NCBI GenBank assembly: GCA_016882285.1
Contig: VGQS01000011.1
Span: 1 to 35,114, forward strand
DNA length: 35,114 nt
DNA from: Cyanobacteria bacterium K_DeepCast_35m_m2_155
GTDB taxonomy: Bacteria; Cyanobacteriota; Cyanobacteriia; PCC-6307; Cyanobiaceae
Direction of reading: 5' to 3'
Under the pieces are notes generated by a model. That model did no database searches. It was not told where the DNA came from and saw nothing but the letters and a program-made list of their open reading frames with translations. A program made the translations under genes and the position numbers. Positions 1 to 35,114 of this stretch are shown in pieces; the stretch's first letter is position 1; the number at the start of each line of letters is the position of its first letter.

Positions 1-107
1 TTGATCACCCCCAGCACCGAGAACACCAGCGTGTAACCCAGGGCAAACAGGGCATAGACCGCACCGGTGGACAGGCCGTTGAGCAGCAGCTGGATCAGGT
101 CGCTCAC
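1..107 (-). CDS. Branched-chain amino acid ABC transporter permease, N-terminal part (LivH-like)
   Basis: The minus strand reads from a GTG start into VSDLIQLLLNGLSTGAVYAL, continuing as FALGYTLVFSVLGVI. This is the characteristic N-terminus of LivH-type inner-membrane permeases. The rest of the gene lies outside the window, so only about 35 residues are seen. It begins 17 nt after the stop of the binding-protein gene and would be cotranscribed with it. The GTG start is chosen because the alternative ATG just upstream runs into a stop after a few codons. Confidence 0.8.
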   Translation of the reverse strand, partial: MSDLIQLLLNGLSTGAVYALFALGYTLVFSVLGVI

Positions 108-124
108 GGCTCAAGGCTCATGGC

Positions 125-1341
125 TCACGGCAGCAGCGCAAAACGGCCACTGCGGCCATCAGGGTTCATGCGCACCTGGGCCACGAAGAAATCCTTCTGG
201 ATCACTTCGCCCTCGGGGGTGAAGCGGATCTCGCCCAGCGGTGTCTGGTAGGTGCCGCCGAGGATCTCATCCATCAGCGCCTTGCGGGCGGCGGCCAGGC
301 TGAGCTCCTTGAGTGGGGTGCGTTTGTCGAGCCGCTGCAGGGCCTCGGCCACCACCTGCAGCGCGGTGTAGGCCTGGGCCGTGAGCTGGGGCGGGATCAG
401 AGGGCCCTTGCCACTGCGGTTCTGGTTGGCCGTGAAGGCCTTCACAAAGGACCTGTTGGCCGGGGTGTCGAGCTCGGGGCTGTAGGCCTGCGCAATGAGC
501 AGTCGATCGCAGTACTGCTGGCAGATCGGGTAGATGTTCGGCGTGTTCATGCCGTTGCCAACCACGATCGTGCCTTTGTACCCGAGCTCCCTGAGCTGAC
601 GCACCAGGTTGCCGCCATCGACCCCCTGCAGGCTGAGCACGATCAGGTCGGGCTTGAGCGCCAGGGTGGCGCTGATCTGGCTCTGGAAATCGGTGTCGGC
701 CAGGTTGGTGCGCTGCACCGTCACCGGCCTGAGCCCCTTGCTGGCCAGGGCCTTCTGGAACACAGCGGTCTCGGCCGTGCTGTAGGCATCGTCCTGGGCA
801 AAGAAGACTGCAGCCCGCTTGATGCCGGGTTGCAGCTGCAGGGCCTTGGCGATCGACAGTGGTGCGATCACAGAACTTTGGGCCGAGACGCGGCTGATGA
901 AGTGACCGATTTCAGGGATGCCTGTGGCCGTGTTGGAGGGGGCCACCACGGGCACGCCGCGCCGCTGGGCGATTGGATCTGCCGCAAAGGCCTGCTGCGA
1001 GAGCGTGGGCCCGATCACAGCCAGCATGCCCCGGTTGATCTGCAGCGTCATCGCGGCGTTGGCACCCGGGTCGTCGCTGCCGCTGTCCTCAATCGCCAGG
1101 CGCAGGGGTGTGCCGTTGATGCCGCCGTTGCCGTTGAGGGTCGCCAGGGCCAGGTTGAGGCCCACGCGTTGATCCTGGCCGTAGACATTGGCATTGCCGC
1201 TGAGGGCTAGAACCGCGCCAACGGGAACACCGCCCTTGAGATCGACGGGCCCGGCCGCGCTCTGATCACCGCGGCTGCAGGCGCTCAGCACGCCGGTACC
1301 AGTGATCAGGCTGGTGAGCAGCAGGATCAGACGCCGCTTCA

Positions 1342-1342
<1 letters not shown>
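125..1342 (-). CDS. Branched-chain amino acid-type ABC transporter substrate-binding lipoprotein
   Basis: A 405-residue periplasmic binding protein of the LivK/Leu-Ile-Val family (Peripla_BP type I fold). The N-terminus MKRRLILLLTSLITGTGVLSAC is a lipoprotein signal peptide with an LSAC lipobox, so the mature protein should be lipid-anchored at the outer face of the inner membrane. The family pattern GAVLALSGNANVYGQDQ begins the first lobe. The start ATG overlaps the hemL stop by one base (TGATG), which argues for this start over the longer reading frame and suggests translational coupling. The permease gene follows 17 nt downstream. The substrate cannot be read from sequence: amino acids, amides or urea are possible, and it does not look like a typical UrtA. 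Confidence 0.85.
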
Positions 1343-2673
<1,331 letters not shown>

Positions 2674-2753
2674 AGAAACCGGCGGCCATCCTGACCCAGA
2701 ACCGGCCCTTGGCGCTTGTTTCGGTGCGGGAACTGTTGCCGCTCGGTAAGTTC

Positions 2754-4247
2754 ATGAGCGATTGGGGCGCGCTCTTGACCATCGACTGGCGCCAGCTGGA
2801 GTCGGATCTCAAGCGTGTGCTGCCGGCGCGGGCGGTGGTTAGTGCCCCCCAGGAGTTGCTCGCCTATGACTGCGATGGCCTGACCCTTGAGCGTCATCAG
2901 CCGCCGCTCGTGGTCTTGCCTGAGACCGCGCAGCAGATTGCTGCGGCCGTACGCCTGTGCCACCAGCGGGCGATTCCTTTTGTGGCGAGGGGGAGTGGCA
3001 CGGGGCTCTCAGGCGGTGCGGTTGCCGAGAGCGAGGCCCTGGTCATTGCCACCAGCCGCATGCGCCGGATCCGCAGCATCGATCTGGAGAACCACACGAT
3101 CACGGTCGAGCCTGGTGTGATCAACAGCTGGGTCACCCGCGCGGTCGCCGGCGATGGCTTTTATTACGCACCCGATCCCTCCTCGCAGGTGGCCTGCAGC
3201 ATCGGCGGCAATGTGGCCGAAAACTCAGGCGGGGTTCATTGCCTCAAATACGGCGTCACCAGCAACCATGTGCTGGGCCTGGAGGTGGTGCTGCCCGATG
3301 GCTCGATGACCCAGCTGGGTGGATCGCTGGCTGAAGCCCCCGAGCTCGATCTGCGCGGGGTGTTCATCGGCAGCGAGGGCACCCTGGGTATCGCCACCGC
3401 CATCACCCTGCGGCTGCTGCGCGCCCCCCAGAGCGTGGCGGTGCTGCTGGCCGACTTCAGCAGCATGGAGGCGGCAGGTGAAGCCGTGCGTCTGGTGACG
3501 GCGGCTGGGGTGCAGCCCGCGGGCATGGAAATGATGGATCGCCTCTGCCTGGAGGCGGTCAATGATTCGCTGGGTCTGGAGGACTATCCCCGCGATGCGG
3601 CGGCGGTGCTGCTGATTGAGCTCGACGGCCAGGCGCGCGAGGTCGAAGCGGCGATTGCGGTGGCCCGGCGCCTGTGCCTGGAGGCCGGTGCCCGCCAGGT
3701 GCGTGAGGCGCGCGACGCCGCCACCTGCGCCCGCTTCTGGAAGGGCCGCAAGAGCGCCATCACCGCCCTGGGCCGCCGCTACCCCGGTTATTACCTGCAG
3801 GATGGTGTGGTGCCGCGCAGCCAGTTGCCGCAGGTACTGGCCGCGATCGAACGGCTCAGCGCCGAGCACGGCCTGCCGGTGGCCAATGTGTTTCATGCCG
3901 GCGATGGCAACCTGCACCCGTTGGTGCTGTATGACCCCAAGGAGCCGGGTGTCGCCAAGCGGGTCAAGCAGCTGGGGGCGGCGATCCTGGGCCTCTGCCT
4001 CGATGTGGGCGGCAGCATCAGCGGCGAGCACGGGGTGGGCAGTGACAAGCGCTGCTACCTCGACTGGATGTACGGCGGCGACGATCTCGCCACGATGCTG
4101 CTGGTGCGGCGGGCGTTCAATCCGGCCAATCTGGCGAACCCCGACAAGCAATTTCCAACCCCGCGCACCTGCGCTGAATCGGTGCGACGGGTGGCCGTGC
4201 TCAAGGCCGAAGGCGTCAGCCTGCCTGAGGCGGCTGTGGTGTTCTGA
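2754..4247 (+). CDS. glcD: FAD-linked glycolate oxidase/dehydrogenase subunit GlcD
   Basis: A 497-residue FAD-dependent 2-hydroxyacid dehydrogenase. It probably oxidises glycolate to glyoxylate in photorespiration, although D-lactate dehydrogenase activity occurs in the same family. The N-terminal FAD_binding_4 domain shows RGSGTGLSGGAVAES (about 79-93), DPSSQVACSIGGNVAENSGG (about 141-160) and an SEGTLGI-type motif. The C-terminal FAD-oxidase cap has HAGDGNLHPL and GGSISGEHGVG. The ATG at 2754 (MSDWGALLTIDW) is preferred over an upstream extension that is basic, low in similarity and overlaps hemL. No glcE or glcF lies next to it, as is usual in cyanobacteria. Its 3' end overlaps the convergent small gene by 32 bp. 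Confidence 0.9.
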   Translation: MSDWGALLTIDWRQLESDLKRVLPARAVVSAPQELLAYDCDGLTLERHQPPLVVLPETAQQIAAAVRLCHQRAIPFVARGSGTGLSGGAVAESEALVIATSRMRRIRSIDLENHTITVEPGVINSWVTRAVAGDGFYYAPDPSSQVACSIGGNVAENSGGVHCLKYGVTSNHVLGLEVVLPDGSMTQLGGSLAEAPELDLRGVFIGSEGTLGIATAITLRLLRAPQSVAVLLADFSSMEAAGEAVRLVTAAGVQPAGMEMMDRLCLEAVNDSLGLEDYPRDAAAVLLIELDGQAREVEAAIAVARRLCLEAGARQVREARDAATCARFWKGRKSAITALGRRYPGYYLQDGVVPRSQLPQVLAAIERLSAEHGLPVANVFHAGDGNLHPLVLYDPKEPGVAKRVKQLGAAILGLCLDVGGSISGEHGVGSDKRCYLDWMYGGDDLATMLLVRRAFNPANLANPDKQFPTPRTCAESVRRVAVLKAEGVSLPEAAVVF

Positions 4248-4407
4248 TCACGTCGTGCAGCGGCACGGCAAAGGTGGGCCGGTGCTCGGCCTTGAGGGGC
4301 CAGCGCCTCACCCAGGCGCAGTCGCAGCGGTCATCCACGTTGATGACCTGATACGTGCGGCCAGGCTTTTTGGGGAGGTTGACCAGTGATCCCGGTTGGA
4401 TGGCCAT
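4216..4407 (-). CDS. Small hypothetical protein, 63 residues
   Basis: A short protein starting MAIQPGSLVNLPKKPGRTYQ and continuing with VINVDDRCDCAWVRRWPL. The reading frame is longer (to 4524), but the part upstream of the ATG at 4407 is low-complexity and overlaps the end of xth, so the internal ATG is preferred. The composition (beta-rich, with a CDCAW motif) suggests a small folded domain, perhaps SH3-like. This is inference only and I do not recognise a named family. It converges on glcD with a 32-bp overlap. Confidence 0.6.
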   Translation of the reverse strand: MAIQPGSLVNLPKKPGRTYQVINVDDRCDCAWVRRWPLKAEHRPTFAVPLHDVIRTPQPPQAG

Positions 4408-4504
4408 GACCTGAGACTCGCGTGAGATCGAGCTGACTCCACTTAAGCCCATCGCCTCCGGCGAATCAGTACAAATGCTTAAGCGCTGACAATTGCGCAG
4501 GTCG

Positions 4505-5317
4505 CTACTCCCAGATCGCCTCATCGCCAGGCCAGGCCAGGTTGACCACCACCGGCGCGTGGTCGCTGGGTTGCACGTTGCCGCGTTGCTCCTTGTGGAT
4601 CACGCAGCCCGTGGCGCACTGCTGCAGCTGCTCATCGAGATAGATGTGATCGATGCGCCAGCCCCGGCCCGTTTCCCAGGCCCCGGTGCGGTAGTCCCAC
4701 CAGCTCCAGTGGCCGCTGCCCGCTTCAAACAGGCGAAAGGCATCGGCCATGCGGTCCCCCAACACGCGTTTGAGGGCCTCGCGCTCGGCGTCGCTGGCCA
4801 TGATCGTGCCGCTCAGGCGCTCTGGGTCATGCAGGTCGCGCGCCTCAGGGCCGATGTTGAAGTCACCCACCATGCACAGCGGATCACCCTGCTGTTCCTG
4901 TTGGGCCAGGTAGCGCTCCAGGCAGGCCAGCCAGGCCAGTTTGTAGGTGTACTTCTCACTGCTCAAGGCACTGCCGTTGGGCACATAGAGATTGAGCACC
5001 CGGATGCCCTCAATCAGGGCACTGATCACCCGCTTTTGCTCGCTCAGCGTGCTGCCGTCGCTGCCCAGCAGGGCATCAAAGCCGATCTGCACGTCGTCGA
5101 GCGGCAGCAGGCTGGCGATGGCGACGCCGTTGTAGGCCTTCTGGCCGCTGATCGCCAGCTGGTAGCCGAGCGCTTCAAACGCCTGCCTGGGAAACAGCTC
5201 ATCGGCCACCTTGGTTTCCTGCAGACAGAGCACATCAGGGCGTTCGCGCTCAAGCCAGGCCGTGATCTGATCGAGACGGGTGCGCACCGAATTCACGTTC
5301 CAGGTGGCAATGCGCAT
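4505..5317 (-). CDS. xth: Exodeoxyribonuclease III / AP endonuclease
   Basis: A 270-residue member of the exonuclease-endonuclease-phosphatase superfamily, acting at abasic sites in base-excision repair and removing 3' blocks. The start MRIATWNVNSVRTRLDQI is the standard family N-terminus and selects the ATG at 5317 over the frame opening at 5350. The metal ligand Glu is in CLQETK (residue 34). GDFNIGPEARD holds the catalytic Asp/Asn, and RGWRIDHI and SDHAPVVV near the C-terminus provide the Asp-His pair. Full length for the family. Divergent from the secreted small protein at 5381. Confidence 0.95.
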   Translation of the reverse strand: MRIATWNVNSVRTRLDQITAWLERERPDVLCLQETKVADELFPRQAFEALGYQLAISGQKAYNGVAIASLLPLDDVQIGFDALLGSDGSTLSEQKRVISALIEGIRVLNLYVPNGSALSSEKYTYKLAWLACLERYLAQQEQQGDPLCMVGDFNIGPEARDLHDPERLSGTIMASDAEREALKRVLGDRMADAFRLFEAGSGHWSWWDYRTGAWETGRGWRIDHIYLDEQLQQCATGCVIHKEQRGNVQPSDHAPVVVNLAWPGDEAIWE

Positions 5318-5380
5318 CACACCAAAGGCGGGCTCAGGGCTCCTTAGCATGCACCTCTCTCACCTTCTCCCGTTGAGGCC

Positions 5381-5725
5381 ATGGCTTCTGCGCTGCGCTT
5401 GCTGCCCGTGCTGCTGTCTGCAGGTCTGTTGAGCGGTGTCGCTCAACGTCCGGCACTCGCCCAGCAGCAGGGCTACGGCCAGACCATGGACGGTGCCAGC
5501 GGCAGCGGCGGCGGCGCTGCAGGTCTGGGCCCAGGTCTGGGTACGGGTAAAAGCGGCAATGTGCTCGACGCGGTGAACCCGATCGATCTGATGAACCGGA
5601 TTCGCCGCAATCAGGCCCTCGATGACGCCACCCCTCCGGGCGATGCCGTTGACCAGGCTCTCAGGGACTATCACGGTCAGACAGCGGCGCCGGCTTCGCC
5701 GGCGCAGACGCTGAAGGGGCCTTGA
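5381..5725 (+). CDS. Small secreted protein of unknown function
   Basis: A 114-residue protein with a clear Sec signal peptide: basic-hydrophobic MASALRLLPVLLSAGLLSGV and a likely cleavage after PALA (about residue 27). The mature part has a Gly-rich linker (about 38-56), then NVLDAVNPIDLMNRIRRNQAL and a DAVDQALRDY stretch that could form two helices. It is exported to the periplasm or thylakoid lumen by prediction. I do not recognise the family. The last 65 bp overlap the 3' end of the convergent TPR gene, and the overlap carries a perfect hairpin. Confidence 0.7.
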   Translation: MASALRLLPVLLSAGLLSGVAQRPALAQQQGYGQTMDGASGSGGGAAGLGPGLGTGKSGNVLDAVNPIDLMNRIRRNQALDDATPPGDAVDQALRDYHGQTAAPASPAQTLKGP

Positions 5726-6488
5726 GCGCAGCCATGCCCCAGGCGCTGGCCACTTGGTCCAGTTTGGGGTCAACCTGAGCGGGCTTGAGGCTTTTGGCCT
5801 GCGCCAGCAGTTGCTGGGCCTGGGCAACCTGGCCCCGTTGCTGCAGCAGCAGAGCCCGTGCCAACAGCGGCCTTTGGTCGGCCGCAAAGGCTGTGGCCAG
5901 CTTGATCAGCACGGCTTCGGCTTGTCCGGGTGAACCCTGTTTGTCGAGCAGTTCAGCCAGCAGCAGTCCGACGCCCAGGGCCTCAGCCTTCACAGGCGGT
6001 TTGTTGAGGCGATCGAAGCTCAGCTGCACCCGCTGGCGCGCTGCCGTGCCCTGGCCCTGCTCCAGCAGGATCAGGCTGAGCAGCTGCAAGGCTTCGATCT
6101 GGTCGGGCTGTTGATTGAGCAGCTGACGCAGCTCACGGCTGGCGCCGCTGGTGTCGCCCAGGTCGCGCTTGAGTTCGGCGAGCAGCAGCCGCAGCCCCCA
6201 GCGCTGGGGCTGTTGATCAGCCAGTGTTTCAAGCAGCGCTGCGGCTTCTGCTTTGCGCTCAAGCGCGATCAACAGCTCCAGCTGACGCTGCTGGCTCTCG
6301 GGGGTGGCGGCTTCGCCACCGTTCTGCTGGGTCAGTGCGGCGAGTTGCTGCTCGAGCGCGGCGCGGCTGCCGCTGCCCCCGCTCTTGCCGCCAGCCTGCT
6401 GGCGACCGAGCCACAGGCCGCCGCCCAGGCAGAGCCCGGCGAGGCCTGCCGCCGCAGCCAGCATCCAGAGATTCGGACGTGAGGACAT
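5661..6488 (-). CDS. Membrane-anchored TPR-repeat protein
   Basis: A 275-residue protein with one N-terminal transmembrane segment (about 8-30: LWMLAAAAGLAGLCLGGGLW) followed by Gln/Leu/Ala-rich helical repeats resembling TPRs. These include LLLAELKRDLGDTSGASREL, then QIEALQLLSLILLEQGQGTA and RALLLQQRGQVAQAQQLL. The repeats should face the periplasm or lumen and act as a protein-binding scaffold. The partner is unknown. The ATG at 6488 (MSSRPNLW) is preferred over the frame opening at 6503 because it places the membrane segment normally. It converges on the secreted small protein with a 65-bp overlap. Confidence 0.75.
   Translation of the reverse strand: MSSRPNLWMLAAAAGLAGLCLGGGLWLGRQQAGGKSGGSGSRAALEQQLAALTQQNGGEAATPESQQRQLELLIALERKAEAAALLETLADQQPQRWGLRLLLAELKRDLGDTSGASRELRQLLNQQPDQIEALQLLSLILLEQGQGTAARQRVQLSFDRLNKPPVKAEALGVGLLLAELLDKQGSPGQAEAVLIKLATAFAADQRPLLARALLLQQRGQVAQAQQLLAQAKSLKPAQVDPKLDQVASAWGMAALKAPSASAPAKPAPLSDRDSP
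5687..5705. repeat. Perfect hairpin inside a convergent gene overlap
   Basis: GCGCCGGC-TTC-GCCGGCGC is an 8-bp perfect inverted repeat with a 3-nt loop, lying inside the coding overlap of two convergent genes. It has no U-tract on either strand, so it is at best a pause site or a bidirectional transcription barrier. Confidence 0.6.
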
Positions 6489-6544
6489 GCTGACGGCTCT
6501 CACCGCTCTGGGGCGATCAGTCTGACCCAGTTAAATTCGCAGCC

Positions 6545-7198
6545 ATGAGAGCGCATCCCATTTCCCCGGTCACCGAACCGATGCAGTACCGGGCCATCGG
6601 CGTGGTGCGCGGGGTCTATGAACCAGTTGATCCCGATCAGCCCACCCGCGGGGCGATCCGCACCGCCGGTGGTGAGGCCATTGAGGCCGTGGTGCTGGGC
6701 CGTCTGTTGACCCTGATGCGTCGCCATCTCGATTTGGCCCAGCCCCACCTCTGGGTGGTGTATCCCCGCTCGCGTGAGCCCGAGGGCCTGCATCTGCAGA
6801 TGGTTGGGGTGTGGGAGCCCTCCACCCTGGCGAGCGAGCTGGCTGCAGAGCCCGATGCCGATGCCCTGCCCGAAGGTGATGACTACTTTTCAGTGCGAGG
6901 GGAGCTGATCTACACGCGCCCTGAAACCGGCGATCTGGTGGTCAAGGTGCGGCAGCTGCCCCGCGCCGATGGCAGCCGGCCGATTCCGTTCAAGCTGCAG
7001 CTCAAAGGGGAGATCCCGTTGCAGCATCTGCGCCATTTCGTGGCCCTCGACCTGCGCCGTCAGGGTGAAACCTTGCAGCTTGAGAACGTCGAGGTGATCG
7101 CCCCGGTGGCCAGCCGCGGCACCCGCGGCGGCAAGGGCCGCCGCGAAGCTCCCCGCGGGCCGGCGGGCCGCGGGGCTGTGAGCCGTCCGGCGCGATGA
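6545..7198 (+). CDS. Conserved-looking protein of unknown function, 217 residues
   Basis: A soluble protein with a structured core: MQYRAIGVVRGVYEPVDPDQ, then GEAIEAVVLGRLLTLMRRHL, then HLWVVYPRSREPEGLHLQMV, then GDDYFSVRGELIYTRPETGD. The C-terminus after about residue 190 is a Gly/Arg/Pro-rich basic tail, probably disordered and possibly nucleic-acid binding. The alternating short beta segments suggest a small beta-barrel, but I cannot assign a named family. It is the first gene of a plus-strand run and ends 6 nt before the peptidase gene. It starts 56 bp from the divergent TPR gene. Confidence 0.75.
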   Translation: MRAHPISPVTEPMQYRAIGVVRGVYEPVDPDQPTRGAIRTAGGEAIEAVVLGRLLTLMRRHLDLAQPHLWVVYPRSREPEGLHLQMVGVWEPSTLASELAAEPDADALPEGDDYFSVRGELIYTRPETGDLVVKVRQLPRADGSRPIPFKLQLKGEIPLQHLRHFVALDLRRQGETLQLENVEVIAPVASRGTRGGKGRREAPRGPAGRGAVSRPAR

Positions 7199-7204
7199 GC
7201 GCAG

Positions 7205-7849
7205 ATGGCTGAGCCGCTTGGGGCTGGCATCGCCGTAGCCCTGGTGAGTGTGCTGGCGGTGTTGGCGCCGCTATTGGGCCTGTCGCCCTGGTTGATCACC
7301 CTGGTGGCGGCCTTGGCGCTGGGCAGCCTCACCGTCGATGCGGCGCGCTTCGGCGGCCGCGGCGGCCATCTGCTCGCCGAGGCGTTGCCTGGCGGGCAAC
7401 GTCGCCTGCGCCGCATTGCCGTGCACGAAGCGGGCCATCTGTTGATTGCCGCTGCTGAGGCGGTCGCGGTGCAGCGGGTGCTGGTCGGTTCGCTGGCCTG
7501 CCTGCGGGCGGGCGTCAGCAGCGGCGGCTGCACCCAACTGCAGCCGCCGGCCGCGGCGAAGTTGCCCCTGGCTGAACTGCGCCGCTGGAGCCGGGTGCTG
7601 CAGGCCGGCATCGTCGCCGAGCAATTGCACTACGGCGAGGCGATCGGTGGCGCCGATGATCGCGCCCAGCTGGGGCAGCTCTGGGGGCTTTCGGGCTATG
7701 ACGTGGAGACGGCCCAGCGCGAGCAGCGTCAGGCGCGGCGTGAGGTTGAGCAGACGCTCAGGGCCTCAGAGCAGGTTCTGATCGCGCGGGCCGAGCAGTT
7801 GGCTCAGGCGGCCCCGCGGTTGGGCCGCAGCGCAGCTGCAGCCGCCTGA
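7205..7849 (+). CDS. Membrane-anchored M41-like zinc peptidase domain without AAA module
   Basis: A 214-residue protein with one or two N-terminal membrane segments (about 8-42) and the zinc-binding motif HEAGH at residues 74-78, as in the FtsH peptidase domain. A later acidic pair in GGADDRAQLGQLW (Asp151/152) sits where FtsH carries its third zinc ligand. The AAA ATPase domain that normally precedes M41 is absent: length and sequence allow only the peptidase. It could therefore be an ATP-independent membrane peptidase or a pseudo-FtsH partner. The C-terminus is an Arg/Glu/Gln-rich helix. It is 2 nt upstream of larC, in the same operon. Confidence 0.75.
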   Translation: MAEPLGAGIAVALVSVLAVLAPLLGLSPWLITLVAALALGSLTVDAARFGGRGGHLLAEALPGGQRRLRRIAVHEAGHLLIAAAEAVAVQRVLVGSLACLRAGVSSGGCTQLQPPAAAKLPLAELRRWSRVLQAGIVAEQLHYGEAIGGADDRAQLGQLWGLSGYDVETAQREQRQARREVEQTLRASEQVLIARAEQLAQAAPRLGRSAAAAA

Positions 7850-7851
7850 CC

Positions 7852-9066
7852 ATGCTGGCGCTGCTCGACTGTCCAACGGGCCTGGCGGGCAACATGCTGC
7901 TGGCGGCTGTGCTCGATCTGGGCGTGCCGCTTGAGGTGATCGAGCGACCGCTTGATCAGCTGGGCCTGGCAGGGCGCTACCGGCTGCAGGTGCAGGAGCG
8001 CAAGAGCGCTGGCCTGCGGGGGCTGCATTTGCAGGTCGAGCCGCTCGAGAGCGAACCGGCCCACCGCAGCTGGGCGACCATCGCGGCCGAGCTGCGGCAG
8101 GCCCCTTGGCCCGATGCCCTGCGCCACAGGGTTCTGATCGTGTTTGCACTGCTGGCCGAGGCCGAGGCTGCCGTCCATGGCATCGCCCCTGAGCAGGTGC
8201 ATTTCCATGAGGTCGGCGCCATCGATGCGCTGGTTGATGTGGTGGGGGTGTGCGCGGGCCTGCTGCAGCTCGGCATCAGCCAGCTGATCTGCACCCCACC
8301 GCCAGCCGGTCACGGCCAGGTGCACAGCGCCCATGGCCCGCTGCCTCTGCCGGCTCCTGCTGTGCTCGAGATCGCGCGGCGGCAAGCCATTCCCCTGGCC
8401 AGTGCGGCAGGCTTTGGCCCTGGTGAACTCACCACCCCCACGGGTCTGGCGTTGGCGGCGTGCTGGGCCAGCAGCTTTGGCCCCATGCCCGCCATGCTGC
8501 CGCGGCAGGTTGGCGTGGGTCTGGGCAGCCGCAGTCTGGATCGGGCCAATGCCCTGCGGCTGGTGTTGGGCGATCCGTTGGATCCCGCCGGTGCTGCGGC
8601 CTCGCCCAGCCTGGCAACCGTGCTGGTGCAGCAGGCCCAGATCGATGACGCCAGCGCCGAAGATCTGGCCGCGCTGGCAGACCTGCTGCGCCGCGGCGGG
8701 GCGCTCGATGTGCTGGTGCAGCCCGTCAGCATGAAGAAGGGACGCCTGGGCCACAGCGTCACCGTGATCGCCCGGCCGCAGCAGGCCGAGGCACTGCGCC
8801 AGCTGTGGTGGCAGCACAGCAGCACCCTCGGGCTGCGCGAAACCCTGCAGCAGCGCTGGGAGCTGCAGCGGCGTCAGCGGAAGCTCGACACCCCCTTGGG
8901 CCCGCTGGGCGTCAAAGAGGCGCTGCTGCCCGATGGCCGCTGGCGCAGCAAGCTGGAGCATGACGATCTCTGCGCCCTGGCCGAGCGCCATGGGTTGCCC
9001 CTGGCTGCGGTGCGCGCGATAGCGCTGACCGCCTTGTCAACCCACCCAAGCGAGCAGCCCTGCTGA
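7852..9066 (+). CDS. larC: LarC-family nickel-pincer cofactor biosynthesis protein (DUF111)
   Basis: LarC inserts nickel into the pincer nucleotide cofactor of lactate racemase in a CTP-dependent reaction. The 404-residue protein shows the family pattern: N-terminal LLDCPTGLAGNMLLAAVLDL, the core HFHEVGAIDALVDVVG (about 118-133), LTTPTGLAL, and the C-terminal RRGGALDVLVQPVSMKKGRL typical of the CTP-binding half. One oddity is that the usual GDM of the N-terminal signature reads GNM. No larA, larB or larE lies in this window, so the cofactor's user is not visible. The ATG follows the peptidase stop by 2 nt. Confidence 0.88.
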   Translation: MLALLDCPTGLAGNMLLAAVLDLGVPLEVIERPLDQLGLAGRYRLQVQERKSAGLRGLHLQVEPLESEPAHRSWATIAAELRQAPWPDALRHRVLIVFALLAEAEAAVHGIAPEQVHFHEVGAIDALVDVVGVCAGLLQLGISQLICTPPPAGHGQVHSAHGPLPLPAPAVLEIARRQAIPLASAAGFGPGELTTPTGLALAACWASSFGPMPAMLPRQVGVGLGSRSLDRANALRLVLGDPLDPAGAAASPSLATVLVQQAQIDDASAEDLAALADLLRRGGALDVLVQPVSMKKGRLGHSVTVIARPQQAEALRQLWWQHSSTLGLRETLQQRWELQRRQRKLDTPLGPLGVKEALLPDGRWRSKLEHDDLCALAERHGLPLAAVRAIALTALSTHPSEQPC

Positions 9067-9077
9067 TCCGACCGTTG

Positions 9078-10055
9078 ATGCCGATTCTGACCAGGCTCAA
9101 ACGTGACCTGCAGCGCCTCAAGGACTGGCTGCCGCCAGGTGTGGCGCGCTGGATCACGCTGTTGAGCCTTGGGTTTTTGCTGGCTTCTCTGCTTGGCCAT
9201 GGTGCCCAGGTGTGGGCGCTGGCGCCTGATGCGCAGGGTTGGCTGTGGTTGCTGCTGGGGGTGGGCGTCAGTCTGCTGAGCCTGCTTGGGAGCAGCCTTC
9301 TGCTGGGCCTGGTGCTGGGCTGGCTCGATCAGCAGGTGCGTTGGCAACCGCTGTTGCTCGCCTACCTCAGCAGCAACGCGCGCAAGTATCTGCCTGGTGG
9401 CATCTGGCATCTGGCTGCTCGGTTGCAGTCGCTGCGCCGTGGTGGAGAGATCGGCGTTGCCCCCATGCCCATGGGCCTGGCCCTGGCGGCTGTCTTGCTG
9501 GATCCCCTGGTGGCGGCGGTGGCTGCGCTGGTGCTGGTTGTTGCTGGCGGTCTGCAGGGCGGCCTGGCGCTGGTGGTGTTGCTGCCGCTGGTGCTGCTGC
9601 ATCCGCGCTGGCTGAGCTCCGTGCTCAGCTGGCTGGAGCGCCGCAAGGCCGGTGCCCTTGGGCTTGAGCCATCATCGGCCGAGCTGTTGCCGGGCTTGCC
9701 CCAGGGCTATCCCTGGCGGCCCCTGCTTGCGGCAGTGGGGTTTGTGCTGCTGCGTTTTGCGGGTTTTGCCTGCTGCGTGATGGCGCTTGATCTGCAGCCT
9801 GCCCTGGGCTGGGGCGGCTGGCTGGCTGGCTTTGCGTTGGCGTGGACAGCGGGGTTGGTGGTGCCAGGGGCGCCGGCAGGGTTGGGTGTGTTTGAGGTGG
9901 TGCTGCTGCTGCGGCTTGGCGTGGCCCTGCCCGAGGCTCCGCTGTTGGCGCTGGCGATTTGTTACCGGCTTGTGGTCAGCCTGGCCGATGGCCTGGCCGC
10001 CCTGTGCGCCACTGCCGATCAGCGGGGCCGTGGCCTGGCCCGGATTCGCAACTGA
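9078..10055 (+). CDS. Integral membrane protein, lysylphosphatidylglycerol synthase TM / UPF0104-like
   Basis: A 325-residue hydrophobic protein with roughly eight membrane segments. The pattern YLSSNARKYLPGGIWHLAAR (about 96-115) resembles the conserved N-x-x-x-K-x-x-P-G loop of the LPG-synthase-TM/AglD2-type family, and VVPGAPAGLGVFEVVLLLRL matches its second signature. Family members move or flip lipid-linked substrates, and the substrate is unknown here. ATG at 9078 is chosen over the TTG one codon earlier. It follows larC by 11 nt. Confidence 0.75.
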   Translation: MPILTRLKRDLQRLKDWLPPGVARWITLLSLGFLLASLLGHGAQVWALAPDAQGWLWLLLGVGVSLLSLLGSSLLLGLVLGWLDQQVRWQPLLLAYLSSNARKYLPGGIWHLAARLQSLRRGGEIGVAPMPMGLALAAVLLDPLVAAVAALVLVVAGGLQGGLALVVLLPLVLLHPRWLSSVLSWLERRKAGALGLEPSSAELLPGLPQGYPWRPLLAAVGFVLLRFAGFACCVMALDLQPALGWGGWLAGFALAWTAGLVVPGAPAGLGVFEVVLLLRLGVALPEAPLLALAICYRLVVSLADGLAALCATADQRGRGLARIRN

Positions 10056-10085
10056 GCCTATTGTTGAGAACAGCAGCGCTTTGCC

Positions 10086-10541
10086 GTGCAGGCTTCACCC
10101 CCCAGCGACGGGCTGCGCACCAGCCTTCACGATCGCGGTCAACGTCTGACGCCGCAGCGCCAGCGGGTGCTGCAGCTGTTTGAGCGCATCGGCGAAGGCA
10201 GTCACCTCAGCGCTGAAGAGGTGCATCAGCGCCTGCTGCGCAGCGACGAGCGCGTCTCGCTGGCCACGGTCTACCGCACGTTGCGGTTGCTCAGTTCGAT
10301 GGGATTGCTCCAGGAGCTCGAGCTTCCTGAAGGGGGGCGCCGCTTCGAGCTGGCCAGCGATGCCCACCGCGATCACCATCACCTGGTGTGTGTGCGCTGC
10401 GGCCAGACCGAAGAATTTGAAAGCGACGCTGTGCTCAGCGCTGGTGAGCAGGCGGCTGCAGGCCATGGGTTTCGGCTGCTCGAGTGCGTGCTCAACGTGC
10501 GGGCGCTGTGCCCGCGCTGCAGTGCTGCAGAACAGCTGTAA
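10086..10541 (+). CDS. fur: Ferric uptake regulator, FurA-like
   Basis: A 151-residue Fur-family repressor. The winged helix spans about 10-85, with LTPQRQRVLQLFERIGEGSH, LSAEEVHQRL and ATVYRTLRLLSSMGLL. The dimerisation domain has DHHHLVCVRC (His97-99, Cys102, Cys105) and CPRC (Cys142, Cys145), the structural zinc pairs of Fur. The order LSAEEVH...RFEL...HHHLVCVRCG is that of cyanobacterial FurA rather than PerR or Zur. It starts with GTG at 10086, 30 nt after the membrane-protein gene. It is the likely reader of the Fur-like boxes near 13.9 and 15.6 kb, by inference. Confidence 0.88.
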   Translation: MQASPPSDGLRTSLHDRGQRLTPQRQRVLQLFERIGEGSHLSAEEVHQRLLRSDERVSLATVYRTLRLLSSMGLLQELELPEGGRRFELASDAHRDHHHLVCVRCGQTEEFESDAVLSAGEQAAAGHGFRLLECVLNVRALCPRCSAAEQL

Positions 10542-10551
10542 GTCCAGCTGT
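10532..10551 (+). terminator. Weak stem-loop over the fur stop codon
   Basis: ACAGCTG-TAAGTC-CAGCTGT is a 7-bp perfect stem spanning the end of fur, followed a few bases later by a second small stem (GGGT...ACCC). No U-run follows, so function as an intrinsic terminator is uncertain. Confidence 0.3.
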
Positions 10552-10695
10552 CAGGGTTCGGCGACCCGGGTTCTGACGCCGCCGGTAAACCACCTCATAA
10601 TCCGCGCACCGAGCTTCTGCACCACCCGACATCGCCCTTAACCGGACCCGTCGATGCGTGCTTGCTGCAGGTTTGTTGTCACGGTGACCTCACCC

Positions 10696-11769
10696 ATGCG
10701 CATTGCCCAGATCTCTCCGCTTCACGAGAGCGTGCCGCCCCTGCGTTATGGCGGCACCGAGCGCGTGGTTCACTACCTCACCGAAGAGCTGGTGAAGCGG
10801 GGCCATGAGGTGGTGCTGTTTGCCAGTGGTGATTCGAGCACCAGTGCTGAGCTCTACCCCTGCGTGCCCGAGGCGTTGCGGCTGGCGGGCTACACCGGTG
10901 ATCCAACGATCCATGAGGTGATCCAGCTCGATCAGGTGGTCGCCGAACTGGATCGCTTCGACATTCTCCATTTCCACACAGGGCATTTTCATTTCCCGCT
11001 GGCGAGCCGCCTGCCGGTGCCGTTCCTGAACACCCTGCATGGACCGCTCTCGGCTCCCGAGCAGCGCGACCTGTACCGCCGCTTCCAGGCGGTGCCATTG
11101 GTGTCGATCTCCGATGCGCAGCGGCTGCCTGTGCCTGAAGCCCATTGGCTTGGCACCGTGTATCACGGCCTGCCGATGGATCTCTACCGCTTTGAGCCGA
11201 ACCCTCAGCCCTATCTGGCGTTTATCGGCAGGGTGTCGCCTGAGAAGCGGCTTGATCGCGCCATTGAGATTGCCACCGCTGTGGGTCTGCCGCTGAAAGT
11301 GGCCGCCAAGATCGATCGCGCCGATAACGCCTACTACCGCGACGTGATCGAGCCGATGCTGCAGGGCAACCCCCTGGTTGAGTTCATTGGTGAGGTCGAT
11401 GATGCCGGCAAGCAGGAGCTGCTCGGCAATGCGCTGGCGCTGCTCTTCCCGATCGATTGGCCCGAGCCCTTCGGTTTGGTGATGATCGAAGCCAATGCCT
11501 GCGGCACCCCGGTTGTGGCCTGGCGCAACGGCTCCACCCCCGAGGTGATCGAAGAGGGCATCAACGGCACCCTGGTCGAGTCGATCGAGGAGGCCATTGA
11601 GGCCGTGCGTCACATCGAGGGCCTCGAGCGCGAGCGGGTGCGCGCCAACTTCGAAGTGCGCTTCAGTGCTGCCCGGCAGGCCGAAGACTATGAAAACCTT
11701 TACCACCACCTGATTCAGGCGCGCCGTAGCCAGACTCAGATGGTCGTGCCCACGCTGCATGCCGCATGA
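10696..11769 (+). CDS. Glycosyltransferase family 4 protein
   Basis: A 357-residue GT-B-fold glycosyltransferase. The N-terminal acceptor domain starts MRIAQISPLHESVPPLRYGG, with the GGTERVVHYLTEEL helix. The C-terminal donor domain has FIGRVSPEKRLDRAIEIA and the E-x7-E-type element EPFGLVMIEANACGTPVVAW (about 255-275). The ATG at 10696 fits the family N-terminus, and the frame upstream to 10654 reads as non-homologous Cys-rich sequence. Its stop overlaps the start of the glucosidase gene by 11 bp, so the two are probably translated as a pair. Substrates are unknown. A role in alpha-glucan or compatible-solute synthesis is inferred from its partner. Confidence 0.88.
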   Translation: MRIAQISPLHESVPPLRYGGTERVVHYLTEELVKRGHEVVLFASGDSSTSAELYPCVPEALRLAGYTGDPTIHEVIQLDQVVAELDRFDILHFHTGHFHFPLASRLPVPFLNTLHGPLSAPEQRDLYRRFQAVPLVSISDAQRLPVPEAHWLGTVYHGLPMDLYRFEPNPQPYLAFIGRVSPEKRLDRAIEIATAVGLPLKVAAKIDRADNAYYRDVIEPMLQGNPLVEFIGEVDDAGKQELLGNALALLFPIDWPEPFGLVMIEANACGTPVVAWRNGSTPEVIEEGINGTLVESIEEAIEAVRHIEGLERERVRANFEVRFSAARQAEDYENLYHHLIQARRSQTQMVVPTLHAA

Positions 11770-13888
11770 CCAGTTACCCCCGTTCGTGCTCAAGGACGGG
11801 GAAACCTTTGCCATGCTCGATGGGCGGGGTGAGATCTGCCCTGAAACCCATCCCGACTCGGGCATTTTTCATCGCGGCACCCGCCATCTGAGTCGCCTGC
11901 AGCTGTTGCTCTGGGGGCAGTCAGCTGCGGTGCTCAGCTCGACTGAGCGCGGCGAGATGGGTGTGCATGTCAGCCATCTCACCAACGACAACAGTTGCGA
12001 TGGCCCGCCGCAGGGTGTGGTGCATCTCGAGCGCAGCACGGTGCTCACCCCCAGGGCCTGCCTGCAGGAGATCAGCTTCACCAACTATGGCGAAGGCGTG
12101 CTGCAGGTGCCCCTGAGCGTGCGCTGCGATGCCGACTTTCGCGACATTTTTGAGGTGCGTGGCGCCAAGCGTCAGCAGCGCGGCAGCACCGTGCTCAGCT
12201 GCAGTGGCGATGCACTCGAGTGGCGCTACATGGGCCTCGATCAGTGCGAGCGCCGCACCCTGGTGCGACTCAGTGCGCCGGTGGAGCAGGTCGGTGACGA
12301 TCAACTCAGCCTGAGCCTGACGCTGGAGCCGCGCCAGCCGCAGCGGCTTGTGCTGGAGCTCGAGTTCGTGCAGGCCGATGCGGCTGTGGTCTTTGCCTGC
12401 CCGCCCGAGCAGGCGTTCAACCAGGCCTTGGCCGGCACGATCGCCCGCTTTCGCGAGGCGCGCAAGCGTTCAGCTCTGATCAGCAGCGACAACCCCGCCT
12501 TCAATGCCTGGCTGGCCCGCTCCTACTCCGATGTGCATCTGCTCTCGAGTGAACTCGAGCATGGCCTCTACCCCTACGCCGGGGTGCCCTGGTTCAGCTG
12601 TCCCTTTGGCCGTGACGGTTTGATCACAGCCCGTCAGATGCTGCTGGTCGAGCCCCGCCTGGCGCGTGGGGTGCTCGGGTTTCTGGCCGATCAGCAGGCC
12701 AGCGGTTGCGATGCCACAAGCGACGCCCAACCCGGCAAGATCCTGCATGAGGCGCGTCAGGGCGAGATGGCGGCCCTCGGCGAGGTGCCGTTTGCCCGTT
12801 ACTACGGCACGGTCGATGCCTCGCCGTTGTTTGTGATCGTCGCGGCCGACTACCTGGCCCGCAGCGGCGACAACGCTTTTGTTGAATCGCTGCTGCCGGC
12901 GCTTGAGGCGGCCATGGCCTGGATTCAGCAGGCCGAGGCAGGCAGCTTCGATGGCTTTCTGAGGTATCAGTGCGCGGCCCAGGGTGGCCTGCGCAACCAG
13001 GGTTGGAAGGATTCTGATGATGCCGTGCATCACAGCGACGGTCGCCTGGCCGAAGGGTCGATTGCGCTGTGTGAGGTGCAGGCCTACAGCTACGGCGCCC
13101 ACCGGGCCATGGCGGCGATCTTGCGCCATTTTGGCCGTGCCGAGGCTGCCGAACCGTTGCTGCAGCAGGCTGACCGCCTGCGCCAGCGCTTTCATGCGGC
13201 GTTCTGGGTTGAGGCGATCGGCACCTACGCCATGGCGATCGATGGCGAGGGCAAGCCGTGTGCGGTGCGCAGCTCCAACGCCGGCCATTGCCTCTGGAGT
13301 GGCATTGCGATGCCTGAGGCCGCGGCCTCGATCGCGCGTCAGTTGCTGGCCCCCAGCAGTTTCAACGGCTGGGGCGTGCGCACCCTCGATGAGCGCGAAG
13401 AGCGCTACAACCCGATGAGCTATCACAACGGCTCGATCTGGCCCCACGACAATGCGCTGATCGCGTTGGGTCTGGCGCGCTATGGCTACCGGCAAGAGGC
13501 GATGCGCATCCTTACCGGGCTGTTTGACACGGCCCGGGCGATGCCAATGCTGCGGCTGCCTGAGCTGTTCTGCGGCTTTGCGCGCCGCGAAGACGAAGGC
13601 CCAACCCATTACCCGGTGGCCTGCAGCCCCCAGGCCTGGGCCAGTGGCTCGGTGTTTGCCTTGCTTGAGGCGGTGACGGGCATGGCGATCGGCAAGGACG
13701 AGACCACCGGCCGGGTGCAGGTGCGGTTGCGCCATCCGGTGCTGCCGCGCCGCATCAATGTGCTCGAAATCAGCGGTCTGCGCCTGGGTGAGGAGGAGAT
13801 CGATCTGCAGCTGCACCGCGGTGAACACGACGTGGGCGTGCTGGTGCGCCGCCGCACCAGTGGGGTGGATGTGCTGATCAGCAAGTAA
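11759..13888 (+). CDS. Amylo-alpha-1,6-glucosidase / glycogen-debranching-type protein
   Basis: A 709-residue protein of the COG3408 type. The N-terminal beta-sandwich domain (about 1-215) contains SGIFHRGTRHLSRLQLLLWG. The C-terminal (alpha/alpha)6 barrel shows WFSCPFGRDGLITARQMLLV (about 280), PGKILHEARQGEMAALGE, and YHNGSIWPHDNALIALGLAR (about 555), the regions that hold the acidic catalytic residues of this fold. It probably hydrolyses alpha-1,6 or related glucosidic bonds. The ATG lies 11 bp inside the glycosyltransferase gene, so translation is coupled. This pairing of a GT4 with a GDE-like enzyme suggests a dedicated glucoside pathway separate from housekeeping glgX. Confidence 0.88.
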   Translation: MPHDQLPPFVLKDGETFAMLDGRGEICPETHPDSGIFHRGTRHLSRLQLLLWGQSAAVLSSTERGEMGVHVSHLTNDNSCDGPPQGVVHLERSTVLTPRACLQEISFTNYGEGVLQVPLSVRCDADFRDIFEVRGAKRQQRGSTVLSCSGDALEWRYMGLDQCERRTLVRLSAPVEQVGDDQLSLSLTLEPRQPQRLVLELEFVQADAAVVFACPPEQAFNQALAGTIARFREARKRSALISSDNPAFNAWLARSYSDVHLLSSELEHGLYPYAGVPWFSCPFGRDGLITARQMLLVEPRLARGVLGFLADQQASGCDATSDAQPGKILHEARQGEMAALGEVPFARYYGTVDASPLFVIVAADYLARSGDNAFVESLLPALEAAMAWIQQAEAGSFDGFLRYQCAAQGGLRNQGWKDSDDAVHHSDGRLAEGSIALCEVQAYSYGAHRAMAAILRHFGRAEAAEPLLQQADRLRQRFHAAFWVEAIGTYAMAIDGEGKPCAVRSSNAGHCLWSGIAMPEAAASIARQLLAPSSFNGWGVRTLDEREERYNPMSYHNGSIWPHDNALIALGLARYGYRQEAMRILTGLFDTARAMPMLRLPELFCGFARREDEGPTHYPVACSPQAWASGSVFALLEAVTGMAIGKDETTGRVQVRLRHPVLPRRINVLEISGLRLGEEEIDLQLHRGEHDVGVLVRRRTSGVDVLISK

Positions 13889-13917
13889 GCGAGCGGCATT
13901 CGCAAATCCAGTTGTTT

Positions 13918-13934
13918 TTGAGAATCGCTTGCAA
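13918..13934 (+). promoter_or_regulatory. Fur-like box, distal copy
   Basis: TTGAGAATCGCTTGCAA lies 55 nt upstream of the Crp/Fnr-type gene. It shares GAGAATCG-Y-TTGCAA with the box before the Cys-rich microprotein. The GAGAAT half and AT-rich flanks resemble cyanobacterial Fur sites, but binding is inferred. Confidence 0.45.
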
Positions 13935-13956
13935 AAAGCCGGGGTTCTTGTTTAGG

Positions 13957-13973
13957 TTGCGAGTCATTCGCAA
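13957..13973 (+). promoter_or_regulatory. Palindromic operator, proximal copy
   Basis: TTGCGA-GTCAT-TCGCAA is a perfect 6+6 inverted repeat 16 nt before the ATG of the Crp/Fnr-type gene. It has the same length and outline as the distal copy 22 bp upstream, so it may be a tandem Fur site or an autoregulatory Crp-type site. Confidence 0.5.
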
Positions 13974-13989
13974 TAAGCCCGTAGGCGTC

Positions 13990-14604
13990 ATGGCCTTTTC
14001 TCTGCTCAAGCCCCCAGGCGTTCAGCGCGGCGAGCGCGCCTCGGCGGTGCGCTTGCCCCTGGGCCAGTCGGTGCTGCTCAGTGCCGGCATGCGCCCTGAG
14101 GGCTCCTGTCTTGAGGTGCTTGAGGGGGTGGCACGGGTCTATTGCCCCTGCGAAGAAACCGAGGGCATGACCCTGGCCTTTTTGCAGCCTGGCGATCAAC
14201 TGCGCACCGATCGCCTCTGCAGCGAAGGGGTCTGCGTCGAGGCGCTGACGCCGTTGCTGTTTTGCAGTGCTGCCGAACCGCGCGCTGGTGATGGCTTCGA
14301 TGCGGTCAACGAGTGGACTCTGCAACTGCTGCGCATTCGCCATTTGGGCCAGGCCGAGCAACGCCTGCATGCCCTGTTGGCCCTGCTGGTGAACCGTCTG
14401 GGGCGCCGCTGCGGTGGCTGGTGCGATCTGCCCTTTCGCCTGACCCATGAGCGCATCGGCGAGCTGATCGGCACCACCCGGGTCACCACCACGCGCATGA
14501 TGTCGCGCTTTCGCCAGGCCGAGTGTCTCGAGGTGCCCAGCGGCGAGTCCGGTTTGAGGTTGGCGCCGCACTGGGTCGAGCGCGCCCCCCTAGCGGCAGC
14601 CTGA
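13990..14604 (+). CDS. Crp/Fnr-family transcriptional regulator
   Basis: A 204-residue regulator. The N-terminal half is a reduced cyclic-nucleotide-binding-like beta-roll (about 15-90) that lacks an obvious phosphate-binding cassette. The C-terminal winged helix is clear: WCDLPFRLTHERIGELIGTT followed by RVTTTRMMSRFRQ, the recognition helix of the Crp family. ATG at 13990 (MAFSLLKPPGVQRGER) is preferred over an upstream in-frame extension that would run through the operators. The following small gene starts immediately after the stop. Its position opposite a ferritin gene, and the Fur-like boxes, suggest an iron-stress regulator. The effector is unknown. Confidence 0.82.
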   Translation: MAFSLLKPPGVQRGERASAVRLPLGQSVLLSAGMRPEGSCLEVLEGVARVYCPCEETEGMTLAFLQPGDQLRTDRLCSEGVCVEALTPLLFCSAAEPRAGDGFDAVNEWTLQLLRIRHLGQAEQRLHALLALLVNRLGRRCGGWCDLPFRLTHERIGELIGTTRVTTTRMMSRFRQAECLEVPSGESGLRLAPHWVERAPLAAA

Positions 14605-14871
14605 ATGGCCGTTGCCGAGAGCTTGCTGAGCAGCCTGTGCCGCGAGAGCTGCTGGTTGCGCACACGGCTCGGCCGTTTGAGCGCTGATCTGCGCGGCACG
14701 CAGCATCCAGCCCTGGCCGGCCGCTTGCGGCGTGAGCGTGAGACGCTGTTGGCGCGCCGTCGCGAACTGCAGCGTCTGTGCCAGCAGCTGCGCGCTCTGG
14801 GCGCCGCGGACGCGTCGCCGGCGCTGGCCCTGCTGCAGGAGTTGACCTGCAGGCCGATCGTCTGCAGCTGA
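14605..14871 (+). CDS. Small Leu/Arg-rich helical protein coupled to the Crp-type regulator
   Basis: An 88-residue protein whose ATG abuts the regulator's TGA with no gap. The sequence is almost entirely helical (LAGRLRRERETLLARRRELQ, then RLCQQLRALG), Arg/Leu-rich and likely coiled-coil, with five cysteines (Cys12, 16, 59, 82, 87). I do not recognise a family. The operon suggests a partner or modulator of the regulator. It ends 2 nt from the ferritin stop. Confidence 0.6.
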   Translation: MAVAESLLSSLCRESCWLRTRLGRLSADLRGTQHPALAGRLRRERETLLARRRELQRLCQQLRALGAADASPALALLQELTCRPIVCS

Positions 14872-14878
14872 GCTCAGC
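14867..14878. repeat. 12-bp palindrome providing both convergent stop codons
   Basis: GCTGAGCTCAGC is a perfect palindrome containing TGA for the plus-strand small gene and, on the other strand, TGA for the ferritin gene. It is too short and lacks a loop and U-tract to count as a terminator. Confidence 0.5.
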
Positions 14879-15461
14879 CGGCCAGCGATGCCGGTTGGCT
14901 GTTGCCGGCGCTCAGCTCGCCGTCGATCACCAGCAGCGCCGTGGCATCGCCGCGGCCCAGTCGAACACGGCCGAGCAGGTGGGCGACGTGGTGCTCAGCA
15001 GCGATCTGGCCCTGAATGATTGGATCGAGAAACACCGTTGTGCGCACGTCGGCAGCCCGCTCGGCCAGGGCATAGAGCTGCTGCAGCGAGGTGGTGACCT
15101 CCGCCTCCATCTGAAACACCGCAGCCAGGATCTCTTCGACGTTGCTCCACTGCTGACGCGGAGCCGGCAGGGCTTCAAGGGTGACGCTCTGGGCCCTTGA
15201 GATCAGATAGTCGGCAAACAGCGAGGCGTGCTGCTGCTCGTCGGCCGCCTCCTGCTTGAAATGCTGCACGAAGCCACGCAGCTCGCGCTCGGCGCACCAC
15301 AGGGCCATGGCCGTGTAAGCGATGTTCGCCTGACGTTCCATGCTCAGGTGTTGCTGCAGTCCGTCCAGCAGGTCGGGCTCCATCGCCTGGGCCATGGCAC
15401 GGCCACTGGGGCCTGTGCTGATGGAGCCGCTGTTGCTGCCGGCAATGCTGCTTTGAACCAT
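14874..15461 (-). CDS. Non-heme ferritin, Synechococcus type
   Basis: A 195-residue four-helix-bundle ferritin that oxidises Fe(II) and stores it as a mineral core in the cytosol. Aligned to E. coli FtnA, candidate ferroxidase ligands are Glu42 (in SMERQANIAY), Glu75 and His78 (in AADEQQHAS) and a Glu in FQMEAEVTTSL, with Tyr49 near the centre. The stretches CAERELRGF, RTTVFLDPII and DATALLVIDGELSAG match my memory of the marine Synechococcus ferritin. The first 20 residues form a low-complexity extension. The start is the ATG at 15461, and the frame opens further upstream only with TTG. Convergent with the Crp-type operon. Confidence 0.9.
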   Translation of the reverse strand: MVQSSIAGSNSGSISTGPSGRAMAQAMEPDLLDGLQQHLSMERQANIAYTAMALWCAERELRGFVQHFKQEAADEQQHASLFADYLISRAQSVTLEALPAPRQQWSNVEEILAAVFQMEAEVTTSLQQLYALAERAADVRTTVFLDPIIQGQIAAEHHVAHLLGRVRLGRGDATALLVIDGELSAGNSQPASLAG

Positions 15462-15585
15462 GGCTGGGTCGTCGCTGCTTGAGGCCAAAGCTAGCGATGG
15501 TCAGCCTTTGGCGCCCCGTGGCTTGGCGTGATTGATGGCACAGGCCGCTGTGACCAAGGGTTGCGCTGGGCCTGCCAGGGCGCAA

Positions 15586-15602
15586 AGGAGAATCGTTTGC
15601 AA
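15586..15602 (+). promoter_or_regulatory. Fur-like box before the Cys-rich microprotein
   Basis: AGGAGAATCGTTTGCAA shares 14 of 17 positions with the distal box at 13918 and lies 37 nt upstream of the ATG at 15640. A small inverted repeat (GCAAA...TTTGC) frames it. Fur binding is inferred from similarity and the iron-gene setting. Confidence 0.45.
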
Positions 15603-15639
15603 TTAGGCTGGCTGCAGCTGTTCTGCCCGTGCCCGAGCC

Positions 15640-15783
15640 ATGGCTGTGCCCCTCGGCCCATCCCTCGAAACCAGTGGCCTTGGGCGGGTGTTGGGTCGCT
15701 TGCTGGCCTTGAAGAAGAAGGGCTGCAAGAAGAAAAAATGCTCCAACTGGAAAGGCGGCAAATGCCGCTGTGGCCGCGATTAG
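15640..15783 (+). CDS. 47-residue Cys/Lys-rich microprotein
   Basis: An ORF of 48 codons, ATG to TAG. The N-terminal half contains a short amphipathic helix (GLGRVLGRLLAL, 13-24). The C-terminal half is a basic cysteine cluster: KKKGCKKKKCSNW followed by KGGKCRCGRD, giving Cys29, Cys34, Cys42 and Cys44 with nine lysines and four arginines overall. The C-x4-C-x7-C-x-C spacing could bind a metal or a cluster, and the charge could bind nucleic acid or a membrane surface. It sits between ferritin and the iron-ABC permease and ends 28 nt before the convergent futB stop. A Fur-like box precedes it. No recognised family. Codon choice and a well-placed stop support it. Confidence 0.6.
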   Translation: MAVPLGPSLETSGLGRVLGRLLALKKKGCKKKKCSNWKGGKCRCGRD

Positions 15784-15811
15784 ACGCGAGCCAGCCATCT
15801 GTTGTTGCCGC

Positions 15812-17332
15812 TCAGCGGCGATCGAGCGCCGGCACCAGGGCGGCCGCGGCGATCAGCCCGAACAGCATGATCAACAGCGCCGGTGCCATCGCCGCACCAA
15901 CGCGCTCGTCACTGGCGTACTGAAACACCCGCACCGCCAGGGTGTCGAAATCAAACGGCCGCAGCGCCAGGGTCAAGGGCAACTCCTTGACCACATCGAC
16001 AAACACCATCAGTGCCCCCACCAGCAATGGGCCGCGCAGCAGCGGTAGATGCACGCGCCGCAGCACATCGCTCCAGGCGCTGCCCAGGCTGATCGCGGCC
16101 TCATCAACGCTGGGGGGAATGCGCTCAAAGGCGGCATCGAGGCCTTGTTTGCTGACCGCCATGAAGCGATCTCCGTAGCCCCACAGCAGCAGGAGCAACG
16201 GGCTCAGGGCGAGCGGCCCGCCCAACACGATCAACCCCAACGCCAGCACGCTGCCCGGCACGGCATAGCCCAGGCCGGCCACAAAGCTGAGTTGCCTGAC
16301 GCCGAGCTGGGGGCTCCAGCGGCGCACAATCGCCAGCAGCAGCGCCGCCATCACCGTGACGCCTGCGGCAGCCAGCGCCAGCGACAGGCTGCGCATGGCC
16401 AGGGGCAGCAGCTCGCTCCAGGCCTGGACATTGAGGTTTTGCCAGCCATCCGCCATCCACACCAGTGGAATCAACAAGGCCACAGCAGGCGGCAGGGCGC
16501 ACACCACGACCGCCAGCGCTGCCCGCCAGCCCTGCAGCTGCCAGAGCGGTTGATCCGATGGCGCGCCGCTGAGGTTCCAGCGGCGGCTGCGCCGCCGCAA
16601 CTGCCGCTCACCGGCGATCAGAACCCCCACGATCGCCAGGGCCACCAGCGACAGCAGGGCCGCTCCCTTGGGATCGCCATCGACCTGCCAGCGATCAAGA
16701 ATGCCCGCCGAGAGGCTTGGCACACCCAGCAGGCGCACGGCACCCAGCTCGTTGACCACCTCCATGGCGCTCAGGGCCACCCCGGCTCCGATCGCAGGCA
16801 AGGCGATCGGCAGGGCCACCCTGAAGAAACAGCGCCAGGGCCCGACCCCCAGGCTGCGGCTGGCCTCCATGAGGCGGCGTCCACTGACGGCAAAGCTTTC
16901 GGTGCTCAGCAGAAACACATACCCGTAATTGGCCAGGCTGAGCAGGGCAATGGCCCAGCCCAGCCCATGGATGCGCAGCCCGCGGTAGCTGGCCCAATCG
17001 ATCAGGCTGGCCGCCAGCAGGTAGGCCGGAATCGCCATCGGCAGCAGCTGGGCGATGCGTAACAGACGTCGCCCCGGGAAGCTGCACTCGGCCGTGAGCC
17101 AGCCCGTTGCCGTTCCCAGAATGGCGCCGGCAAGCCCTTCACCAGCGACCAGGGCCAGGGTGCCGCGCACCTGATCGGCGCCATCGACCCCCAGCTCCAT
17201 CGCGGCAGCCTCGCTGCCGATGAGCGCTTCCCATAGCAGGGTGAGCAGCGGCAGCAGAGCCAGCAGGCTCACCGCAACCACCGCCACCACCAGCACCAGG
17301 CGCCGGTCTCCCTTGGGCCATGCCGAAAGCAT
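15812..17332 (-). CDS. futB: Iron(III) ABC transporter permease (FutB/SfuB-like)
   Basis: A 506-residue inner-membrane permease made of two fused BPD_transp_1 halves, with about 12 membrane segments. Each half carries an EAA loop that contacts the ATPase: EASRSLGVGPWRCFFRVALP (about 156-175) and EAAISLGSAWSDVLRRVHLP in the second half. This doubled layout is typical of the Fe(III) SfuB/FutB/HitB class. The start is the ATG at 17332, one codon inside the open frame. It lies 19 nt downstream of futA and is cotranscribed. The ATPase gene (futC) is not in this window. Confidence 0.92.
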   Translation of the reverse strand: MLSAWPKGDRRLVLVVAVVAVSLLALLPLLTLLWEALIGSEAAAMELGVDGADQVRGTLALVAGEGLAGAILGTATGWLTAECSFPGRRLLRIAQLLPMAIPAYLLAASLIDWASYRGLRIHGLGWAIALLSLANYGYVFLLSTESFAVSGRRLMEASRSLGVGPWRCFFRVALPIALPAIGAGVALSAMEVVNELGAVRLLGVPSLSAGILDRWQVDGDPKGAALLSLVALAIVGVLIAGERQLRRRSRRWNLSGAPSDQPLWQLQGWRAALAVVVCALPPAVALLIPLVWMADGWQNLNVQAWSELLPLAMRSLSLALAAAGVTVMAALLLAIVRRWSPQLGVRQLSFVAGLGYAVPGSVLALGLIVLGGPLALSPLLLLLWGYGDRFMAVSKQGLDAAFERIPPSVDEAAISLGSAWSDVLRRVHLPLLRGPLLVGALMVFVDVVKELPLTLALRPFDFDTLAVRVFQYASDERVGAAMAPALLIMLFGLIAAAALVPALDRR

Positions 17333-17351
17333 CAACGCTCTGCCGACTCCC

Positions 17352-18395
17352 TCACTGCCAGCCAGCCTGCGTCATCAGCTGCACGGCCTCGCGGTTGCGG
17401 CGACCCAGCTGCTCCATCGACACCTGTGAGGCCTTAAAGGCGCCGAACCGTCTGAGGGTGGGGTTGTTGCCCCAGCCCCGCAGGGGGTACTCGTTGTTGG
17501 CAGCGGCATAGCCTTCGCCCGAGCTGGGCGAGGCCAGAAATTCGAGCAGTCGCTGCGCCGCCGCTGGGTTGCTCGCGTTGCGGGTGACCCCACCAGCGGT
17601 GATGTTGATGTGGGTCGGGTTGGGCCAGACCACCCGCACCTTCTGGGCGATCTGGCGATCAGCGGCGTTCTCACCGCTCAGCAGCCGCGCCAGGTAGTAC
17701 TGATTGGCAATGGTGACGCCGCACTGCCCCTGACCCACGGCGCGCACCATCGTGGTGTCTGAGCTGTAGAAGGGTTGGCCATTGTTGGCGACCACCCCAC
17801 GAAGCCACTGGGCTGTGGCCCTGGCGCCGCGGCGCACCAGCTCATCGGCCACGAGCGACTGGTTGTAGACGCTGGCGCGGTTGCGCAGGCACAGCTTGCC
17901 TTTGAGCTCTGGCCGGCTCAGGTCGTTGTAGGTGCGAATCAAGGCCGCATTGACCTGGGCGGGGTTGACCATGACCGGCCGGGCCCGGCGCGTCAGGGCG
18001 TACCAGCGCCCGCCGGGGTCGCGCAGATTGGCGGGCACGTCCTTGTTGAGTTCGGATGAGCGGATCGGCCGGAACAGGTTGGCCTGCTGAGCCCGGTACA
18101 GACGGGCCGCATCGACCAGCACCAGCAGATCGGCTCTGCTGCGGCTGCCTTCGCTGCGCAACCGCTGAATCAACTCATCGTCTTTGCCCTCGAGCAGATT
18201 GACCTTGATGCCGGTGCGCCGGGTGAATTCGGCGTAGAGGGCCTTGTCGGTGTTGTAATGCCGCCCGGAGTACACATTGACCTCCTGTGGCGGGCGGCTC
18301 TGCGCCATCACCAGATTGACGCTGCCTGCGGCGGCAGAGGTGAGCACGACCCCGCCCAGGGCAAGCGTGCAACGCAGCAGTGATGGGCGATCCAT
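17352..18395 (-). CDS. futA: Iron(III)-binding periplasmic protein (FutA/IdiA)
   Basis: A 347-residue iron-binding protein of the transferrin-like FutA/IdiA/FbpA class. A signal peptide spans about 1-31 (MDRPSLLRCTLALGGVVLTS, then a MAQS cleavage region). The mature start EVNVYSGRHYNTD holds the first Tyr/His ligands. NGQPFYSSDT and ANQYYLARLL carry the further tyrosines used for Fe(III). It works with FutB downstream, which starts 19 nt after it. No Fur-like box is visible in the 129 nt upstream, so it may be read from a promoter further up the minus-strand run. Confidence 0.93.
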   Translation of the reverse strand: MDRPSLLRCTLALGGVVLTSAAAGSVNLVMAQSRPPQEVNVYSGRHYNTDKALYAEFTRRTGIKVNLLEGKDDELIQRLRSEGSRSRADLLVLVDAARLYRAQQANLFRPIRSSELNKDVPANLRDPGGRWYALTRRARPVMVNPAQVNAALIRTYNDLSRPELKGKLCLRNRASVYNQSLVADELVRRGARATAQWLRGVVANNGQPFYSSDTTMVRAVGQGQCGVTIANQYYLARLLSGENAADRQIAQKVRVVWPNPTHINITAGGVTRNASNPAAAQRLLEFLASPSSGEGYAAANNEYPLRGWGNNPTLRRFGAFKASQVSMEQLGRRNREAVQLMTQAGWQ

Positions 18396-18524
18396 GGTCT
18401 GACGTGATCGGCGAGCCGCAGGCCGCAGCGATGCGTTCTGCGTGTGCCAATCACCCTATGGATCAGGTTTGGCTGCAGCCGTGACCAATGGAAGCAACGG
18501 CTGTGCCTTTTGCTACAGCGTTGC

Positions 18525-18668
18525 TCAGCCTCGGGGCCGAACCCGCACTGGCACCAGCGCGGGTTGCATCAGCCCGCCGCCGCCGTTGTCGTCGTCGGAG
18601 TCGGTGGTCAGCCAGAGGGCCAAGCCAAACAGGGTGAGCACCGCGGCAAACACGAAGGCTTCGGCCAT
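18525..18668 (-). CDS. Small single-span membrane protein, 47 residues
   Basis: ATG to TGA, reading MAEAFVFAAVLTLFGLALWL, then TTDSDDDNGGGGLMQPALVP and a basic tail ending RVRPRG. One membrane helix (about 4-20) is followed by an acidic-Gly linker and an Arg-rich C-terminus. The function is unknown. It has its own well-formed NtcA-type promoter: GTA-N8-TAC at 18717-18730, then 21 nt, then TATGGT. This supports it as a real, regulated gene between hupE and futA. Confidence 0.6.
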   Translation of the reverse strand: MAEAFVFAAVLTLFGLALWLTTDSDDDNGGGGLMQPALVPVRVRPRG

Positions 18669-18716
18669 GGCACTCCATGCAATGGGCGCACCATAACCAG
18701 CCTGGCCAGCTTTGGT

Positions 18717-18730
18717 GTAGCGGCTGTTAC
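18717..18730 (-). promoter_or_regulatory. NtcA-type site (GTA-N8-TAC) for the 47-residue membrane protein
   Basis: On the plus strand this reads GTAGCGGCTGTTAC. In the minus direction a TATGGT (TAN3T) hexamer lies at 18690-18695, 21 nt downstream, the spacing of class II NtcA-activated promoters. The site overlaps the end of hupE. Confidence 0.55.
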
Positions 18731-19317
18731 GCCAGCGGTGCCAGGGCCAGAACGCCTCCCGCCAGGCTCAGAGCCGCCGCCAGCACAAGGGTCCAGCGCA
18801 GCGCCAGGCGCCGTAGCGACAGGTGGGTGATCCCTACCACCAGGGCCGAAGCCAGCAGGGCTCCCAGCCACCAGCCGGCGTGACCGGCCGGGGCTTCCTG
18901 GCCATGCAGCAAGGCATGCACCGCTACCGCTGCTGCAGCCAGGCTGCCGATGAGCCCCAACGCGGGGCGCTGCTTCATGCGATCGAGCTGCAGGGTCAGC
19001 AAGCCCAGCGACGCAACCGACAGGGCGGCCAGCACTTCGGCAGCAGGGAGCTGGCCGCCGCTGCTGCCTGCCACGGCGCCGATCAGGGCGCCGGCCAGGG
19101 CAAACAGCAGCACCGCGGCGCCCACGTAAGAGCTGAGCACCCCCACGCCCAGCAGCAGCAGCAGGTGATCGAGCCCCAGCAGGGGGTGGGTGGCGCCGCT
19201 GAGCAGGCCGCCATCGGCGAGGCCATGGGCGCCTGCAGGCAGGGCCGAGAGCAGGCTCAGGCCCAGGCCAGCTGCAGCAGCCGGCACCAGCTGGCGGGCG
19301 AGGTTCGAAGAGGTCAT
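18727..19317 (-). CDS. hupE: HupE/UreJ-family metal permease, probably cobalt
   Basis: A 196-residue membrane protein with a signal-like first helix ending before HGLADGG (His31) and the family motif HPLLGLDHLLLLLGVG (His44, Asp50, His51). About six membrane segments follow. HupE/UreJ proteins carry nickel or cobalt. The cobalamin riboswitch directly upstream points to cobalt here. The ATG at 19317 (MTSSNLARQL) is chosen because the frame upstream runs into the riboswitch. It lies downstream of the CobW-type GTPase gene on the same strand. Confidence 0.88.
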   Translation of the reverse strand: MTSSNLARQLVPAAAAGLGLSLLSALPAGAHGLADGGLLSGATHPLLGLDHLLLLLGVGVLSSYVGAAVLLFALAGALIGAVAGSSGGQLPAAEVLAALSVASLGLLTLQLDRMKQRPALGLIGSLAAAAVAVHALLHGQEAPAGHAGWWLGALLASALVVGITHLSLRRLALRWTLVLAAALSLAGGVLALAPLA

Positions 19318-19354
19318 GGAATCGGGCCGGTCCGCGCCGGCAGCGAGAAGGACA

Positions 19355-19480
19355 GTGGTCGGGCGAGCGTTCTGACTGAGGCGCAAGCGCCATCACAGCT
19401 GCGGGACAGTGGCGGAATCGGGCGAACCCTCACCGGACTTTCCTCGTTGCCTCTGCGGACTGAATCCGCAGAACCCATCT
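19355..19480 (-). promoter_or_regulatory. Cobalamin (B12) riboswitch upstream of hupE
   Basis: Read on the minus strand, the conserved blocks occur in order. First comes GGGTTCTGCGGA with a hairpin closing as TCCGCAGAG. Then comes GAGGAAAGTCCGGTG (about 19431-19445). The B12 box GCCACTGTCCCGCAGCTGTG follows (core 19391-19413). Last is AGTCAGAACGCTCGCCC (19361-19377), which corresponds to the usual AGTCAGGAYACCTGCC. A stem GCCGG-N6-CCGGC at 19326-19341 sits 8 nt before the hupE ATG and could mask the ribosome site. It should lower hupE expression when cobalamin is plentiful. The ends are approximate. Confidence 0.88.
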
Positions 19481-19518
19481 CCAGTATTGCCGCCCCTGCC
19501 CCCAGTGGGGCCTCTGCC

Positions 19519-20637
19519 TCAGGCGAATTCCTTGCCGGCGTTGGGGGCCACGCAGGCCCGCAGCTGCTGGCGCAGCTTGGCGTGATCGAGATTCCTGCCG
19601 ATCAGCACGATCTGGTTCTTGCGCTCAGCGCTGGGCCAGTCGGAATCGTCAATCGAGAAGCGCTTGCCGGCCAGGTGAAACACATGGCGCCGCTCACTTT
19701 CGTTGAAACAGAGAATCCCCTTGGCGCGGAAGACGCCGGCGGGCAGCTGGTTGTCGAGGAAGTTCTGGAACTTGCGCAAGGCAAACGGACCCTCGGCTGC
19801 AAACGAGAGGGAGGTGAAACCCTCGATCGCCGCATGGTCGGGGTGGTCGGCGTGGCTGTGATCGTGGTGGTGCGCGTGGTTGTGGTTGTGAGCCCCTTCG
19901 TGCTGGTGACCATGGTCATGACCATGGTCGTGTTCGCAATGGCCGTGGTCATGGTCGCAACCGCTGTGGTCCTGCTGGGCGACGACCTTGTCGCTTTCAA
20001 ACAGGCCCACGCTCAGCAGCAGCGGCAGCGGCACCTCGCCCTTGACCGCGCGCAGGATGCGGGCATCGGTCTTGATGCGGCGCAGCTCGTCTTCCAGTGA
20101 CGCGAGGCGCGCTTCGTCGACCAGGTCACATTTGTTGAGCAGCAGCATGTCGCTGTAGACGACCTGGGCCCTGGCCACCTCGCCCTCGAGGATCTCGGGC
20201 CCGAAGTTCTCTGCATCCACCAGGGTGATGATCGAGTCGAGCCTGGTGGCATCGCGCAGGTCGCTGCCCAGGAAGGTCATCGCCACCGGCAGCGGATCGG
20301 CCAGGCCCGTGGTCTCGACCACCAGGTAGTCGACCGGCTCGGGGCGATCCAGGATGCGATACACGGCATCGAGCAGCTCGCCGTTGATCGAGCAGCAGAT
20401 GCAGCCGTTGCTCAGCTCGACCATGTCGTCGCCGGTGGCGACCATCAGGTCGTTGTCGATGCCGATCTCACCGAACTCATTGACCAGAACGGCGGTCTTG
20501 AGCCCCTGCTGGTTGCTGAGAATGTGGTTCAGCAGAGTGGTCTTGCCCGCCCCCAGAAACCCGGTGAGGATTGTGACCGGCAGGGCCGCGTGTTGCTCCT
20601 GCGTGGTGGGTTCGAGGCTTGTGGCGCTTGCTGTCAT
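19519..20637 (-). CDS. CobW/COG0523-family GTPase metallochaperone
   Basis: A 372-residue G3E GTPase. Walker A is GFLGAGKTT (26-34), the metal motif is GCICC (Cys79, Cys81, Cys82), Walker B is ETTG, and the base-recognition motif is NKCD. A His/Asp-rich loop (about 225-270, with repeated DHGH and HDH) precedes the CobW C-terminal domain. COG0523 proteins deliver Zn, Co or Ni. The Zur box before the upstream porin and the spacing of 84 nt favour zinc and cotranscription with the porin. The ATG at 20637 is favoured over a GTG at 20682. Confidence 0.9.
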   Translation of the reverse strand: MTASATSLEPTTQEQHAALPVTILTGFLGAGKTTLLNHILSNQQGLKTAVLVNEFGEIGIDNDLMVATGDDMVELSNGCICCSINGELLDAVYRILDRPEPVDYLVVETTGLADPLPVAMTFLGSDLRDATRLDSIITLVDAENFGPEILEGEVARAQVVYSDMLLLNKCDLVDEARLASLEDELRRIKTDARILRAVKGEVPLPLLLSVGLFESDKVVAQQDHSGCDHDHGHCEHDHGHDHGHQHEGAHNHNHAHHHDHSHADHPDHAAIEGFTSLSFAAEGPFALRKFQNFLDNQLPAGVFRAKGILCFNESERRHVFHLAGKRFSIDDSDWPSAERKNQIVLIGRNLDHAKLRQQLRACVAPNAGKEFA

Positions 20638-20721
20638 GGCAACAACGGGGGCCTGTGGGCTTGGCTTGACAACCGTTTTCACACCCTAGAGGTGATGGCC
20701 CAGGACCTGAATCTCAGGACC

Positions 20722-22311
20722 TCAGAAGCTGAACTGGGTCTTGATCAGGGCGCCGAGCTGGTTGAAGCTCTGGCCGGCGGGGGTGTCCTGGCCCAGGGGG
20801 CGCGACAGATAGAACAGTGCCGGGGTGATGCTGATGTTGTCGGTCACCTGGAATGAATACCACCACTCCCACATCCAGTTGCCGTCGTTCGGCGAGCCGC
20901 CGCCGCTCTGGGCCGTGGCAAAGGGTGCCTGGCCAATGGCCATGCCTGCGGCGTTGCCCTTCCTGAAGGCATCAGCCCAGTTCAGCCCCACACTCCACGA
21001 CTGCGATGTGGTGGGTGTGCCGGCAGGCTGCACTTGGCTGAACGTCGTGCTGTTGAGGCCCCAGCCGGCGCTGATCGAGGGAAGCCAGCCGCTCTGTTTG
21101 GGCTGCCAGTAACCGCTGATCGCAAAGGCGTTGGTGAGGTTGGGGGTGCTGTTGAGCACGTTCATCAGGTACCCCGTGCCATAGGCGGCGCCCATGCGCT
21201 GCACCGCGGAGTAGAGGAACGCCGCCCCCCACTGTTCCTGTTGGTAGCCCAGCTGCAGCGTGCCACTCGAGACCGCGTTGGCCGTGCCGATGCCACCTCT
21301 CGCCGGGGAGCCGTCGGCACCATTGGCTGCCACATAGCTACCGCTGATGCTGAAGCCGTTCTGTTGCCACCAGAGACCGATGCCGGGGCCCAGATTCTTG
21401 TTGTAGGCGATCGGTGCGCCGTTGAGGGTCAGCACATCGAGCACCGTGGCACTGGGGTAGACGCTGGGCCACAGGGCGAGCATGTCCTCCTGTCCCACGC
21501 GGCCGCCCATGGTGGCGGTGAAGCCGGCTCCGATCGGCAGCTGGTAGTACAGCTTGTCGATGCCGACAACATTGGCGCCACTGTCTTCCTGGAAGGCCAC
21601 CTCCAGCTGGCTCAGGGTGGTGGGTCCGCCGCCGCCGAAGCTGTTGCTGGTGCCGTCAAAGTTGCCACTGCGCAGCACCGTGCGCAGCAGGTCATTGCCG
21701 TTGAAGCTGGTGTCAAAGTTGAGCTGCACGTCGTAGTTGAACGTGACGGCGTTGGTGAGCGGCAGGGCCCCCTGACTCACGCTGTTGACCGTGTTGGCAC
21801 TGCCGTTGATGGCACTGCCGCCAAAGGCGGTGCCCCCAAGCACCATGGTGGCCTGGCCGCTCAACTTGGTGGTCGTGGAGAACTGCTGGGCCTCCAAGAC
21901 GCCCACCTTGGCCTCCAGCCCGTCGACGCGGCCCTTGAGCATGGCGCGTTCCTTGGCGAACTCGGCCATCAGCCGCTTGAGCTCATCGCTGACCTCGCTG
22001 ACGCGGTCCAGGCAGGCATTGAGCAGGGCCGCTGCCTCAAAGCGGGTCATGGCCTTGCCGCCGCGGTAGGTGCCGCCTGGGTGGCCCGCCGCGCAGCCAT
22101 AGCGCTCGATCAGATTGCTCAGGGCTTGGTAGGCCCAGTCGGTTGGCTTGACGTCGCCGAACTGGGCGATGTCGCTGACCTGCTCACTGCTGGCATAGCG
22201 GGCGATGGCGCTCAGGTTGAGCTCGCCGGCTTGGGCGTCATCGACGGCGGCGAAGGGGGCCAGAAGGGCCAGGGCCACGGGACTGAGCCAGGGGTGTGCG
22301 ACAGATGCCAT
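20722..22311 (-). CDS. SLH-domain OprB-type outer-membrane porin
   Basis: A 529-residue porin of the cyanobacterial SLH/OprB class (often auto-named iron uptake porin). It has a signal peptide (about 1-28, ending AQA), an SLH domain (about 48-100, FGDVKPTDWAYQALSNLIER), a coiled-coil linker (about 104-142) and a beta-barrel to a terminal Phe (IKTQFSF). The SLH part binds peptidoglycan-linked polysaccharide and the barrel passes small solutes. The ATG at 22311 is chosen because upstream frame sequence runs through the operator. A perfect Zur-like palindrome 55 nt upstream suggests zinc control, so a zinc rather than iron role is plausible. Confidence 0.9.
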   Translation of the reverse strand: MASVAHPWLSPVALALLAPFAAVDDAQAGELNLSAIARYASSEQVSDIAQFGDVKPTDWAYQALSNLIERYGCAAGHPGGTYRGGKAMTRFEAAALLNACLDRVSEVSDELKRLMAEFAKERAMLKGRVDGLEAKVGVLEAQQFSTTTKLSGQATMVLGGTAFGGSAINGSANTVNSVSQGALPLTNAVTFNYDVQLNFDTSFNGNDLLRTVLRSGNFDGTSNSFGGGGPTTLSQLEVAFQEDSGANVVGIDKLYYQLPIGAGFTATMGGRVGQEDMLALWPSVYPSATVLDVLTLNGAPIAYNKNLGPGIGLWWQQNGFSISGSYVAANGADGSPARGGIGTANAVSSGTLQLGYQQEQWGAAFLYSAVQRMGAAYGTGYLMNVLNSTPNLTNAFAISGYWQPKQSGWLPSISAGWGLNSTTFSQVQPAGTPTTSQSWSVGLNWADAFRKGNAAGMAIGQAPFATAQSGGGSPNDGNWMWEWWYSFQVTDNISITPALFYLSRPLGQDTPAGQSFNQLGALIKTQFSF

Positions 22312-22651
22312 CAGAACGGTTGCCTCAGAACGGAGCGGCGGCCCATGGGGAACACCATGTTGAGAATGATAATGGTTATCACAAGTTGTGCGGCGTCTTG
22401 ATCTGGCCATCTGCTGGCCCTGTTGGGTGGGCGATGGGGCGCACTGCGTTTCCCCTGGCTGTGACAAAACGCACGAGCATCGGCAGTCCATGCTGCGTCG
22501 TTTGGTCAGCGATGGCGCTGGTCAGATCTGGTCGCAGCGCCCAGGCTTGCACCAGTTTCTGGATTCACGATGCTGCGTCTGCGTGGTGATCGCAGCAGCC
22601 TGCTGGCTGCCCTGCTGCTGCACTGGAGTGAGCAGCAGCTTCAGTTGCCGC
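22312..22651. other. 340-bp intergenic region between zur and the porin gene
   Basis: The region holds the Zur-like operator (22367-22381) and presumably the porin promoter. The zur-proximal 200 bp have short open frames on the plus strand but nothing I can support as a gene, and no clear terminator for zur. Confidence 0.5.
22367..22381 (-). promoter_or_regulatory. Zur box upstream of porin and CobW-type genes
   Basis: TGATAA-TGG-TTATCA is a perfect 6+6 palindrome 55 nt upstream of the porin ATG. It matches the TGATAAT-N-ATTATCA form known for cyanobacterial Zur sites. The preceding GAGAATGATAATGG could extend it. The zur gene itself is next door. Confidence 0.75.
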
Positions 22652-23047
22652 TCACCCCGCGGCGCCCTGGTGGCGCTGCTGGCACTCGCCGCAGAGTCCG
22701 AAAAATTCCAGGGTGTGAAACAGGGGCCTGAAGCCCCCCAGTTGGCCGGCATCGAGGTGAACGCTGTGCACGGGGCAGCTCTCGAGGGTGGTGGTGCTGC
22801 CGCAGTCGACGCAGGTGAGGTGGTGCTCGTCGCGCTCGGCCGGGGCATAGAGCGCTTCGCCGCTGGGTAGATGACGGCAGCGCACCTCGCCCAGTTGCTG
22901 CAGTTGCCGCAGGTGCCGGTACACCGTGGCCAGGCCCATGGGGCGGCTCCCTTTGCGCAGGCGGGCGTGCAGATCCTGGCCCGACAGCTCACCCTTGCAG
23001 CGCTTGAGCTCCTTGAGCAGTTGCCCCTGTTTGGCGGTGAGCGGCAC
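22652..23047 (-). CDS. zur: Zinc uptake regulator Zur (Fur family)
   Basis: A 131-residue Fur-family repressor. The winged helix contains MGLATVYRHLRQLQQLGEVR (about 37-56). Cys57 and His59 in VRCRHLPSGE fit the Zur regulatory zinc site. HHLTCVDC (Cys79, Cys82) and LCGEC (Cys119, Cys122) form the structural zinc site. The sequence is distinct from the FurA-like protein at 10 kb. The start is GTG at 23047. It lies downstream of, and probably in an operon with, the permease-TIGR03943-propeller genes (58-nt gap). Its likely targets are the two Zur boxes in this window. Confidence 0.88.
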   Translation of the reverse strand: MPLTAKQGQLLKELKRCKGELSGQDLHARLRKGSRPMGLATVYRHLRQLQQLGEVRCRHLPSGEALYAPAERDEHHLTCVDCGSTTTLESCPVHSVHLDAGQLGGFRPLFHTLEFFGLCGECQQRHQGAAG

Positions 23048-23105
23048 GGCTGATCTGCGTTGCTTCAGTTTTACCTGAGGCTGCTTGCTCGTGGCTGGCT
23101 GCTGC

Positions 23106-24416
23106 TCAGGGCAGTAGCCACAGGGCCAGCCGCGCCTGCTTGCCCAGCGGGCGCAGGGTCAGCGTGGTGGCATCGAGCAGCATCGCCTGGGGAGCGTTGC
23201 GGGAGCTCCAGGGCCTGAGCACCAGCAGCAATTGGTTGCGGCTGGGATCGAGGCTCAGCGGGGTGCCGGGCTCGAGCTCCCAGCCACTCAGGTTGCGGCG
23301 GGCCAGCACCTGCCCGTGGCGATTGAGCTCCAGCACGCTGAGCTCAGGCCGCTGAATGCCTTCGATCTGCGCGAGCCACACCCGCTCGCCGCCCCCCAGA
23401 CAGCTGCTGGCGACCAGCGCCTGGGTGCCCAGCCACAGCTGGCGCGGGGCTTGCCCCGGCTCCACCAACTCGATCGAGCGGCGAAAGTCGGGCCAGTGAC
23501 GGCTCAGCAGGGCGCGGCCAGAACGGGGGCAGAAGCTGCTCAGATCGCGGCTGCCCGGCAGGGTCTGCTGTCGCGCTGGCCGTGGCGGCAGGTCGTGCAG
23601 GCTGAGCCCTTCGCTGCTGGGCACCACCACAGCCCCGCCCTGGGGCAGCAGCCGCATCGGTCCGCTGGCGTCGAGCGTGAGTGGGCGGGGACGTTGCCCC
23701 TGGGGCCACAGCAGTGTTTGCACGCTCATGGGCTCGGGGCCGCCGCTCTGGATCAGCAGATCGCCGCGGCGGTTGCTGCTCAGATGGGCAAACAGGGCGC
23801 GCCCATCGCCCATGGGCTCGGGCTGCTCGGCACGCACCGCTGCCAGCCCCCGCGGGCTGGGTGCCAGGTTGCGCTGCAGCAGCCGAATCCGCCAGATCTG
23901 CTGCCCGCCGCCGCTGCGGCTGACCAGCGCCACACCGGAGCCGTCGCCCAGCGGTTCGACCGCCAGAATCTGCTGCCACACCGGCGAGATCGGTTGCCAG
24001 CGGCCATCGTTGTGCCGCAGCTGCAGCTGCTCGCCGCCCGCCACCACCGCCACTACCAGCACCCGCGGGCGCGGATCCCAGAGCCAGCGGCTGGGGAGCA
24101 GCACCTGGCCGCGGCGATCGCGGCCCGCCAGCGTGAGGCTGATCGGCCCGCTGATGCGGCTGCCTTGCTCAAGGCTGAGCTTGAGCCGGTTGCCGCTGCC
24201 CAGCCAACGCACCGCCAAGGCAGGATTGAGGCGGCTGCCGGCGGCCAGGCTGGCGCGGTCCATGGGCCGGCTGAACTCGAGCTCCAGCGCCGCCGGCCCG
24301 CTGCTGGCCTCGCTCTGGCGCAGCGCCACCAGCCGCGGCGGCAGACGCAGCAGCAGCTGTTGCTGCAGCCCCGCCAGGGCCAGCGGCAGCCCCAGGGCCA
24401 GGGCCAGGCGGTTCAT
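23106..24416 (-). CDS. Envelope protein with Ig-like domain and beta-propeller-like repeats
   Basis: A 436-residue protein with an N-terminal signal or anchor helix (about 3-27). An SbsA-type Ig-like segment follows (about 44-85: ALELEFSRPMDRASLAAGSR). Then there are several WD/propeller-like beta repeats, such as GSGVALVSRSGGGQQIWRIR, NRRGDLLIQSGGPEP, GGERVWLAQIEGIQRPELSV and RNQLLLVLRPWSSRNAPQAM. It should lie in the periplasm. No named family is recognised. Its ATG overlaps the stop of the TIGR03943-like gene by 4 nt (ATGA), and zur follows, so it probably belongs to the same metal system. Confidence 0.75.
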   Translation of the reverse strand: MNRLALALGLPLALAGLQQQLLLRLPPRLVALRQSEASSGPAALELEFSRPMDRASLAAGSRLNPALAVRWLGSGNRLKLSLEQGSRISGPISLTLAGRDRRGQVLLPSRWLWDPRPRVLVVAVVAGGEQLQLRHNDGRWQPISPVWQQILAVEPLGDGSGVALVSRSGGGQQIWRIRLLQRNLAPSPRGLAAVRAEQPEPMGDGRALFAHLSSNRRGDLLIQSGGPEPMSVQTLLWPQGQRPRPLTLDASGPMRLLPQGGAVVVPSSEGLSLHDLPPRPARQQTLPGSRDLSSFCPRSGRALLSRHWPDFRRSIELVEPGQAPRQLWLGTQALVASSCLGGGERVWLAQIEGIQRPELSVLELNRHGQVLARRNLSGWELEPGTPLSLDPSRNQLLLVLRPWSSRNAPQAMLLDATTLTLRPLGKQARLALWLLP

Positions 24417-25123
24417 GGCTCCAGCGGCCTGGCCGGCCGCCTGATCGGCGTGATCCGCTGCGGGATCACCACCAGCTCTTCACCCTCGGCGCCCTGCTGC
24501 ACGGCCATCTCACCATTGATCTGCAGCCACTGATCAGCCCTGGGCAGGGGTTGATCGCTGGGCCAGCGCACCGGCAGGCCGATGGGCGTGGCATCGGCCA
24601 GGCAACAGCGCACCAGCAGCCGTCCCAGCAGGGGCGGGCCATCGGCGCGGGGCAGCACAAAACCGCTGATCCGCACCGGATCGCCCACGTACAACCGTGG
24701 ATCGCTCTGGGTGCGCAGCAGCCGCACCCAGTCGGTGAGGCTGCGCTGGGCCGGCGGCAGCACAAAGGCCAGTTCGGCCTCGCTGCTGTCGTCGCCCGGC
24801 CGCCGCTGGGCCAGGTCGGCAAACGAGGGGTTCGGCGGCAGCGCGATCAGCAGCAGCGCGATCAGGGCGGTGGCGGCGCTCAGCCGCCATTGCTGGGGCG
24901 TCGCAGCACCAGGTGCGGCAGGCGCTTGCCTGTGCCGCTGCGGCAGCACCAGCGCCACCGCCCAGATCAGCAGGGCCAGGCCCGCCAGGCTCACCAACGG
25001 ATGAAACACCTCGCGCAGCAGCAGATCGAGCCGCCCATCGCTGCTGGCGCGCAGCAGCACCAGGCCCCACAGGGCCAGCCCGGCTGCCTGCAGATGGTGG
25101 CTTTTCACAGCGGCCACTCTCAC
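24413..25123 (-). CDS. TIGR03943-family (YcgQ-like) membrane protein
   Basis: A 236-residue protein with two N-terminal hydrophobic segments and a third near residue 85, followed by a soluble domain containing LYVGDPVRISGFVLPR and LGRLLVRCCLADATPIGLPV. This is the typical TIGR03943/UPF0703 pattern. Family members are regularly paired with UPF0718 permeases, as here. GTG at 25123 is chosen because it overlaps the permease stop in the common GTGA arrangement; other GTG codons (25144, 25117, 25108) are possible. The pairing with zur suggests a metal-related role, which is inference. Confidence 0.8.
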   Translation of the reverse strand: MRVAAVKSHHLQAAGLALWGLVLLRASSDGRLDLLLREVFHPLVSLAGLALLIWAVALVLPQRHRQAPAAPGAATPQQWRLSAATALIALLLIALPPNPSFADLAQRRPGDDSSEAELAFVLPPAQRSLTDWVRLLRTQSDPRLYVGDPVRISGFVLPRADGPPLLGRLLVRCCLADATPIGLPVRWPSDQPLPRADQWLQINGEMAVQQGAEGEELVVIPQRITPIRRPARPLEP

Positions 25124-26088
25124 AGCAGCCACAGGTTGATCCACTGGCCGATCAGCAGCACGCTGAGGCCGGCGCCAGCTGTGGCCAGCAGCAGGCCCCT
25201 GGGCTTCAGCAGCAATCCCAGCAGGCCGGCCAGCTTCAGGTCGATCACCGGACCGAGCAGCAGAAACGCCAGCAGGGCACCCGGTGTCACCTGGGCGGCA
25301 AAGCTCAGGGCCAGAAAGGCATCAACGCTCGAGCACACTGAGATCACCAGGCTCAGGGCCATCAACGCCAGCACCGACCCGGTGGGGCTGCTGCCCAGGG
25401 CCAGCAGCCATTGGCGCGGCAACAGCGTCTGCATCAGTGCCGCCAGCAGGCAGCCCGCCACCAGCAGCAGGGCCAGCTGCAAAAACTCGCGACCGCCGTG
25501 CTGCAGCACCTCCTGCAGGGGTGGGCGCGGCGTTGGGGTGGGAGATGGCTCGACCGCGGTGCCGCTGCCACCGGGCACCCCGACCAGGCCCGTGCGCCGC
25601 TGCAGCAGGTTCACCGTGCTCAGCGGTTGGTTGAGCCGCCGTTCGGCCAGCACATCGCTTTGCAGCAGCTGCTCTTCGGGAATCAGACGCAGCAGCAGAC
25701 ACAGCGCCAGCGACACCAGCACCGCGCCGATGGGCCTGGCCATCAGCAGCCACGGTTGATCGGGGAACGCCGCCCAGGTGCTGGCGATCACGATCGGGTT
25801 GAGCACCGGCGCGGCAAACAGAAAGCCCAGGGCGCTGCCCAACGGTGCCCCGCCCACCAGCATGCGCCGCGCCACCGGCACGTTGCCGCACTCACAGGCC
25901 GGTAGGGCAAAGCCCAGCGCGGCGCCGCTGAGCGGCCCCAGCAGCGGGTGCGTGGGCAGCCGCCTCAGCCAGCTGCCGCCGGGCGCGAGCCAGCGGGCCA
26001 GCGCTGAGATCAGCACGCCGATCAACAAAAACGGCAGAGCTTCGATCAGCAGCCCCTGAAACAGCGCCCAGGCGGTGCTCAACGGCAA
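25120..26088 (-). CDS. UPF0718 (DUF318) permease
   Basis: A 322-residue inner-membrane permease with about eight membrane segments in two halves. The first half has the signature PACECGNVPVARRMLVGGAP and the second has VISVCSSVDAFLALSF. These Cys-containing motifs could touch a metal or thiol-reactive substrate. A Pro/Gln-rich cytosolic loop (about 160-200) separates the halves. There is no in-frame ATG at the 5' end: the first start is TTG at 26088, with a second TTG at 26082. It is the first gene of the operon leading to zur. No Zur-like palindrome was seen in the 200 nt upstream. Confidence 0.85.
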   Translation of the reverse strand: MPLSTAWALFQGLLIEALPFLLIGVLISALARWLAPGGSWLRRLPTHPLLGPLSGAALGFALPACECGNVPVARRMLVGGAPLGSALGFLFAAPVLNPIVIASTWAAFPDQPWLLMARPIGAVLVSLALCLLLRLIPEEQLLQSDVLAERRLNQPLSTVNLLQRRTGLVGVPGGSGTAVEPSPTPTPRPPLQEVLQHGGREFLQLALLLVAGCLLAALMQTLLPRQWLLALGSSPTGSVLALMALSLVISVCSSVDAFLALSFAAQVTPGALLAFLLLGPVIDLKLAGLLGLLLKPRGLLLATAGAGLSVLLIGQWINLWLL

Positions 26089-26294
26089 GTCCCATAACGG
26101 CGTTGGTGGGTGACCCTAGGCCCCAAGACGGATGATTTGGCTTGTTACTGCTGGGGCTATGGCCTTCGCCTCATGCTGGTTGAAGCGCTGTGAGAGGAGG
26201 GAAGTGCTGAAGTCCTCCATGAAGACGGACGTTGCTTCAACCTGGGATGGCTATACTTAGGCAAATTACATATAGTGCAAGTCGGAGAAAGTGA

Positions 26295-26525
26295 TCACAG
26301 GCCTGCATCGTCAAGATGAGGCATGTTGGGTAGTTCTCCGACAGAAGGTGGAGCCATTTGCTGAGCAATGACCCAGTTGGTGGCGGCTTTTTGTGTATGC
26401 CAAGCCTGCAGGAGCTGCTTGGCGATGTTGCGCAGCTCGCTGGTGTCCGCAGTGGCATCAATGGCGCGGCTGAAGCGTTCGATCTCGAACTGCTGGCTCA
26501 CGCTCAGGTTGATCGGCATGCTCAT
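26295..26525 (-). CDS. Small cyanobacterial-type protein, 76 residues
   Basis: Reads MSMPINLSVSQQFEIERFSR, then AIDATADTSELRNIAKQLLQ, then AWHTQKAATNWVIAQQM. It is helical, with an N-terminal pattern reminiscent of NblA-size proteins, but I cannot assign the family. The start is well supported by GGAGGG 8 nt before the ATG. The NtcA-type site at 26577 and TACGTT -10 box form a complete promoter upstream. Confidence 0.75.
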   Translation of the reverse strand: MSMPINLSVSQQFEIERFSRAIDATADTSELRNIAKQLLQAWHTQKAATNWVIAQQMAPPSVGELPNMPHLDDAGL

Positions 26526-26576
26526 CGAAATGTCCCTCCGAGTGGAGCCAACGTATCGATCTGCATCGGTCTCGAA

Positions 26577-26590
26577 GTAGCGGTGGCTAC
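26577..26590 (-). promoter_or_regulatory. NtcA-type palindrome for the 76-residue protein
   Basis: GTAGC-GGTG-GCTAC, which also satisfies GTA-N8-TAC. In the minus direction, 21 nt later, TACGTT (26550-26555) fits TAN3T. The gene's ATG is 51 nt from the site. Confidence 0.6.
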
Positions 26591-26694
26591 CCGCGCCCTG
26601 TTTCGTCAGTGTTTCAAGTTGTCAACGCTGCCGGCGTGGGTTCGCGATTGATCAGTGCTGTCACACAGATTGATTAGTCATTGTCATCAGTTCC

Positions 26695-26856
26695 GTGCGC
26701 TGCAGCTGGAGCGAGCATGTTGAGGTGGCCCAAAGGCTTGGGGCAACTGCACCTGATGAGCTGGGCACTGCCTTGGCGCTCATGGGAGCAGCGTTGCTGA
26801 TGGCTGCGCAGGACCTGCTGGTGCAGGACAGTGCGCTGATGGTGCATTGCGAGTGA
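26695..26856 (+). CDS. Possible small protein, 53 residues
   Basis: A GTG-started frame reading VRCSWSEHVEVAQRLGATAP, then DELGTALALMGAALLMAAQD, then LLVQDSALMVHCE. The amphipathic helices and absence of low-complexity bias look protein-like, but there is no clear ribosome binding site and the start codon is uncertain. It could be a remnant of a longer gene. Confidence 0.35.
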   Translation: MRCSWSEHVEVAQRLGATAPDELGTALALMGAALLMAAQDLLVQDSALMVHCE

Positions 26857-26901
26857 GCGCGCGCTGGCTCTGCGCGTTGGCCCCTAAGGATTGCTAAAGT
26901 T

Positions 26902-26915
26902 GTAGCGATGGCTAC
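26902..26915 (+). promoter_or_regulatory. NtcA-type palindrome for the 64-residue protein
   Basis: GTAGC-GATG-GCTAC (GTA-N8-TAC), followed 23 nt later by TAGCTT (26939-26944), a TAN3T -10 box. The predicted transcript would begin about 18 nt before the ATG at 26969. Confidence 0.6.
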
Positions 26916-26968
26916 TTGGAGAGGGTCAATGCTCTCCATAGCTTGAAACCTTCAGGCCCGAGGTGGCC

Positions 26969-27163
26969 ATGGATTTTGACGCTGAGTTTCGCTTGAAAGC
27001 TGGCTCTGGCGCGATGGGCGCTCAGGGGGAATCACCGACGTCGAGGTTGAGCTGCCGTGTGATCTACCTGCAGGCCACCAGCGAGGAGCCTCGCTCGATG
27101 CCTGATCACTGGGAGCACGTGGCAGAGGGTTGCCGCAAGCTTTACGAGACCTCCAGTTGGTAG
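26969..27163 (+). CDS. Small hypothetical protein, 64 residues
   Basis: Reads MDFDAEFRLKAGSGAMGAQG, then SCRVIYLQATSEEPRS and DHWEHVAEGCRKLYETSSW. GAGG at 26960-26963 lies 5 nt before the ATG and supports this start over the GTG at 26963. Acidic at the N-terminus, no membrane segment, no recognised family. It has its own NtcA-type promoter. Confidence 0.6.
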   Translation: MDFDAEFRLKAGSGAMGAQGESPTSRLSCRVIYLQATSEEPRSMPDHWEHVAEGCRKLYETSSW

Positions 27164-27315
27164 CGGACAGCCGTCAACGACTGAGGCGAGGGCGTTCAGT
27201 CATGCGGTGAAGACTTTCTAAGCATTGATCAATCTGTGCTGTTTGCTGCATTTTGAGGCTTTGGCTTGGTCGAGGGTTGAAACCTGATCCAGCGCCTTAA
27301 GGCCTGCTGTGCCTG

Positions 27316-29736
27316 ATGTCCATGACGACCCAACCACTGCTTGGCCCCAGCACCCAGCAGCCGCCCTTGAAAGAGGCCATACGACGGCACCTGTTCTTCA
27401 GTCAGGCCAAGTCGCCCTCGCTGGCAACGCATCACGATCACTACATGGCGCTGGCCTTGGCGGTGCGCGATCGCCTGCTGCAGAACTGGGTTGAAACAGC
27501 CGAGGCCTATACAGAAGCTGGCGTACGCACAGTTTCTTACCTGTCGGCGGAATATCTCCTCGGCCCCCATCTTGAAAACAACCTTGTCAACCTCGGCATG
27601 CGCCAGGAAGCCGAGCGGGCCTGCAGCGAACTGGGTCTGGATCTGGCGGCACTGATCGCTTCTGAGCCTGAACCGGGCCTGGGCAATGGCGGTCTGGGCC
27701 GATTGGCAGCCTGTTTTCAGGAGTCTCTGGCATCACTGGAACTGCCGGCGATCGGCTATGGCATTCGCTATGAGTTCGGCATCTTTCGCCAGTTGATTGG
27801 TCCTGATGGTCAACACGAAAGCACTGACTCCTGGCTGAACCAGGGCAATCCCTGGGAGGTGATTCGCCCTGAGTGGCGTTATCCGGTTCGGATCGGAGAT
27901 CGCACCGTGGTGGGGGTTGCCTATGACACGCCGATCACCGGTTATGGCGTGCGCACAGCCAATACCTTGCGTCTGTGGTCAGCCATGGCGCCAGAGGCGT
28001 TTGATTTTGCCTCCTTCAATGCTGGTGATTACACCAGGGCGGTGCTCGCCAAAATGCAGTGCGAGACGCTCAGCAAGGTTCTCTATCCCAACGATGAGTT
28101 TGACCAGGGCAAGCGCTTAAGGCTCAGTCAGCAGATCTTTTTTGTGTCCTGTTCCTTGCAGGACATGCTCCGTATCCTCAAAAAGCAGGGACTGCCGGTC
28201 GAGCAGTTCCATCACAAGTTTGCGATTCAGCTCAATGACACCCATCCGGCCATCGCGGTGGCCGAGCTGATGCGGTTGTTGGTTGATGTCGAAGGACTGG
28301 ATTGGGATCGTGCCTGGAGTGTCACGCTCGCCAGCCTCAGTTACACCAATCACACCCTGCTGCCAGAAGCACTGGAAACCTGGGGTGTGCCGCTGTTTGA
28401 AGAGCTTCTGCCGCGGCAGCTGCAGATCATTTACGAGATCAATGCCCGCTTTCTGCGGACTGTGCGTCTCCAGAATCCTGGTAAGCCCGACTTGCTGCAG
28501 CGCGTGTCGCTGATTGAAGAGGGCTCCCCCAGACGCGTGCGCATGGCCCATCTGGCTGTTGTAGGCAGCCATCACACCAATGGAGTGGCTGAACTGCACA
28601 GCCGCCTGTTGCGTGAACATGTTCTGCGGGACTTTGCCGAGCTGTGGCCAGAGCGCTTTACCAACGTCACCAACGGCGTCACCCCCAGGCGTTGGCTGGC
28701 TGTGGCCAATCCAGGCTTGTCGACGTTGCTGCAAGAGACCCTCGGCTCTGCATGGCCTCGTCAGCTTGATCTGTTGCAGCAGCTTGAGCCTTGTTTGGCC
28801 GAGGGCGGGTTTCTCGAGCGCTGGCAGCAGGCCCGTGAGCAGGCCAAGACCCGCCTGGCGAACCAGATCCATCAGCAGCTTGGGGTGCTGGTGGATCAGA
28901 GCTCACTGTTTGATGTGCAGGTCAAGCGCATCCACGAATACAAACGCCAGCATCTGGCTGCTCTCGAAGTGGTGCAGCGCTATCTGCGGCTGCGCAACGG
29001 TGAGGATCTTCCTCCACGTACGGTCATTTTTGGTGGTAAGGCTGCGCCGGGCTATGCCATGGCCAAGCTGATCATTCGCCTGATCGTCGGCATTGCCGAT
29101 GTCATCAACATGGATCCAGCGATGGGCGGTCGCCTGCGCGTGATCTTTTTGCCGAATTTCAGTGTCAGCCTTGGCCAGTTGGTCTATCCGGCGGTTGATC
29201 TCTCTGAGCAGATCTCCACAGCCGGTATGGAGGCTTCAGGTACGGGCAACATGAAGATGGCGCTCAATGGTGCCGTGACCATTGGCACCCTCGATGGAGC
29301 CAATGTTGAGATACGCGAACGCGTCGGAGCCAACCACTTCTTCCTGTTCGGTCACGATGCCCAGGCGGTCAGTGATCTCAAGCGTAAGGGTTACCACCCC
29401 TCCATCTGGATTGATCACAATGCTGCTTTCAGCGAGGCGCTTGATCTGATCGGCTCAGGTCACTTCAGTGAAGGGGATCGTCAGCTCTTTCAGCCCTTGC
29501 TGGAGAACCTCTTCCATCGCGATCCATTTCTGGTGGCTGCTGATGCTGCCGACTACAGCCGTGCTCAGAACGCTGTTGATCAAGCCTGGTTGAACCAGCA
29601 GGGCTGGCTGATCTCATCGGTCACCAACACCATGCGCTGTGGTTTTTTCAGCAGCGATCGTGCCATTGCTGACTATGCCGAGCGCATCTGGAAGCTCAAA
29701 CCGCACCCCATTACCCCATCGATGCCAACCGTGTGA
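27316..29736 (+). CDS. glgP: Glycogen phosphorylase
   Basis: An 806-residue GT35 phosphorylase that releases glucose-1-phosphate from glycogen using PLP. The N-terminal signature is SYLSAEYLLGPHLENNLVNL, followed by GLGNGGLGRLAACFQESLAS and YGIRYEFGIFRQ. The active-site region includes NDTHPAIAVAELMRLL, RIHEYKRQHLAALEV and EASGTGNMKMALNGAVTIGT, where the Lys of GNMK (about residue 646) binds PLP. Full length. The downstream TerB-like gene overlaps its stop by one base. ATG at 27316 is used; an ATG two codons later is equally possible. Confidence 0.96.
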   Translation: MSMTTQPLLGPSTQQPPLKEAIRRHLFFSQAKSPSLATHHDHYMALALAVRDRLLQNWVETAEAYTEAGVRTVSYLSAEYLLGPHLENNLVNLGMRQEAERACSELGLDLAALIASEPEPGLGNGGLGRLAACFQESLASLELPAIGYGIRYEFGIFRQLIGPDGQHESTDSWLNQGNPWEVIRPEWRYPVRIGDRTVVGVAYDTPITGYGVRTANTLRLWSAMAPEAFDFASFNAGDYTRAVLAKMQCETLSKVLYPNDEFDQGKRLRLSQQIFFVSCSLQDMLRILKKQGLPVEQFHHKFAIQLNDTHPAIAVAELMRLLVDVEGLDWDRAWSVTLASLSYTNHTLLPEALETWGVPLFEELLPRQLQIIYEINARFLRTVRLQNPGKPDLLQRVSLIEEGSPRRVRMAHLAVVGSHHTNGVAELHSRLLREHVLRDFAELWPERFTNVTNGVTPRRWLAVANPGLSTLLQETLGSAWPRQLDLLQQLEPCLAEGGFLERWQQAREQAKTRLANQIHQQLGVLVDQSSLFDVQVKRIHEYKRQHLAALEVVQRYLRLRNGEDLPPRTVIFGGKAAPGYAMAKLIIRLIVGIADVINMDPAMGGRLRVIFLPNFSVSLGQLVYPAVDLSEQISTAGMEASGTGNMKMALNGAVTIGTLDGANVEIRERVGANHFFLFGHDAQAVSDLKRKGYHPSIWIDHNAAFSEALDLIGSGHFSEGDRQLFQPLLENLFHRDPFLVAADAADYSRAQNAVDQAWLNQQGWLISSVTNTMRCGFFSSDRAIADYAERIWKLKPHPITPSMPTV

Positions 29737-30158
29737 TGAACACCTCACCAACCATGGATGTACCCACTGCCTTTGCCGCCATCGCCTTGGCCGCGGTGTC
29801 CTGGGATGGATCGCTCAGTATGGCCGGCAGCAGGGCGTTGCGGCATGTTCTCGACTATCGCCATCCATTTCGCTCCTATGACGATGCCGCCATGGTGGCA
29901 CTGCTGGATCGCTTGCTGGCCGATCTGCGCAGCAAGGGTGCTCAGCATCTGATGGTCGATGCCGCCCAGGGGCTCAACAGCGATCAACGGGCCACCGCCT
30001 ATGCCGTGGCTGTCGAGATCATGCGCTCTGATGGTCCACTACTCGATGACGAATGCAACATCCTCGATCACCTTGCTTCTGTGCTGGAGCTCGATCAGGA
30101 GCTCACGGTTGAGGTGCGTTGCGTGATGGATCTGTTGCACGCTGATCTGGGCTGCTGA
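29736..30158 (+). CDS. TerB-like helical protein coupled to glgP
   Basis: A 140-residue all-helical acidic protein with features of the TerB/TerB-like family: AFAAIALAAVSWDGSLSMAG, GLNSDQRATAYAVAVEIMRS and DGPLLDDECNILDHLASVLE. The two Asp-rich turns (WDGSLS, DGPLLDDE) are typical of TerB, which may bind divalent metal. The ATG overlaps the glgP stop (TGATG), so its translation is tied to glycogen phosphorylase. The role is unknown. A link to tellurite is not implied. Confidence 0.75.
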   Translation: MNTSPTMDVPTAFAAIALAAVSWDGSLSMAGSRALRHVLDYRHPFRSYDDAAMVALLDRLLADLRSKGAQHLMVDAAQGLNSDQRATAYAVAVEIMRSDGPLLDDECNILDHLASVLELDQELTVEVRCVMDLLHADLGC

Positions 30159-30337
30159 GGCAGACCCTTGCATCGACCGTCATTGTCAACGCGGCATGGG
30201 TTCGGGACTGCGGCAGACGTCTGAGATGGCTCGATGAAGAGCCATGAAGATCTTCGCTCTTGTTGCGCTGGACACACCAGCGTCGCCCCTGCGTTGCTCC
30301 ACTGGTGCATCCAGTCGTACCCGCAGTAGCACCCGTG

Positions 30338-30610
30338 ATGCCACACACAACCGCGTGTCTTCGTTTTCAGGATCCATCGGCTCCTTACAAGGGTGTCTGG
30401 ACCCTGGAGGACCATGGACGGCTGGGGGTCAAGGCTTTTCATGCCACCTTTCACCGCCAGCCTGCGACAGGCTGTCTGATTGAACAGCGCAGCTTTGCAG
30501 CGCCGGCTCAAGCGCGCCAATTTGTGCACCATCTGCAAATGCATGGCTGGAGTGTGCTTGAGAAAGGGGCCACTGGCGGCTCCCTGCTCAATGGCGTGTT
30601 GTCCTCTTGA
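30338..30610 (+). CDS. Small hypothetical protein, 90 residues
   Basis: The convincing part is ACLRFQDPSAPYKGVWTLED, then GRLGVKAFHATFHRQPATGC, then ARQFVHHLQMHGWSVLEKGA, which reads as a compact alpha/beta domain. The start at 30338 (MPHTTACLRF) is provisional: no good ribosome binding site is seen, and the frame stays open upstream to 30260. No recognised family. It is convergent with the ferredoxin gene, 9 nt away. Confidence 0.55.
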   Translation: MPHTTACLRFQDPSAPYKGVWTLEDHGRLGVKAFHATFHRQPATGCLIEQRSFAAPAQARQFVHHLQMHGWSVLEKGATGGSLLNGVLSS

Positions 30611-30619
30611 GTGGACTCC

Positions 30620-30904
30620 TTAGAACAGCTCCACTTCAACCCCGCTGCGGATGGTGCAGTCGCTGAGGGGATAGCTCACGCAAAGGAGTGCATAGCCGCT
30701 GCGGATCTGGTCGTCATCAAGAAATGACTGATCGCTTTGATCGACGCGGCCACTGATCAATTGAGCTGCACAGGTGCTGCAGGCTCCTGCGCGGCACGAA
30801 TAGGGAAGATCAACGCCGAGATCTTCTGCGGCATCGAGGATGTAGGTGTCTTCAGAGCAGCTGAAGCTCTGGCCTCCCTCAATGCTGATGGTGTAGTCGG
30901 CCAT
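30620..30904 (-). CDS. Plant-type [2Fe-2S] ferredoxin
   Basis: A 94-residue soluble electron carrier. The cluster ligands are the Cys of [11 protein letters not shown] (C-x4-C-x2-C) and a fourth in [12 protein letters not shown]. The acidic surface and length match PetF-type ferredoxins that accept electrons from photosystem I, although the divergence around the cluster suggests an accessory paralogue. It is divergent from the malic enzyme gene with 186 bp between. Confidence 0.92.
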
Positions 30905-31090
30905 GGTTCTCCGTCAGAGTCTTGGTTGAATCCTGGAAATCCCAGTGAGCTGGCTGCTGTGTTGTTGATCACAAATCGCTACTTGTCTGGATTTGTCTTC
31001 TGTTGGTGATTGCTCTGCTCCCTCTGGTGCTTGCGGGCACAGCGGTGGGACCGTTTGGGGTGTTGATTGACAGGCCGATCCTGAGCTGCC

Positions 31091-32776
31091 ATGGACAACC
31101 GCGCGTCGCAAGGTGCCTGGCCCCTCAGGGGGTTGCAGCTGCTGCGTGACCCTGCGCTGAACCGTGGTACCGCCTTCAGCCTCGAGCAGCGTCAGGCTCT
31201 TGGGCTGGAGGGGCTGCTGCCGGCGCAGGTGGAAACGCTGGAACTTCAGGTGGAGAGAACCTGGCAGGCGTTCACTGCGCTGACTGGTGATCTGGAGCGC
31301 TTCGCGTTTGTCGATGGCCTCAGGCGCAGCAATCTTGTGCTGTTTCATCGCTTCCTCGCCGATCACCTCGAGGCGGTGTTGCCGATCGTCTACACCCCCA
31401 CGGTCGGTGCGGTGATCCAGGGCTTCAGCCGCAGTTATCGCAGCCCGATTGATGGTGTGTTTCTCAATGCCACCCAGCGCGGACGCCTGCGCCAGGTGCT
31501 GGCCTCAAGCCTCTCTGGCCCCATCGATCTTGTGCTTGTCACCGATTCAGAGGGGATCCTCGGCATTGGCGATCAGGGCGTCGGCGGCATTCACATCTGC
31601 CAGGGCAAGCTGGCGGTCTACAGCCTCTGTGCGGGGCTCAATCCCAGCCGCGCCCTTGCGGTGGTGCTCGATGTCGGCACCAACCGCGACGCCTTGCTGG
31701 CCGATCCGCTGTATCCGGGGCTGCGGCAGCGCCGGCTTGTGGGTGACGACTACCTGGCGCTGCTGGATGAGTTTGTTGAGGCTGTTGATCAGGTCTGCCC
31801 TGGGGCCTGCCTGCACTGGGAAGATTTCGGCACCGGCACGGCCCAGCTGCTGCTCGATCGCTACCGCCAGCGCCTACCCAGCTTTAACGACGACATCCAG
31901 GGCACCAGTGGTGTGGCCACAGCCGCCGTGCTGGCTGCCACCGCTGGTCTGGGCCAGAGCCTCGCTGCGCAGCGCATGGTGATCTTTGGTGCCGGCACCG
32001 CTGGCTGTGGCATCGCAGCGGGGTTGCTGCGTCGACTGATGGCCAGCGGTCTGACGGCCGACCAGGCGCGCCGTCGCCTCTGGGCTCTGGATCGACCGGG
32101 CCTGTTGTTGCAGGGCAGCCCAGGTCTCAGCCCCGCTCAGCAGGCGCTGGCCCGCGATCCAGCCGAGGTCGACTCGTGGCCGCGCGACGCTCAAGGCCGC
32201 ATTGACCTGCTCAGCGTGGTCGAGCAGGTCAGACCGACGGTACTGATCGGCACGTCGACCGTGGCAGGAGCCTTTTCGCGGCCTGTGGTGGAGGCCATGG
32301 CGCACCATTGCCCCCGTCCCATCGTTTTGGCGCTTTCCAACCCCACCGCCCTGGCGGAGGCCACACCGGCTGATCTGTTGGCCTGGACCAATGGGCGCGC
32401 CCTGGTGGCCAGTGGCAGTCCCTTTGCCCCGGTGAGCGGGCCTTGGGGTGAGCGGGTGATCGGTCAATGCAACAACTGTTTCCTGTTCCCAGGGCTCGGG
32501 TTCGCTGCGGTGGCAGTGGGTCTGCGCTGCATCGATGACGCCATGATCGATGCGGCTCTGGCGGCTCTGGCCGAGCAGATTCCTGCCCGCCGGCATCCCG
32601 ATGCAGCTCTGATGCCGCCCCTGGATCAAGTGGCAGCTGTCGGGCAGGCCGTGGCCAAGGCGGTGGCCTTGTCTGGTGTCAAGCGCGGCTTGGCCCGTTT
32701 GGCTCAGACGCCTGAACAAGCCCTCTCGCGCCTTGAAGCAGCTCGCTGGCAGCCGCGCTACAAGGACGTGCTTTAA
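31091..32776 (+). CDS. NAD(P)-dependent malic enzyme
   Basis: A 561-residue enzyme decarboxylating malate to pyruvate. The N-terminal malic domain has PIVYTPTVGAVIQGFSRSYR, the catalytic Tyr region, and VVLDVGTNRDALLADPLYPG. The metal site is in HWEDFGTGTAQLLLDRY and SFNDDIQGTSGVATAAVLAA (about 262-281). The Rossmann part is RMVIFGAGTAGCGIAAGLLR (about 296-315), with ALSNPTALAEATPADLLAWT after it. It is the large (SfcA/MaeA-like) form. The cofactor cannot be decided from sequence alone. Confidence 0.94.
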   Translation: MDNRASQGAWPLRGLQLLRDPALNRGTAFSLEQRQALGLEGLLPAQVETLELQVERTWQAFTALTGDLERFAFVDGLRRSNLVLFHRFLADHLEAVLPIVYTPTVGAVIQGFSRSYRSPIDGVFLNATQRGRLRQVLASSLSGPIDLVLVTDSEGILGIGDQGVGGIHICQGKLAVYSLCAGLNPSRALAVVLDVGTNRDALLADPLYPGLRQRRLVGDDYLALLDEFVEAVDQVCPGACLHWEDFGTGTAQLLLDRYRQRLPSFNDDIQGTSGVATAAVLAATAGLGQSLAAQRMVIFGAGTAGCGIAAGLLRRLMASGLTADQARRRLWALDRPGLLLQGSPGLSPAQQALARDPAEVDSWPRDAQGRIDLLSVVEQVRPTVLIGTSTVAGAFSRPVVEAMAHHCPRPIVLALSNPTALAEATPADLLAWTNGRALVASGSPFAPVSGPWGERVIGQCNNCFLFPGLGFAAVAVGLRCIDDAMIDAALAALAEQIPARRHPDAALMPPLDQVAAVGQAVAKAVALSGVKRGLARLAQTPEQALSRLEAARWQPRYKDVL

Positions 32777-32792
32777 GAAGTGTTACGATGTC

Positions 32793-32966
32793 ATGCAGCA
32801 GCAGATCATTCCAATGAGCGACTACAAAATTCCGTACCAGCGCACCGGCTGGGTTCCCTTTGCGGAGACCTGGAATGGCCGTATGGCGATGCTCGGTTTT
32901 GTGATCGCCATTGCCACCGAAGCCATCACCGGTGCCGGCATCCTGGCTCAGCTGGGTCTGGGCTGA
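32793..32966 (+). CDS. hli: High-light-inducible protein (one-helix Lhc-like)
   Basis: A 57-residue thylakoid protein with the chlorophyll-binding motif AETWNGRMAMLGFVIAIATE (E-x-x-N-G-R-x-A-M-x-G-F) and a single membrane helix. HLIPs bind chlorophyll and carotenoid and protect photosystem assembly. The start may be ATG 32793 (MQQQIIPMSDYK) or ATG 32814 (MSDYKIPYQR). Neither has a strong ribosome site. It follows the malic enzyme gene by 16 nt and is closed by a strong terminator. Confidence 0.92.
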   Translation: MQQQIIPMSDYKIPYQRTGWVPFAETWNGRMAMLGFVIAIATEAITGAGILAQLGLG

Positions 32967-32996
32967 AGCCCTGGGCCCGTCGCTCGCCAGGCCATG

Positions 32997-33040
32997 AAAA
33001 AGCCCCCTGGGCCTGCGTGCGGCAGGACAGGGGGCTTTGT
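32997..33040 (+). terminator. Rho-independent terminator, usable in both directions
   Basis: AAAA then AGCCCCCTG (33001-33009), an 18-nt loop, CAGGGGGCT (33028-33036) and TTGTTG. The stem is 9 bp perfect, with A-rich and T-rich flanks. It separates the hli gene from the convergent DUF4278 gene. Confidence 0.88.
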
Positions 33041-33063
33041 TGTGTGAGTCGACGCGGACTCGA

Positions 33064-33243
33064 TCAGTGCACGTAGTGCTGACCGCGGTAGGTCAGCTCT
33101 TTGTTGGTGCCGGTGGCCTGGGGCTCGTCGTGGTGGGCGTCGACGTAGGACACGCCGCGATAGGCCTTGGCCATCAGGAACTGGGCGTCGTCAAGGCGCT
33201 TGTCCTTGACCATTTTGGTCCGGATGATGTTGAGCACGTTCAT
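33064..33243 (-). CDS. DUF4278-like small protein, 59 residues
   Basis: Reads MNVLNIIRTKMVKDKRLDDA, then QFLMAKAYRGVSYVDAHHDE, ending TNKELTYRGQHYVH. Two YRG-x-x-Y elements (AYRGVSY and LTYRGQHY) are the hallmark of the cyanobacterial DUF4278 family, whose function is unknown. ATG at 33243 is preferred over an upstream in-frame extension with no similarity. An NtcA-type palindrome lies about 97 nt upstream. Confidence 0.75.
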   Translation of the reverse strand: MNVLNIIRTKMVKDKRLDDAQFLMAKAYRGVSYVDAHHDEPQATGTNKELTYRGQHYVH

Positions 33244-33339
33244 CGTGGTCTCCGCAACGTCCGCGTCCCCGTTGCCTGGCGCGGATCGAACTGCGTCCAT
33301 CCCGGGGGATGGATCAACGTGCCGTCACTCTGGCATTTA

Positions 33340-33353
33340 GTAGCGGTTGCTAC
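33340..33353. promoter_or_regulatory. NtcA-type palindrome in the DUF4278/GH57 divergent region
   Basis: GTAGC-GGTT-GCTAC (GTA-N8-TAC) lies between two divergent genes. On the plus side TGCGTT follows after 21 nt, one base off TAN3T. On the minus side no -10 box is evident. The target gene is therefore uncertain. Confidence 0.5.
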
Positions 33354-33454
33354 AACCCCTTGCTGGCGAAGGGTTGCGTTTTTGTAGCAATTGGGTGTCA
33401 GCGCCATGCTGATCGAGGGGCGCCTCGCGCCTTGCTGCCTTGCTGTGACGCCCG

Positions 33455-34915
33455 ATGACGATTTCGCCCCAGTCGCTGCCACCGATCGCCGGACGCGAGG
33501 CCGAGTTGCAGGCCCTGATGCGCAGCAGCAGCAGCAGGCCCGACGTCGCGGCTCCGCGCGATCTGGTCGGGATTCGCTCGGCCTTTGCCTGCGCCCTGCA
33601 CATGCACCAGCCCACGATCCCGGCGGGTTCGGCTGGCGAGCTGATCTCCCATCTGCAATACATGGTTGAGCACCCGCACGAGGGTGACAACCACAACGCC
33701 GAGCCCTTTGCCCAGTGCTACCTGCGCATGGCGCAGCTGATGCGGCAGCTGATCGATCAGGGCAGGGGGCCACGCATCATGCTCGATGTCTCCGGCAACC
33801 TGCTCTGGGGCGTCGAGCAGATGGGGCGCCGCGACATCGCCGCGGCGTGGCGCGAGCTGGCCTGCGATACAGCGCTGCAGCGCCATGTCGAGTGGCTCGG
33901 CACCTTTTGGAGCCATGCGGTAGCCCCCTCAACGCCGATTCCTGATCTGCGCTTGCAGATTCAGGCCTGGCAGCATCATTTCGCGGCCCTCTTTGGTGAT
34001 GAGGCCCTGCAGCGGGTGCGCGGCTTCTCGCTGCCCGAAATGCACCTGCCCAACCACCCGGACACCCTGTTTGCCCTGGTGAGCGCCCTGTGTGCGTGCG
34101 GCTACCAGTGGTTGCTGGTGCAGGAGCACAGCGTGGAGAACCTCGATGGTTCACCCCTGGGCCACGCCCAGCGCTATCTGCCCAACCGGCTGGTGGCGCG
34201 TAGCTCAGACGGTGAGACCGTGAGCATCACTGCCCTGATCAAGACCCAGGGCTCCGACACCAAGCTGGTGGGCCAGATGCAGCCGCTCAGCGAGGCGTTG
34301 GGTCTGGATCGCCTTGCGCTGGGGGGTGTGCCCGTGCCGCCGCTGGTGAGTCAGATCGCCGACGGCGAAAACGGTGGCGTGATGATGAATGAATTCCCTG
34401 CGGCCTTCATCGGCGCCTACCAGCGGCTCGCTGAGCACGGCGGCACCGTGGCGCTCAACGGCAGCGAATACCTGGCTGCCATCACTGCTGCCGGTGTGCC
34501 GGCCAGCGCCCATCCCCCGATTCAGGCGATCGGTCAGCACCGCCTCTGGCAACAGCTCGGCAGTCGCAGCGGATCCGCCATGGTGGCGGCGGCCGTCGCT
34601 GAGCTGCAGGCGATCGATCCGGGCTTCAGCGCCGACGGCGCCAGCTGGACCAACAACCTGAGCTGGGTGCAGGGCTACGCCAACGTGCTCGAGCCGATGC
34701 AGGAGCTCAGCGCTCGCTTTCACCAGCGTTTTGATGACGCCGTGGCGCGCGACCCGCGGCTCACCCTGACGCCTGATTACCAGCAGGCGCTGCTGCACCT
34801 GCTGCTGCTCGAGACCAGCTGCTTTCGCTACTGGGGCCAGGGCGCCTGGACCGAGTACGCCCGCGAGATCCATCGCCGCGGCATGCAGCTGTTGGAGCAG
34901 CCGTTGGCGGGGTAG
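33455..34915 (+). CDS. Glycoside hydrolase family 57 protein
   Basis: A 486-residue GH57-type protein. The first family motif appears as ACALHMHQPTIP (about 46-57). FSLPEMHLPNHPDTLFALVS (about 190) corresponds to the motif with the catalytic nucleophile region, followed by CGYQWLLVQEHSVENLDG. The C-terminal helical part includes WVQGYANVLEPMQELSARFH and a CFRYWGQGAWTEY segment. GH57 enzymes act on alpha-glucans (amylase, branching enzyme). Exact activity is undetermined. With glgP and the debranching-type gene it supports alpha-glucan turnover. ATG at 33455 is used. Confidence 0.88.
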   Translation: MTISPQSLPPIAGREAELQALMRSSSSRPDVAAPRDLVGIRSAFACALHMHQPTIPAGSAGELISHLQYMVEHPHEGDNHNAEPFAQCYLRMAQLMRQLIDQGRGPRIMLDVSGNLLWGVEQMGRRDIAAAWRELACDTALQRHVEWLGTFWSHAVAPSTPIPDLRLQIQAWQHHFAALFGDEALQRVRGFSLPEMHLPNHPDTLFALVSALCACGYQWLLVQEHSVENLDGSPLGHAQRYLPNRLVARSSDGETVSITALIKTQGSDTKLVGQMQPLSEALGLDRLALGGVPVPPLVSQIADGENGGVMMNEFPAAFIGAYQRLAEHGGTVALNGSEYLAAITAAGVPASAHPPIQAIGQHRLWQQLGSRSGSAMVAAAVAELQAIDPGFSADGASWTNNLSWVQGYANVLEPMQELSARFHQRFDDAVARDPRLTLTPDYQQALLHLLLLETSCFRYWGQGAWTEYAREIHRRGMQLLEQPLAG

Positions 34916-34943
34916 CGGCAGGACACCGGCTGCGCTGTTAAAA

Positions 34944-34958
34944 CGATAATGGTTCTCG
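34944..34958 (+). promoter_or_regulatory. Zur-like box before the second CobW-type gene
   Basis: CGATAA-TGG-TTCTCG differs from the perfect box at 22367 by three bases and keeps the GATAATGGTT core. One mismatch breaks the palindrome. It is 32 nt before the ATG. Confidence 0.6.
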
Positions 34959-34990
34959 TCTGATGCGGTGCGCTTGCGCACGCTGCCGCC

Positions 34991-35114
34991 ATGGCCTTCT
35001 CCAGCCCTGTTCCCGCCGCCGAGCGCCTGCCGGTGACCGTGCTCACCGGTTACCTCGGCGCCGGCAAGACCACCCTGCTCAACCGGATCCTCACTCACGA
35101 GCACGGCCTCAAGG
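34991..35114 (+). CDS. CobW/COG0523-family GTPase, N-terminal part (second copy)
   Basis: The start reads [20 protein letters not shown], then [14 protein letters not shown]. Walker [10 protein letters not shown] is complete. The gene runs off the window after 41 residues. It is a paralogue of the gene at 19519-20637 and shares a Zur-like box with that locus, which suggests a zinc-responsive chaperone. Confidence 0.88.

Follow-up and report, generated by a model that had tools for sequence, protein, structure and literature searches.

Between a ferritin gene and the gene of an Fe(III)-type ABC permease, the window (the whole 35,114-nucleotide stretch of cyanobacterial DNA analysed here) holds a short open reading frame, and the question that this locus raises is whether so small a frame is a gene at all and, if it is, what its product does among the iron genes that surround it. 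The ORF (15640-15783, plus strand) translates as MAVPLGPSLETSGLGRVLGRLLALKKKGCKKKKCSNWKGGKCRCGRD, 47 residues and a stop codon, with a variable N-terminus and a conserved Cys4/Lys core, KKKGCKKKKCSNWKGGKCRCGRD. Its cysteines, at residues 29, 34, 42 and 44, are spaced C-x4-C-x7-C-x-C, and 13 Lys or Arg residues stand against 2 Asp or Glu residues. A preliminary description of the locus had reported a 47-residue ORF with four Cys and 13 basic residues, and this is exactly what is present; the position that it assigned to the ORF, between a ferritin and an Fe(III) ABC permease, was borne out by matches to PF00210 and PF00528. The ferritin, divergent from the ORF (14874-15461, minus strand; PF00210, E = 1e-26), is a non-heme 24-mer of the SynFtn type (PDB 7pf9, 6gka and 5ouw, E of about 1e-65), and the permease FutB converges on the ORF from the other side (15812-17335, minus strand), next to an Fe(III)-type, FutA/IdiA-like substrate-binding protein (17352-18395, minus strand; SBP_bac_6, E = 3e-16). 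A Crp/Fnr-family regulator gene (13990-14604, plus strand; PF13545, E = 3e-10) belongs to the same island.

Used as a query, this single microprotein sequence matches relatives in most genomes of its family, with a best E of 5e-15 outside its own genome. With a 20-row profile and a presence threshold of E ≤ 1e-3, the microprotein was found in 140 of 201 Cyanobiaceae genomes and in 102 of the 130 of good quality, carriers including Synechococcus, Cyanobium, Prochlorococcus, Aphanothece and Ca. Synechococcus spongiarum. The N-terminal half varies among members; the core reads KKKGCKxxKCSxWKGGxCxCG, in which C29, C34, S35, W37, G39, C42 and C44 are invariant across 84 aligned members. The net charge is strongly positive throughout (median +10, range +6 to +14 in 124 distinct members). 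Among 90 distinct core sequences, many synonymous codons are used at the invariant residues, and pairwise dN/dS has a median of 0.13 and lies below 0.5 in 95% of 812 pairs, so that the ORF is far beyond chance, with purifying selection acting on its amino acids. The preliminary description had named the lack of a conserved ORF in relatives and noncoding-like substitution as the two results that would speak against a gene; both were looked for, and the 140 carrier genomes and the dN/dS of about 0.13 identify the microprotein as a genuine, strongly conserved coding family of picocyanobacteria.

Two profile searches outside the Cyanobiaceae, over the phylum and the class, returned nothing credible (fragments with E > 0.004 at best). 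Copies were absent from 50,697 phage records and from viral contigs, on which ground a phage origin was rejected. No Pfam or NCBIfam model covers the microprotein (84 members scanned against Pfam), and a profile search of the PDB yielded as its best hit a 14-residue match with E = 1.5 and no relative of known structure; membership of a known protein family was accordingly discarded, as was a known RNA family or riboswitch at the locus, where Rfam matches were at chance level. AlphaFold, supplied with the 84 sequences, gave no confident fold (mean pLDDT 64, pTM 0.27). Gene finders and annotation pipelines can easily miss a gene of 47 residues, and a search of the iron-stress literature found nothing specific on this one. 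An array study of MED4 described 113 new ORFs of 33-130 aa (PMC2518516), among which the Prochlorococcus member may be included. A stand-alone form of 31 aa, e.g. MPDKKKKKKCKKKKCSAWKGGKCICHG, occurs away from iron genes in Prochlorococcus-like genomes (L236-L239, L241-L244) and shows no significant Fur-type box; in genome G078 the two forms coexist.

To place the family in its genomic context, the 140 copies were taken with as much as 5 kb of flanking sequence at either end, searched in six frames and scanned with profiles built from the neighbours. In 101 of the 140 (about 72%) a ferritin is no more than 1.3 kb away, divergent and upstream in 85, convergent and downstream in 15, and otherwise arranged in 1; the convergent downstream ferritins are partly of another subtype, about 30% identical to the ferritin of the window. 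The Crp-type gene was within 3 kb of 99 copies. Of the 39 copies lacking an adjacent ferritin, 26 are within 2 kb of some other gene of the iron island (Fut permease or binding protein, Crp, porin, Fur, ABC ATPase), and the remainder includes the 31-aa stand-alone form.

Two further features of the island were observed. An 88-aa protein encoded between the Crp-type gene and the ferritin (14605-14871, plus strand) is without a Pfam or NCBIfam match, and a profile of its relatives finds a match within 3 kb of 85 of the 140 microprotein copies, which makes it another conserved but uncharacterised gene of the island. The same assembly also contains a second Crp-ferritin-microprotein-FutB-FutA cluster (G000:C74:1-7129; L113, L085), whose ferritin is 65% and whose FutB is 77% identical to the first, and which represents either a duplication or a mixed-strain bin.

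The same 201 genomes were then searched with the ferritin of the window and with the Ferritin profile, the Crp-type gene and FutB serving as controls. In the 130 good-quality genomes, the microprotein and a ferritin of the SynFtn/FtnA type were both present in 101 and both absent from 25, with ferritin only in 3 and microprotein only in 1, a concordance of 126/130 (Fisher p = 2e-22; since the genomes are related, Fisher p-values overstate their independence). FutB was uncoupled to the microprotein (p = 0.2) and the Crp-type gene only weakly coupled (p = 2e-4). Both states occur in 12 genera, with agreement almost without exception, and the absences were re-confirmed by a looser DNA pattern in the genomes checked. 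The sole genome with a microprotein only, G192, is complete, and its match (G192:C1:1619514-1619639) carries two in-frame TGA stops, a remnant as expected if the microprotein gene decays after ferritin loss. The three genomes with ferritin only (G003, G146 and G184) are complete and Prochlorococcus-like, and they count against the explanation that we favour below. Most of the 25 genomes with neither gene retain another PF00210 protein, as detected with the Ferritin profile, which means that the coupling is to the SynFtn/FtnA type. Thus, genomes keep or lose the microprotein together with this 24-mer non-heme ferritin.

Such a pattern could in principle arise by hitchhiking, i.e. an unrelated gene could track ferritin merely by sharing with it an iron island that genomes acquire or lose whole, and with the two genes no more than 1.3 kb apart in most genomes, one deletion would take both. 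However, 17 of the 25 genomes that have neither still carry the island's Crp-type gene, and the linkage comes in at least two arrangements and with two ferritin subtypes. Further, genera g6 and g31 carry the genes on different contigs or, mostly, hundreds of kb apart (in one g31 genome, G155, one ferritin is 28 kb from the microprotein), and still 16 genomes have both and 3 have neither. Concordance between unlinked genes is not easily explained by single deletions, and we consider hitchhiking very improbable. By itself, the phyletic coupling means that the microprotein works with ferritin; it fits release, loading or inhibition alike and does not distinguish among them.

A second line of evidence lies upstream of the ORF, where a Fur-type box, GGAGAATCGTTTGCAA (15587-15602, plus strand), exactly repeats the box, GAGAATCGCTTGCAA (13920-13934, plus strand), that a box-repeat search of the window located before the Crp-type gene; a second Fur-like palindrome, TGCGAGTCATTCGCA (13958-13972, plus strand), read directly from the sequence, stands 38 bp downstream of the latter. 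The motif GAGAATCGNTTGCAA occurs exactly twice in the window at up to two mismatches, at 13920-13934 and 15588-15602, where 0.2 occurrences would be expected by chance, in agreement with the earlier remark that the box before the ORF matches the one before the Crp-type regulator. Across the whole 1.74-Mb genome, at up to one mismatch, there are 3 sites, all in this iron island or its second copy, and the reversed-pattern control gave 0. A site of this type precedes the Crp-type gene in the window, and a strong palindrome stands before that gene in one Prochlorococcus-like genome, as noted when other box matches in three marine genomes were examined for known Fur targets.

Beyond the window, boxes were counted by one common criterion, a position no more than 200 nt upstream of the first Cys codon. 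By this count, 60 of the 140 copies are preceded by a Fur-type box, whereas shuffled sequence gave about 0.5 and a stretch farther upstream, taken as a control, 4 of 131, so that the box is found in a large share of the lineages; the 80 copies without one include that of the second cluster in this genome. In marine copies, an evident Fur-type palindrome occupies a constant position close upstream of the start and in many cases immediately follows a TATAAT-like -10 element, e.g. TATAATGAGAATCAGTCTCAGTTGC. Prochlorococcus shows the box most clearly, e.g. TGATAATGAATATCA immediately ahead of the start, and the clade of the window reads GAGAATCGNTTGCAA. Because the box is also found at copies without an upstream ferritin, it belongs to the microprotein gene. 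From these sites we infer that the repressor acting at the box is Fur and that the microprotein is induced by iron starvation. Of the claim in the preliminary description that this is an iron-responsive protein binding metal or nucleic acid, the first part has gained support from the 60 boxes; the second is suggested by the four invariant Cys and the basic charge. In the spacer between ferritin and microprotein, Crp/Fnr-like palindromes, TGTGATAAAAATCACA, GTAACATTAATCACAT and ATACAACATTTTGTAT, were also seen (e.g. upstream of the core in L058, L045 and L095); through them the Crp-type regulator of the island itself might act on ferritin.

Considering these observations together, the explanation that we favour, at a little below an even chance, is that the microprotein is a cationic, metal-binding protein, made upon iron starvation, that partners the 24-mer non-heme ferritin and most likely releases or handles its iron. 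When iron is scarce, Fur would leave the promoter box and the microprotein would be made; its four invariant Cys would hold a metal, be it iron or an iron-sulfur centre, or Zn; its lysine-rich surface would dock on the acidic shell of ferritin; and, once docked, it would either deliver electrons to the mineral core or accept Fe2+ and carry it away, with stored ferritin iron returning to metabolism as the outcome. The residue composition favours such docking, basic and acidic residues numbering 13 and 2 in the microprotein and 12 and 22 in the ferritin subunit. If a cationic Cys4 protein is induced by starvation and retained only alongside one type of ferritin, its simplest role would be to act on that ferritin. 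A reading of the microprotein as an off-switch would explain co-occurrence, linkage and the Fur-type box equally well: induced by starvation, the protein would bind the shell or the threefold channels and stop iron deposition or mark ferritin for turnover, and an acidic shell is a fitting target for a short cationic peptide. This is the closest rival, to which we assign a rather low probability; four invariant Cys with an invariant W and G suggest a metal or redox centre, for which a plain plug would have no need.

Two other accounts bear less directly on ferritin itself. In the first, which we regard as unlikely, the microprotein would be a Fur-regulated small basic RNA-binding protein that aids an iron-sparing small RNA on mRNAs such as that of ferritin. 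Its CKKSKC segment may resemble zinc-bound nucleic-acid-binding CXC modules, which would speak for this account, as do size, strong basic charge and the Fur-type box, all of which match FbpA, FbpB and FbpC of Bacillus (54, 48 and 29 aa; PMC8464778). However, a general RNA chaperone should not vanish exactly with ferritin, and even for the Fbp proteins RNA binding is unproven (PMC8464778). Since the microprotein tracks the 24-mer non-heme ferritin even when the two genes are far apart, a partner of ferritin is favoured over a general nucleic-acid binder. In the second account, a shade less probable again, the microprotein would act in the cytosol as a metallothionein-like buffer of metals or as a chaperone of iron, taking up Fe2+, Zn2+ or Cu+ under starvation without touching ferritin physically. 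Four Cys within 16 residues agree with this, as does the circumstance that by 2016 no prokaryotic iron chaperone for ferritin iron had been reported (PMC4771812); against it, the Cys content is low (4 of 47 residues), a metallothionein match is absent, and the coupling to ferritin would be merely indirect.

Returning to the ferritin partner, a releasing or receiving role is suggested by what is known of iron mobilisation. According to the same 2016 review, Bfd serves bacterioferritin, understanding of how ferritin releases iron lags behind that of uptake, and reports of a prokaryotic iron chaperone were lacking (PMC4771812). Bfd (PF04324) was detected in only 5 of the 201 genomes, always within larger reading frames. 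Poorly understood release, the missing chaperone and the near-absence of Bfd together lead us to favour the view that the microprotein releases ferritin iron or receives it. Somewhat more tentatively, non-heme bacterial ferritins could have in this family their first dedicated partner, a Cys4 protein of about 40-50 residues that has no kinship with Bfd and, under Fur control, mobilises the iron of ferritin or receives it.

Iron limits growth over large areas of the ocean in which Prochlorococcus and Synechococcus dominate, and the carriers of the microprotein include the most abundant photosynthetic organisms on Earth. The role of SynFtn is debated, and one in the stress response has been suggested (PMC7762939). 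A tiny protein that tracks SynFtn-type ferritin across the whole group is a concrete, testable candidate for the missing partner; no relatives of the family were found, and its role, if true, would be that of a small cysteine partner of a ferritin, a known kind of function.

Among small proteins of known systems, NsiR6 and CP12 are likewise cyanobacterial, widespread in the phylum and equipped with two Cys pairs; however, NsiR6 is phylum-wide and nitrogen-responsive, CP12 acts on Calvin-cycle enzymes, and neither is described there as ferritin-linked or iron-controlled (PMC5126843, PMC7760959). Metallothioneins of the SmtA type are similar as short, Cys-bearing cytosolic proteins with possible metal binding in common, but the microprotein has only 4 Cys in 47 aa, is very basic and is without a Pfam or NCBIfam metallothionein match. 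With FbpA, FbpB and FbpC of Bacillus subtilis it shares small size and basic charge; the Fbp proteins are under Fur control (PMC8464778), for which the box makes the microprotein a candidate. A conserved Cys4 core and ferritin coupling are features of the microprotein family that set it apart from Fbp by description. Bfd, finally, is a small Cys protein whose gene often adjoins that of a 24-mer ferritin, is expressed differently from ferritin and supports iron release on need (PMC7762939, PMC12363616). The microprotein gene resembles it in its linkage to a 24-mer ferritin in 101 of 140 copies and in the Fur-type box before 60, with Ftn and not Bfr as the partner. The cysteines of Bfd fall into a CxC pair towards the N-terminus and a CxxC pair far from it, whereas the invariant C-x4-C-x7-C-x-C of the microprotein lies at the C-terminus; further, the 84 members scanned against Pfam gave no Fer2_BFD (PF04324) match up to E = 1, the partner is a non-heme ferritin, and Bfd itself is nearly absent from Cyanobiaceae genomes. 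If it acts as proposed, the microprotein would do for this ferritin the same job that Bfd does for haem-containing bacterioferritin, by way of an unrelated protein.
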